A program made the position numbers and the translations under genes. 64,000 bases of DNA, from the NCBI GenBank assembly GCA_018287875.1, contig JAGVVL010000009.1:992001-1056000 (forward strand), read 5' to 3'. The notes under the pieces are model-generated. The model saw only the letters and a program-made list of their open reading frames with translations. It made no database searches and was not told where the DNA came from. This DNA comes from Nigrospora sphaerica (lineage: Eukaryota > Ascomycota > Sordariomycetes > Amphisphaeriales > Apiosporaceae). This document shows positions 1 to 64,000 of this stretch, one piece after another. How positions within the stretch are numbered: position 1 is the stretch's first letter; each line of letters starts with the position of its first letter.

Positions 1-919
1 GGCGAGCCGGGCTCCTCGACCGGACCTGAAGCAGACACGCCAGGCGAGGCATCTTTGACATCCCCGTCGTGCGTGCCCCTCTTGCGAGGTCTAGCTGACG
101 ATCCGACGCTGCTGCTGCTATCGGTACTGCGACGGTTCCGTTTACCGGGTTTGTCTGCATAACGGGACATGTCAGAAAGAGTCACAAACTCCAAGCCAAA
201 CCAAGCTTACCCGGTACGAGTGGGGGCATAGGGGGTCCCGTGCCAATCTCGTCGTACAGCGGGGGGCTGTCGGCAGCACCGATAGAAGCAGCATCGTCGG
301 ACGCTGTGCTGATGGCATTGTCATCGACGGGCAGAACGAGGTGCTTGCCGCCCTTGCCATTGTACAGACTGCGTAGATCAAGGAGTCGCGCTGGCGGGGA
401 CGAGGAACCGGACTTGATGGCGGCATCAAGGAGCTCGAGGCGCTGTTTGGACAGCACCGTATGCTCAACCTGCACCGACAGCACGTCGACGACGGCCAAA
501 GAAGATAGAGCCTCAATAGCACGCGCCGTCGCCGGCTTCTTCGGCTGGAGGGCTTCCTGGGCCGGCACAATGAGCCGCCCGGGGGTGTGCAGATTGAACT
601 TGAGGCAGGTGATGCTACCGTTCAGCTGCTGGCGCACCAGCCCGGGCGCGTCAAAATCGATGGTCCATTCCAGCGACGAGATGTGGCCGGGTGGGATGTG
701 AAAGTAAAGGTAGGTGTTGTCGAGACTCTTGAGACGGATGGGTACGCGCAACCGGAAAAGGCAGGCGGTCCGGTCAAGGCAGACTTCGAGCACCACGCGT
801 TTGTTCGCGGGGTCCGGGTTGAGGTAACGCGGTGTGTCGCTGCCTTGCGTTTTCCAGGACACCACGGCGGGGCCTCGAGCTTCGAAGCAAGCATCCGTCT
901 CGTTCGTCTCGTCGGCCAT
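1..919 (-). CDS. Conserved fungal protein of unknown function with PPxY motif (3' end off the window)
   Basis: Exon 1 is 211-919 and exon 2 is 1-154, continuing beyond the left edge. The intron (155-210, 56 bases) has a GTAAGC donor and a TATGCAG acceptor, and the frame stays open across it. The ATG at 919 is followed by about 236 residues in exon 1. The protein starts MADETNETD, has a globular core with the look of a beta-sandwich (alternating hydrophobic strands such as LFRLRVPIRL and LSVQVEHTVL), then a polar linker with a PPLY motif, a type bound by WW domains such as those of Rsp5/NEDD4 ligases. The exon 2 part is basic and Ser-rich (KPGKRNRR). I do not recognise the family. An arrestin-like or ubiquitin-ligase adaptor role is only suggested by the strand-rich core plus PPxY. 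The start is an in-frame ATG with no better upstream choice. Confidence 0.75.
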
Positions 920-1969
920 GGTCGAAAGATGAACCTATGCGCAATATCAATGGAGACACGCGAAAAGACAGCTTACCAGGCAAAGAAGGCGTCTGTAGAG
1001 GCTGTGTCGAGCCGACCGGCGCGTTGCATGTAGTACAGTCAAACTCCCGCCCGCCTCAGCCAGGCCAGCAACAGGGAAACGGTTTCGCTGACAGGAAGCC
1101 CAGCAGCTCGTAAAAGAGCTGAGCCCCTTCCCAAGATCCCGGTCCTTTCCACGGAGGCGATGGATGCAACGCGTCCGAGGAGTAGGAGTCGGCCAAATGA
1201 TCGAGGGCGCGGAGGACCAGTATCGCCCGTGGCCAGCCACTGGCAAGACGCGCACGGTAACTCGAGGAGGCACACGATACGTGCGCCCACACAAGTCCCT
1301 AGAAGACGACTGACTGTTTGCACGCTCGGTAGATGGGTGGTCGTGCAAGCGTGGTCCGCGACGGCGAGAGTCGTGATGCGGGAGATGTGTTGAACCGACG
1401 TTGAGGATGGAGAGGAAATGAGGTGGCTGGCAACTCCACTTGACCAAGAGTTATGTAAGCGGGTGAGCGGGGACAAGAAAGGTGGAGTCGTGTGATGGGC
1501 GATATGGATGCATATCTGGATTGAGGCATGGATGTGTTGCGGAGAATTGGATAAATGCAAATTATGCGCTTGGCACGTACTCGGCACACTCGGAGAGCTT
1601 GCCAGTACTTGATCTGCTGCCTCGACCCGTTTCTACCGTCGCCAGCGGACAGGGTTGAGAGATGGGTGCCTGGACTTCGGCTGGATCTACAAGTGCGCTG
1701 AAGTACAACAGAGGTAGTCCCCGGAATGGAATATTGTGCTCCTAGACTCTCGAGCTGACCCAAATGGAGGGTAGCTTTCAGTTGGTGCCACCATGACTGG
1801 ATGAACGTTCCAGACGCCTCTTGCTGATAAATATGTCTGCCTGAAAGTCCTGCATTCGCTCTCATGAAGGACCAACCATCCAGGCTTCGGGAATGCCATC
1901 GCGTCAGCTCGGTTTTGCCCTCCTGGCTCTGTTTTACTGCAATTCCGTAAATCTACCGCCGTGAAGGCC
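920..1969. other. Intergenic region between divergent genes
   Basis: About 1.05 kb separates the start of the minus-strand PPxY gene from the plus-strand 2EXR-like gene, so it should hold both promoters. I see no convincing coding frame, RNA gene or repeat; open frames here are short, basic and Ser/Arg-rich, as expected for non-coding GC-rich DNA. Confidence 0.6.
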
Positions 1970-2644
1970 ATGGCGAAGCCGGTCGACCAACAGTTGGGAT
2001 CGTTCCTCTTCAGCGCGCCGGCCGAGGTCCGCGACTGCATCTACGACCACTACCTGGCGTTCGGACACGACGACTTCACCGACACGCCGCGGCCGGTCTA
2101 CGTGTTCCTCGAGGCGGCGACGGCGGCGGCGCCGCACACGACGCCGCTGCCGGCGCTGATGCGGGCGTGCAAGCGGGCGTACGGCGACCTGGCGCCGCGC
2201 GTGCACGCGACGGCGGCGGTGCGCGTGCGCCTCCACGGCTTCGGCAGCGCGCGCCGCCTCGGCGTTGCCGTCCACGGGCCCCTCCGCTGGGAGCGCCTGC
2301 GCCGCCTGGCCCTCATCGTCGCCATGGAGCATGCCAACTGGAACGCCTGGCTCGGCTTCCTCGACCGCCTCTCCCCCCGCCTCGCCGCCCTCGAGCACCT
2401 CCTCGTCGACTGGGCCCCGCGCCCCGTCGCCGCCCACGCCACCGCCTGGGCCGCCGCCCAGCACCAGAAGAAGGAGGACACCTTCCTCGACATGCTATGT
2501 CGCCTGGCCGCGCTGCGTACCGTCCATTTGTACGGCCAGACCCCTGACCATTGGGCCGACAGGCTGAGCCGTGATCATACCGTCACTGTCAAACATTCTC
2601 CGCACCGTTGGTGGAAGGAGCCCGGATTTGACGACTGGGAATGA
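1970..2644 (+). CDS. 2EXR/F-box-like small protein
   Basis: Single exon, 224 residues from the ATG at 1970; a GTG three codons upstream is not a likely start. The N-terminus contains FLFSAPAEVRDCIYDHYL, which resembles the short helical motif (LPxEVRxxIY...) that opens fungal 2EXR/DUF7730 and F-box-like proteins. A middle segment with MRACKRAYGDLAP matches the following LRxCRxxYxEA motif of the same group. The rest is Leu/Arg/Ala-rich and helical, ending with HRWWKEPGFDDWE. No catalytic motif is visible. Proteins of this type are numerous and fast-evolving in Sordariomycetes and mostly have no assigned function. A related gene lies at 35393-36505. Codon use is strongly G/C-ending, supporting a real gene. 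Confidence 0.7.
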   Translation: MAKPVDQQLGSFLFSAPAEVRDCIYDHYLAFGHDDFTDTPRPVYVFLEAATAAAPHTTPLPALMRACKRAYGDLAPRVHATAAVRVRLHGFGSARRLGVAVHGPLRWERLRRLALIVAMEHANWNAWLGFLDRLSPRLAALEHLLVDWAPRPVAAHATAWAAAQHQKKEDTFLDMLCRLAALRTVHLYGQTPDHWADRLSRDHTVTVKHSPHRWWKEPGFDDWE

Positions 2645-5600
2645 GCGGTGCACAGGAGGTAGACACAGTCTGCGATAGAGGCCGCCTAAATGTCAGAAAG
2701 CACGTAGCTTTCTCGTTGAGTGTTACTCAACCCCGTTGACACCACCTTCTGGTCTTTATTCCCGGTCCCCCATGGCCCTTGTCATGCTGTACTGGACGAA
2801 GGGCACTACAAGATCACGAACGCCATACTAGACGGGTGAGCAGACGAAGAGTTTCACGAGGAGTAGTCACGATGGATCCCGGTTTTCAGGGGCTATCTCA
2901 ATATGGGAAGTGGCAGACGAACGAATCCCGAATACGCCGACTGCCGAGTGATGCGCGAAGTTTCGCCAACCTTTCAATCCCGTGATTTCGCTCGCCGCTC
3001 TGTGCATCAATAGCCACACTGCTAACATTCAATGCCAATCAATCAAAACCCCAAAGCCCGGCCGAGTACAGCAAGGGGCAAGCTGGACCCGCTCATGCCA
3101 ATGCTCTGGCAGAAGGCGAACAGCCCACCGGCGGGTATAAGGCCTCCATAAAGGAAGGATTGGATACACGCAGCGATTGAGCCTACGCAAATATATCAGT
3201 AATCTCTTGCTACGTCTGCCTGGGGTATCGGGAGAATGGTAACGGGGAAGGAACGCACCAGCTATGGGGCCCAAGGGGCCAAAGCCCAGGAGCCGGAGTA
3301 TGTATAGGACGAGGAAAAGCATGACTGCAAGGTTCAAGCGAAGGAGCTTCGATGAATGGAATGAACGCCGGTTGTTATGGGACTTTGGTCGTACTTAGTT
3401 GACCTGGAGGAAGCGAGACTTGATGCTGATGATTTACCTCACAGAGACTGGCAAGAAACATTGGGTGTATTTAAATCATCGTCCGGCGTTTGGCTACCTC
3501 GTCTGTCCCGTTCGCGCGAGAATACTCCAAATTTTTCTCTGTTGGCCCGTTTTGTCGACCGTCGTCGTCCGCGTTGGGAAACTGGACGGCCTCCTGCATG
3601 ACCATTTCCCACCAACAAGGTGCCAGCCTTTCCGGCATGTGGCAATTGGTCCCTCTCCTGTCCACAGAATCCGATTCGTTTCATGGCGGCGACACCTTGG
3701 ACATCTCCCTCTTCCGGTCGCTTTCGCCATGACAGGCCGCTTTCGCCATGACAGGAACTGATGGAAACAAGGGCAGCGGCTATTGGATGAGTGATGAATG
3801 GGCTTGATGGACGGCTGGACCAAAAAAACCTTGATAATTGCTGTTGGAGGACTTTTCCGTACTCTGACAACATGTACTACCCCCAGCATTCAGGCAACTT
3901 CTTTGTTAAACATCGTCGTATGCGCCTTGGGTTGCTGGGCTATATGGCCTCGGCATGGCCATGAATACTTGGCGATGGTTGCAGGCACGAGTGGTGGCTC
4001 TCTGCAGATGGCATTCGCTCATCGGGGCCGTATTACAGAGCTGTGTCAGGTGTGTCGGCGTCATGCGATGGATCGCGGTAAACGAAAAACCTGCCTTTTC
4101 GGCTGGAAGGTCCTTCGCGGATGCGATGCTCAGCAAGGCCGTGTCGCGTCTCATAGGTAAGTTCTTTGGAGGTAGGCACATTTGCGTGCTCCGATCAGAA
4201 CAAGAACCAAACGAAACGCGGGACGGGCATTTAGAGGCAAACTACACAGCCGGACCAAATATTGACCCATGCAAGCACGAGGCACCGGCAGCATGCATCG
4301 TCGAAGCAAATGCAGTTCCAGGGCGTCAGCACATCGCACTGGGAGGGAAGCCGATCTTTGCACACCACATCACTTGGATCTGGTATTTCGAAAGAATTGT
4401 GGGGCGCATCGTGCAGTAAGATCTGAACGATCTGGAGGGCTATGACGGCATTGCGCCGGATCACCAAGTTCGACAGAAGACGGCGCACCGACCGGCAGAC
4501 GAACCAGCCGCGGATTGGCAGTTGGCGGCGGGGGTCCTCGTTTTCACCACGATGCGTGGTCATTACAGTTCAGCAAACAGCACCGGCCCCAAGTAGTCAG
4601 TCTGGCTGATCACGGCAGCGGAGGGCATCGCAGAAGAGAATCGTGCGCGGGCCCCGAGATTCACTGGGCTCGATGCGTGGTCGATTGCGCGACTCCCTGA
4701 GCAAGCCCCAGGTCGAAAGCACTCGCCGTGCCGCCGCCGCTGCCGCCAAGACACTGGACGGTTATGCGGATGCTGGATGCGGAAACAAGAGAGGCTGGAA
4801 AACCTGCTACGATACTCTATTCGGTCTGGCCCTTACACCGGCGCGGCGGGGACAGCGGCGACGGCGTCGACGGCGTGAACCGGCCGTCGTCCTGGCCGAG
4901 CGACAGAGCTCGACGGGAATGACGCATGGCGTTGCCGGCCGGTAGCTTGCGCGACACGGGATGGGCAACGGCTGGGAGAGCGGCGTGATGTACGGAGTAC
5001 TTGTTGAGCTCTCGGGGCCTTCCAACGAATCGATGCCGGTGCGAAGGATGCATGAAGGCAAGCGAGAGGTCGGTAAACGCACTGTGAAAGATTTTGGATG
5101 GCGGGAGCCAGAGCTCCAAGTAGTGGGGGGGTTTGCTTAGCGTCCGTCCCCTGGGGCCCTGGCCTAGCCTGGACACCTCTTCTGATGGATGGATCGGTAA
5201 CGGCAGGGCAATGCCGGCCCCAGCGACGGCGGGAGGACCTTGCGTTGGCAAAACAATGGGCACCATTCACCGACGGTTAGTCGGGATGGGCCCATGGGAA
5301 TGTGATATGTATGTTTACCTAAGGAGCTTCCACCGTCGAGCCTTGACCGCCCCCCGAAATGGACGCAAAGGGAATGGATGCAACGTCATTCGTGTACAAG
5401 TCGCCGGGCGGACAGCTTAGGTACGTTTTCCTAAATGGAGGCCCAGTCATGCAAGCTGTAGGGGGTTCAGTTCCAAGCAGCGACCACGGCCGGGCCGAAG
5501 ACCCTGCTCGACCCTGCTCGACCCTGCTCGACCCTGATGGTCCAGCAAGACGAGGGTGCTTGGCGATGCGTCAGCAGGGGACCAAACGGTGAAGGCAGGC

Positions 5601-6864
5601 AGACTTGTCGTTAACTGCCTTACGACGTTAGATCGGGACCAATGGGCCCATTGGGCAGACTTGAAGCTCCCGGCCAAACAGCTGGACGGGCTGCTTAGCC
5701 TCCATGCGAAGCTGCGACTAGTGGTTGCTGGATGAGCCAGGCTTTGTGGTAGGGTAGCCACAATACGCCCAACCACCGCCATTTGACCATGCGAAAACGT
5801 GCCCGCCAACGTGTGGGCGGCGTGCGTGGCTTGCCGATGTTCCAGTTCCAGCTCCAGCTCCAGGTACCCTAGTGTGCCTAGTGATCAGGGTAGGTGAAGA
5901 TGTACCGAGGTACCTACTTTACTGACCTATGGTTCTCACCTTATCCAGCAGTAGCTTGTAGGTAAAGCAGGTACAGAGAAGCGAGCATAGCGTGTAAGAG
6001 GTACTTCCTACGCAGATGAATGGTTACGCTGAACTTCACCCCCCGCCATCCCATTTCCATCACCACCATTGTGCGCTGGCCTCCATGGATCCATCTCTCC
6101 CCGACGGCCCAGGCTGCTTCTACTACTGCTCCTGCACGGCTACGGAGTACAAAACCAGCGGCCTGCGAACGTCAGCGTGCCATCCAGATTCCTCTCCGAC
6201 CCTGCTCGACCTCCCCTTGACAGATCTCACTTCCCGCGAGCACGCGTCACATCCAAAAAAGTCCCGTTCCTGGCCGAGCACCGACGGCAACCCAAAGAAG
6301 CTGGAGAAGGTTTCCGAATCAAGAGGCCCCTGCATCCAGCCAACCAGTGGCCACTAGCACCACCGGGAGCCAGTACCACCGCAAAACCGCCCTCCCTGTC
6401 CAAGACCCATCCGGGCAAGTCTGTGTGCTGATCACCGCCCCGACGTCATCTCACGTTGCCCTGCTAGCTGCCGCAGCTCTGCGCCTAACGCTGACGCCTT
6501 GTCCCGGGCCATCCACGCGCATCGCCAGTTGCGACGGCCTCTTGCGTGCGCTGGTCTTGCTGCCGCCTTCCGTCGCGACGCCAGCCAGCCTTTCCATCCT
6601 GACGCTTCTCCCCAAAACAGGGAACTACCCCCCTGACCGAGGCTCGTTTTGCTCTCGTTGCTTTTGGCCTGCCGTTGTCATTCCTCCCCCGAGCTCCCCT
6701 CACATAAGTCATAACGCCTTGACTGGAACGCACCCGCTTCCGCTTTCCCTTTCTTCCTTATTGCGCCTCGGATATACACCAGAACACCGCGTTTACTCTG
6801 TTTTCGCCTCGAGCCTTCCCTCCCACTCTTCAGTCGAGGAAAGCGAGTCACCAACGCCGCCAAA
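2645..6864. other. Long intergenic region with small repeats
   Basis: About 4.2 kb without a gene I can support. Open frames are under about 175 codons, overlap on both strands and show no domain. It holds a 10-base tandem repeat at 5501-5536 and a cluster of AGGTA/TACCT motifs at about 5860-6010. The last 500 bases are pyrimidine-rich and lead into the MARVEL gene at 6865, so they probably contain its promoter and leader. Confidence 0.5.
5501..5536. repeat. 10-base tandem repeat, about 3.6 copies
   Basis: The unit ACCCTGCTCG occurs three times back to back, followed by a partial fourth copy (ACCCTG). It lies in non-coding DNA and does not belong to a larger element that I can see. Confidence 0.9.
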
Positions 6865-7658
6865 ATGATGTTCGCCATGTTCTTCGCCTTTTGGCGCATC
6901 ATGGAAATTATCACCCTGGTAAGCCCACCCTTCCTGCCTCGCGCGACCCGTGCCCGATCGCTGCCCAGCCCTTCCTGCGAGCGAAAGCTGCGCACGCGCA
7001 ACCTCGGCGTGTCGCAGCTATTCGCCCATCGCTTTCGCCGGGCGGGGACCGCATCGCGACACAGAATCGGGGGCCTCAGATGACTAACAGCGATGCGCGA
7101 CAGATCCCCGCTATGGGCATGCTCGCCTGGTTCGTCAATGGCTGGAACTCGGCCAACATACTGACGCCGCCCTACGTGCTGGTCCTCTTCATCGTCTCTG
7201 TGCTCGCGCTGGCCTGGGCCATGTTCACGCTGTTCACCTACCACCGGTCGTCGGCCAACGCACTCTTCGTGGCCTTCATCGACCTCTGCTTCGTGGGCGC
7301 CTTCATCGCGGGCGTGTACTATCTGCGCTGGATCGGCGACGCCGACTGCAGCAACGTCCGCCGCGGCGACACGCACGACCTTAGCCTCGGCATCTTCGGC
7401 TCAGCCTCGGTCAACGGCATCACGGCCGACATCGACAAGCCGTGCGCCATGCTCAAGGCCAGCTGGGCCTTTGGCATCATGAACTGCATCTTCTTCTTCT
7501 TCACCGCCGTCCTCGCCTTTTTCCACGGCGGTCGCCTCAGCTCCGACAGCCGCGGTGGCAAGACCTACTACCGCGAGACGCACCACCACCGCCACTCGCA
7601 CCGCGGCAGCCGCAGCCCCAGCCACCGCTCCCACTCGCACCGCCGCGTGTACGTGTAA
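6865..7658 (+). CDS. MARVEL-domain-like four-helix membrane protein
   Basis: Exons 6865-6918 and 7104-7658 give 202 residues. The 185-base intron has donor GTAAGC and a textbook branch point (GACTAAC) 15 bases before the acceptor CAG at 7103, which decides between two possible AGs and restores frame. The translation has four hydrophobic segments: roughly residues 1-30 (MMFAMFFAFWRIMEIITL then MLAWFVNGW), 41-65 (VLVLFIVSVLALAWAMFTLF), 72-95 (LFVAFIDLCFVGAFIAGVYYL) and 143-165 (FGIMNCIFFFFTAVLAFF). A loop with two Cys precedes the last helix, and a His/Arg/Ser-rich cytoplasmic tail follows. This layout matches fungal MARVEL-domain proteins of the plasma membrane or secretory pathway. The specific role is not known. 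Confidence 0.85.
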
Positions 7659-9357
7659 AAGCGTTCGGGCGAAGCCTATGCGCGGCCACGCAAGTTGTTT
7701 CCGAACGATATGCGGTGGCCATGGTTTGTTGGATATGAAGTGAGGAATGTGGGCTTCTGAAGCTCGAATCGTGGATTTTACGATGACGACTGTAACGATT
7801 GACGGATACCAGGGCCTTGTCGGAGTTTACAACGGCCCATCTGCTTTTTCTTTTCCTCTCAACTAATGTCTTGTTTTTGTTGGTCAACCTCCCGCGTTGG
7901 CATAGCGTGTCGTGTCTTGCCTCAGATTGAAGGGGGCTCCAGGCGAAATGGAGGAGTGTATGCAGCCATGAGAAAAAGAACCTTATATATACCTATCACG
8001 CCAGTTTCATCACGCCAGTTTCACCACGTCCAGCGGGAAGGCTGCGCGTGTATGAGCGATGATGTATGGTGATGGGTGACCGATCAAATTGAATCGACAA
8101 TGATGCTTATGACTGCCAGCAGGGCGACGCTTGCCTACTTGCCACTACCAGCCGATCGGGGCCCCTTTAATAACGTCGCCTGCCTCCCGGATCAGCGATG
8201 GCCTCCCCTTTTCGATTAGGACCAGACCGAGAAGCACATTCATGGCGGCGGCGGCAGCAACGGCCGGGTGCAGCGTCGGCTGAATGGCCTCAATGTCCGG
8301 CCGAAGCGCACATGGTTACGGTTCCGGGCGCCGTCTCGAAGGTACTACCCGCGACGCCCGGATTCTGAAGTTGAGTGGTGTGGCGGTGGGGAATACGAAG
8401 TCGGTGCCCGTCGGCCCGCTCGAACGCGACGCCGTCGCCGCGCCAACGCGGCGACGGCGTGCGGGTAGTCTGTGTCCGGCAGGCAGCGGTGCGTGGTCCC
8501 TCTCCCCGGGCGGTCGGTATGTTGGCAACCAGGGGAAAATGGAGGGCGGCGCGGAGCGTGGGCTCATGAGGTTGGGGCAGGGGCCGGGGAGGGACCAGGG
8601 TGGTCCTCCTGGTCGATGGGGTGCGGGTGGTTGGAAGGGGAGGGGCCAGCTTTATTGGGGAATGGAGCTATCGGAATGGGTGACAGGGTTGGCACGACAC
8701 TGGGGACCTCTATTGACGATCTCCCTTGTTTCGCCGGTTGACTACCGTGGGCTTCGTGGCCAGAGGGACTTGGGGCTCACCACTTTTTGGTTTTCGTAGA
8801 CACGGCCGTACAGAGGATCGTCGCCGGCTGGAGGAATATTGGCTCGGTCCGACGATTGCTGGCCTCGGTATGCCGACGGCGCCGACCGGCGGTGTCATGC
8901 GGACGGTTGAGAAGTCATCACCAAAGATGGCGTTATTATCGCCCGAGCGCAAGGGGCTGGTCCCGGGGAAATGGACAAAGGTGGCATCGTCGAGCCGCAC
9001 AAGCGTCCAGCGGTCAGCGTTGACGATAACGCGAGGCCGGGACAATAGGGGCCGCATGCGGCACAAAGTGGTCCTCGCCGCGGTTCCGAAGCTGGGACCA
9101 CGGCGCCTGCCTAATACTTATTTCCCTCGACGCCCTCGCTCCCAGGCAACAACGAGCCTTGATACCCACCACCAACGGCGCAGAACCTCGAAGCCCACAA
9201 CCCTCCTTCGTCATCTCCCCGCCAGACGTCGCCGCCCCTCCCCTCTCCTCTCTCTCGTCGGATCGCAAGGTTAGGTAAGCACCATCACCATCACCACCAA
9301 GCCCGCCCCGGCAATTTCCGCTTACCGTATTGGCAGCCAGCGCGTCCCCGGAGAGCG
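7659..9357. other. Intergenic region, no supported gene
   Basis: About 1.7 kb between the MARVEL gene and the acidic gene at 9358. GC content rises from the AT-richer 3' flank (about 7750-8100) to GC-rich DNA. Several overlapping open frames up to about 180 codons occur on both strands, none with recognisable domains. The stretch 9240-9357 contains CACCATCACCATC-type runs just upstream of the next gene. Confidence 0.5.
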
Positions 9358-10622
9358 ATGGCGTCCACCCTCACGGCGTCGTCGTCGATGAGGACGAGGA
9401 CGACGGCGACGACGGCCGAGGAGGGCGGCGACGAGGGCGGCCCGGCGGCCCGCGCCCGCCTCATCGACTACGCGCGCCGGGTGCACGCGTATAAGCTGAC
9501 GCCGGCCGAGGCCGAGGAGATCCTCCGGTGCAACTACTGGCGAGACGTCGACGACTTTGTGACGTACATGCGACAGTTCGCGCCGCCGCCTTGCGCCGCC
9601 GCCGATGATGACGACAACGGGAGCGGCAGCGGCCTGGAGGACCACCAACGCTCCGGCAGGGCGGCAGTGAACGCCACCGAGGATGTCGTGGTCCCCGGGC
9701 TGCACCTGTATACCGACGCCGAGGTCGACGCCATGGACGCCTGGAGCGACGACGATGACGATGTCAACGACTCGATGGAGGAGGACGAGGCGACGACCGG
9801 GTACGAGGACGTCGACTCCCGTTGGGTGGTAAGTACCGGTTATTGTTGCTGCTGCTATGGCGGCTGTTGTTGTTATTGTCGTTGCTGCTACTGTTGCGAG
9901 GGCGAAGGCCAAGAGAAGGCGAGCAAGGAGGATGATGGCGCGGGGATTCTTCCGCTGGGTTTCGAGGACACCATGTCCGAGGACGCAAACGTGGACGCGG
10001 TCGAGATCATGCATCCGGAAGAGGCCGACGCCGATGACGTCCCGGACGACGATGACGACGACCACGACGACGAGTCTCTGCTGCGGTACGACGCGGCGTG
10101 GCTGCCCCCGTACCACGACGCCCGTCCGTCGCCGTTCGTCTCTCCCCCTCTTGCGTACGAACCGTCGCCGTCGCCGCCGCCGCCGCCGCCGCTGTTTTTT
10201 CTTCCCCCGTCGCTGATGATGAAGACGACGATGACGGGGCCGAGCCCCTCATCATCCCCGACGTCCGCACTGCCGCCCTCTCCCTCCCTCCCGCGGTTCT
10301 TCCTTCCCCTCCTTTCCCTGCTTTTGCGACCCTTGCTGATGATGAGTCGTCACAGTCGACGACGGCCACCTCGGCTGCCGCCGCCGCCACTGCCGAGGAA
10401 ATCCCGACGCCGCCAAAATCACTCCATGAAGCGGCGCCTGGCCCTCACAGCCGCTTGCGAGGCCCCCGGGCGCTGGCCCACCGCCTCGCCCGTTGGGTCT
10501 CCAAACCCACCCCGTCACCCAGTCCGGACGGAGCGGGGCGCGGACGGCGCCTGCTGGACAAGGCCCGCGAGCTCCGCCGCGCCTGGGACGGCCTGGTGAC
10601 GAAGCGGCGCCGCGCCAGGTGA
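9358..10622 (+). CDS. Acidic low-complexity protein of unknown function; exon model uncertain
   Basis: The ATG at 9358 opens a frame with a compact helical segment (RLIDYARRVHAYKLTPAEAEEILRCNYW and a following YMRQF) and then Asp-rich stretches. A consensus donor GTAAGT at 9829 and an in-frame Cys-only run encoded by TGT/TGC repeats at about 9841-9897 suggest that a 72-base intron (9829-9900) should be removed, although its acceptor would be a weak GAG. Between about 10105 and 10225 the plausible frame changes: downstream, the coherent reading (DDEDDDDGAEPLIIPDV, later LRRAWDGLVTKRRRAR, stop at 10622) is in another frame. A second intron or an indel in the CCG repeats at 10165-10195 would explain this. 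I cannot fix the junction. The C-terminus is basic and Pro/Ser-rich. Family not recognised. Confidence 0.45.
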
Positions 10623-12053
10623 GTAGTAGTAGTCGCCGCCCCGTAGTACGACGGGGTGGTGCGGCCCCCACGAGCGGGAGCGCTGCGAGGGACGCGGGGC
10701 GTAGTAGCCAGCAAGTGCTGCAGGCTCGCGCAACCGGTCTGGTGGGACATCCTGTTTCGGCATCTTGGGTTCCCGCGACTTCATATTCTTTCTCCTCCCC
10801 TTTGGGGGTTCCAGCGGGTATTCTTGGGGAAGGGTCTCTTACCGACCCTCCTTTAGGTAGTGTTTGTTTTCAGCGTGCTGTGTTTCCCCCGTTTCCGCGG
10901 GCGTGTTATTTCCCTCCTGTTTTCCAGCGCGGGTGCAGGTGTGGATATTCTTCTTTGGAAAATCGAATAGGAGATTGCAACTGACAGATAGTGTCACTCC
11001 TTGAAGAAAGATAGTTGCAACGCCATAGTCCCGGTGGTTCCCATGGTATATAGTGCCACTAGATTATGCCTCCGATGGATCGATGGCTACCTCATCGTAC
11101 CCCTTGACGGCCATGAGAGGGGCACATCGTTTTTCTCTACCAGGGCCGATGGTCCTGCCGAAAGTGTTGATCCTAGCTACCGCAGCTTAGGTAAGTACCT
11201 CTTAGGCATCACACTTGCTCTAGGTTTCTTGATTGTACACTCGAGGTTGAGAAGAGGCAGGTACGTGTGTACATAGGTAACCAATGTTACAAAGTCTCCA
11301 TGATACCCGAATTTGGCAGTCACCTCACGGGTTACATCTTAAGTAACCTTTTGTTCACGCCTTGGAGTAAGAGTCAACGAGCATGAGTTGTCTTGCCAAA
11401 TGGCCCGACCCCCATGCAAGCGCTTGCTGGGCTCATTAATCTGGCCTCACAGAGCCCGACGCTGCTGCTGAACTAAGTACCAAACTGGCCAGAGCTTGAC
11501 GGTGGTGCTCAGTGAGAGGCAAGTTGGCTGCTTGCTATTTCCCATCCAGTTGAGAGCAAGTAAAGCTTCCAATCCTACTCTCCTGCTGGATGGAGAGGGT
11601 ATAGGTTTCGATGTCCAAGCTTAGCCAGCGCCTTTCCCGGCATCTATTAGTCCCTTCGCTTTCCCTTTTCGACGATTGCTGCTCTTTTTCCTTCATACGT
11701 AAAATCCAGTTTGCTTGCCTATCTTGGAAAGCCCTTGCTCATTCACGTCAGAACACGTAGGCCTTCCTGTCTGTCTTCACGTGGCCTTCACAAACCCACG
11801 TCCCGCCTCACCATCTCGTCCATCCCACCTCCTCCATCCTCAACATTGGAAGCTCATCTTTGCTTTCAGTGTCGCTCGCATTTGGTGCCATTGCCCACAA
11901 GATTCCCTATACCGTCTTGTGGGACAATTTCGCTCGTTTCCGCCTGTGACACTCTTCTATGGGCAGCCAAGCACAACCCCCAGGGCTTTCCACGTTTGCT
12001 TCAGCTTTCCCATTCATCTTGGTGAGCCTTCATACCAAACGTAGCGCTTCGAC
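10623..12053. other. Intergenic region upstream of the Argonaute gene
   Basis: About 1.4 kb, markedly AT-richer than the gene to its left. It contains recurring AGGTA/TACCT words around 11190-11280 and, from about 11640, a CT-rich stretch typical of a fungal leader and promoter, which probably serves the Argonaute gene at 12054. No supported coding sequence. Confidence 0.5.
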
Positions 12054-15000
12054 ATGATGGCGCCCCCCACTCCTTCCCGGAGTTACCAATGCTCCCCGAA
12101 ACCCCGGAACACCCTAAGCCCTCAACATAGCCGGACGCCCCAAAGACCCCAATCGTCCCAGAGCTTCCCGAGTTCAACGAACACAGCCCCGAAGATTTAC
12201 ACGTAAGTGATCAAATTTGTTGTTTATCTCGTCTTAAACACCACTGACAGGACAATATAGAACGAAGAACCTTCTCACTGGCGAGGAAGAGACAACTCCG
12301 CTCCCAGAGCCAGCTGTGGAAAGATTGGAGAACAGTATAGCAGATGCTATTTCCGCGCATGCCAAGAAGAGCAAGAATTCAGCCGATACAAAGTTCGCCC
12401 CGCGTACAGCATACGGCGAACATGGTAATAAGGTGGTAGTCTGGTCCAACCACTTCCTTGTCCATTTCGATTCCAACGTGGTCCTACACGTGTACAATAT
12501 CAGACTCTCTTCGACCAAAGCCCGAGCCAAAGAACGAGACACCGAGGGTCGAATGCGAACCCAAATCATCAAGCTCCTTCTCGAGGAAAACGAGCACCTC
12601 CAGGGTAATAATGGGGGTAAAGATATCGTGACGGATTTCCACTCGATACTCATATCCAAGAGGGACCTCGGCGACAGGATTGTCGCCACCGTCACATACC
12701 GCCATGAGGATGAGCAGCAAGCCGCTGCCAACGCCCCTTCGTACCTGGTTGAAATCTGGAGGGAAAAAGGCAGATCGGGACTGCGCCCCTCCACTTTTCT
12801 CAAGTACATGCGATCCACAGATATTACAAAGCCGGCTGACAAACCCCACTTTGGAACCCTCGTGCAAGCCCTCAACATCTTCCTCAAATTCCATGCCAGA
12901 ACCCACGAAGACCTGGTTATCCCGGGGCGGCGGAATATCTTCTCATTCGCACAAAACAGCAACCCCCGGTCGCTTGGCGGTGGTATTGTGGCCATGCCTG
13001 GCTACTTCGCGAGTGTTCGGCCCGCCGCAGGTTATTTCTTGGTCAACATCGATCTTAAATACGCTGCATTTTATGACCCGAACGAGGAGCTGAAAGAGGT
13101 GGCAAAGCTCTGGTCTCCAGAAAAATGCGGGCTGGACCGGTTTTTGCGGTTTGTGCGTGTCATGACCAAGCACCTCGACCAGAACAAAACGAGAACCATC
13201 TGTGGACTTGCCAAGCCAACTGATGGCCGCCCCGAGGGCAAAGATGACCCTGCGATTGTTCACCCACCGCAGGGTGCAAAAGACCGACAGACCTTCCAAC
13301 TCATCGTTCTGGGCGCTGGCCCAAGAGATGTACATTTCTGGATGGAGGACACCAACAGCAGGGGATATTATATCAGTGTCTGGGACTTCTTCCGCCAAAG
13401 TGAGCTTAGCGTCTTGTCTTCCAAGCCTTGTGAGGATTGGTACTGACTTGTCACTAGACCACAGACATATTCGCATGGACCCCAATACCCCAGTGGTGAA
13501 TGCGGGCTCGCCGAAAAGACCATTCTACCTCCCTGCAGAGGCTTGTCAGGTGCAGCGGGGCCAGAACGTCAAGAGTACTCTGGACCTCGACCAAACAGCC
13601 AAGATGGTGATGATTGCCCGCAAGACCCCTGCGGAGACATTCAACGTGATCAGGCCCGAGGGCGCAGAAATCGTGGGTCTGGCACCTACAACCAATCCCC
13701 GCTTAGTAAGTCGAGTCTTGTCGTTTTCTGCTTGGTAGTCATTCTGACTGTCTAGCGCCACTTCGGAATCAGACCCCAGTCCTCACTGGTCACCGTCAAT
13801 GCACGCATTTTACCACGACCGGATATATACTACTTTCCACGCCCAAAAGGCTCGTCTCAGTACATTGGCGGACGTGCCAAGCTAGGCGAGGATGCTACCT
13901 GGAACATGATCGAAAGCAAAGTCATCAGGTCTGGAACAATGGTGAACTGGCGCTGTCTTACGCTGTGCCCTATTGAACCGATCCACAGAGAGAAACTTGA
14001 GTCGGGTCTATTTGAGGCGTTCAAACGGCAGGGAATCACCATGTCCAAACACAAGGCAACCATCACTGAATCAGTCGACTTTCGCAGTGAAAAAAGTGTT
14101 GCCCAGTTTTACGACAAGCTGAGGGCACTGGCCCGGGAGCTGGACATATTGGTTGTTGTCTTGCAAGATGAGAATCAGGTTGTATACAACATGGTCAAAT
14201 CATTCGGCGATATCCACAGAGGTCTCGTGACGCAGTGTATTCTCAAGCACAGGTCTACCAAGGGATCTCAGCTCTCCCGAGCGCAATACTTCGATAATGT
14301 TGCATTGAAGGTCAACATGAAACTCCGAGGCGAAAATCACTTGGTGGACTCGCCGGCTTGGAAGCTCATTCGGCAGAACGAAACGCTAGTTATTGGAACC
14401 GGCGTGACGCATCCAACAGGCTCCTCGGTAGGCGGATCCTTGAGTTTTGCCGCTTTGGTTGGCATGGCCATGCCGGAAAGCGGTCAGTACGTGGCTCGAT
14501 TGTCTGTTCAGGAAGGTGGCCAACAGATGATCGAGGGGATCGGCAACATGTTTTCCGGGTTGCTCAGAGTTTGGGCATCCAAACACGATGGAAGACCTCC
14601 AAAGAACTTAGTGTACCTTCGGAACGGCCTTTCCGAGAGCCAATTCGACAAATTCCACGCCAAAGAGATCACAAAGCTGCGAGAAGCCTATCGAAAGTCT
14701 TTTCCCGAGGGTGTCAGAGAACTGCGTGTCTTTGCGGCTTCGGTTCAAAAGGGCCACCACAAAAGATTTGCGCCGACCAAGCAGGATGATGCCGACAAGA
14801 CAGGGAACTGCAAGGCTGGTCTTGTGGTGGACCGTGGCATTACCGAGCCTCGCTACCTGGAGTTCTACCTCCAAGCCCACACGGCCTGCAAAGGCACCGC
14901 GCGACCTATTCACGTCGTTGTCGCCTGTGACGAGGTCACCGGGCATCTGAGTGACGAGATCTTGGCGAGCTTCCAGGGCAACAGAAGCGATTTCATCCAA

Positions 15001-15210
15001 AACCTGATTTACACTTTTTGCTGGGATCTCGGTCACACCACGCGAGCAACCAGTCTGCCGGCCCCTATCTTTTACGCCCGCCTTGCCGCCGATCGAGCAA
15101 AACGATACATCGCAGAGGAGTGCAGGAAGAATTGCAAGGTGACAGTGGCAAAAGCTCAGAAGATTTTGGAAGTTCATCACCGACTGAAGGACACTATGTT
15201 CTTTGTTTGA
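12054..15210 (+). CDS. Argonaute protein with degenerate catalytic tetrad
   Basis: Four exons (12054-12202, 12261-13399, 13458-13705, 13756-15210) joined by introns of 58, 58 and 50 bases, all GT-AG and frame-consistent, give 996 residues, a normal Argonaute length. Domain order: Pro/Ser-rich leader (1-50), N and L1 region (VVVWSNHFLVHF; later NPRSLGGGIVAMPGYFASVRP), PAZ (begins about FLVNIDLKYAAFYDP), L2, MID and PIWI. The MID pocket for the guide 5' phosphate is intact: Y656 and K660 in VYNMVKSFGD, Q672 in VTQC, K697 and K701 in LKVNMKL. The PIWI slicer positions are not: IGTGVTHP has Gly728 for Asp, QQMIEGI has Gln769 for the Glu finger, YLRNGLSE has Asn802 for Asp, and FYARLAADRA has Arg954 for His. 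Expected role is small-RNA-guided silencing (QDE-2/SMS-2 family) without cleavage. GC content is lower than in neighbouring genes. Start: first of two adjacent ATGs in frame. Confidence 0.93.
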
Positions 15211-16885
15211 TGCATGGTTAATACAGAAGGTAGCCGGCCACTCCCAAGGTAAAACATCTCGTCTGCAGGCTTTTGTCGGGAATCTGGCAAATGCGTGGTC
15301 CAAGGGCTGTCGTCATAATATCATCATGTGCTACCTTGACGGGACGTCCCTGCGGCAACTGATATGATAGTTCCTTTCCGGCCACGCCAGGGCGGGTTGA
15401 AAGAGCGCATCGCATTGTGCTAAACGGTCGTTTAACTTTTGGGTGGAGTGTTTTCCAGGTAGCCTTACGTCGCTCCGCACAGGGTCTTTTGTTGACACGG
15501 GTGTATTCTCTCATGAGATCCTGTGGGTTATTAGGGACTGTTTTCAATTGACTCCTCGAGTTTACTACTTAATTACAATGTGTTCTTCTAAGTGGTGTTT
15601 GCCCGGCTTTCTTTCCCTCGACGATAGGCTGTTCCACGAAAGGGGCAGGGGCTACTGCCCTTGACTCTTTTCTGTTTCACAGAGCTAGTGTCAAGCAAAT
15701 CAAGGAAACGCAACAGCCACATGACCTCAAGGTACAAGAAGGGGGATCGCAATGGCGATTAGAGGTTGCGTGAAGGGATAGTTGTATTTGAAGTTCAAAC
15801 CCCTGGGCCTCAGAAATGGGTGGATATATCATCATCGCATATGGGCAAATCTGGTGAATTAGGCTTCCATGTATGTGGAGTCCCCGAAAGCTGAAGAGCA
15901 TTACATTACGGGTTGAGGTCGTAACTCGTGCACCACGAAGCGTCCAAGAGAGAGATCACGTACCCCTCGTCCCACGCCCGTGGACGACCTGGCTGCTGGT
16001 GAATCTTTTAACACCACCACGGGCAACACTCCCTCCCGCACCGTGCGCGCCCTATCGCGCAGCATTGCCATCTCTCTCAAGATTACGAAGAGCGCCCGGA
16101 TATGTGGCCGAATGCGGGCGCTTATGGGGGTGCAGGGGTTTTTGCGAGGCCAAGATGCTCGGTATCCGCGGGGGGATACCCCTACGGGACCCGTCGCCTT
16201 TGCTGCGCAGGTCGAGCATTGCTTGAAGGGAGAGCGGCCAGGATTGTGTCCCGATGGGACAAATAGTCCGTTGTATTCCCGAGGCGAGGCTCCAGATGGA
16301 GGAGTATGGATGTCGGATCTGGAGGCGATCACGGATGCGAAGGTGGCTGCGTGAAGCTACGAGTCTGATAGACCAGGATATATACTTCTTTTCTTTAAAA
16401 CGGATCCCGTTGCGGGTCTATACACGATAATTTCAGACGCTCGATGTATCGAAACTCAGGAACGCTGTATGCCTCCTAGAGGAACAATGACTTCGCCGCC
16501 CTCAACTTAGCTCCTGATGGGACCATGGGCCAATGAACAAGAGTCCCCCCCCGCCCCAGGCTTAACAGCACCGCACACGAGACGACTAGGCACAACACGA
16601 AATCCTCACCACGTCTAGCCAAGATACCTTTGCCTCGGCCCTCTTATCGGCGTCACCGCTTATTCGCTATCCGTCATCTCCTATTCCTCGCCGGACCGCG
16701 ACGGTAGCGGCTGGTATAACGGGTCTCCGTCCTTGTTTCCAATGAGCGGCACTGGTGCCGGCACCGTCTGCTGCGCGCGATGCGACTGCCGCATCAGTAC
16801 CAACGGCTGGACTTCGCTGGAGCGGCGGTGGCAGTCGCCATGTCGGCTCTGCGCTGTCCTCCAGCGGCGGCGGAGCTGGCACCGT
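15211..16885. other. Intergenic region with one unexplained open frame
   Basis: About 1.7 kb downstream of the Argonaute gene. The first 700 bases are AT-richer and show nothing coding. The open frame at 15917-16354 is listed separately. The final 500 bases are the 3' flank of the minus-strand Cys-rich gene. Confidence 0.5.
15917..16354 (+). pseudogene. Possible coding remnant, 146 open codons
   Basis: The frame is open from the codon after a TGA at 15914 to a stop at 16352-16354 and has a protein-like composition: a basic start (KRPRERSRTPRP), a helical middle (ALSRSIAISLKITKSARI) and an end with GVWMSDLEAITDAKVAA. There is no ATG near the beginning; the first in-frame ones are in MRALMGV. 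It may be a single surviving exon, a degraded gene or chance. I recognise no family, and no clear donor or acceptor flanks it. Confidence 0.22.
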
Positions 16886-17446
16886 CTAATACTCATCGTA
16901 CGGCTGATGTGTCGGAGGCCACGTCTGGTCCCCAATGAAGCGCGGCGGCGTCAACAGCATCGTTGCCTGATCGCTATGTCCCGGCGGAATCTCTATCACG
17001 GTATGGTGATCGCTGAGGACCGGCGGCGCCTCTTGCGGAAACTGTTGCTCGTTGTTCGGCGCCGCCGGCGTCTGCGGCTCGGCATCGCGCTGCCACGTCG
17101 GGGGCGGCATCTGGTGTCCGTTGTTCTCCGGCGGCCCCTGCTGCGGCATCGTGGGCGGCTCTCCTGCCTGACTGTTGCTCTGCTGCATCCACCAGGGCAG
17201 ATCTTGCGTCAGCAACGCCGGCGGTTCCATCGGCTGCCCCGGCACTTGGGTCTGCAGGTCTGGAATGCAGTTGGGGCAGCGGTTCGCATGCACACAAACC
17301 AGGTTTGCCGCGAACGACTGGCACAGAAAAGGCTCCCCCGTAAGCTGGCTCCGACACGGATCCCACGAATCGCTTATAATACGAGGTTCCGATAGCAAGG
17401 CGTCGCAACGCCCGCAGATAGTGACCCGGAGTCGAAGCCTGCACAT
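16886..17446 (-). CDS. Small Cys-rich protein with Pro/Gln-rich tail
   Basis: Single exon, 186 residues from the ATG at 17446. The frame is open further upstream, but that part reads like promoter DNA, and MCRLRLRVTICGRC is a typical start of a fungal family that begins MCxx. Eight cysteines occur in the first 60 residues (positions 2, 11, 14, 31, 42, 51, 57, 60), including two CxxC pairs (CGRC and CPNC), suggesting zinc binding. The remaining two thirds is disordered, rich in Pro, Gln and Met, and ends with PPTHQPYDEY. No signal peptide or membrane segment is visible. The function is unknown; it could be a nuclear or cytoplasmic metal-binding adaptor. Confidence 0.6.
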   Translation of the reverse strand: MCRLRLRVTICGRCDALLSEPRIISDSWDPCRSQLTGEPFLCQSFAANLVCVHANRCPNCIPDLQTQVPGQPMEPPALLTQDLPWWMQQSNSQAGEPPTMPQQGPPENNGHQMPPPTWQRDAEPQTPAAPNNEQQFPQEAPPVLSDHHTVIEIPPGHSDQATMLLTPPRFIGDQTWPPTHQPYDEY

Positions 17447-18548
17447 GGCTGCGGGTGTGCTTTCTTTGACAATAATGGTGATAGAAAGATGCTCGGTGAC
17501 GAAGTTGTTTGGGAGACAAGATGGGATTTGGAGTAAGAGAAGTCTCAAAATGAGGTCGTGGTATTGGTGGTTGTTTACTTTGCCCATAAATACCACGGGC
17601 TACGGCTCTCTTCTTGGCCCCTGCCCAGTTATCGCCGTTGCGGAAAGTACAAGTGGTACCCCTTTCCCGTAAGTGGTGAACCGGTTATCAGAGGCATCTA
17701 TCTATGCCTGGGAAGGAGTTCGCTAACGTGCCGGGAAGCACACCAGCCGGACCTGTGGGAAACAAGGTACTGGTGACCATGCCTGCCATTTCCTTCAGTG
17801 GGGATAGCGTGGGAGTGAGGGGATGTCGGCGAGGAACGACCAGGTGTTCAATGTCCCGTCTTTTAAAGCCCTATGATGGTTCTGGAGACTATGAGCCAGT
17901 GAATGACAAGCTAGTATTATCGCAGTTTCCAGGGGTAAGCTTGATATATATCTTGCGTTGTGCACAAGCGCACTACCGCAACAGCTCCCACAATTACATG
18001 ATGAAATCTATACGCGGGGCTGTAGAGGCTGGACTTGGAATGGAGTGATGAACTCACCTCACTTCCTCCCAGCTTATGGACCTAGTCTCACTTCCATGGG
18101 GGCTCGTTGAGCACCTGCTCACGTCCAGGTAAGGGGTGTGCCTAACCTACATGAACATGCCTAAGGACCCAGACCGAGGTAAGTGACCACCACGATACTC
18201 GAACAGCAGTATGAAAGACAGAGGTAAGTACGTGAGTGCCAACCTCCCAAAACACCCGCAGGAGTAAAGGGCAAAATGTACCCTCCCACTTGACGAGCCG
18301 AAAGACGAAGGTACCTACGCTGCGTACATGTGAACTCGGCAGGTGGAGCACCGCGAACAAAGGTACCTTGCCACCTTCTACAAGTAAGCACTTGATGCAA
18401 AATGGCTTTCCTGCGCTTCACTTTCAATGTTGCCCGGTCCACCTTCGGCCCCCTCCCTATTCCGAAACGTCACACTCCATCCTAAGCACCTGCTGATCGA
18501 CTTATCCTTTATGTATCTTGAAAACAGGCTTCCCATTCAACAGCAAAA
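17447..18548. other. Intergenic region between Cys-rich gene and tRNA-Cys
   Basis: About 1.1 kb with no supported gene. It contains scattered AGGTAAG and GGTACCT words (18130-18370). Frames open on either strand are short and overlap. It should include the promoter of the minus-strand gene ending at 17446. Confidence 0.5.
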
Positions 18549-18642
18549 GGTGCCTTAACTCAGTGGTAGAGTTTGGGATTGCAGTTGCTTCTTAGAAATA
18601 ACTACTATCCTACGGTCACGTGTTCGATCCACGTAGGCACCT
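18549..18642 (+). tRNA. tRNA-Cys (GCA anticodon) with a 22-base intron
   Basis: The acceptor stem GGTGCCT (18549-18555) pairs with AGGCACC (18635-18641). The D stem ACTC/GAGT closes an AGTGGTA loop. The anticodon stem TGGGA pairs with TCCTA (18608-18612, one G-T pair), and the loop reads TT-GCA-G then A. The T arm is ACGTG-TTCGATC-CACGT. The intron is 18585-18606, directly after the base 3' of the anticodon, the canonical place for nuclear tRNA introns. The discriminator base is T (U73), as expected for tRNA-Cys. No CCA is encoded, as is normal in eukaryotes. Confidence 0.95.
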
Positions 18643-18852
18643 GATTATTCCTTTTGCCCAACCACGATGTTGTCATAACCACCTGTGGGACAAGTGTTGG
18701 TTCCTTTTGCCACATGCTACGACGGCGTTGCTTCCACCTAGGTACGTGGTGTACTCATTGGCCACATGATACCATGTTGTTTTGGCCAAGCGGTGCATAC
18801 AATCGGCTTCCTTTGTGTCTTCGGGCATGTCGAGGGACACATGGACACCCAC

Positions 18853-20548
18853 TCAAGCCCTTGAACGCTTGGGAAAGCATCTCCAGACAACAAGAAGGAG
18901 AGCGAGCTGAGCAAACACAATGTACGGGTACGACTGGATGCCCAGCGTCTCGGCGACCAGGCCCTGGCCAAAGGGCATGACGGCGCCTCCGACCTGACCG
19001 AGCAGGGCGACGGTCGCGACAGCCTGGACGTGTAGGGCCCGCGGCAAGAAGGACACCAGCATGGTGATGCCCGAAGGGTACATGGGCCCGAGTACGAGGC
19101 CGAGCAGGCAGATGGCGACCGCGCTGACCGGTGGGCGCCAGACCACGGTGAAGACGGCCTGGGAGCCGAGGGCCAGGGCCAGGTACAGCGTGACGGCGCG
19201 CCGCACCCCGAGCCGGTCGGTGAGGAAGCCGAGGACGAGCCGGCCCACGCCCATGCCCACGTTAAAGAGCGAGGAGAAGAGGCTGCCCAGGACGAGCGAC
19301 GTGCCGCGGGTGCGCGTCATGTAGACGACGATCCAGCCGGTGATGGACGCTGTCGGTGACGGGTCAGCTTCCGCACCTCACACAGCGGAACTGGCAATAC
19401 TTACTTTCGATGCCCACGTAGGCCAGCATGAAGGCACCGCAGATCCACGCCGCGGGATATCCAAGCAACGAAGGCGCGGATGGGGCATCTAGCCCTTCAT
19501 CGACCCCGTCCACCTCGCAGGCGTTCCTCTCGCGGTACCTTGCAGCATCCTCTCGCCGGAACGCGAAGGTCGACGTCGCGAGCTCGACCACCACGCACAG
19601 GGCCTATGGCACCCACGAAAACAAAGTTAGCAGACGGGCCATTTCCACCGACGCCTAATCTTGGGGGCACAACTGGACGACTCTTACCAGAAGCGCGTAC
19701 CAAGAAGACCACGACCAGCCGCCCGTCGTTAGCGCGCCGACGATGGCAGGACCCAGTCCGGCGCCGGCCGAGTAGGCGCCGTGCAGGAAACCCTGGACGC
19801 GGTTGGCGCGGCGCGGGCCGAATTGGCCGCTGCCGGCGGACCAGGCGCACCAGGCGGCGTCGACGAGGCCGGTACCGACGCTGCCGACGCAGGCAGCGGC
19901 CAGCAGGAGCGGGTAGGGCGGCGCCGTTGCGGCGACCACGGCGTACACGAGTTGTCCCAGCGGCCCCAGGACGGCGACACCGCGCTGCCCGAGCCGTCGG
20001 TGCACGACACCGCTGAGCGCCGCCGCCCCGAGGTAGCCGAGCGGCGTGCTGAGGAACAGGAGCGACACGGCCGTGTCGCTGAGGCCGTACGATGCCTCGA
20101 GCTGGCGCGGAGAGCGGCGTGCGGCCCGTCAGTCACTTTGGCCCGGGCCCCGGCGCGGGGGGGGAGAGAGGAATGGCTTACGAGGGGGATTATGGCCTGA
20201 TTTCCTCGTCCCGGGGTGAGAGGGCATGTGTTAGCCAGAAAATCTGCGACGGCGAGCAGTCCGCTGGGCGGAAACGGGAGGATGTCAGGGATGGCGAGGA
20301 CTCACGCCGACGCCGGCGGTGAAGAGACCCTGCAGCATGAAGCCGAACATGGCGGCGGGGATTTTGAGGCCCGAGTCTTGGTAGCAGGTACCGTCGCAGA
20401 GCGACGCGCGCTCCTCATCGTCGCACCGTTCGTCACCCTGGCAGCCGCTTGTAGCAGTGCGGTGCAACACGTCGGCCGTGCTGGGCTCCAGCAGCGGCTC
20501 GGCCTCGGGCGACCGGTTCGGTTCAGGCTCGGAGGTGGCGGACACCAT
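18853..20548 (-). CDS. MFS transporter, BSC6/fucose-permease-like
   Basis: Four exons on the minus strand (20306-20548, 19688-20101, 19405-19603, 18853-19349) with introns of 204, 84 and 55 bases give 450 residues. All junctions are GT-AG and keep frame. The N-terminal 60 residues are acidic and cytoplasmic (SEPEPNRSPEAEPLLEPS). About 12 hydrophobic helices follow, with paired Gly-rich helices such as SVGTGLVDAAWCAW and LGPMYPSGITMLVSF. YVGIETSITGWIV, created by joining exons 3 and 4, and GVGRLVLGFLTDRLGVRRA (an MFS loop motif with DRLGxR) fit the fungal group annotated as BSC6-like or fucose-permease-like transporters. Substrate cannot be read from sequence. The start is the ATG at 20548; a GTG upstream extends the frame but is unlikely. 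Confidence 0.88.
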
Positions 20549-21209
20549 GGCTACCTGGGCAGGGACAGGAGATCCGGAGGGTTGCCCAATGAACAGGATC
20601 GAATGCACAATAACCGATCGTCGAGCGTATCTACGAACAATCGCACCAGCCGGGTACCCAATAGATACCGTGGAGGCTCTCGCCGGATCGATGTATACCC
20701 TCAGGCGTTAGGGGTTGCGACCTAGGTAGTGCGGGGGACCCCCAATCAAAATGCCACGGCGTTGGCAGCGCCCGGACCCCTAACCAATAGGCGCACAGGC
20801 CCTGGACCTGGTGCGCAGCTGCCCGATTCGGACTTTGCGCTTACCCAGTAACGGAGATGACCAGGCACCAGGCAGAGCGCTATCTGTACTTACCTCTTCC
20901 CCGCAGGCACCTTATGTACTTCTAAAGCAGGTGAGGAGCAAGCAACTTTAGCCTTCGGCGCCATTCGATCAAGACGCTGCTTGTGCTTACCACTTTGCTC
21001 CTCTCAATCTAACCCCCAAGACCCGTGCATCTCGTCGGAACCATGGCTTCGTTGCCCGCCAATGCAAAAGGAACTCAGGCCATCCAACCGTCGTCACACA
21101 CAAAGATGGAAAGATGGTAAACGTGTATTAACCCCAAGCGCCCGCTGAATCCTGACAAACACGGCATCGCCACTACTTAGGGTATTCATCCCATCCGGTC
21201 AGCCCCGTC
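20549..21209. other. Intergenic region, MFS promoter
   Basis: About 660 bases between the start of the MFS gene and the end of the membrane-protein gene, both on the minus strand. AT-richer with short pyrimidine runs; contains TACTTACCTCTT-type words. No gene seen. Confidence 0.5.
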
Positions 21210-22805
21210 CTACGTCCGCCTCCACTGCGCGCCCCAGGGCTTCACCGACGGCGCCACCCGCGGCTCGTCGGGCGCGCCGTGCGTCAGCCCTCCGGCCTGC
21301 GGCTGCAGCGGCGGCAGCCCGGCGCCCGCTGGTAGGGGCTCTTCGGGCAGCGCCTGGTTGTGGTGGCGGATTTGCAGCGGCGCCGGCACCAGGGGATGGC
21401 GCCCCGACGGCTGCGGCCGCGCCGCGTACGCCGGCAGCTCGGCGGCGCCGTCGCGGCCCACGCCCGTGTCGGCGGGCAGCTCGGCGGTGCCGTCGGCGGG
21501 TAGCTCGCCGGGCCCCCTCCGGCCGCCTCGGGGCCGGCCCTTTGCGAGTCCGAAGCCGCCCGCCAGCTCGCCGCGCAGCTTGCCCGGCTCCTTCATGGGT
21601 CGCCCGTCGGCCTCGTACCGGCCGGCCCCGTCCAGCTCCGGCCCGCTCGGTGGCGAGGACGGCGGCATGCCCGTGGTTTTCCGCTCGTCCGTGTCCGAGG
21701 TGCTCGTGGCGGGGCCTCGCAGCAGCCGCCGCCGCCGCCGGAGCAACAGGATCGCCGCCGCCAGCAGTAGGATTGCCGCTATGCCCACGCCCACGCCGAT
21801 CCCGATGATGGCGCCGCTGCTGAGGCCTCCGTCGTCCGACGAAGAGCCGTTGCTGTCGCTGTCGCCGCCGCCACCGGATCCGCCCGTCGGAGACGACGTG
21901 TCGACCGCGGTTGTTGTCACGGTGATGATACTGCCGGCGGCTCCCGTGCTCGTGATGGTCGTAGGTTTTGCTGCGGAAGACCGAGGTGAGCCCATGGGTT
22001 CCGAGACGTAACGCCGGTGGCAGGAGCACTCAAAGGGGACGTTTTGCGCCCCATCGTAGGCCGCCCGGCCGCCAATGGATCGTCGGCATGCGAGGTTGGT
22101 TGGGGGAATCGGGTTTGGACGTACCATTACCGCTGCCTCCGCCTCCTGTGCCTCCTCCGCCACCAGTATTGCCGCCGCCGCTCCCCGAACCGCCAACCCC
22201 ACCGCCGCTGTCGCCGCCAGTGGGAGTGGGCCTCGTCGCCGTCGGCGAATGGCCCTGGAAGAAGCTGATGGTATCCCCAGTGTTCTGTGGCAGCGCCGCC
22301 ACGTTGCTCAACGTGTCTGCGTCCTTGAAAGCTATCGTGGCCTTGGACTCATCTGTGCAAGAACAGTAGGAGCCAGGCTGCAGCGTTTTGGGGTCACCCT
22401 CCTGCGAGCAGACAGCCCAGACGCCACCGCTATTGTCACATAACGTGAGTGCCACCCAGGGCTGGTCTACGCCGACACAACCAAACCTCATCAGCTTCAT
22501 ATCCCCTGGCTACGCGTGCCTTGTTGCAGGGGACGCGCTGGGACCGACTCACCAACTTGCTTCTTGGGACACACCGAGTCCTTGTACTCGGGATCGGTAC
22601 ATCCAGCCCAGTAGGTCAGCATGTGGCCATAGCCAGAGCCATGCTCGCCGAAGCAGGCACCGTCGGCCAGGCAATTGTCGCCCGCGCCACAACACGTCTG
22701 GTGGCCGAAGGCATCGTTGCCGCAGGGGATGAAGCTTGAGTCCAATTCCTTGCCCGGGGCCGTGTAGCACTTGCCACTGCTCACGAGCACATTTTGGTCG
22801 CTCAT
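21210..22805 (-). CDS. Single-pass membrane protein with Cys-rich ectodomain
   Basis: Three exons (22553-22805, 22125-22466, 21210-21970) separated by introns of 86 and 154 bases give 451 residues. The first 160 residues carry a Cys pattern seen in a large fungal cell-surface family: CYTAPGKE, FIPCGN, QTCCGAGDNCLADGACF, WAGCTDPEY and VCP, then LCDNS, AVCSQ and YCSC. A Gly/Ser linker (GGGNTGGGGGTGGGG) and a Thr/Ser-rich mucin-like stretch follow, then one transmembrane helix (IIGIGVGVGIAAILLLAAAILLL) with a basic stop-transfer RRRRRLLR, and a long Pro/Gly-rich cytoplasmic tail with ELPAD repeats. The layout resembles wall-stress sensors or receptors of Mid2/WSC style. The predicted start lacks a signal peptide, so either it is missed or the protein uses the helix as a signal anchor. 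Confidence 0.8.
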
Positions 22806-24377
22806 GATGTCGTGCTGCTATTTTCGGGAGCTCCGCATTATCGGGTTCGCGGGAGATGGCGGACGGGCGCTGCGCGAAAGGCGGGAATGTACAGGTGCAG
22901 CAGCAGCAGTAGTCAAGGTCCGCACGCGGGTGCACGTTGGAATTGACTTTGGGGAAAAGGGGGCCAAGGGGGCACGCATCACAGCGGCGGCGCGGCCCAG
23001 CAAGGAATATACCCGGATTCACCCCAGGATCGAGATGGGAGTTGCCCGGCTGCGTTACTAGTTTTGCGCGGGACAGCCAGATTCTATGACGCTGTTTCGC
23101 CCTTACCCCTGCGCTTAGCGAAGGGCGGATATCGACGAGATGGCCAGTAGCGTTGGCGCCGTTGGACCAGCAGCTCCGGCGTATCAAGACTTTTTCGCGC
23201 CCAGATGCGTGACATCATATGCCGGCCAACCTCGAGCGCTCGACCCAGCGGGTTTTCTTGTTTGGTTGTATTTTGGGGTATTCACGGCGCGTCGGTTATT
23301 TGGCCCAATGCGTGCCCCCCATCCGGGAGGGGGACCTGCCAAGCGAGAAAAATGCACCATTCAAAAGGAAAAGCCATGCGTTTTTGCCCGACCTTTTCGC
23401 CCCCCCCCCCTCCCCTTCTCTACGGAGTACTGTTCTGTCTCCCCGCCTCGCAATGCCAGCCAATCGCCAAGCCCATCGCCCAGCACCGTCTGCCGAGGAT
23501 CGATCCTGGCCCGGCAGCGGTAGTTATGTTCTTGACATGTGGGGATGGCGGCGCCCATGTGGTCATAGCGGCACAAATGTGCACGCCCGGCGTCCCGCTT
23601 TTCCACCTTCTCCACGACCCCGACTCCCGTCCCCGTCGGGGTCCACGCCGAAGAGGAGGGGGAGTTGAGGGTATCCGGCCAGGCGGCCCGCCGAGTGGAA
23701 AGCTCTCCGGCCCGTTGCGATGGCGGCCAGCGGGCTCCGAAACCCGGTCGATATCATACTTTCCGGCCCTGGGCGGCGCCTTCTGGGCCTTGAGGTTGCA
23801 CCCGTTGCCCCCCCCCCCCCCCCGGGTCTTCCCTCCCACGCCCCCTTTACAACAAGTGGGAGTTCTTCACCATGGGGGAACCCCACGCTTACCGGGGGAT
23901 ATGATGCTAATATCGAAGGAACCCGGACGAACCACGGTGGAGTGCTTGGGCTGCAGCCTGGGGTCGTCGGTACTTGTCAGCACGGTGAGGCACCGACTCG
24001 AAAAAACAGGCCGAATGGTCCAGGCGAATGTGATTGTCAGTTGCCGAGTATAGGCTAGTTAGTACTCGGCCCATGGAGCGTGGAAACGATGGCCTAGCTG
24101 CCCCCCACGACGAGTATGTACAGTCTTGCCGAGTCCTTCACTATGTACACATTCCGGCGCCTCCTGCCGGGTCCCTTCACCATGTACAGATTCCGGAGTC
24201 TCTCGCAAGGTTCTTCAGAGCAACCTCGCGACGCCCGGGCCGTCTTGCCTCCCCCCTCGGTTCACCAAACCCGTGCCGTCCCGCTTACTGGACGCACTGG
24301 CTGTACCCTGTTTTTTTTTTCTGTCAGCTGGGCTGGCCCCTTGCCGGCGTCGGGAGACGGGCGAGCGGGTTCGGGTA
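22806..24377. other. Intergenic region with homopolymer C tracts
   Basis: About 1.6 kb, GC-rich, upstream of the membrane-protein gene and downstream of GH62. It includes a run of 16 C at 23808-23823 and a shorter run near 23400. One plus-strand frame of about 280 codons (23205-24053) crosses these tracts and shows no domain or normal codon use, so I do not call it. Confidence 0.55.
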
Positions 24378-25639
24378 CTACTTACACTCGTTGGAGGCCT
24401 TGCAGGTGCCCTGGGAGCAGCACTTGGGGCCGGAGAAGCCGTTGCCGCCGCACTGGCCCCAGAGGGCGGCGCAGCTGGGGTTGGAGGTGGGCTGGGGCGT
24501 GCTCTGGGTGGTGGTGGGGGAGCCGCCGCCGTTGTCGGGGGGGTTGCTGCCGCCCGGGCTGCCGCCGGGGTTCTGGAGGGTGAGCAGGCCGGGGCGGTAG
24601 GGCAGCTCGTTGTAGGGCGGGTTCTTGGAGGGGTCGCGGCCCTGGTAGAGCAGCTGCAGGTTGCAGGCGTCGACCTCGAAGGTCTGGTCGTTGGTGCTGC
24701 GCACGAGCTCTCCGTGGCTGATGTCGGTCGTCCACGTCGCGCCGCTGTTGACCTGGCCCGCGAACGGGTTGTTCCACGTCGCCGCCGCCGGCGTCCAGCT
24801 GCCGCCCAGCGACGTGGCCGTGAAGGACCGGAAGTAGCGCCGCCCCGAGCTCATGGCCTCGACGATCATGAGGTACTGGTTCACCCCCTTGACCTTGTAC
24901 ACCTGCACCGCCTCGAACAGGTTGTCGCGCGTGTCCGTCATGATGGTCTGGTACGCGCTGCCGAAGCTGCCCGGGAAGTTGCCGATCGGCATGCTCGACC
25001 GGTAGATGCGCCCGTTGTCGCCGCAGAAGAACATGTACATGGTGGTGCTGCGTGGCGCGTCCCCCCCCCCCCGGTTAGTTTACTTTTGTCCCGCCCGCGC
25101 CGCGCCCGTTTCCGCTAGGGGGGAGCTCCTTACCTGTCGGCGATGAGGGTCTGGTCGATGGGGCCGGTGCCGCTGTCGCTGATGGAGCCCGAGAAGAGCG
25201 GCTGGGCCGCGGACCAACCGTTGGCGTTGGTCGGGTTCGTCGACGTCTTGTAGATGAAGGGCGTGGCGCCCCACTGGTAGGCGAGGATCCAGATGTTCTT
25301 GGGCTTGAAGAAGAAGAGGGTCGGGGCGACGGCGCGCTGGGTCATGCCGTTCTGCGGCGCCGTCGCGAGGTCGCGCAGGTTGGAGACGAGGCCGAAGTTC
25401 ATGGAGCCGTAGTCGCCGTTCTCGTACTTGGTCGCGTAGACGAGCAGCTTGCCCTCGTAGGGGGCGAGGGTGAAGTCCTTGAGCGACAGCCCCGGGCTCT
25501 TGGGCTGCGCGAGCGGCCCGCCCGCGTCCTTCCAGCGGAGCCCGCTCGTGGGGATGGTGCACTGCGCCGAGACCAGCGCCGCCGACGCCAGCAGCGCCGC
25601 CGTGGCGCCCGCCAGGTTGGCCTTGATGTTGCCCAGCAT
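24378..25639 (-). CDS. GH62 alpha-L-arabinofuranosidase with C-terminal CBM1
   Basis: Two exons (25134-25639, 24378-25047) flank an 86-base intron with a CTAAC branch point and a run of 12 C/G; total 391 residues. It removes arabinose side chains from arabinoxylan outside the cell. Residues 1-25 are a signal peptide ending ALVSA. The GH62 catalytic domain shows its hallmark segments [59 protein letters not shown] and NLFEAVQVY; the family's catalytic residues correspond to D55, D162 and E214. A Ser/Thr/Pro/Gly linker (about 320-355) leads to a fungal CBM1 ([15 protein letters not shown]). That CBM1 ends in KASNECK, without the usual pair of Tyr before the last Cys. The start is the ATG at 25639, with a TATA element about 120 bases upstream. 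Expected to be induced by xylan or arabinan. Confidence 0.95.
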
Positions 25640-25755
25640 GGTGGAAGAAGCCTGGAACAAGGAAAAGGGGGGGGGGGGACTGGACGAGGCGAGAAACCGA
25701 GTGCCGTGCCTCCTTCTCCATCCGGGGGGGCATTTCTCGGGCGAGGGCGCGCGGG

Positions 25756-25765
25756 CTATATATAG
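25756..25765 (-). promoter_or_regulatory. Probable TATA element of the GH62 gene
   Basis: The palindrome CTATATATAG lies in very GC-rich DNA about 117 bases upstream of the GH62 start codon, a distance usual for highly inducible fungal genes. It is the only TATATA in this flank. Confidence 0.6.
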
Positions 25766-27980
25766 GCGAGCGCCGCGTCGTCGAGGAACCGAAGCAGGGT
25801 TGCGCCGGGGGTCCCCCTACCTCCCCCGGGGGCGAGGGCGCAGGCTCAGGGCGCAGGCGGAGGGAGGACGAGACCCGTGACCCGATCCGGGGAACTGGCC
25901 CGCGGCGGTTATTTTCCACCAAGGGAAAGACGGGCGCCGCGGGCGACGAGCTGGGGGCGCGGGCACCGACGTCGAGGCGGCGGCCCCAAAAACGCGGATG
26001 CAGCCTCTCCGTGGCAACTCCACGGCTTTGTTCTTGGTCCTCCTTGGCACGAGGCTATAATGGATCCACCAATAACGGACTCGGCAAGCGGTCCAACCCC
26101 TCCGTGCCAACCGTGGCTAACGGGTGGAACCGCCAAGGCAGGCAATCGCTGAACAGAGGGAAAGCAAATACGAGACGACGACGACGGGGGTTGGCACGGA
26201 AGCCAGCCTGGTTTCCGCACTACCACGCCGGATCTGGGCGTCCCGTCTGATAACGGGCGACGGTCAGCGAGGGATGCGAAGTGCATCTAGGTATAGACGC
26301 AGCCAGGGATGCGCAATGCATCTAGGTATAGACGCAGGGGGGAAGGACCGGCCGTCGCCCTCCACAAATCGAGGCTGACCCGACCGAGACGGTAAGCGTG
26401 CCGGAACAAAGCCGTGAAGAGGTCGAGAACCAGCGTGGCCGGGCTTGCGGGCACATGTCCAGATGTGAATTGCCACGAATAGCCGGGCTATAGGCGCATT
26501 AAGATCGGCCGGAGGGGTACCCATGGCCTTCCCCGGCATTCGCCCTGCGAGAGAAGGACTTGCCCACGACCTACCCCTGGGCGAGCCTGCAGATCGCATG
26601 GGCATCCCCGGCTTGTGTCCGGCAGCCCTCGGCACCCCGCAGTATCAAATCGTCGCGGCCGGAGTGTTTCGGCCCCATGGGCATTGCGCCTGGACCTGAC
26701 ACGGACGTGTCCGGCATCGCGAAGCAGCAGATAAAAAGAGTCCTTGCCACGTGATGTTTGCCGTGACGAGGCCACATGACGGGGGACCCGGGTTTACGCC
26801 GTAGCATCAGCCTTGTGTTCCTCGACATAGCGATGCAGAGGGGAGATCCCTGGAGCCGCATCAATTAACCCCCGCAACTGGCTACAGGTAGACGAGTGCC
26901 GTAGAAACTAAAGGGACCCGAATGGAGATCCATTGTATACACTTTGTTCCCGATAATAATGGAACTAGCTACTTATCCAACGCCCCAAGTATTTGCCGAC
27001 GTGCAGGTAGCTGCACAATAACAAAGTTCGTGTTGCATGCTACCCGAAACTCAGAGCAGTCACCTCGTCACCAAGGGCTCCCCAAACACAAAGCAAGAGG
27101 TCAGCGAGGGTTGAAGAGGATAGCACGGCGCGTGCACGACTTCCACGGCCATGCGGCGCACCCGGTCCGGCCCTGCGCGCGGGTTGCTCCGTTTTTGTTT
27201 CCGTTTCCGCCAGCGGGGTTGTCGCAAGTCGGGCAGTACACGAGCCTGGCCATCGCGCACTCCCGGCGTCGCGCCCCGACTGCCCACTCCCTTGCCGCGT
27301 GCCTGGGCCCGCAGATCCGGGCCCCCGGTACCGGCGCACTGACCGCGGGCTCCCCGTCCCCGCCTTGTGGGCCGTCGGCGCCGTGCGTCTCTCCCTTACT
27401 TCGCGAAACCAAACGCCAGGACGAGCACAAGCCAGCGGCGGCTGTTTGGGCGGTCGGGAAGAGGAGGCCCGCCTTGTTGGTGTCGGTGCGTTTTGCTTGC
27501 TTTTGCTTTTCTTCCAGGGGTGCCCTCTACTCCGTCCGTCGTTCTTTTGCATTATCCGCCCGCGGCCGGGACAGAAGAAAGAAAAACCGAGGCTAGACAC
27601 AAAAGGTCGGCACTGGCCCCCCACGCCCGCCCCGACTAGCACATAGCCCGAGATGGAAAATCCCAAAGATGCTGGCCATCCTTGTCGGCGACTACGATAT
27701 CCGCACAGCTCGCGAGTGGCAGCGGCACGCGTGGCCTGTCTACGTGAAGAAAAAGGAACAAGTAGGGCGGGTAACCGCGAGAACGATGGTAAGGACCATT
27801 TGCTACAACGGGCCGGAGCGGGGCCAGAGTCGGAACGTATTTTGCAATTTATAAGAAACATCACCGGTCGTGTATCGTGGGAGGCTGTCTCCCGTCGCGC
27901 GGCCGTTTGGTGCCGTCGTCTCCTTTTCGCGGCGGTGGCGGGGGATAACGCCGTCTCTTCCCCCCTCGTCCGGGTATCGT
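25766..27980. other. Intergenic region between GH62 and the methyltransferase
   Basis: About 2.2 kb. The first part is the GH62 promoter; GGCTAA at 26115-26120 matches the core site described for XlnR/XYR1-type xylanase regulators, but one short match could be chance. A 35-base tandem duplication lies at 26268-26337. From about 27050 to 27980, GC-rich DNA gives long overlapping frames on both strands (up to 332 codons) with Arg/Pro/Ser-rich, domain-free translations, which I treat as non-coding. Confidence 0.5.
26268..26337. repeat. 35-base tandem duplication
   Basis: Two adjacent copies, 26268-26302 and 26303-26337, share GCATCTAGGTATAGACGCAG exactly and differ at a few bases in the first third. 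The copies lie in the intergenic region about 0.6 kb upstream of GH62. Confidence 0.9.
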
Positions 27981-29694
27981 TCAGCTGGCGGCGCTCTCGT
28001 TCTCCTCGTCGGGGTTGGGTTTCCTGGCGTAGATACAATGGCTGGCGAGAGAAGTCAGCTCAGCGTAGGTCCCCAGACCAAGAGTCTTTCCCCGGACTGG
28101 GACCAGGGAAGAAGGGGGGGAGAACGCACGCGCGCAGGGAGTAGTGGATGGCCGTGTTGCCGACGTCGCGCTTGGCCTCGTCGATGAGGGCGTCGACGTC
28201 GGCGGGGGCGAGGCCCGAGAAGCCAAGGATCTTGCGGTAGCTCTCGACGGCGTGGGGAATAATGCTGGCGTTGAGCAGGCCGAGTTGGCGCAGGCGGGCG
28301 TCGTGGGCGGCCCAGGCGTTGCAGGGCACGAAGAAGGCGCGGTCCTCGACGCCGACGAAGCCGGCCGCCGCCAGGTTCGCCGGTATCGCCGCCAGGTTGC
28401 CCACCGTGTCGCGCCCGCTGCGCCGCAGGCCCTCGAGCACCGCCACCGACCATCGCTCGATGGCCGTGCCCGCCAGCGTCCCGTCCGGGCAGTGCATCTC
28501 CCACTGCCGAGGGCGGGTCCGTCAGTCGGCCAAGTCTTTGGGGACGGGGGAAGGAAAGTAACGGTTTTTGGTAGGGTCCCGGCGTGGCCGTCCCAGACCA
28601 AGCGGAGAACGGGGAAGGGAGGGGGGGGGACTCACCGTGGCCTCCTGGAATTCAATCCACCCGCCCGGCCGCATTTGATCGTAGGCCTTGCGCATCACGG
28701 TGCGCATGTCGTTGAAGGAGCTCAGCGTGTTGCGGAAGTGGACGTAGTCGAAGGGCCTCGGGTACGACCACTCCTGCTCCTCCGAGTCCTCGACGACGAA
28801 GGAGACGTTGGGGAAGCCAGACGGCTGGATCAAACTGCCGGCATTGCTCGTCAGAAAAACACGCACCCGCAAGTAACCCGGGAGACCAGGGCGCCGGGGA
28901 AGCGCAATACCTGAGGTCGGTGCCGGTCACGTGGCTCTCGGGGTAGCGCTGGCCGAAGTGGTTGGCCCACGAACCGGTGCCGGTGGCGACGTCGAGCACG
29001 TAGGCGGGCGACTGGCGCCCGCGCAGGATGGGGGCGTAGCCCAGCACGCCGCTCAGGATCAGCCACCAGGACGCGTGCTGCATGTACAGACGGATCTGCT
29101 CCTCGTCGTCGTTGGGTAGGCTGTAGGCTGCACGAGGGGCCAAGGGTGCATGACGGGGGCGGGTCAGCCGCTTTGTCCTTTTTTTTCCTTTTACTTTCCG
29201 CGTTGGGGGTGGATGAGGGGGGGGGCGGTATGTCTCCTCCTCCCCAATTGCCCGTGGGGGTAGGAAGAGTAGGGGGGGGGGCTTTAGGTAAGAAGGGGAG
29301 AACAAGAAGAAGGGAGAAGAAGAGGGGAAAAGAAGAGGGGCTCTCCCTCCTTCCGCGAGAGGCGAAGAGAGAGAAAGAGAGCAATAACCTAGTGGGCGGG
29401 GGACAACGTACAGCCTGGCATGTAACCATGGTACGTCCTCCGGCCCTCGTAGACGGACCCGTACAGATCGGTGATGGTGCGGGTGGCGCGGCGCCACTGC
29501 TCGAAGAGCGAGACGCCCGACCGATCGTCGGCGTCGGCGTCGGGCGACGATGGCGCCGCATCGTCCCCTTTCGCGGGCGGGGTGGGGTCCTGGGCCGGCG
29601 GTGCCGCGGTTACGGCGTCGGTCCTCGACGACAGGCGCCGGCGGGTCGGCCGGGTCGTGCCGGCGGGTGTCGAAGGGCCACTTGGCGGCGTCAT
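27981..29694 (-). CDS. LaeA-like class I SAM-dependent methyltransferase
   Basis: Five exons (29412-29694, 28911-29127, 28636-28834, 28130-28503, 27981-28041) with introns of 284, 76, 132 and 88 bases give 377 residues; every junction is GT-AG and in frame. The first 60 residues are disordered (Thr/Pro/Asp-rich). Joining exons 1 and 2 creates GSYSLPNDDEEQ, the signature that precedes the methyltransferase fold in LaeA-type proteins. Motif I is VLDVATGTGSW (138-148) for SAM binding. Exon 3 supplies GTDLSLIQPSGFPN, then FDYVHFRN and MRPGGWIEFQE, also typical. The end is IYARKPNPDEE. Relatives include the secondary-metabolism regulator LaeA and many enzymes of unknown substrate; this copy is more likely one of the latter. 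The gene is head-to-head with the sulfotransferase-like gene at 30865. Confidence 0.9.
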
Positions 29695-30864
29695 GACGGG
29701 CAAAACGTTAAAAACCGGGCGGGCGGCGTGTAATCAGCCTGCGGCCTTTTCTTTCCACTTCCGGGTGCGGGCGTGGGCGGGTGGGCGCGAGCGTAGATCC
29801 CGCGGGGTAGCAGGCAGGGAACAGGCAGGCAGGCAGGCAGAGGGACAGAAAACAGGAAACGGATAGGATGTGGCGGCCAAGGCGAAGGCGTACTACAGAG
29901 TGCCAAAACGTGTACACGAGTGCCTAGGACCGCAGGCGCGATGCTTATGAGACTTCCTCCCTGGACCTCGCGGCAATCGGGAAGTGGGCTTGCGTGGCGG
30001 TTCGGCTCCCTGGAACAAATCGGACAGCGGCTTCCGGTCCTTTCCTTCCGACCCCCATCCCTTTTTCATGCGCGCAATGTCATCCGTTGCCTTGTTATGA
30101 CGAACGGATGTTGGAAGGGGGAAAGGCGGATATCTGCCAGGGTGTATGTAGGGGGATAGGAGGGGAACAAGACCAGCCGGAACGGGTCGTTTCATCTGCC
30201 GGATGCAAGAGGGTGGAGGAGCAGCAAAGCGACTTCTTCGTTATCGGCAGCCGTGGCCGCAGAAGAGTTTTTCTTCAGTTGCCGAGCTCGGGGGCGACGG
30301 GGCGACGGGGCGCCAGGGGTGGGCTGACGTTTGCTCGGTTGCTAGGGCCCAGCGGCGCAGCATGGCAATCAATCATCAATCGTGCGGCGACCTGTACTCT
30401 TCCCGGTGGGGACGCTCGTGGAGTGGAGGAGGGCATTCCGGCCAGTTTCGACGAGGGCCACGCGACTCTGCATTCGATGGAGAATGACTGGTTCCAGGAC
30501 TTGACCGGCTCCCAGCATGGCCAAGGACGGCAAGGTTCCCAAGCGTTATTGCCCGTCTAGTAGCAGCTCAAGTCCGGGGTGAGACGGGCTGGAGACTGTG
30601 GCACCCCCAACCAGCGCTACGAAACGGGGCTGCCCGAGTGGGCTTTTCACCCGGGACAAGGTCCTCGATCCGCCAGCAGGGGCCGTGTATGATAGGCATG
30701 ACGAGTTTCATGGGAAAGGAAACCATCGCCCTAAGCCCTGAGGGTCGGCGGCCGTCCCAAAAAACCGGGATTACCCACCGGCGAAGCCAAGTTCTACTAC
30801 TCCGCGCTTACCTACCTCTTCTCTCCCCTGCCAGCAGCTGCTTCTCACCTCACACACGCACATC
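29695..30864. other. Shared divergent promoter region
   Basis: About 1.17 kb between the methyltransferase (minus) and sulfotransferase-like (plus) starts. It includes a GGCA-type short repeat (AGGCAGGCAGGCAGGCAG near 29820-29840) and the paired GGGGCGAC words near 30295. No gene supported. Confidence 0.55.
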
Positions 30865-31665
30865 ATGGGCGGCTCCCTCTCCAAACCCGATCCGTCGCGG
30901 ACGCTCGAGGTCGTCGGCGCCGGCTACTCGCGCACGGGCACGAGCTCGGTGCAGCTGGCGCTGGAGCAGCTGATCGAGGGTCCCGTCTACCACGGCGGCA
31001 CGCAGATCTGGCTGAGCGGCGACGACGCGCGCGTGCGCCTCTGGGGCGAGGCCTGCGACGCCAAGTTCGTGGCGCACGACCACGAGCGCACGCTCAAGCT
31101 GCTGCGCGAGGCGGTGCGAGGCTACGCCGGCCTCGTCGACATCCCCTGCATCTGGTTCCTGCCCGAACTGCTCGAGCTGTTCCCGGACCTGCGCGTCGTG
31201 CTCGTCACCCGCGACCCCGACGCCTGGTGGCCGAGCTTCGCCAACATTCTCGGCAAGCTGCCGCCGCTCTTCGGGCTCCTGACGGCGCCCCACCCGGGCA
31301 TCCGCTGGATCCCCAAAACCCTCGGCGCCTTCCACGCTTCCGCCGACGACATCCTCGTCGCCGCCGGTCGTCCCCCCGGCGTCTACGGCCCCTTCCTGCT
31401 CGAGCACTACCAGGACCAGGTCCGCGCCCTCGTGCCCGCCGACCGCCTCCTGGTCATGACCGTCACCGACGGCTGGGGGCCCCTCGCCCCCTTCCTGGGC
31501 AAGCCCGTGCCCGCACACGCCTTCCCCCGCGTCAACGAGCGCGAGGCCTTTGACCACCAGGCCCGGGCCATCCTCGCCCGCCTCGTCCTGACCGCCGTCG
31601 GTATCCTCGGCGCCGCTGGCGGTGGCCTCTACTACGGCTGGCGCCTCTGGGCCAAGCGCTCCTAA
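30865..31665 (+). CDS. P-loop sulfotransferase-fold protein with membrane tail
   Basis: Single exon, 266 residues. The nucleotide-binding loop is VVGAGYSRTGTSSVQLALEQL (positions 16-36), the 5'-phosphosulfate-binding motif of the fungal Sulfotransfer_4-type family (usually GLPRTGTxSLxxAL). Further family blocks are VDIPCIWFLPELLELFPDLRVVLVTRDPDAWW (3'-phosphate motif) and VNEREAFD near the end. The last 25 residues form one hydrophobic helix (LTAVGILGAAGGGLYYGWRLW) and a basic end, suggesting membrane anchoring. The N-terminus MGGSLSK fits an N-myristoylation signal (Gly2, Ser6, Lys7). Members of this family are widespread in ascomycetes, and their acceptor substrates are mostly unknown. The start is the only ATG with the P-loop at the usual distance. 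Confidence 0.88.
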   Translation: MGGSLSKPDPSRTLEVVGAGYSRTGTSSVQLALEQLIEGPVYHGGTQIWLSGDDARVRLWGEACDAKFVAHDHERTLKLLREAVRGYAGLVDIPCIWFLPELLELFPDLRVVLVTRDPDAWWPSFANILGKLPPLFGLLTAPHPGIRWIPKTLGAFHASADDILVAAGRPPGVYGPFLLEHYQDQVRALVPADRLLVMTVTDGWGPLAPFLGKPVPAHAFPRVNEREAFDHQARAILARLVLTAVGILGAAGGGLYYGWRLWAKRS

Positions 31666-32025
31666 AGGCCTTCGCCTCCCCCTTTCCGTGGGCTTCTATG
31701 AAAGCCGAGAAATATGCAGACTGCGTAAGCCTTTCCACCAGCACTCTCACAGCGCCGTAGTATAATAGAATTTCGTATATTTCAGCCTTGAGTTGTCTAA
31801 ATACGAAACCCATCGCACCGAAACCGCGACAACAAGAACCTAAGGCCACGAGGTCGCAAGGTTCACGCCTTGAAATAAGAGATTACTACGGGTTTTGGCG
31901 CTGTCCGATAACGGTGGCTGCCATTTGCCATGCCGCTAGGTGCTCCCACAGCTGAGAGGCCGGACGCCGAAGCCCCATTCTCCCCCGCGCGCAGTCTCTC
32001 TGTGTTCCCCTCCTTTCTCCCTCGC
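31666..32025. other. Convergent 3' flanks
   Basis: About 360 bases between the 3' ends of the sulfotransferase-like gene (plus) and the haem-domain gene (minus). AT-richer, with TATAATAGAATTTCG near 31760, consistent with 3' untranslated and polyadenylation sequence. Confidence 0.5.
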
Positions 32026-32828
32026 TCAAAAGCCGTACCCCCGCAGCGAGGCGACGTAGGCGTCAAAGGTGTCGGAGCGGGCGCCGGCGAGGTCCATGGG
32101 CAGCTGGCCGTGGGCGGCGTGGTACAAGATGGCCGAGGCGTTGTTGGCGGGCTCGCGCGGCGGGTCGCGCGAAAAGGCGTAGGCGAGGGGCGCCTGCGAC
32201 GACGTCGGGTCCAGCTGCCGCGTCGCGCCCACGGCGTCGTTCCACTGGCTGCACCCCCGGCACAGCGCCGTCATCGTCCAGTGCGTCGCGTTGGCCCCCG
32301 GCCCCGGAAGCAGCTCGTACGACGCCCCCGCGTACGGCCCGGGCATCTGGTAGCCGCTGTGGGGCAACGGGTGTCGCGTCAGCTGCGGTTGCGCCACCGG
32401 GCGGGATGGGGATAAAGGCGGAGAGGATAGAGGAAGGGGGCAGGGGAAGAGGGAGACGGGGGGGTGCGCGGAGAAGGAGAACGAGGAAAAAACCAAACTC
32501 ACGTGGCCCGGCGCGACGACACGACGCCGGCGTCGCCGTTGGCCCAGCTGACCGTCAGCGGGTTGTACACCATCTGGCCGCCCCAGGCGAGGCCGGCCCA
32601 GCCGACTTGGCGCGGCGCCACGACGTGCAGCAGCACGTCAAAGGGCGCCTCGTTGACCTTGGGCAGCGCCACACGATACAAGATGCCCGACCCCGTCGCC
32701 TCGGCGAAGCACATGCCCGTGTCGGCGTCGCACGTCGTCTGCCGCCGTTGCAGCCCCGGCAACGACGCCGCCGTGCCCACGGCCGCGGCCCCGAGGGCGG
32801 CGGCGGCGAGTTGCGTGAGGGACGGCAT
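32026..32828 (-). CDS. Secreted AA8-like cytochrome (cellobiose-dehydrogenase haem domain) protein
   Basis: Two exons (32503-32828, 32026-32356) with a 146-base intron (GTGAGT donor, CTGAC branch, CCCCACAG acceptor) give 218 residues. A signal peptide occupies about residues 1-21. The rest matches the stand-alone cytochrome b domain of cellobiose dehydrogenases (iron-reductase, DOMON-type sandwich): GWAGLAWGGQMVYNPLTVSW carries Met86, at the place of the axial haem Met, and the C-terminal part has His188 and His191 in YHAAHGQLPMDLA, where the axial His is expected. A Cys pair (LCRGCSQW, 141/144) may form a disulfide. There is no flavin domain, linker or CBM after it, so any electron-transfer role, for example to lytic polysaccharide monooxygenases, would need a partner dehydrogenase. 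Its proximity to GH62 suits a plant-cell-wall role. TTATATGA about 130 bases upstream could be its TATA element. Confidence 0.85.
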
Positions 32829-35392
32829 GCTGGATTCGGCGGTTGGTGGGCAGGCGGACAGAGGCGGCGTAGGAAGGAAGAGCGGATTCGGGACCGGGAT
32901 GTTCAGGAAATGGACGGCTGCTGATGGTCTCCGTCCGAAGCGCCCTTCAGTCTTTCATATAAGGAAGAACCGGGGCAAGACGGTTGAACCCTTTATTCTT
33001 GGGGGATCCCTCTCGCCGTGTCTTGCTCGCGCCCCTCCCGGTTGCCCTTGGGCGGCTGGGTCCTAATTTCAGCCCCTCGGCTCCCTTTCGAGTCAATCGA
33101 AGGTGCAGGCGTGGTTGCGCGCGGATGCAACTGAGACAAAGACGCCAACACGGATCGATAACCGAGCCCCCCCCACCCCAAACCGCTAGCTCGTTCTCTT
33201 CATTGCCCCTTACTGCGTTCCCCGTGCGCCGCCATCAGATTGCGCATCACGGGCTACCACCGTTGCACACAAACCCCCGTAAGGAGTCGAGGGACTGCTC
33301 CTCCCTCACCCGGGATGGGGATTGTGCGTCCCGTACGAGGCTTCCACTCCGCACGGCGCCCGGTTTTTCTGTCTTTTAACCCTGCTCGGCCCGTCTCGCC
33401 CTCGCTGTCTAGCGACATGGGAAACAACAGCACGTTTCCACGAGGCGCCCTTCCCTCATCTCGAGCCTATGTTCCCGGGCCGCCCCTTTCGTTGCTGGTG
33501 CCCCTGATGTCTCAGCTTTCTATGAGCCAAGACGAGCCCTTGCGCTACCCCGGCTGTCGTCTCTAGATCAGTGCTGAGCTCCTGGTGCGCGGCCGAATGT
33601 CTCACCCGGCTCCCGGGAAACCGGAAAGGGATAAGGGGTGTGGCTAGTCATGCAACACATTAGACTGCTGAAGATGGCAGTGCCGGGTTCAAGTAACGAG
33701 AGCGATATTGTGGACCTGGTTTTATCATTTTGGAGTCGATGAACTTTTTTCGATTTTTTGTTGAGCTTTTGAAACCTGTTTCGAGAAGAATTCAAATTTA
33801 CGTAACCATCTATGGGTACATGTTGTATCTCCTCGCCCTTTCCCATGATGAGAGATATGCCATGCCCTCGGTATACGAACCCAATATTCCGGTGTTTACT
33901 TCTCTCAAAGTTCTGCACAAAATTTGCAACGAGGAGCATCAGGTAACACATCTGGCTGGGTGGGTTGCATGCATTTGCATCACTAATACAGTATGAAAAG
34001 AAGAAGTCGGGGACGGAGCTTGTCTTATGGTTTATCAGGAACTACTGAACATGAATCCTTACTAGTATTCAGCCAGGCTTGTGAAAGGCTGGTGACTACT
34101 AAAAACTAATACTATGTCTAGTTTTCTTCCTTCAACTGATCCTTCAAAGAGTATGAGACCAACATCCAGAACGGGGACGAGACTCTCTTTATTTCCACGT
34201 GAGCATATGTCCTAGTGAATGAAGGCATTTTCACTTTAGCTCCAGTCTTAGAGTGCTGTACAGAAAACTTAACACAGCGGTTTGCAGGTTGCGGGATTTA
34301 GCAACCTGCAATGAGCAATCATGGTTCGTTGCACTCGCTAACTTGTGTGGGCGTCCATAAAAGCCTATCGACGATAGGATTACGGGCAGGGATCACACTT
34401 AACCCACCATCCCGAGCCTTGAATAATCGTCACTGTTCCTTTCGCTTTCGACCTTTTTACCGCCTGGTTTGCACTTGTCTTACCACCTGCGTAGGAGAAT
34501 GTCGTACAACTCGGCAGAGTGTATCCATAGCTGACCCTGACCCGGCGAACTGCCTAGGGTCAAAAAAGTTCCCGCAGCCAGCCTCTCGGTGCGCTTATAG
34601 TACCGAATCCACATGCAGCCATGTTGTGTCGGGCCATTACCAAAGCCGAGTCGGCCAAAGCATGAAGATACACGCAGATCACGTACCACATGATTGCGAT
34701 ACCATCTGCCGCTTTAGTAAGTATTTGGCACCGAAGGCAACAGCGCTCGGGAGGAGATGGGGCGAAAACCGGGCTCTTGGTCACAAAATACCGCTCATAA
34801 CAACCTTCATAACCCTTTGAAATGCAAAGAGAAGGTAAGAACAGTGAAGTTGACCAACCTCTATAGCCAGAGTATGCACTGAAGGTGACACTGGTGGGCC
34901 GTGTCCCCTATACTTGCAGGTGGGTAAGCGACTGGCCGATCCTCTGCACGTTCAAACATACATCCACATCAATTTTTCAACGACTGCATCCAGTCTCATA
35001 AACGTGACCAATGCTATTTTTTATAGCCGATCTCGGCTTCAGTTAAAAAAGACCTAGCCTTATTTCTCTCGCCCTATTACCGAGAGCTCACCGCCTATAA
35101 AGGCCGGTATGACTCGATAAAGGGAGAATAGGGCGTCTTTTCATGTCGTGCAAGAAACTTGCGAAAAAGGTTGGATTTTTGGAGAAGCGAGATAGAAGGG
35201 CCTTTCTCATACATGAGTGGCACTGTTTGAATAGTGGCAATGTGGCTCAGCAGGCTGGCCGCGTCTAGACAAGCCAGCGGGGTTCCGATACCAGTCCACG
35301 ATTACATACACACAGCTCGCGCATATAATCATCCTTGCTGTTGCTGACTATTGAATTCTTGTTTACCCTCATCCCTGCCACTCTTCACTCAC
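32829..35392. other. Long intergenic region, partly AT-rich
   Basis: About 2.6 kb. The first 700 bases are GC-rich and empty of supported genes. From about 33650 the DNA is AT-richer with short frames only; a few inverted words such as CGATCTCGGC and CGAGAGCTC lie near 35020-35130. No transposase, tRNA or 5S rRNA recognised. Confidence 0.5.
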
Positions 35393-36505
35393 ATGCTCGC
35401 GCGTCCGCGCAGCCAACACACCGCCGCGCTCATGCCTTCATCGTCCGATCGCTCTTTCTTGGGCCTGCCCAGGGAGGTCCGCGACCAGGTGTACGCCTCC
35501 CTGTTCCGCTCCCTCGTATTCGACGCCAGCGAACCGCAGTACAGCGGCGAGGACAACGATCCGCGCCTGGCCATCCTGCGCGTCTGCCGGCAGACGTACG
35601 CCGAGGCCGGGCCGCTCGTCCTGCGCCACGTGCGCGTCGGCTGCCGCGGCGCCAGCGACATGCTGCGGGCCCTCATGGCCATGTCGGCGGCGCAGATCCG
35701 GCAGCTCCGGCACCTGCGCGTCGACTTCGACATGCTGCGCCTGAACCTGCCTCGCGCTTACGGCAGCGGCGGCGGCGACGACGACGACGACGTGGTGCCG
35801 CGGGGCTTCCACGTCGGCGCCCTCCTCAGCCTGTTTCCCGGCCTCGCGCTGGACCGGCTCGAGCTCGTCGACGGCATGCACGAGGGGCTCGACGCGTACC
35901 GGGCCTACCACGCGCCCGACGTCGTGTCGTCGCTGCTGCGCGCCGACGGCTACCGCGAGGCCCGCGCCGTCTTCGACAACCTCGGCTCCGTCTTTCCCGG
36001 CAGCTTCGCCGACCGCGGCCAGGAGAGTTTCCGCGCCGACGCCGCCGCGAAGCTCGACGCGTGGGCCGACCTCATCCGGACGCGCTTCCTGCCGCGCCCC
36101 GGCGGCTGCGTTGAGCTCTACGTCGACGAGACGGCCCCCGCCGACGAGGGGTACTGGGACCGCCACCGCGCCGCGGGGCTCGCCCTCGTCGATGGCCTCG
36201 CCGCGCGCGAAGAGGCCCGCCGCGACGGCCGCGGCGACGGCCACGACGAGCTGCGCTACTGGAACTTCGGCGCGTGCCGCGGCGAGGGTCCGTGTGCCGT
36301 GCCCGAGAAGGGCGACGAGGACGAGGAGGCAGCGCCCGTCCTCGAGTGCGTCCAGGCGCAGCCCGCGAGCGCCGAGGAGCTGCGCGCGGCGTCGGCCCAT
36401 CTGCGGCGGCTGGTCCGCGCCGGGGACTGGGCTGCCATTAAGCTTGCGCAGGAGGAGTCGGGAATGGGTTTCGATGGGCCCTACGGGGAGGAGGAGTTGT
36501 GGTAA
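35393..36505 (+). CDS. 2EXR/F-box-like protein
   Basis: Single exon; 370 residues from the ATG at 35393, or 357 from the ATG at 35432 (MPSSSDRSFLGLPREVRD). The second start places the domain at the usual distance. The motif SFLGLPREVRDQVYASLF followed by LAILRVCRQTYAEAGPLVL is the characteristic pair of fungal 2EXR/F-box-like proteins. Then come Leu-rich helices (MSAAQIRQLRHLRVDFDML), an acidic insert (GGGDDDDDVV), and a C-terminal acidic region (EKGDEDEEAAP). It could recruit substrates to an SCF-type ligase if the N-terminal helices act as an F-box, but this is unproven for such proteins. It is stronger than the related gene at 1970 and very GC-rich at third positions. Confidence 0.8.
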   Translation: MLARPRSQHTAALMPSSSDRSFLGLPREVRDQVYASLFRSLVFDASEPQYSGEDNDPRLAILRVCRQTYAEAGPLVLRHVRVGCRGASDMLRALMAMSAAQIRQLRHLRVDFDMLRLNLPRAYGSGGGDDDDDVVPRGFHVGALLSLFPGLALDRLELVDGMHEGLDAYRAYHAPDVVSSLLRADGYREARAVFDNLGSVFPGSFADRGQESFRADAAAKLDAWADLIRTRFLPRPGGCVELYVDETAPADEGYWDRHRAAGLALVDGLAAREEARRDGRGDGHDELRYWNFGACRGEGPCAVPEKGDEDEEAAPVLECVQAQPASAEELRAASAHLRRLVRAGDWAAIKLAQEESGMGFDGPYGEEELW

Positions 36506-36822
36506 ACCCCTGTAGGCCCGACCGACCTCGGTAACGCGAAATGATGCCAGGAAGGAAACTGACGGGAGGCATTCTAGTGCTTCTAGATGAAATGTCGCTG
36601 AAAAGCTAGCATGAATACAGCAAACCCTACGGGATAGCGGACAGAGGGCTAACGTGTAAGTATTCATTTGCACATGGAGCATACACAAGACACGCAAAGC
36701 AGATGATCAACAACACAATCTGGAAATTTCAGGTAGTAAATAAATCGTGAATTTTGGTGGCGGGGCCCAGATAAACTACGGCATATGGCACCTCCCCAAC
36801 CTTGGTCTACCCGATGTCCTTT
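36506..36822. other. Convergent 3' flanks
   Basis: About 320 bases of AT-richer DNA between two genes that end toward each other. Nothing coding seen. Confidence 0.5.
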
Positions 36823-37572
36823 CTAAGGAAACGGTTTGGTAAAGGTCCCCTTGGTGTTCTCGACGACTTTATGCACGGCGTTCATCCTTTTCCTCAGCTC
36901 GGCACGGTCGGTGCTGTCGTTTTTCGGATTGTCGTCACTGATAATTCCCGTCATGATGGGGCCGTACGCGGCGAAGAAGCTGTCGAGCTTGCCCATGGTG
37001 ACGTCGAAGCGGTCCTTGAGGAAGGGCTTGGATTTAGTGCCCAGGTCGCGCTTTTTGTACTTTTCATTCACCCGCATCCACTCCTCGGCCTCGTCGAGCC
37101 GCTGGGCCACGCAGTCCGTCTGCTCAATCAGGATCTGGCCGACGCGCTGGATTTGCATGTACTTGTACGTCATGAGAGCGAACTTCATCATCTTGATGGC
37201 CTGGGGCATGGTGTCCTCGGAACTGACGAGCGTGGCCATGGCATTCTGGCCGTTGTTGAAATTCTGCCCGAGCCCAAGCTTCTGCTTGATGAGGTTGAGG
37301 GGCTCGAAGATCAGGGACATTTCGTCCCTCTGCACGCTGATCTCCTTGCTCGACCACCCGCCCCCAACATAATCGGTGGACCGCACGCCAAGGTTCATGT
37401 TTCCGGACTCGAACTCGGTCGCCTTGAGATCTTGGCACGTCTCCTTTGTGCTCGAAATCTCCCTGAAAAGGTCTGGGTCAAATTGGCCTCGAGAACATGC
37501 TCCGCGACGTAGCGGACGTTTTCGTTCTACCTTGGCGGCGGCTTCGGGATGGTCTGAATCGTTGTCTGGCTG
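36823..37572 (-). CDS. Unknown mostly helical protein; 5' exon uncertain
   Basis: The main exon (36823-37572) is open for 249 codons after a TTTTAG acceptor. It reads QPDNDSDHPEAAAKVERKRP, then helical segments such as DLFREISSTKETCQDLK, MPQAIKMMKFALMTYKYMQ and QILIEQTDCVAQRLDEAEEWM, ending KVVENTKGTFTKPFP. The first Met in this frame is only at 37398, so a short upstream exon is likely. One candidate is 37687-37731 (MAPSMTISLGMTAMT), but its donor, GTGAAT, is weak. If the gene instead starts at 37398 it encodes 191 residues. Codon use is less GC-biased than in most neighbours. No membrane segment or catalytic motif is visible, and I recognise no family. It lies among other fast-evolving genes. 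Confidence 0.6.
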   Translation of the reverse strand, partial: QPDNDSDHPEAAAKVERKRPLRRGACSRGQFDPDLFREISSTKETCQDLKATEFESGNMNLGVRSTDYVGGGWSSKEISVQRDEMSLIFEPLNLIKQKLGLGQNFNNGQNAMATLVSSEDTMPQAIKMMKFALMTYKYMQIQRVGQILIEQTDCVAQRLDEAEEWMRVNEKYKKRDLGTKSKPFLKDRFDVTMGKLDSFFAAYGPIMTGIISDDNPKNDSTDRAELRKRMNAVHKVVENTKGTFTKPFP

Positions 37573-37830
37573 CTAAAATCATCTGGAGCAGTAGAAGAGT
37601 GCGTGTCAGCAGGCTACCACTGAGCAGGCCTCCACCCCTACTTCCGGGGTGGATAAGGGAGAGACGGATCAGGGAAAGTAATTCACAGTCATGGCAGTCA
37701 TTCCAAGCGAGATTGTCATAGATGGCGCCATTGGAATCGTAGTTCGAGGAGCTTGATCGTCATTATCGCGTGTCCTACACATACGGACAGGGGAGGCGCT
37801 TCGGTATTGTTGGTTTTCTTTTCCTTTTAG

Positions 37831-39031
37831 CTATTGATTCTGTTTCTCACCTCCGCGCCCCCTGTTACCCCCCTTCCGGCCCCGCGCTCGCTCCGCCACG
37901 ACGGCCTCGAGCGCGGCCAAGACCTCGAGGTAGACGCTCCGCGGCGCCAGCGCGCACGTGTGGGCGGGCGCGAACGGCGGCGCCTCGGCGGGCTGCGGCC
38001 ACGCGGGCTGGGGGAGCGCGGCGTCGAGCAGCAGGTGCACGATGCCGACGTGCCCGAGCTCCATGGCCATCTGCAGCGGCCGGCCGCACGCCGTCCGGGG
38101 CGCGGGCGGGGGCGGCGCCGGCGCCGCGTCGTCCCAGGGGCCGCCGACTTCGCTCAGCGGCGCGTGGTAGCCGCGGTCCGGGTCGGCGCCGTGCGCACGA
38201 GGCCGGCGCGGCCGAGCCGGACGGCGCGCACGAGCGGCCGCGTGTACTCGCCGACGGCGAAATCCCCGTAGTCCGGGATGTAGCGGTCGCCGCTGCACTG
38301 GGGGACGCCGGGGGGCCAGGGGTCGACGCCGAGGAAGTCGCAGGGGGCCCCGGCCGCGAGCAGCGCTGCGGCCAGCGCAGCGGCCCCCGTGTCGACGGCC
38401 ACGCAGAGCGCGCGCGTGCGCTCCCGGGTGCGCTCCGGGGCGTCAGAAGCGCGGCGAGGCGCACGTTGCTGGCGCGCGCGGCCCGGACGAGCGCCGGCCC
38501 GACGATCCAGTGGTTCGTCGCGTTCGGGTCGGCGCCGGCCGCGAGGAAGAGGCGGACCAGGTCCGCGCGGTCCTTCTTGACGGCCCACTCCAACGGCAGC
38601 AGCCGCAGCGGGAAACCACTGTCTTCCTGCAAAAAGTATGTGTTGGCGTGCTGGCGGTGTTCGTAGCAGTAAAGGATCGGGACGTCTAGGTCGACACCGC
38701 CGCGTTCAAGGATCTGCGAGATGACTTGCTCGCTATAGTCCAGGAACAGGGCCGCCCGGAAGGCGGCCCTGTACTGCAATGCGCTTGGCTGGTCGAAAAG
38801 TCCCTCCTCTTCGTTCACGTCGACTTCATGCGATGAGGACCTAAGCCAATCATCCTTCGTGCCATCTCGGTCCTTACATAGCCTGGCTGGGCGATCTTCG
38901 CCGGACCAGCGGTTCCTGAAGCGCAGCTCTCGAGAGGCAGATTGCCACACCACGTCCCATCCATCATCTTCCGGAACGGGCCGGGGCTTGCTCGGGTCAT
39001 GGTCTCCCCGTCTGTCCCGCACTCGGGCCAT
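37831..39031 (-). pseudogene. Ankyrin-repeat protein broken by two frameshifts
   Basis: The ATG at 39031 opens a protein (MARVRDRRGDHD) whose later part carries ankyrin repeats: LRLLPLEWAVKKDRADLVRLFLAAGADPNATN is a full one. The reading then needs a -1 shift at the GGGG run 38437-38440 to continue as ALCVAVDTGAAALAAALLAAGAPCDF, and another near 38190-38200 to continue as HGADPDRGYHAPLSEV and RPLQMAMELGHVGIVHLLLDAALP, ending at a stop at 37831. Each segment is ankyrin-like in a different frame, and no splice sites are present at the breaks. Either the gene is inactivated or the assembly lost bases in very GC-rich runs. Ankyrin proteins bind partners; nothing more specific can be said. It is upstream of 36823 and downstream of the pseudokinase, all on the minus strand. 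Confidence 0.75.
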
Positions 39032-39119
39032 CTCCCACCAAGAGGGCGTTGTGAGCCCAGGGCATAAGTCACGTAGCTCTTATGGAACCCCCCGAGATAC
39101 CCGTCTCTCGGGGGGTATC

Positions 39120-40722
39120 CTATCCGCCCTTTTTGGGCCCGGCATGGAAGAGCCGGTCCACGTCTTTGGGTAAAAATGCCGTCATCCCCTTTTTTTGGAT
39201 CTTGTGCCAGTCCACAGAGTCAAAGAACCCGTGCGACTTAACTTCGGTAGCACCGTTCGCTCCCAGGCGCTTAGCGGGGTTCTTATCGAGAAGCCGTGCC
39301 ACCAGGCCCTTGGCTGCGGATGGCATCTCTTTCAGTGGCTCCAGCTCCAGGACCTGGGTTGCTACCCTGCGCTCTCTTTCCTCGCGGTCTTTGTGATAAA
39401 ATGGGGGGAGCCCTGTAAGAAACTCGTGGAGAAACACCCCCAGTGTCCACCAGTCCGCTGCCCGAGTGGCCCTGTTGCCGCTCAGTACTTCCGGGGCGGG
39501 ATACTCCGGCGAATGTGGTAACACGCGGTCCTCGTCGTCGTTCTCGTTCTCGCTGAGCCCGAATAGGCTTGGAGCGCAAATGATGACATGGCCGAATGGG
39601 CCCAGTTGCAAGTTTTCGGGCTTCAAGCCCGCGATGACGCGCTGCTCATGCAGATATTCGAGAACGCAGACCAGTTCGGCGCCGATGAGTCGGACCCTCG
39701 CGGCGTCGAAGCGTCGCTCTTGTTGCAGGTGGTTGAACACGTTCCCGCCGTCGGCCATGTGCGAGAGCAGGCTAAACTCATCGGGTGTGTCCGGCCGCCG
39801 GAAGACGTACCCGAGCGGCGCAATAAAGGGGTGGACGAAGCGGTCCACACAGGACTTCGGATCGAAACCGGGAGCCCGGGTCGCCGTCATGCCGTAGATC
39901 CGATGGGGCCCCTTCCATTTGTGGTTCCTTAGGTCGCCGATCTGGACCTGGACGAGATCGCCCGAGTCGACTCCCTTTTCGATGTACCACGCGTCTAGGT
40001 CTTCCAGGGGCTTCAACTCGGTAGACCGGAACCCGGCCCTGAGCATGGTCGCCGCGTCGCCATGCGGGAGGTCCTCCCACGCTCCCAAATCTCCTTCCCG
40101 CTCGTCCTGGAGGGGGTCCAAGGTGGCCGTGCCCAGCGGCACCACTGGCGGTAAAGTGCTCGAGTCGACCAGCCTTTTTAGAAAGAAGCGGATGGCTAGC
40201 GTGGCCCTATCAAAGATATCAAGGGTTATGGTGCCGTTGCCCCAGGAAATGGTGCCGTCCCTCGTCCACACCGGTGCTATGATCCCTGCCTGAACGTCAC
40301 CGTACTCGATGACGGCACGCGGCGACCATTCCCTCTGGGCGTCCGGGTCGTCGAAGCCATCGCCAGAGTAGCGTCCTGCGAATTCGGCTGGCAGAGGCAA
40401 GCTCCCGCGTCCGGATTTCTCCGTCAGGGCAAGCTTGATGGTTAGGTGGGCGGGAAGCGGAGGGTCCGATTTGCGAAAGGGTATTGGCTCAGAACGACCT
40501 GAGATGTCATCAGTGAGGGCATGCTTGGGCCCCCTCGGTGGAAAACGCACCTCTTTTCTCGGATGACGCCGGGCTCATTCCATCGCCAAAACCATATCTC
40601 CTGCCACCTAGTGGGCGTCCTGTGCGGTGGGGTAGTGGTATCAGCGAGCGATGTGCCAGGGCGGACGGCTTGAAATGAGTCGTGGGGATAGAAGTGAGCA
40701 GAAATCCATTACCTTGTTCCAT
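39120..40722 (-). CDS. YPK/AGC-family pseudokinase
   Basis: Exons 40713-40722, 40551-40619 and 39120-40498 give 485 residues (MEQGRPLGG...). Retaining the first 93-base intron also keeps frame and gives 516. The 52-base intron 40499-40550 is required to reach an ATG. The N-terminal half has a C2-like strand region (HLTIKLALTEKSG; VWTRDGTISWGNGTITLDIF). The C-terminal half is an AGC kinase fold closest to YPK kinases: HPFIAPLGYVF, GGNVFNHLQQERRFD, EYPAPEVLSG, AADWWTLGVFLHEFLTGLPPF and KNPAKRLG. Key residues are lost: the ATP lysine (IYGMTATR in place of IYALK), the catalytic Asp (VIAGLKPEN in place of VIYRDLKPEN) and the DFG Asp (CAPSLFGLSE in place of CDFGL). APE and DxWxxG persist, so the fold is probably stable. 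A scaffold or regulatory role is likely. Confidence 0.85.
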
Positions 40723-41125
40723 TCCCAAAAACTTTCGACCTTTATGTTGGTGGGCTTCGGTGGGATCTGTTAGTGAATTAAGTTGAGGATGTAAGGGAAA
40801 GAAGATGGACGAATCGACCGAGACCCAGCTGGGCTATTTGTACCTATATGGAATGGGTCTTATCGACGGCGTTGAGCATTGACACCCGACCCCTCCGTCC
40901 ACCGAGTGAAAGCCTACATGGAGCTCCACATGCAATTTCATGGCGACCGTCCCGTCCATAGGTTGGTTCACGTACGGTATTACGGATGGCGCCGGGGAAT
41001 GACTTGGGGTTGCAATCATGATCCCGGCCTTGGGCGCTGCAGATGGATCCGACAATGGTATTCAAGTACATGCGGCAGGGTAGTATACAACAGGAGTCAC
41101 CCTCCCATGGACGCCAGTGCGAAGA
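40723..41125. other. Intergenic region upstream of the pseudokinase
   Basis: About 400 bases, with no gene I can support. It should contain the pseudokinase promoter and the 3' flank of the fragment at 41126. Confidence 0.45.
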
Positions 41126-41299
41126 CTAGACTGCAGCTTGGGGTAATGTATTTGTGCTCGCGACGCCCCAGTCCATCGGGAAATACGAGTGATCGGGCTC
41201 GGACTGGGGCTTCCTGGCCTCGTAGAACGCCCTGAACGCCTCCATCTGCCGCTCGGTCCACGGCGGGAAGGACGGCCGCATCATCTCCTTCTTGGGCAT
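41126..41299 (-). pseudogene. Orphan GC-rich coding fragment (57 codons)
   Basis: On the minus strand the frame from ATG 41299 to the stop at 41126-41128 reads MPKKEMMRPSFPPWTERQ, then MEAFRAFYEARKPQ and a SYFPMDWGV end. It is open upstream to about 41337. The composition and G/C-ending codons are those of a conserved gene, unlike the WD40 debris directly beside it. It looks like the last exon of a gene whose remainder is missing here. I do not recognise the family. It may instead be a short gene of its own. Confidence 0.35.
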
Positions 41300-41339
41300 G
41301 GCCGCGGTCCCATTGGCGTTCCGGTAATGCCTCTCAAGG

Positions 41340-42300
41340 GGTCATGGTCTGCTCCAGTTACAAAATCCCAGCAAAGCGTCATGCTCCGGTCGCCTGCGAT
41401 CGCGATTAATCGTCTGTTGGGGGAGAAGATGAGGCCCTGCACTGCGCCTTTCCAGATATGCCGAGACGTGCTTGTTTTCACATCTCAGAGTCGGAGCCCG
41501 TCTCTCGACACCGACGCTAAAATCTGTCCATCTGGCGAGAAATAAATGCTTGCAAAATAATCGAAGGCGGTAAGCTCAGGTGTGTGGGTGCCGTTCGTCG
41601 TGTCGTAGAGCTTGATACCTTTGCGCCAAGCGACTGCCGCCAGCCGACCACCTGCTGCATACTCGACGGCAATGGCTGAATCCCATTCATGATGATCTTT
41701 GGGCGGGTTTCCTTCTTCACGCCCCAAACACTGACCGGGTAGTCTCCCGGCCGGTCATCGTAAACCGCCAAAAATTGGCCGTCGGATGAGAAGGCTATCG
41801 ACCTAGCCCAGCCTTCAAGTCTTTTTTTTTTAGGTTTTTTTTTGGCGTGACCCAGTCGGTGTGTCCCAAAGACATATTGGAACCAAAAAACCCCAAAAAC
41901 TGTAAGGCGTCTGATGGAAAGACACGGTCGTGAGGTCGACCCCAAAGGTCAATCAGGCGAGGATTTCGTTGATCAAGATGGGCCTCAACATAGGAAAGTA
42001 AACGAAGCTCAAAATAGTCACGGAAATGAGCGTGAAGTACTGCTCCTATGGGTAGCAGTGTGTTAAAGGAAGGAAAAGGCGCCATGGTTTTCGAGCTATG
42101 AACTGGGCTGCCGAGACCTAACTTATACTTGTGTATACCCTTGACCAAGGCTTACGTAAGAGCCCTGGCCCGGTCTCAATATTGTCTTGTCCTTCGATGC
42201 AGAAGCCACGAGCTGGCCATCGGGAGAGAGAGTACCATTAAGCGAGAAAGCAACTGTAAGGACACTATATTCATGGCCTTTAAGGGTTTTAATGAGGGCG
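41340..42300 (-). pseudogene. Decayed WD40-repeat gene, probably NLR (NACHT/NWD-WD40) 3' part
   Basis: Minus-strand fragments in three frames show successive WD40 blades, from high to low coordinates: GHEYSVLTVAFS...LSPDGQLVASASKDKTI (about 42180-42300), then a non-repeat segment (FNTLLPIGAVLHAHFRDYFEL, FPSDALQFLGFFGSN), ARSIAFSSDGQFLAVYDD...VSVWGVK, AVEYAAGGRLAAVAWRKGIKLYD, and FASIYFSPDGQILASVSRDGLRL followed by TGA then DVKTS. In that last blade the Trp of the LWD motif has become a stop (41485-41487). Frame changes surround a T/A homopolymer at 41820-41842. In filamentous fungi such repeats usually form the sensor end of NLR-like incompatibility proteins. No intact NACHT part is present. 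Confidence 0.7.
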
Positions 42301-45300
42301 TCTTAATCACAATTCACTCCCTACATATGGCCTTACCTCGGTATACATTGGTGCTAAAGTCTTTATCGCATAATGCTCGCAGTCGGAGAGAAGAAGAGTA
42401 ACGTCCCTGATGCGTGCCACCACGGGGGGGGGGGGGGACAATAACCTAGTCTGCTTGACACGTAAAGTAGAGGGGGTCAAACAGAAGGTCAAGATTAAGC
42501 TATGTGCTGCGGCGCTGGCGGCGCTGCTGGGATTATTTACTCTCGAACACACGGCCACCACTTAATCAGGTGGCAGGGCCCCAGGTCCGTCACGTATCAC
42601 TGCTAAACTGGATACCGTGGACATACATAGGCTATTGAGAGGAGGACCTATCAACTGGCAGGCCCCTACCTTTTGCGCATCAGTCCCGTACACTTAAGGA
42701 GGTTCCCGTTTAATGATAGAGCCAAAACTCGAAACGACTCTTTAGGCGTCTTTTATAAAAGCAACAAATTCGGAGGATGTGCTAAAATAGCGCTATAATG
42801 CTTAGTTAACTCGAATGACAACTACGAGGGACCAATCACGAACATTAACTAAAATTAGAAGTTTTTAATCATAACTACCCCGTCTAAAAATTGCTGAAGA
42901 ATTGATAGAGCCTCCAGCTGGTGGAGAAAGTGCTCGTAATACAAGTTATAGAGGTGGCTGTCTCAGGATCGTCCACTTTCCTATAGATGATGAACCTAGT
43001 GGAGGTAAGCGTATTTAAGATCGGCTAGTAGACACCGATCGATAGTCTTCTCATCGATGTTAAATGGGGTTACATCTAGCTTTCCCACGCCATAGATGTC
43101 CTATTTTAACCGTGCTTACTGTTAGAGGGGTAGGAGTCGATATGCGGAAGGATAAGGGGGCTTCTCTTCATTCCTTAGTATAGGGCTCAATAAATGGTTT
43201 TGTGATCCCTGGGTCCCCTCTCCTTCTTTTGGGTCCTCAGTCCTTAAATATCCAGTCCTTTAGTCCTCCCGGTCCCCTTCGCCCGGTCCCCTAGAGCACG
43301 GCCTAGTTCGAAATTAGCAAACGCTTGAGCCTTCAGTAAAGGATCTATCGAGAAACCAAATATTCCGGAGTGATCAGATCCAAAGAAGGGCAACCTCGCT
43401 TACATCGATGTTCGCAGCTCAATACTTTTTCACAACGCAAGGAGCTTGGTACCCAGTCGCAAAGGCAGCACAACTGGAGTTATTGTCGGTGATGATGGAG
43501 TGCAAAGCAGTCAGTCCAAGCCGTGGTTGCCTGACCGTGCAGCCCGTCGGCCGCCTGTCAGACAGGCGAGGGAGTCCACGAGAAGAGGCGACATCTTTGC
43601 TGATTCTCCCAGTCACGGCTGCGGCAAGGATACAAGCAAGTCGAAAAAGCCGGCCTTGGTCATTTGGCCCTGATAACACATGGCTTTTTCTTTTAGAATT
43701 TAAGGGGTGGGCGAATTGGATGATGGGAGAAAGAGGCAACCCCAACCAAAGGGGCCTGCCTGTTTGCGGGCCGGGCCGCGCTGAGCCACATCCATCATCC
43801 TAGCAGGGCCGACAGGTGCCCAGTGCTCAGCCCCCAGAAGCAGCTATTCTTTTCTTTTCATCCCATTCATTCACGACGCACCTGACCCCACGCAGATCGA
43901 TGCGCTGCAACACGGGGTCGCATAGACGTGGAACTATGTAATCAACGTACCCCGACGAATGCCCATGCCAGTTCCGATGGGTGAAATGCGTGATGCGAAG
44001 TGCATGGAGTTCTCCATTGCCGGGCTACCTGTCAATTGCCATGGGGTCCATCATAGCAGCATGGGGAAAGCGACTGGCCAGGTAGGCCCAAAGGGGCACA
44101 TCAGTCCCACATAAAGGCATCCCTGTGGGTTCTTTCTGTCCCGTGCTATCAATTTCGTCTCTCCGTGCTTCCAGCATCACATATCACATGGGAGCCATGA
44201 CCTAGACAGTGCTCAACAGACACGCTAAGGTCTCACTAGGATTTCCATGTGACCTCCACGCCGCCTTGATAATCTTGGTATACGAAGATGGAAACTTTAT
44301 CTGGGCCTGCTTGGTTCTTGTTGTTCAACGTTGCCATAGGCCAATGGCCCCTTCGTGCGGCTCCTTGCAGAGAGTTCCCATACCGGCGTGCTGGACTGAA
44401 TGGCTTGGTTGTTTCGACAGTAGGCCCGACCTCAAGCTCGGCCGAGTTCTGACGCAACCCTTTACCAGTCAGTTACTGGGGTGGCTGATTATGAAGGGGC
44501 GCGGTCCCCTTCCCAGGGTGGTTCTCGATCGCATAGACCCACTAGCATTTCCTCACGCTAATCGACCAAATTCCCTTTTACTAGCCGCCTTTCCAATGAA
44601 GACGAGAGTTCGCTACCTCTAGTTAAGTTGGTAAAACGTTCTCGGGGAGCAGGTTGGCCATAATAGTGAGAAGACACCAGTTCGTGAACCCGGGGGAGAG
44701 ACACCACGAGGGTTTTCCTAGTAAGACACATTACCTCTGGTTCTCGAGGCCACCAAAATAGACGTCTCAAAGGCGGAGCAAGCCGCTAGCCTCTGCCGAT
44801 CATCTTTGGGACGGACTGCGTTGGACAGTGCTTGCCGGGGCTGCGGGCTGGACTCGATCCGCGCCATGGATCATCGCCCAACCCTCACGGCCCATCGATA
44901 GCGTTCTCGACTTCTTCCTCACCATCGAAGCCACTGCTTGGTAGTGGGAGCGATGCCTGCAAATGAGTCTTTGCGGCAGTTGGTCAGGAAAGGTGGGTAC
45001 AGTATTGGCGATCACTGGTGAGACGGCGCCTACCGCATCCGGGCCGCGGATGCCGTCCGCCATTAGTCGAAGATCCAGGCGTTTGGGTAGTTCCATCAAT
45101 TGGCACACCCGTGCCCACAACCCCGAGCTTTCGCCTTGATGAAATGAGAGGAAGAGGCGACCGGCAGCTCAAGCGTATATCTGGACGGCGACCAACCTGA
45201 ACTTAGGGGCAGGAGGAAGCCGACGGGCTGCTAACTCACAAACGCCGGTCCCGCGCTAGGTCGTGCTAACCTTGCCAACTTGGACGTCGGAGGCGATGCG

Positions 45301-45677
45301 TCTCCGTTTTTGTCGTGCCGGCAGGTCTCATCGGAGGGCGCTAGGGAGCGTAGCGCGCTGTCATGGCTCATCCTTCGCGCACGGAGAGTTTTGTCCTGCT
45401 CAACGCGGCGCCATGTGTGGGCCTTCCGTGGCGGCGATCCGGATCGTGCGCCGCGAGGTGCGATCTTTCAGACCCTGAAGCCCGAGGGGCGCACAATACA
45501 TAACCGCCGCCCTTTCTTGACCCGTAACCCTCGGTGCGCGCGTTGCCCAGACGCCATCCGCGAACTGAATCGTCCAGTGATATTTGACTCTCGCTGCTTG
45601 CATGTGGATGCATTAGCGCTGTCGAGGAGACGATCACTTTGCTCTTTGTTGGCGCCACTTTCTTGCTCCTGCTCGCC
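42301..45677. other. Gene-poor, partly AT-rich stretch
   Basis: About 3.4 kb. From about 42560 to 43400 the DNA is strongly AT-rich with stops in all frames and many TA dinucleotides, as in RIP-affected relics, but no transposon domain or terminal repeat is recognisable. A run of 14 G lies at 42424-42437, and GGTCC-type words are dense at 43200-43300. From 43400 to 45670 the base composition is mixed and frames are short. The last few hundred bases should be the promoter of the receptor gene at 45678. Confidence 0.5.
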
Positions 45678-47415
45678 ATGGACGCGCCCATCGGAGAAGA
45701 TGAGGTGCACAACCAGAACTGGATGCTCATAGCTAGTTGGATTCTGTAAGCTTCCCTTCCTAATTCGTCGTCCGCCGTTCCGTTCCGTTGTTGGTATCGC
45801 CCAGCCGGATGGAGGCGTGACCCAATTCTATGCACAGCTTGATTCTGTCAGATCTCCGTATTTCTAGCAAGTGGTGCACCAACGCTGACCAAAGTCCCAA
45901 CGTACCAAAAGGGTCAACTTCTCACTCGCCTTCCTGTGCTTGAGAATATACGTTCGGTTGACCTATCCGCCCAAGAAAATGGGGTGGGATGATTGGATCC
46001 TCATATTGTCATGGGTACGTCTTCCCCCTGCAGCCATCTTCCCTTGCTGGCCCGAACAAGGGGGGGGGGGGGGGGGGGAGTAGGCTGACCGGGCCACGAC
46101 CAAAACCTCCAGGTATTCCTACTCGTGCAAACGGTGGCGGTCACGGTGAGCGTGTCGCTCGGGTTCGGGCTGCACTTTTACCACGTGGATACGTTCGATA
46201 ACATCGTTATTATCGCGCGGCTTGGCCAGGTCAACGTCGTCTCGGCCATCCTCGCCACCGTCCTTTCCAAGACGTCCTTTGCCGTGACGCTGCTCCGGCT
46301 GGGCGAGAAGATCCCGGCCTTCAAGGTGGCCGTGTGGTTCGTCATAATCACCATCAACTTGTTCATGAACACGGGCATTGTAAGCCAGCTTTCCCCCCCT
46401 CGACTCCCCTCCGGGAAGCGGAGATTTCTGATTTCCCCCTCTTTCCCGACAGATTCTCAACTACGTACAATGCAAACCCGTCAGAAAAGTCTGGGAGACT
46501 TGGATCATCGGCGACTGTTGGCCGCGCGATATCGTCCCCAGGTACAACGCTTTCGCCGCAGGTAGGAGCCAGTTCCTCCGCGTTTTGCCACGAGTCTAAC
46601 TCGGTTCACCAGCCTATTCGGGAGCGGCGGATTTTACTCTAGCGATCATCCCTTGGTTTATTCTCATAAAGCTGCAGATGCGGCTAAGCGAGAAAATCGG
46701 CGCGGCCATTGCGATGAGCTTTGGCATGTTGTAAGTGATGCAGCCAACTTATCCTATTCCGGATGACGTTCCTGTAAATTCCAGCTGACCGCATGTTATT
46801 TCCAGTGCCGGCATTACCGCGATGGTGAAAACACCCAAGGTCCTCACCCTTGGGTACGAGGACCCTATTTACGAATCGGTTCCTCTCGTCGTCTGGGGCA
46901 GTACGTAACCCCCCCCTGCCCGAACTTTCTTTTGCCCCTATCGGCATAAGATATCCCACATCGTCTCAGCATCGCACCCTCGCCCTACCCCAGGCCGTCG
47001 CGAGAAAAACAACCGTACTGACCCGCGAGCCCCTCCAGATGCGGAAATCGCCATCACCATCACGGCGGCCTCGATCCCGATCCTGCGCGTCTTCTTGCGC
47101 GACATCCTCAAGTCGGTGTCGGGCAGCTCGAAAGAGACGGCCTCGTTCACGACGGCGCCGGACCCGGGGCGGCCGCGCTCTCGGGGCCCCACCGCCGCCA
47201 GAGCACGCCGGTCCAACGGCGACGACGACGACTTGGACGACGACTTGGAACTCCACCCGTCTAGGGACTACGCGAGCGAGCGCGGCTTCTGGCCCAAGGC
47301 GCCCGACATTGTCCTCACGCATGAGGTCTCGGTCGAGTCGGCCCGCTGCAGCACGGCTGACGCGCCGGCCGGCGATGCCATGCGCGAGATGCATGCGTAT
47401 GGTCGGAAATTCTGA
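45678..47415 (+). CDS. Rhodopsin-domain seven-helix membrane protein (PTH11/SAT4-related)
   Basis: Seven exons: 45678-45745, 45912-46014, 46113-46379, 46453-46561, 46613-46730, 46806-46900 and 47039-47415, giving 378 residues. All splice junctions except the first acceptor (CCAAAAG, weak) are good and keep frame. Family signatures: RIYVRLTYPPKKMGWDDWILILSW after helix 1; FGLHFYHVD; a helix 3-4 block (SAILATVLSKTSFAVTLLRL); LNYVQCKPVRKVWE...GDCWPRD with the two conserved Cys; ADFTLAIIPWFILIKLQM (the DxxLAxxPW motif); and AEIAITITAASIPILRVFLRD after helix 7. The cytoplasmic tail is acidic and Ser-rich. Such proteins include the appressorium receptor PTH11 and many orphan relatives. The ligand is unknown. 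Intron 2 holds a run of 19 G. Confidence 0.88.
46060..46078 (+). repeat. Poly-G tract inside an intron
   Basis: Nineteen consecutive G lie in intron 2 of the rhodopsin-type gene, about 34 bases before the acceptor. Length may vary between isolates or sequencing runs. Confidence 0.9.
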
Positions 47416-50400
47416 GTCGGTACCAGGGAGGTGCTTTAAGGGGGCCAGGCGTCCCTGCTCACAACGTATGTGGCCTTCCTAGACCCCACGACTGGCGGCC
47501 ACATCACCGGATAAGTGGACAGTGGCGTATTAAAATAATAAGACGACTGTCGAAACTGCAATACAAAAATATCAATCCTGTGGCCAAGGCATTCTATCGG
47601 TGGTTGGATCTAATGGTTGACCGGATTGACTAAAGAATACGTTATATCAAACACAATCATAGCGGGGTGTTAATCATTGTACCGGGTTCGGAGGAGTCGT
47701 CTACGTTTGCAATACGAAGAGCGAGCCCTGGATCTTCCGGTGGGGGGGGTTCAAAGATCCGAGAAGTTTGGATTCTTCCAAGTTATTGCTCTCTATGGGA
47801 GATATAGCAAAGGGGGCCTCTAATGAGAGGGTACTACCCGCCTAATCTGTAAGTTTCCTATGGCGAAGTTCCCCTTTAGCCTCCGTTCAACACTAGCGAT
47901 GCAACTTGTACTCTTGGGGAGATATCACGACAGGCGAATCCTTACCACTGCCCATTGACACAAATTTTGCCACGGCGAAGAAAAGGCTGATCGGTAGCCG
48001 TATAACCACTCCACGAACGACAGCGTGGTCAGCGCTCTTGTAGTCCTTACGCGGTCTACACGACCTACACAGGTAGCTGTAGCCACCCGCTCAGAGCGTC
48101 TTCCCTTTGGAAGGCGGGCGTCAGTCTCGTGAGCTAAAACAAGCAAGGTTCACCATAGCTACGATGTGCCCTTCTCCGCAGTCTTTGCGAAGCAGGCAAA
48201 GGCCAACAAGCAGAGCGACAAAAAGAGGGGGAGCGAGTCGGACAAGAGTCCACGAAGCACCCTGGGCTCGTCGGGGGTAGGCCAAGCGAGGATATGCCGG
48301 GCCGCCGTTGAACAGGGCCTACCACCGGGCAAGCTCAAGCTGGCGCGACTCCACCGGGTTCACGCACGAAATGCATGGTGGCTTGCATTGCGGGAAGGGT
48401 TCAGCTCACGCATGGGTAAACGTCCGCCCCTGCCCGCGGTGCCCACTGGCTGTCGCGAGAGCCCGCTTCGATATTGCCCACCGCGACGGGGACCAAGGTT
48501 TACGTGCATGGGCCGCGGCGTGAACCCTGAGGTCCGGGAGCAAGCCGCGGGAACCACATAGCCGGGGGGGCCCCCAGCCCTATGGAGGAGGAGGAGGAGC
48601 AAGAAACAGCGGCGGCGCCGAGGGGGGAAACGAAGGGGGGTTCGAGTAGATTGTGCCGAAGCGCCCAGCCGCGGAAACATTCTACTTCCAAGTGTTTCCC
48701 GCGAGGTGCTGTGGTTTTAGGGGGGAACCGTCAGCCGGGGTGGGGAGCGACCCGAGCCGACCGCAGTGTCGTAGCACTAACGGAAGCTTTCCTGGGTGAT
48801 CGTCCCAGCGTCTGGGGTGTCGGTCGCGGGGGGCCAAGAACAGGTTGATCGACGATGAGAAGCGTGCGCGGCGACCTACTTAGCGCGCATAGCTCACGAG
48901 GGCGGAGAGGCGGCGGGCGGGCGGGTTGGGCGGAGGTGGTGGTGGCGGACACGGGCAAGCAGCGCCCTTTTCGTATTTGGTGATGCGGTGCGCACGGCGA
49001 ACTGGACCCGCGCGGCGATGGCTCGGCTGACGGGCGTTTGTTTGACGGAGTTGAGTCGAGAGCTAGAGCCCTGCGGACATTAGGAAAGGGGGCACTGGGC
49101 ACAGGGCCGTCAGAGCGATACACGGTAGTGTCATCGGCCTGACAACGGACAAGGGGCGAGTGGATGCGCGTGTGTTTTGCAGCGCCAAGACCGGCCGTGG
49201 TCCGGCTGGTGCGCCCTGCCACCCCGGCGAATGCGACGTGAGTGTCCGTGTCTCCTCATCTCTCGGGTTCGTGTGTAGACCCGGGCGCGCGTTGACGGCG
49301 ACGATGCGACCACGGGCCTACAGTTCGCACCTCTTCCCCCCCCCGCGAGCATGGCAGGGCACCGGGCAAATTGGTGGGACAATAGAGAGCTGGGTGCGAA
49401 ATTGCTCTGGGGCCCATGAACCCCATTCGCTGCCACTTTGGCTGATGCTGCCAATAGTGTCGTGCCGTACGCCGCTTCCGTCCGCCAACCAATTTGCTTT
49501 GTCGGGCAGGTATGATATCAGGGCGAGGGAGGGGGGGCGTGGCATCGCGTGGGTGGATTGGCCGGCAGCGTCGCGTGGGCAAGTTGATTGTTTTGCGTGC
49601 CCGTGTCGTGTTCCATTGGGTGCGGTCGATCGGCAGCGTGACTTTGCAGCTGGTGGCTCAACTGCTGTCTCACGGTTGCCCCGCTTGGCCCATGGGGTGG
49701 GAGACGAGGCCACGATGAAGCGACGGCGGGGTGTGATTGATTGATTCATCGCCCGCGCGCTGCCCGTTGGTTGCGCGCTGCAACGCGCGGCGCAGCAGAA
49801 ACAACGAGCGGGAAAGACCCCCTCCCTGTCTAATGTGTCTGTGCAGGGGGCCGCCCTGGCTGCGACGGAATGCGTCGAGTTCAGATGATGGAATTGCGTC
49901 CCGACGGAACCGTGGTGAGACGGCCGTGGTGGGGTCGATAGAAACCAACGGGCTACCGGTTTCTATTTACACACAACCGGGTTGTTATTTACTTGCTGCG
50001 GGCACGAGGGGCGCGTGATGGAAGATGGAAGCATTCGATTGATGGGCGGGTACGGATGGAGGGCGGGGGGGGAGGGTCGGAAATGCAGTTTGGAATTGGG
50101 GCCGCTCGGCCAGGTCTTATTGGGTGCGACGCGATTGACGATGCATGCATGCACTTCCCATGTGCCCCTGCGTCGGCAGGGAACCCCCGCAACAGCAGCA
50201 CCAGCAGCACCAACACCAGCAATCTTGGGGGTGGACGAACCGGGGCTAGGCCGTGACGAGCCTAGAGCGACGAGCGAGCAACGCCTCTGGCAGGCCTAGC
50301 AAGCCTAGCCAGCAGTAGCAGCAAGCAAAACGGCAGCACCGGCTGTGATGCATCCCCTCGCCCATGGCATCGTCAAGCGGTTGCGATGGCGACAAACCAG

Positions 50401-51051
50401 CCATCTCGTTTCCCCATGCGACCGTCGGCTCGTCAACAAGCCAGCTCCCGGCCAGAGCTGACTTGGGCAGCCCCGGAACATCTCATCTCTGCCCATCCCA
50501 GCGGGCATGTCGGTTGATATTGCTTGCCTGCAGCGGCCGGACGCCCCGCTTGGTCCTGCCGCCGTTGACCTAGACCTCCTCATCGTGCGACCCGGCGCCG
50601 TGACCAAGGCGGCCTAGGACTAGACGCGGGGCTATCCGTGGGACCAGCAAGAGACCAGAAGACCAGAAGACCAGAAAGTCCCGTCCTGCCTGCGGTGCTG
50701 GGATCCGAACACCAAGCGGCCTTGGCGCCAGACGATCCCTCCCATCTCCGTGGCCCGCGCGCGCGCGGTCATCTCCGGGGCCATGAAACCATGCGCGCTC
50801 AGGGGCCCGTTTCATGCCCTTCACGTGACGGCGCCTTTCTTCTGTCCCGCTGAAGAGGCCGACGCCGACCTTCTTGTTGCCCACTTGACTTGTTGTGGCC
50901 TGCTCGTCTGCTTGTCTGCTGCTGCTGTGCTGTGCCGCCGACGACGCTGCTTGCTTGCCTGCTTCGTAATTCCCTAGTAGACACGCGCTCATCCTGGAGA
51001 CGACTCATCCGACGCCACCCTCCCGATCTGTAAGTAATAACACAACCCACC
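47416..51051. other. Long intergenic region
   Basis: About 3.6 kb. 47500-48060 is AT-rich without coding signs. 48100-51050 is GC-rich and gives many short Arg/Pro/Ser-rich frames on both strands, none with domains. The last 400 bases contain a long pyrimidine-rich leader and GTAAGTAATAA directly before the next ATG. I see no RNA gene. Confidence 0.5.
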
Positions 51052-53325
51052 ATGGCGGGCAAGCACGACACCGTCGAGTCAGCGCGCCGCCCGCTGGCTC
51101 TGCAGAAGCTGTCGGGCCTCATCAATCGCGGCGCCGCCAAGGCCAAGAAGCCGCCCTCGGATCAACAGCCTCACGTCGTCGTCGCGCCCGCCCCCGCGCC
51201 CGCGCCCGCCCCCGCCCCCGCCGCTGTTGCTGTCGCTGTGGCCGCGCCTGCTGCTGGTGCTGGTGCCGCGCCCGCCGGCGACAAGGCCGCCTCCATATTC
51301 CGCCTCAAGACCCGCAAGAAGGATCCCTCGCCCGAAGCCGGCTCGAGGTTCAGGCCGCTCGAGGTCGACCTCAACACCCTGTCGTCCTACCGTCTCTCCG
51401 ACGGCTGGCTCGACGACAAGCCCAAGCCCGACCCGGGCCGGGAATCCGACAAGGAGAACAAGAGCCCGCGCCGCTCTCGGGAACACACCACCTCTTCCAC
51501 CCCCATCGCCGACCTGTACGCCGGCCGGTCGCCCAGGGCCTCGTCCCCGACCTCGGGTCAGTCCATTAAGGGCCCGTCGCAACACCGGGGCGCAGCGCGG
51601 CCCTTCTCCTTCATCCGCCCCTCGAGCCCGACGTATGGCCGCAAATCCCTCGACTCGCCCCGCCACTTGTCCAGCCGTAGCGGCAGCATTCTCGACCGGC
51701 CAAGGCCCGTCGAACCCAGCGAGAGCGTGCTGGAGCGCGGCCGCCCCGTCGAGCCCAGCCGCATCACCGGGACCGATCCCGAGGATGTGTACCGAACCCG
51801 CTCCAACAGCCGGCCCACCAACTCATGGCGCGACTACATGCCGAAACAGGTGCCGCAGGCCAGCACCGCGACCATCCGGATGGTGCCGCCGTCTACCGGC
51901 CCCGATGACGAATACGACCCGTTCCGGTCCGACGACAGCGGCTCGTCGACGTACGACCCGTTCCGCGCCGACGCGTCGACCCCCGCGACCAAGCCGGGCC
52001 ACACGCGCGGACGCGACAGCCTGGACTCCACCAGCCGCCACTCCATGTACGCCGTCGTGCCCTCATCAATGAGCCGGCCCGGCACCGCGAACCGGGCCTC
52101 ATCAGACCAACCGCTTGACCGAATACGGACGTGGCAGAAGTCGGTGACGTCGGCCCCCAGCACGGCCGGGGCACCGGCGCCGGGCGGCGCGCCCGTGCGG
52201 AGCCTGTCGAAGCGCGGCGTCGGCAACCGCCTGGCCTGGATCCGGGAGCTCGAGGACAAGAAGGCGAGCGGCGGAGCGCCGGCGCCGGCACCCGGCGGCT
52301 TCAAGAAGCCCGCGGGCAGCGTGGCCGACCGGCTGCGCATGTTCGAGATCAAGAAGCAGGAGGCGGCGGCGGCGGCGGTTTCGGCGGCGCCCGTCGTGAC
52401 GCGCCTGCCGCCGCTGTCGCGCACCAACTCGACGGCCAGCCGGCTGTCGTCGGTCGGCTTCGACGCCACGTCGTCGTCGGCCTGCGACAACGCGACGGCG
52501 ACGCCCCGCACCTCGATCGACTCGGTCCGCACCAGCAACCGCGCCTCGTCCGTCATGAGCTACTACGACCCGTCCTTCCGCGAGAAGATGGAGGGCGTGG
52601 TCAGCGGCTACGCCGACGACGAGACCAAGAGGCAAAAGGTCAAGGCCGCCTTCATCCCCGTCGTGCCGCACAAGAAGGAGGAGGCCCAGCCCGAAGTCGC
52701 CGCCGCCGTCGCCGCCGAGCCCGCCAAAGTCGAGGAGAAGAAGCCCGAGGAGAAGTCCGAGGAGAAGTCCGACGAGGTGGTCGAGAAACCCGAGGCGCCT
52801 GCGGTCGAGAAGGGAGAGGAAAAGAGCGAGTCCCCCGCCGCGCCCAGCGAGGAAGCAGCCAAGTCCGAGGAGAAGGTCGAGGAGAAGACCGAGGAGAAGA
52901 CTGAGGACAAGCTTGAAACGGTGGAGCTGGCGGCTGAAGACAAGGTTCAGCCAGCGCCGCCCGCGCAGGAGTCCGAGGCGAAACCCGAGCCCAGCGCCGA
53001 GGCTACGAAGGCGGCTGAGCTGCCCCGGCCCGTTGTCGAGGAGGTCCCGGCGGCGGCCGAGGCGCCCATCGTCGAGGCCGAGGAGAAGGCTTCCCCGGTC
53101 CCCCAGACCGCGGAGGAACCCACCGTTGCCGCCACCCCCGCCGCCCCCGCCACCATCACCGCGACCGAGGAGCCCGCCAAGGAAGAGGCCCCCGTTGTCG
53201 CCCCAGCCCCCGAGGTCTCCAAGGCCGCCCCCGCCGTCGACGAGGCCTACCAGCCCGAGAACGAGAGCGTCGCTGAGGAGATCAAGTTCTTCAAGCCCGA
53301 AAAGTGTACTTTAATTAACGAATAA
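51052..53325 (+). CDS. Long intrinsically disordered protein with Glu/Lys-rich C-terminus
   Basis: Single exon, 757 residues from an ATG in a good context (CCACCATGG). Almost the whole sequence is low-complexity: an N-terminal basic region (LSGLINRGAAKAKKPPS), an Ala/Pro run, Ser/Pro/Arg-rich segments with many SP and RxxS sites (SPRRSREH, SPTYGRKSLDSPRH), paired DEYDPFRSDDSG and TYDPFRADAS motifs, short helical islands (GNRLAWIRELEDKK and SVADRLRMFEIKK), then a highly charged repeat region of EEK, EKSEE and EKTEEKTED. The terminus, VAEEIKFFKPEKCTLINE, looks conserved. The SP/TP density suggests control by proline-directed kinases. The function is unknown; a cytoskeletal, cell-end or scaffold role is only a guess from composition. 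Codon use is uniformly G/C-ending, which supports expression. Confidence 0.82.
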   Translation: MAGKHDTVESARRPLALQKLSGLINRGAAKAKKPPSDQQPHVVVAPAPAPAPAPAPAAVAVAVAAPAAGAGAAPAGDKAASIFRLKTRKKDPSPEAGSRFRPLEVDLNTLSSYRLSDGWLDDKPKPDPGRESDKENKSPRRSREHTTSSTPIADLYAGRSPRASSPTSGQSIKGPSQHRGAARPFSFIRPSSPTYGRKSLDSPRHLSSRSGSILDRPRPVEPSESVLERGRPVEPSRITGTDPEDVYRTRSNSRPTNSWRDYMPKQVPQASTATIRMVPPSTGPDDEYDPFRSDDSGSSTYDPFRADASTPATKPGHTRGRDSLDSTSRHSMYAVVPSSMSRPGTANRASSDQPLDRIRTWQKSVTSAPSTAGAPAPGGAPVRSLSKRGVGNRLAWIRELEDKKASGGAPAPAPGGFKKPAGSVADRLRMFEIKKQEAAAAAVSAAPVVTRLPPLSRTNSTASRLSSVGFDATSSSACDNATATPRTSIDSVRTSNRASSVMSYYDPSFREKMEGVVSGYADDETKRQKVKAAFIPVVPHKKEEAQPEVAAAVAAEPAKVEEKKPEEKSEEKSDEVVEKPEAPAVEKGEEKSESPAAPSEEAAKSEEKVEEKTEEKTEDKLETVELAAEDKVQPAPPAQESEAKPEPSAEATKAAELPRPVVEEVPAAAEAPIVEAEEKASPVPQTAEEPTVAATPAAPATITATEEPAKEEAPVVAPAPEVSKAAPAVDEAYQPENESVAEEIKFFKPEKCTLINE

Positions 53326-54497
53326 CGACCCAAACCTCATTCCCAATTCAACATCCCCCACTTCCTCCGGCGTGCCCGAGCAGTGGTACACCGAGGGAGA
53401 GCACCGAGCCCAGACGGAGGGCAAGAAAGAAAGAAAGAAAGAGAAAGAGAGAAGGAGAGAGGGGGGAGAGAAGCGAGAAAGCGCGCGCGCGCTGCGGAAG
53501 AAGAGATACCAGATCACCCCCTCCTCCGAACCCGGGCCGATACCCCCCTCCCCAGGCTGAAACACCCCGAAAGAGAGAGCGTGCTTTGCCTCGGGAAGGA
53601 CGGCGAGCGGGCGGGCGGCGGGGGTTTTTTAACGATGAAATTAACGAATTTTCTATCCTCTTTGCACCCAAAATACCTAACTTTGAAAGTTCTTGTTTAC
53701 ATGTTTATTAGTCGGTTTGGGGGGCCATCCATCACCTCGTCGTCAAACAGCTTTACCTTATACCAGTTTCTTTTTTTATAGTTGGCCCGGAACGTCCGCG
53801 GGGGAGGGGAGGGGCATGGGGAGGTGGCGCGACGGGGCAGACCTGTGGTTCCCGATACGGGACGTGCTGGGTACAGGATACCGGAACCCTCTATTACTCT
53901 CCTCCCCCGAGGCGGCTTAATATCACATCCCGATTTCGTAACGGATCGTCTTGTTTCTGCTTGCTCTGCGTTGTCTTTTCGGTCGTGGTTCGGTGTACAC
54001 GCTGGCCTTCACCGTAGAGTCTGTTAAGGTTCCGGGTGACGGTGGTTTTAGGCCGCGCGCTTATGGGCGGAGAGGCTTAGTGCCGCACCACACAGACACG
54101 CCCTCCTTTTTCCCGGGGAACGGTTTTTGGTGCTCACCCCCCTCTTCTTTGGTTGAGTACCCAACGATGGTTCGCTGGGTCGGTGCCAATGATGCGTCCC
54201 CCGAGTCCTATGCGAACTGCCTTGGTGTGTGTCGACACTGCTGACGATGGACGAAGACTAAACCCCCCCCTTTTCGCAATCATTCCTTAAGCTTCGCCCA
54301 AATCGCCTACCGTCGCCGGCCTGTCCGTCCGGGCTTCCCTCCCCCACCAAACCCTCTAAGGGACCGTCTGGCAGCAGCAACGTGGCGTCAGCCCGCATTC
54401 ACGTCTTGGCAACCCTGGCACATTATGAGATGGTAAGCTCTTATACTTTATTCCACTCGCTATCTACCTTTTCCGAATTCGACGGGGCCCCCGCCCC
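53326..54497. other. Convergent 3' flanks
   Basis: About 1.2 kb between the end of the disordered-protein gene (plus) and the end of the GST-like gene (minus). It starts with a purine-rich GAAA/GAGA tract (53420-53470) that is probably 3' untranslated DNA. No gene supported. Confidence 0.5.
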
Positions 54498-55292
54498 TCA
54501 CCACGTGCCGCGGTACGGCGCCAGGGCGTCGTGCAGGCGGCCCCAGCGGCCGCCGTGCCAGTCGCGGATCTCGGCCCACTCGGGGATGGTCTCGGCGAAG
54601 AACATGAGCCAGCCGCCGACGATGATGTCGGCGTAGTCGGGCTCGGGGGTGCCGGCGAGGAAGGGCGAGGCGGCGTCGGGGCCGGCGAAGCGGTAGTGGG
54701 CGGCGAAGGCGGCGAGGGACTTTTCGAAGGCGTCGAGGATGGGGCGGCGCGCGTCGCCGCGCACGATCATGTCGTCCCAGGAGCCGGTGAAGCCGGCGCG
54801 GCGCATGAACTCGGCCTGGCTCCGGGCCGCTGTGGCCGGGTTGAAGGGGAAGGCGGCGGCGGCGAGGGCGGCGACGCCGGGGAAGACGGTGTCGGCGTGG
54901 GCGTTGAAGGCGGCGTAGAGGCCGACGGGCGCGCCGGGGCGGAAGAGGGGCGGCGCCGCCGCGTAGCGCGCGTCGAGGAAGACGGCAATTTCGAACGAGT
55001 CGCCCACGACGGTGCCGGGCTCGCGCCGGTCCTGCACGATGGGCAGCGTGTGGAAGGGCTCGCCCGACGCGTGGTACCGCGACGGCGCCGCGCACAGCCT
55101 CTGCCGCACCGTCGCCACGTCGGCCAGGTCCACCCACTCGGTCGCGAAGCGCGCCCTCTTGAGGTTGAGCGCGTATCGCACCTTCCACGGGTTCGGCGCG
55201 AACGGCCGCACCGGCGGCCCCGACGCGATGTCGTAGAAGGTGAGGTCGGCGTCCTCGGACGCCGAGCCGGCCGTCGCCGTGCTGGTGCTCAT
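54498..55292 (-). CDS. Glutathione S-transferase-like protein
   Basis: Single exon, 264 residues from the ATG at 55292. The N-terminal thioredoxin-like domain shows LTFYDIASGPPVRPFAPNPWKVRYALNLKRARFATEWVDL, the start typical of a fungal GST group (UstS and beta-etherase-like), followed by the HTLPIVQD cis-Pro segment and the GDSFEIAVFLDARY helix (the ES/DS motif that contacts the glutathione gamma-glutamyl). The C-terminal all-helical domain runs from about residue 110 and ends with DIIVGGWLMFFAETIPEWAEIRDW. The catalytic Ser/Cys is not certain; the Ser in IASGPP is a candidate. Expected activity is glutathione conjugation or thiol-dependent cleavage in the cytosol. Neighbouring DNA shows no cluster of biosynthetic genes. 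Confidence 0.88.
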   Translation of the reverse strand: MSTSTATAGSASEDADLTFYDIASGPPVRPFAPNPWKVRYALNLKRARFATEWVDLADVATVRQRLCAAPSRYHASGEPFHTLPIVQDRREPGTVVGDSFEIAVFLDARYAAAPPLFRPGAPVGLYAAFNAHADTVFPGVAALAAAAFPFNPATAARSQAEFMRRAGFTGSWDDMIVRGDARRPILDAFEKSLAAFAAHYRFAGPDAASPFLAGTPEPDYADIIVGGWLMFFAETIPEWAEIRDWHGGRWGRLHDALAPYRGTW

Positions 55293-58200
55293 GGTGCTCC
55301 GGGAGGGAGAGAAAAGGGGAGAGTGCCTGTTACCGGGGGAGAGGGCTTGCTACCGGGACAGAGTGGCTAATACACGGGCAGGAGATGGTGGCGGCGGATG
55401 GGGAGAATGGAAGATGAGCGAGACGAAGCGCGGGCACTCAGTCGTGACGTTGATACTGAACTGCTGCTTTCATATGTCTTCACGATGTTGTCATCGGCCT
55501 TAAACGCTTTATACTGGGCTTTAGAGGCCGCTAATGGCGGGTATTTTGATGGGTGCTCCAGCCGGCGCATCACGTGTATGATGCTCATCGTGAATCACTG
55601 CGAACCATTTGGCTTGGCAGCATTAGCCCGTCTTACATACCGAACCGAGCCACCGCTCCCTCACCTCCCATCATTCGCGTTCATAGTCACTCATGCGATA
55701 CTCACCACAACTGTGATCTCCCATCATCCGCATTTGGTGATGATTCATTCAAGATGATATACGAATGTCGGGCTGGCTCTCGCCTGCAGGGCCGCCAACC
55801 AGCCGCCGTATGACCGGCAAAACCAATTGCAGCTGACTTTTATACTTGAGACGGCCAGGTCACAGAGATTTTAGCAACGTCCCGTCGCAATTGAATATGC
55901 CGACATCTTTCAAGTAGGGGTGACAACAGAGTCCGATTTTACTTCGTCGCGAAACTCAGCTTACTACCGTGACCCGTCGGCTCAGTCCCAACGGAAGAGA
56001 GATCAGCTTCAGTGAAGTACTTCGGTGCGCTGATACTCATCCCTCCTCGACCTCTTCATGCTGTCAACCTCAGGGCTCCCTGCTTTTCTTTCTTGTCGCT
56101 CTCAGCTCTCCTCATGTTCCCCCTTTAATTACTATTCAACCCACCGGACCGAGCCGTAGGTGGGCGAAGGATCAGTGTATGGCCCACACTACTCGATAGC
56201 CCCGGGCGCAATGGCCGGACGACAATGGCGAATCGGGGGACACAGCCGTCTTGGCGAGTTGAAGGTCCCAATAGATTTGAGGGCAATGTCAGTAAGCTGA
56301 GTACCCCACCTAGTTAAAAACGATCTCATGAATTACGAATAAACAGAATATACCCCCCTCGTCTTCATCAACCTTCGTTTATTGCTGACGCGTGCGTTAG
56401 AGATCGAGGATATAGGTACATATGAGAATAGATAGATGACCTCAAGCCAACCCAGATTCTGTCCCTTCGCTGAAGAAATGAAGAATATTTGGCCACGCTC
56501 ACAAACGATATTTTTATATTCGTTCTCCGTAGATGGGTCGGGCAAATCTCCGATTTGGATCGGTGACGGGTATCTTCAGCTTCCGTTAGATTTCGGCGTC
56601 GATATGCGCTTATCAAGAGGAACCACGTGGTCACTTCTTATGTCTGCCCCTCTCGTCTTGCGCCCCATCGTTGTCCTCTTCGTCCTTTTCGTCCGAGCCT
56701 TCCTCCTGCGCTGTTCGACGGGATAGGAATTTTTCTCTGGCGCCAGCAGGTACCAAGTGAAGCTGGCCTCCCGCCGCGCCTCAAGCGGAAAGGCGTACAT
56801 GGAGACTGGCGAGAGTGTGCTGCTGGGATGCGTGCGCCGCAGAAAGGGCGGCGACATCTTGGGTCTGGGTAAAGGGTTCTTGGGCCCGCACTGATAGGGT
56901 CAGCGAGAACCCATACGACGCCGTAGGTTACACTGACATGATGCTGCTGCTCTTCCTGCCGGTAACATCCGAGGCAGATCGGATATCTAAAAACTGATGG
57001 TAGTTTTACTGTGGAGAGTAAGAGGGGCGGTCAATGTAACAGTGGACTCGTCGACTTCATGGTTCATAGTCGCAGCCGAGTTATTAGATGGGGGAACCCT
57101 GAACACCGGGGGGTATTTTCCCTTGTGCGGCGTGGCCTTCAGCAGATTGGACGGAAGGGTATCAGGAGTCAGCTGAAGAGCCTGCATGCCGAGCCACACT
57201 TGGCTCGGGTCGTGCTTCATCTAATCTTCGGATGCCGAAGGCATAACGACCAACAGAACTAAAGAAGTTCGTTCAGAACAGAACCAATATTCGCCCCAGT
57301 CGGCTAAGTCAAACGAAAGTCATTGTTCTTAACTCTAGCGCCGTAACCAAGGCGTTAAGTCTTGACAGCTTAGCGTAGAAACAGCCGCACGTTGGGTTGC
57401 TTCCTTAATGGCCCTTAAAACCTTGAAACCCCATAGTGAGAGAAAGAGCGAGAGCAGAAGAGAGGTAGAATTTGTTTGTGTGTATGTGTATGTGTATATG
57501 CAGGCGGAGCCGCATAGCGGACGGGCACTTCCTATAGACAGCCAAGCGCTCAGAAGAAACCTGCAGGGCCTGCTGATCCTGCCGAAGACGTTGAAGACAG
57601 CTATGGCCAGCGCCAGCACGCCATTTCTGGGGAGGAACCTCTTCGGGATATGCGGTAAAGAGGCGCCAGGCCGGGACGCGTAGCTGGCGGGCGAAGACTG
57701 CATCCAGTTGGCGAATTCACTCGTCGGCATGGCCCTCGACTATTACGTCCAGTCACAGGACAGGAGAGCCGGTGTTGGGGACCACGAATGGGGACTAGAA
57801 ATGTTCGTCTGCCGACTCTTCTTCGGTGCTTTCGCCAGACTGGGCTAAATTTCTCAAGCTGACATGTCCAGGTTTGACTTCAAGTTTCTTTCACTCTCGG
57901 AAAAGGAACTTGAGAACAGCCGCCCGAAGCGCGCCTGGAGAAGACGAGGACACGCGGCTCCTGCAACCTCCTTCTGAGGGTCTCGGTTGTATTGGAAAGC
58001 CTTTTGGGAATGGGTTGTAGCTAATGAGGCACGGGAGGGGCTCTGTTTTTTTTATAGCATTGCGACACCATCACTCTCTTCAAAATGGCGGGCGAAACAC
58101 AGGACGGGTATTGGCAGGCCGTACTGCTAAAGGAAAGAGTTTCTTAGGTGGCGTATTACCTACCGGGGACAGCATCCCCAGTGGTGGCGACGTCGGTGTC

Positions 58201-60562
58201 GACGGCAGGCGGCTACTCCGGTATAATATTGTACTTATGACCCGTGGAAAGATGTAGAAAAGGACGCGCTTGAGAAGCTTGGTATAGAAAGGGTGCTTAG
58301 CCATAACTGACGGACAAAATTGGCCTTGTTAGGATAAGGAAAGGATAAAATGCATGGAATTCCATTGAAGATGAGAAAACCGTGTTTTGGTATTGCGTTG
58401 CATTACTAGTAGTAATAACTACTTATGCTTAAAAAGAACTTCCATGCCTTGGTATAAGAGTTGACGATGCTGGCAATGCGAAGTTCAGAACATGGTCAAG
58501 AAGAGTATAATGACCGAAAAATTAATATACTCGAGTGTGATGGGGTCCTTCAAAACGAACTCGCGAGGACAGGATGATTCGGAATCAGCATTGAAGAGTT
58601 GCTCAACCGTCAGCGAAGCCCTCACCAGACAGTGTCTGTGGGGATCTACTTATTCTTTGGGAAACTGGCCCCTGTGCGTTTGCATTAGCGGAAGGTCACG
58701 CTAAGAGCAATGGCCAATTATTAAGCTGTTGTATTGGTGTGGAATTTGGAGTATTTTAATATATACCAGGCAAATCTGTTCAAACTTAGAGTAGAGAGGG
58801 TGGTGGAACATAGGTGCCAAACCCGTAACCGCAGCGGTGAATATGAGTGAGGCTTAGTGCGTAAGGAGAGAGTATAAGACGAGATCTAGAGGAAGGCCGA
58901 GAACGCCAGTACTGATAGGTTCGCGGCGTCCATCTGTGGTATCCGCGTGGGAATATGAGGTATTTTATGGGTGCCATGCCATTGGCCTGTTTCTCTTCTT
59001 AAGTTACTTAATTTGCAATCCCGACACCATGAGCGTCGTCATCGTCGTTATGGAAGCGGCGGATATCAACCGAACAAAGGAAATGAAGGTCGTCATCACT
59101 CTGCTTCCATTCTCGAAGCCCTCATTTTCAACCCGTATGGGCGCTTCTAGCTGCATCGTGGCTATATCCGTGAAACGGATGCCCATAACAGCCTTGCCGA
59201 CAATCGTTTGGGAGCGGCCTTGCGAGATTGTGGCCGTCTCACCAATGGCGTGTGACGAAGCCATGATTAAACGAGCAGAAGAAGGGCAGCGAGTGGCGGC
59301 ATTCCTCCCGCCCACACCGTGTTGGAAGAGCCTTCAATGGTCCAGTAAATGACCTACTTACTGTTTGCTAGCCTGCAAGGGACACAGGGCGTGCCAAGAG
59401 AGGACATGGCGGACAGGCGGACAGGATTCAACTCAGAGTCAGAAGGTCAATTTGGAGCAGAACTCTGGTGATGATAACCATGATGCTCTCCCATTGCGGT
59501 TCCCAGGCGAGTACTTAGGTACGCAGCAACCACATCGCGTATAATAACCACTCGGAAGGTATGGGTACGGCCTGTCCTTCGCGTGCCAATAAGATAGCTC
59601 AACAGGGAAAGAGCGGAAAGTGAGAGACGTTTGTATGTATGTGTGTGTGTGTGTGTGTGTGCGTGTGTGCGTGTGTGCGTGTCTGTGGATATGTGTACGT
59701 ATTTGTATAGGTGGAAATATGTGCATACGTGTGTGTGAATGTGTGCTCGGAATACAAGTTGCAGTGTTGTTGACGTCTGTGTAACAGTCAAGAACCGAAC
59801 GAACAATGATATGGCTCCAGATGACCTGTAGTTGCCCGTTTGTTCCCTAAGATACCAAGCGAACCCAACCCGCTCTACGAAGTGCGCCAATAAACATTCG
59901 CGTGTTGGCTGCAGAAAGTAGGGGCGACCGGTAGATTGAATTGACTTCCCCATGGGATCCTCGTGGGATTGAGAAAGACATGCATCTCTAACTACCCCGG
60001 TGAAGAAGGAGGGGGAAGGTACGCATCCAGGAGCGCCTGAAGCGGCGCCTTCTTCCAGAAATATAGGTTGCGAGCGAGCTATACTCCAATAATCATAGAG
60101 TGCGAAGGACACATGGTCGGTTCAACCATGCAGCCTCCGATTGGTTCTACGGAAAATACTGCCCGGTTGGGAAGGACTCAGGTACGAGGGGGCGGAATGA
60201 TCGAACTTGGCTGTATGAGCCCGAAGGGCGAACACGTCCTCGGTTGCAGTACGTGAGGAGAGGGACCATGCGAGTATCAGTTGGCGACGACGTACATATT
60301 TGAGTGCTGTGTAATAAGCCCATGCGCCATCCGCATGTGAGCGCGTCAGTGCAGCTATCTAGGATGGGGTATCCGCCAGGTCAGGTTCACCGGCGCTGCG
60401 ACTGAAACGGAACAACGGAAGCTCAAGTGGTGTATCGTAATACTCATGCAAATCTATTATTCGTGAAAAGGGGATATCTCGATAGGGCAATGTAATCCCT
60501 CCTTGGTGGTCGGGATCCTCTCTATTGTGCCCACGCTTTTTGTTTTCGTCTCAACAAGCACC
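55293..60562. other. Five-kilobase gene desert
   Basis: About 5.3 kb with no gene I can support. Base composition is close to even, unlike the GC-rich genes on both sides. Minus-strand frames such as 59004-59264 (86 codons with a hydrophobic end) and 57335-57730 have some coding feel but no recognisable domain. A GT microsatellite is at 59634-59690. Composition resembles old, eroded insertions, but no element ends are visible. The segment next to 60562 is the 3' flank of pyruvate kinase. Confidence 0.5.
59634..59690. repeat. GT/AC microsatellite
   Basis: A run of about ten perfect GT units is followed by interrupted GTGTGC units; TGTATGTAT precedes it. Non-coding. Confidence 0.92.
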
Positions 60563-62173
60563 TTACACCATCTGGCCAATGCCAAGGTGGGCAGTATCCG
60601 CCTTGACAATGCGCAGAGTGTTGGTGTTGCCCATGCCGCCCTTCCAGCCCTGGACGACGACCAGGGTGTCGCCCTCGGAGATGACGTTCAGCGACAGTGC
60701 ATTGGACACGGCCCACTTGATGCGCTTGTCAACATCCTCCTGCCAGTTGACCTTCTCGAAGTCGGGCTTGGGCTCGGGGATGTGGAAGGGGTAGACACCG
60801 CGGTACAGGTGACCGTACCGGGAGGTGCTGGCATTGCGCGTCACCATGAAGATGGGGCAGACGGGGCGGTACTTGGAGATGAGGCGGGCCGACTCGCCCG
60901 AGGTGGACAGGACAATAATGCCACCGGCGTTCAGGTCCAGCGAGGCGCGCACAGCGGCCATGGCGCAGGACTCGGTGACGCTGACGGGGCGCTTGACCAT
61001 CTGGCACATCTCCTCAAAGTGGGTGACGTAGGGGATGGTGTTCTCGGCCTTGAGGCAAGCCTCGTGCATCTCGGCCACGGCCTCCTGGGGGTACGCGCCC
61101 TTGGCCGTCTCACCCGATAACATGACGCAGTCGGCACCGTCGGTAACGGCGTTGCCCACGTCCGAAATCTCGGCACGGGTGGGGCGGGGGTTCTTGATCA
61201 TGGACTCGAGCATCTGCGTGGCGCAGATGACGGGCTTGCCGGCAATGTTGCACATGGCGATCAGCTTCTTCTGGGCGGCGAACACCTCGGCGGCGGGAAT
61301 CTCGATACCCAGATCACCACGGGCCACCATGACACCGTCCGTCTCCTTGAGGATGTCGTGGAAGTTGTTGAGACCCTGTCGGTTCTCGATCTTGGCAATG
61401 ATCTGGATGTGCTTGCCCTCCTCGCCAAAGATCTCGCGGATATCCTTGATGTCCTGGCCGCGGCGGATGAAGGAGGCAAAAACCATGTCAACGTTGTTCT
61501 TGACACCGAAGCGCAGGTCGGCCTTGTCCTTCTCGGAGAGGGCGGGCAGATCGACGTCAGTGTTGGGCAGGTTGACACCCTTCTTGGAGCTAATGTGGCC
61601 GTTGTTCAGGGCCTCAACCTTGAGCGTCTGCTCGTCGACAATCTCGAGGACCTTGAAGGCCAGAATACCGTCATCGACATAGATAATGCGGCCGGGCTGG
61701 ATGACCTTGGTGATGTTCTTGTAGTCGACGTACATGTTCTCGGTGTCACACGCGGTGGCGTACTTCTCGTCGGTGGTGATGTTCATGATGGTGCCGTGGG
61801 AGATGGGGAGATCCTCATCGCCCTTGGTGTTGCCGGTGCGGATCTCCGGGCCCTTGGTGTCAAGGGCAATGGCAATCTGACGACCCGGCTGGGCCTTCTC
61901 GGCGGCACGGGCATTGTCGATGACGGACTGGTGGTACTCGTACGAGCCGTGGGAGAAGTTCATGCGCACCACGTTGAGACCCTTGGTTCGCAGCTTGTTG
62001 ATGGCCTCGACCGAGTTGGTCTTGGGGCCGATGGTGCAGATGATGGAGGTGCGACGAAGGTTCCTCTCGGGCTTGTGGGCCGTGTCGAGCGAAGCAAGCC
62101 ACTCGACCCTGCTGCTGACCGACAGGTGGTCGAGGGCATTGTTGGCCGCGGAGTGCTGGCGTTGGTGAGGCAT
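60563..62173 (-). CDS. pyk: Pyruvate kinase
   Basis: Single uninterrupted frame, 536 residues, the usual length for fungal pyruvate kinase. It converts phosphoenolpyruvate and ADP to pyruvate and ATP, the last step of glycolysis in the cytosol. Visible family features: [17 protein letters not shown] and [16 protein letters not shown] (Arg and Asn of the active site), [12 protein letters not shown], the B-domain lid (about 120-220), the active-site signature [11 protein letters not shown] with the catalytic Lys, [12 protein letters not shown], and [23 protein letters not shown], ending with an allosteric C-domain ([19 protein letters not shown]). Codons are highly biased to C-ending forms, as expected for a strongly expressed gene. 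The start [26 protein letters not shown] is followed directly by the conserved [10 protein letters not shown] segment, so the gene is complete. Confidence 0.98.
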
Positions 62174-64000
62174 GGCGACGTCGGGCGGTCGGTTATGGGG
62201 GGTAAGAATACGGTGTGGGATGCTGGGAAGAAGAGGGCGGATGGCTCTCTAGCGGGGGGATAGTCAGCTTATCTGCGGACTCGTCGGTGACCGAAGGTGC
62301 GCAGGGATGACGGGGTTGGTGTTGAGGGGGTGTTGAGGGTGCGGAGTGTCCGGTACAAATAGACCGGGAAGGGGGGGCAGGGACAAATGAGTCGGACCGA
62401 GTTGAATGTCCAGGTAAAGGCCTCGCGCAGTGGTTCGATGCCGGCCCCAGACACGGTCTTCTTCGCTAGGAGCAATAGTAGGCTAGGGACAAGTGCAATA
62501 GAGGCCGAGCGGATTGTGCGAGGACTTCCTGCCAAGCGGCTCAACGGAACTCTGGAAAGGGAGGGGTGGGGGATTGAGTTTTCTGCGTGGCTCCGTGCTA
62601 CCTACCTACCTCTTGCAGGAGAAGCGAGTCAAGCGCGTACGTCCAGCTGTCAGGGGCAGACGCAGAGGGGCAATTGATTTGTTGGTTCGAATAAGGGAAA
62701 CGGCAAAGGCAAGCACCGCAACTCGCAAGTCTTTCTTTATATGGGCAATGGCTGATGCCGGCGGAGGGGTAATGGGGAGAGCGGGCGACGTGGGGGTAGG
62801 CACGGATGTGGTATCGGGATCAGAAATAGAAGCAACGGCCTACCTCTACCGGGATCAAACACGGCTCTTGCAGCTGACGTCTCGAGACGGGGGACCTCTG
62901 GTGAGTGGGCGACGGGCTTGGTATTGTTTCGTAGGAGTTGGCGATTGAAGGGTCGTCGTGGAGAGATTTTTCTGTTTCGTTTTGGCTTTTATTATCAACC
63001 AGTAGCTGGCCTTGGCTGCGGCGTGGGTGTGTTGGCCGAAGGCGGGAGAGCAGCTGCTGCTTGCTGGCTTTGTTTTGGGGGAGCTCCGCGTGGATGGGAG
63101 GGCAACGCCAGAAAAAGTGCCTCACAGGCCGGGGCGACCCAATGAAAGGCCACTGCCCCTCACCGTTGTCCCTCCATCCCACGGAGATTGGAGATTTGCC
63201 CGGGCTGGGTTGGCTGAGCGCGTGGGTTGTGCGTGGGAGATGCCGTCCGGCCGCGTCAGGCTTGCCTCCCATCCCATGCGGGCTGCGAAGCTCCGTCCGT
63301 TCCAACCGTGCCAATCAGCCACGGATGTGAGGCCTTCCCGCCCTGCATCGCGGCCGCGGCGAGCGCAGGTCCATGTGGACTCGGATCGGCCTGATTCCCA
63401 GGGTCCTTTCCTCAACGTTTCGCACTTCGTTTCCTGTCCATGTTTGCGCCCGTGCCCGTCATGCCCATCCTACCCTTGGGCTGGAGGGGGGTGGTGGGGA
63501 GGGGCAAAGAATTGCACCCATGCCTGAAATCGCTGTGCTACCACGAGCCCCGCCGTGCGAGATCGCTTGCCAATAGATGCCGCTCGTGCTGCCCTCGCGC
63601 TCTTGGCTTGGAGGGACGCCAAGGAGGGGCAGCTGCAGTGAAGCTCTGACGTACCCACCGGGGAGCTCAGGCGGAAACTGCCAAACAGCCAAGCCTGGCT
63701 GACCTGCGTTGATCGGGGTTCCGGCCCGATAAGGACCAGATAAAGAGCTGATGACAATGGAGACCTGAATGGATGACTCAGCTTGAGCTTGCTCGCCTCC
63801 AGCTCGCCTCGCCTGTAAACCTGCCCCATCTGCCCCGCTGTTAGTGGTTGCTTGCTGGTATGGAGAGGGTCCGTTGGCCAGCCGGCGGACACCTGGTAGC
63901 CATAGCGTGACACCCGCACCTGTCACGAGCAGGGGAAAGTCGTTGTCGGTAGGGTCGGATAGATGGATCCCCGCGTAGCGCCAGCCTCCCTGTCTCCAGT
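62174..64000. other. Upstream region of pyruvate kinase
   Basis: About 1.8 kb to the right edge, expected to contain the promoter and leader of the highly expressed pyruvate kinase gene. It includes CTACCTACCTACCTC at about 62609-62623. Short frames on both strands show no domains. Nothing else recognised. Confidence 0.55.

Follow-up and report, generated by a model that had tools for sequence, protein, structure and literature searches.

Nigrospora sphaerica carries an Argonaute in which every residue of the catalytic tetrad of slicing Argonautes is replaced, which raises the question of whether this protein works without cutting RNA or is encoded by a gene on its way to being lost. The gene lies at positions 12054-15210 on the forward strand of the 64-kb stretch of DNA analyzed here (the window; C33:992001-1056000), in an assembly of 51.6 Mb and 33 contigs, within which no second copy of it was found.

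Gene model and domain architecture

Splice enumeration was used to reconstruct the window Argonaute as a 996 aa protein encoded by four exons, with an ATG at 12054, preceded by an upstream in-frame stop at 12042, and a stop codon ending at 15210. Ten splice combinations keep an open frame from this ATG to this stop, and in only one of the ten do all three introns begin with a GTAAGT/GTGAGC-type donor. These introns (intron 1, 12203..12260, 58 nt, GTAAGT..ATATAG; intron 2, 13400..13457, 58 nt; intron 3, 13706..13755, 50 nt, GTAAGT..GTCTAG; all on the + strand) each contain a CTGAC branch-like motif, and the residues read into the donor of intron 2 (RQSEL) are common to the homolog P0034. An earlier note on this DNA had proposed a full-length frame across three introns, which was borne out as all 996 codons are open and the splice sites are intact; the interval given there (13756-15210) corresponds to exon 4 alone, i.e., the end of linker 2 (L2), MID and PIWI.

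The order of N, L1, PAZ, L2, MID and PIWI that defines eukaryotic Argonautes of the AGO subfamily was found in full along the + strand. Exon 1 (12054..12202) contains the start codon and an S/T/P/Q-rich N-terminus without the RGG repeats of the C9 paralog and several other homologs. Exon 2 (12261..13399) encodes ArgoN, linker 1 and the start of the PAZ region (Pfam ArgoN and ArgoL1; 67% identity to P0034), and exon 3 (13458..13705) the end of PAZ and linker 2 (Pfam PAZ, with ArgoL2 below cut-off; 66% identity to P0011 residues 1-70). The end of linker 2, MID, PIWI and the stop codon follow in exon 4 (13756..15210; Pfam Piwi, 183 bits), which is 70% and 62% identical to P0018 and P0011, respectively, and was modeled with a pLDDT of 88.5. 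A single-sequence fold of the same exon was of no use (pLDDT 37).

Elsewhere in the window, Pfam identified a GH62 with CBM1 (24381-25079), a sulfotransferase (30742-31662), a glutathione S-transferase (54501-55349) and a pyruvate kinase (60566-62248), and no Rfam match reached the gathering score anywhere within the 64 kb. GC content is about 52% at 12001-16000, compared to 58-60% in the neighboring 2 kb bins.

Catalytic tetrad and guide-binding residues

Alignments to human AGO2 (numbered here on the full-length chain), Arabidopsis AGO10 and fungal homologs placed four non-catalytic residues on the catalytic columns: G728 (GGC, 14401..14403, +) at the first Asp (AGO2 D597), Q769 (CAG, 14524..14526, +) at the Glu (E637), N802 (AAC, 14623..14625, +) at the second Asp (D669) and R954 (CGC, 15079..15081, +) at the fourth position (H807). 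The codons are those listed in the earlier note, and the alignment with fungal and animal Argonautes that it called for returned no intact catalytic residue; instead of the DED[D/H] tetrad of slicers, the protein has G-Q-N-R. At the same four columns, P0018 and P0011 have D, E, D and H, and each of the four window codons is one nucleotide away from a codon for the residue of these orthologs. The use of Asp-Glu-Asp-His as the reference tetrad was appropriate for the two orthologs and the C7 paralog, but not for the QDE-2-like ascomycete proteins fetched, where the fourth residue is Asp. A published survey likewise describes Asp as the predominant fourth-site residue in fungi, and reports good conservation of the two leading acidic residues of the DDH motif in fungal Argonautes (PMC4290597).

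How unusual this replacement is was assessed from three word-based protein searches, which yielded 35 proteins. All four positions were readable in 31 Argonautes (29 of the 35 fetched homologs and two paralogs), comprising 21 fungal or fungal-like, nine plant-type and one tardigrade row. DED[D/H] was found in 30 of these 31, and the window Argonaute is the only row of the sample to have all four residues replaced; because the searches were word-based and two of the three scored the best 8000 candidates, this census is a sample and not the full set of fungal Argonautes. The single exception is P0019, an argonaute-like protein of Amylostereum chailletii with D-S-N-D, which shares with the window Argonaute the loss of part of the tetrad and a Gly at the R710 site, but is from a basidiomycete, distant in the tree, and keeps two of the four residues. 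It may represent an independent case of tetrad loss.

It is highly improbable that the protein still slices using unusual residues or that the four replacements are sequence errors. Nothing speaks directly for either, beyond the existence of variant tetrads (DED[D/H] here; DD[HDEK] in PMC4290597). Against the former, no carboxylate is present at any of the four positions; against the latter, four separate assembly errors, an improbable event, would be required, the gene has one copy in the assembly, and the window Argonaute aligns to P0018 and P0011 with no gap around the catalytic sites.

The residues that hold the guide 5′ end are retained. The MID 5′-phosphate pocket (Y656, K660, Q672, K697 and K701; 14185..14322, +) is complete, as had been claimed, and so is the C-terminal arginine R959 (AGO2 R812; 15094-15096, +). 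The broader description of the guide-binding pocket as intact was overstated, however, since two arginines that contact the guide backbone and seed have been lost on the window branch while being kept in P0018 and P0011: G845 (14752..14754, +) replaces the guide contact R710, and H939 (15034..15036, +) the seed-phosphate contact R792. Seed binding may be weaker as a result. The loss of the four catalytic residues, the open frame, the kept pocket and the predicted fold can be read directly from the sequence, as can DEDH in two orthologs and complete tetrads in two paralogs; from these features we infer that the window Argonaute is probably unable to cleave, would still load small RNAs and would act without cutting.

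A loss on one lineage: selection or decay

Three close orthologs were present among the 35 fetched proteins: P0018 (305/434 residues identical, 70%) and P0011 (304/488, 62%), both compared over MID-PIWI, and P0034 (257/384), which covers the N-terminal half only. In a tree of 24 rows, the window Argonaute, P0018 and P0011 formed one clade (support 100/100) that nests among the QDE-2-like ascomycete proteins behind a long stem (1.32); their terminal branches measure 0.28, 0.19 and 0.18, respectively. The forks around this stem lack resolution, and the fourth residue within the clade is H or R. All three share the MID pocket and two clade-level changes (AGO2 R635 to G and Y804 to F). Unlike the window Argonaute, P0018 and P0011 retain D-E-D-H together with the equivalents of R710, R792 and G674, so the loss of the tetrad is specific to the window lineage and does not define a clade. 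The suggestion of a separate clade was therefore right in that a divergent clade exists and wrong in that its other two readable members are DEDH, and no orthologue with the same four substitutions was recovered among the proteins fetched. The divergent ascomycete-type group (P0011, P0018 and P0034; DEDH and not DEDD where readable) is represented here by proteins from SRA/metagenome contigs only.

Changes were counted on 413 MID-PIWI columns, leaving out those in which residues were present for fewer than 10 of the 12 outgroup rows and those gapped in the window Argonaute, P0018 or P0011. Row-unique changes numbered 41 in the window Argonaute, 29 in P0018 and 48 in P0011. A faster window branch, apparent when P0018 was absent from the test (65 vs 35 in P0011, P 0.0035), disappeared once P0018 was included as nearest row (41 vs 29, P 0.19). 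At variable columns, the window Argonaute and P0018 tied (25 changes each, over 251 columns). Provided that the variable columns of the ortholog are somewhat constrained, this tie implies that the window Argonaute has not been evolving at a neutral rate overall. Conserved columns gave a different picture, with 16 of 162 changed in the window Argonaute and four in P0018 (P 0.012), and it is at conserved PIWI positions that this excess lies. Expected numbers were 16.1, 11.4 and 18.8 for the window Argonaute, P0018 and P0011, against 16, four and 11 observed; changes in both orthologs thus avoid conserved columns, whereas those in the window Argonaute match chance, which is a mark of relaxed constraint. 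The claim of purifying selection on the frame was accordingly too strong: the absence of stops and an unremarkable pace of change at variable columns favor selection, but conserved columns have not been spared as they have in the orthologs.

These counts bear on the main rival explanation, namely early decay, in which a third Argonaute is no longer needed and its PIWI residues drift before the first stop or frameshift appears. The even spread of changes over conserved and variable columns and the excess over P0018 at conserved columns are both in its favor, as are the conserved PIWI residues lost alongside the catalytic acids (G807S, P818T, R845G, R939H, A940T and R961K) and a two-phase fit of neutral and selected evolution with free lengths, which was best when almost all of the branch was neutral. 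GC3 also agrees with decay, as that of the window Argonaute (0.615) is the lowest of five genes compared (two paralogs, 0.676 and 0.697; two neighbors, 0.855 and 0.902). On the other hand, full neutrality at the observed rate predicts about five stops in 996 codons and none was seen (P 0.006-0.011, with frameshifts outside the model); no frameshift was seen either. An equally old neutral branch should also outrun a constrained one at variable columns, where no excess was found. All splice sites are intact, and 0/18 conserved MID columns were lost. On the 413 columns, all 16 conserved-column changes fall in PIWI and none in MID. For the tetrad itself, random placement of 41 changes would strike all four catalytic sites with a probability of about 8.5e-5, and a branch like that of P0018, extended by a recent neutral phase, would do so with a probability of 3e-6; both values are post hoc, because tetrad loss was the reason for choosing this gene. 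Overall, random decay fits poorly. Because the window Argonaute has changed at conserved columns with the frequency that chance predicts, we nevertheless assign early decay an appreciable probability, albeit well short of even.

Two further analyses of the substitution pattern were not supported. Relaxed constraint confined to one domain, first seen as 16/136 conserved PIWI columns against 0/25 in MID, lost significance under one uniform rule (PIWI 9/78 lost vs 5/107 in the rest, Fisher P 0.096, or 0.36 without the three acids). RIP likewise found no support, with a TpA/ApT of 0.56 in the gene vs 0.72 in the window and two of the four catalytic changes being A to G if the ancestral codons are inferred correctly, although (CpA+TpG)/(ApC+GpT) is 1.24 in the gene vs 1.12 in the window. 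In a search for ortholog DNA suitable for dN/dS, no match was obtained in viral contigs, and 11 pattern matches in prokaryote contigs included no relative.

Possible roles of an Argonaute without slicing

The genome encodes three Argonaute loci, of which the other two have complete tetrads: C9, the DEDD copy, and C7 (DEDH), which occupies a long branch in another part of the tree. The tree positions of these Argonautes, together with short introns and fungal homologs, agree with a filamentous ascomycete. Two Dicer loci were found, along with RdRP matches at four places. One of these (L011/L012, G000:C16:403890-405323) is interrupted by an in-frame TAG, consistent with an intron or a decaying copy, and in the C12 RdRP stops separate the matches, the pattern expected of introns. 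Given two complete-tetrad Argonautes, two Dicers and RdRPs, siRNAs are to be expected, and the fungus should not have to rely on the window Argonaute for slicing.

Related proteins offer partial parallels. QDE-2-like ascomycete Argonautes (C9 and N. crassa QDE-2, solved as 2yhb) have the same domain order and MID-PIWI fold and include the window clade within their group, but they are only about 28-35% identical, those fetched carry DEDD, and C9 and several others have an RGG-rich N-terminus. Animals have well-known non-slicing Argonautes, such as human AGO1 and AGO4 and the C. elegans WAGOs, which have also lost tetrad residues while keeping guide binding; these losses arose separately in another kingdom, and the proteins have different partners. 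Human AGO1 even has an Arg at the fourth catalytic site, as the window Argonaute does.

The explanation that we favor, by a modest balance of probability, is that of an intact third Argonaute whose slicer activity disappeared recently in this lineage, whose architecture and grip on the guide 5′ end were retained, and which acts as a competitor or buffer of the Argonautes that slice. One catalytic residue may have been lost first, after which the other catalytic positions and neighboring PIWI residues would have been free to change. By analogy with Pyricularia MoAGO2 and catalytically dead S. pombe Ago1, the protein would take up siRNAs or siRNA duplexes from the fungus's Dicers; loaded without slicing, neither the passenger strand nor the target would be cut, and this uptake would compete with or buffer the slicers. 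Catalytically inactive S. pombe Ago1 is reported to be associated mainly with double-stranded siRNA (PMC13136243), and deletion of moago2 in Pyricularia is reported to enhance RNAi against transposons and mycoviruses (PMC7979813). The mode of action proposed for the window Argonaute, in which one Argonaute damps the RNAi carried out by its counterparts, would thus be shared with MoAGO2.

A non-slicing protein could also recruit silencing machinery, be it for transcriptional or meiotic silencing or for transposon DNA methylation, instead of competing with slicers. Animal non-slicing Argonautes silence through partners, and the anatomy of the window Argonaute would be the same under recruitment as under competition. 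In Pyricularia, MoAGO2 is reported to be needed for copy-number-dependent methylation of a retrotransposon (PMC7979813). Since the complete-tetrad orthologs suggest an ancestral slicing role, we regard recruitment as rather unlikely, and the S. pombe and Pyricularia reports would place competition or buffering first and recruitment second. Taking competition and recruitment together, we judge function without slicing to be more probable than decay by a factor of about two and a half. A bolder extension of the competition reading, offered tentatively, is that a slicer was converted into a sponge, at all four residues, within the time separating orthologs that are ~70% identical, and that selection maintained an siRNA-holding regulator or antagonist of RNAi, its weakened seed grip included.

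No fungal Argonaute without the tetrad was named in the titles and abstract openings searched, a weak indication drawn from open-licence literature, or found by term search in the review PMC7763443. Overall, the evidence suggests either that the protein recently changed from cutting RNA to doing no more than hold small RNAs, or that the gene has begun to decay. The complete loss of the tetrad, the orthologs that keep it and the two complete-tetrad paralogs in the same cell would make this locus a natural experiment on an Argonaute without cutting, with a bearing on whether dead Argonautes help fungi to adjust RNAi directed at viruses and transposons.
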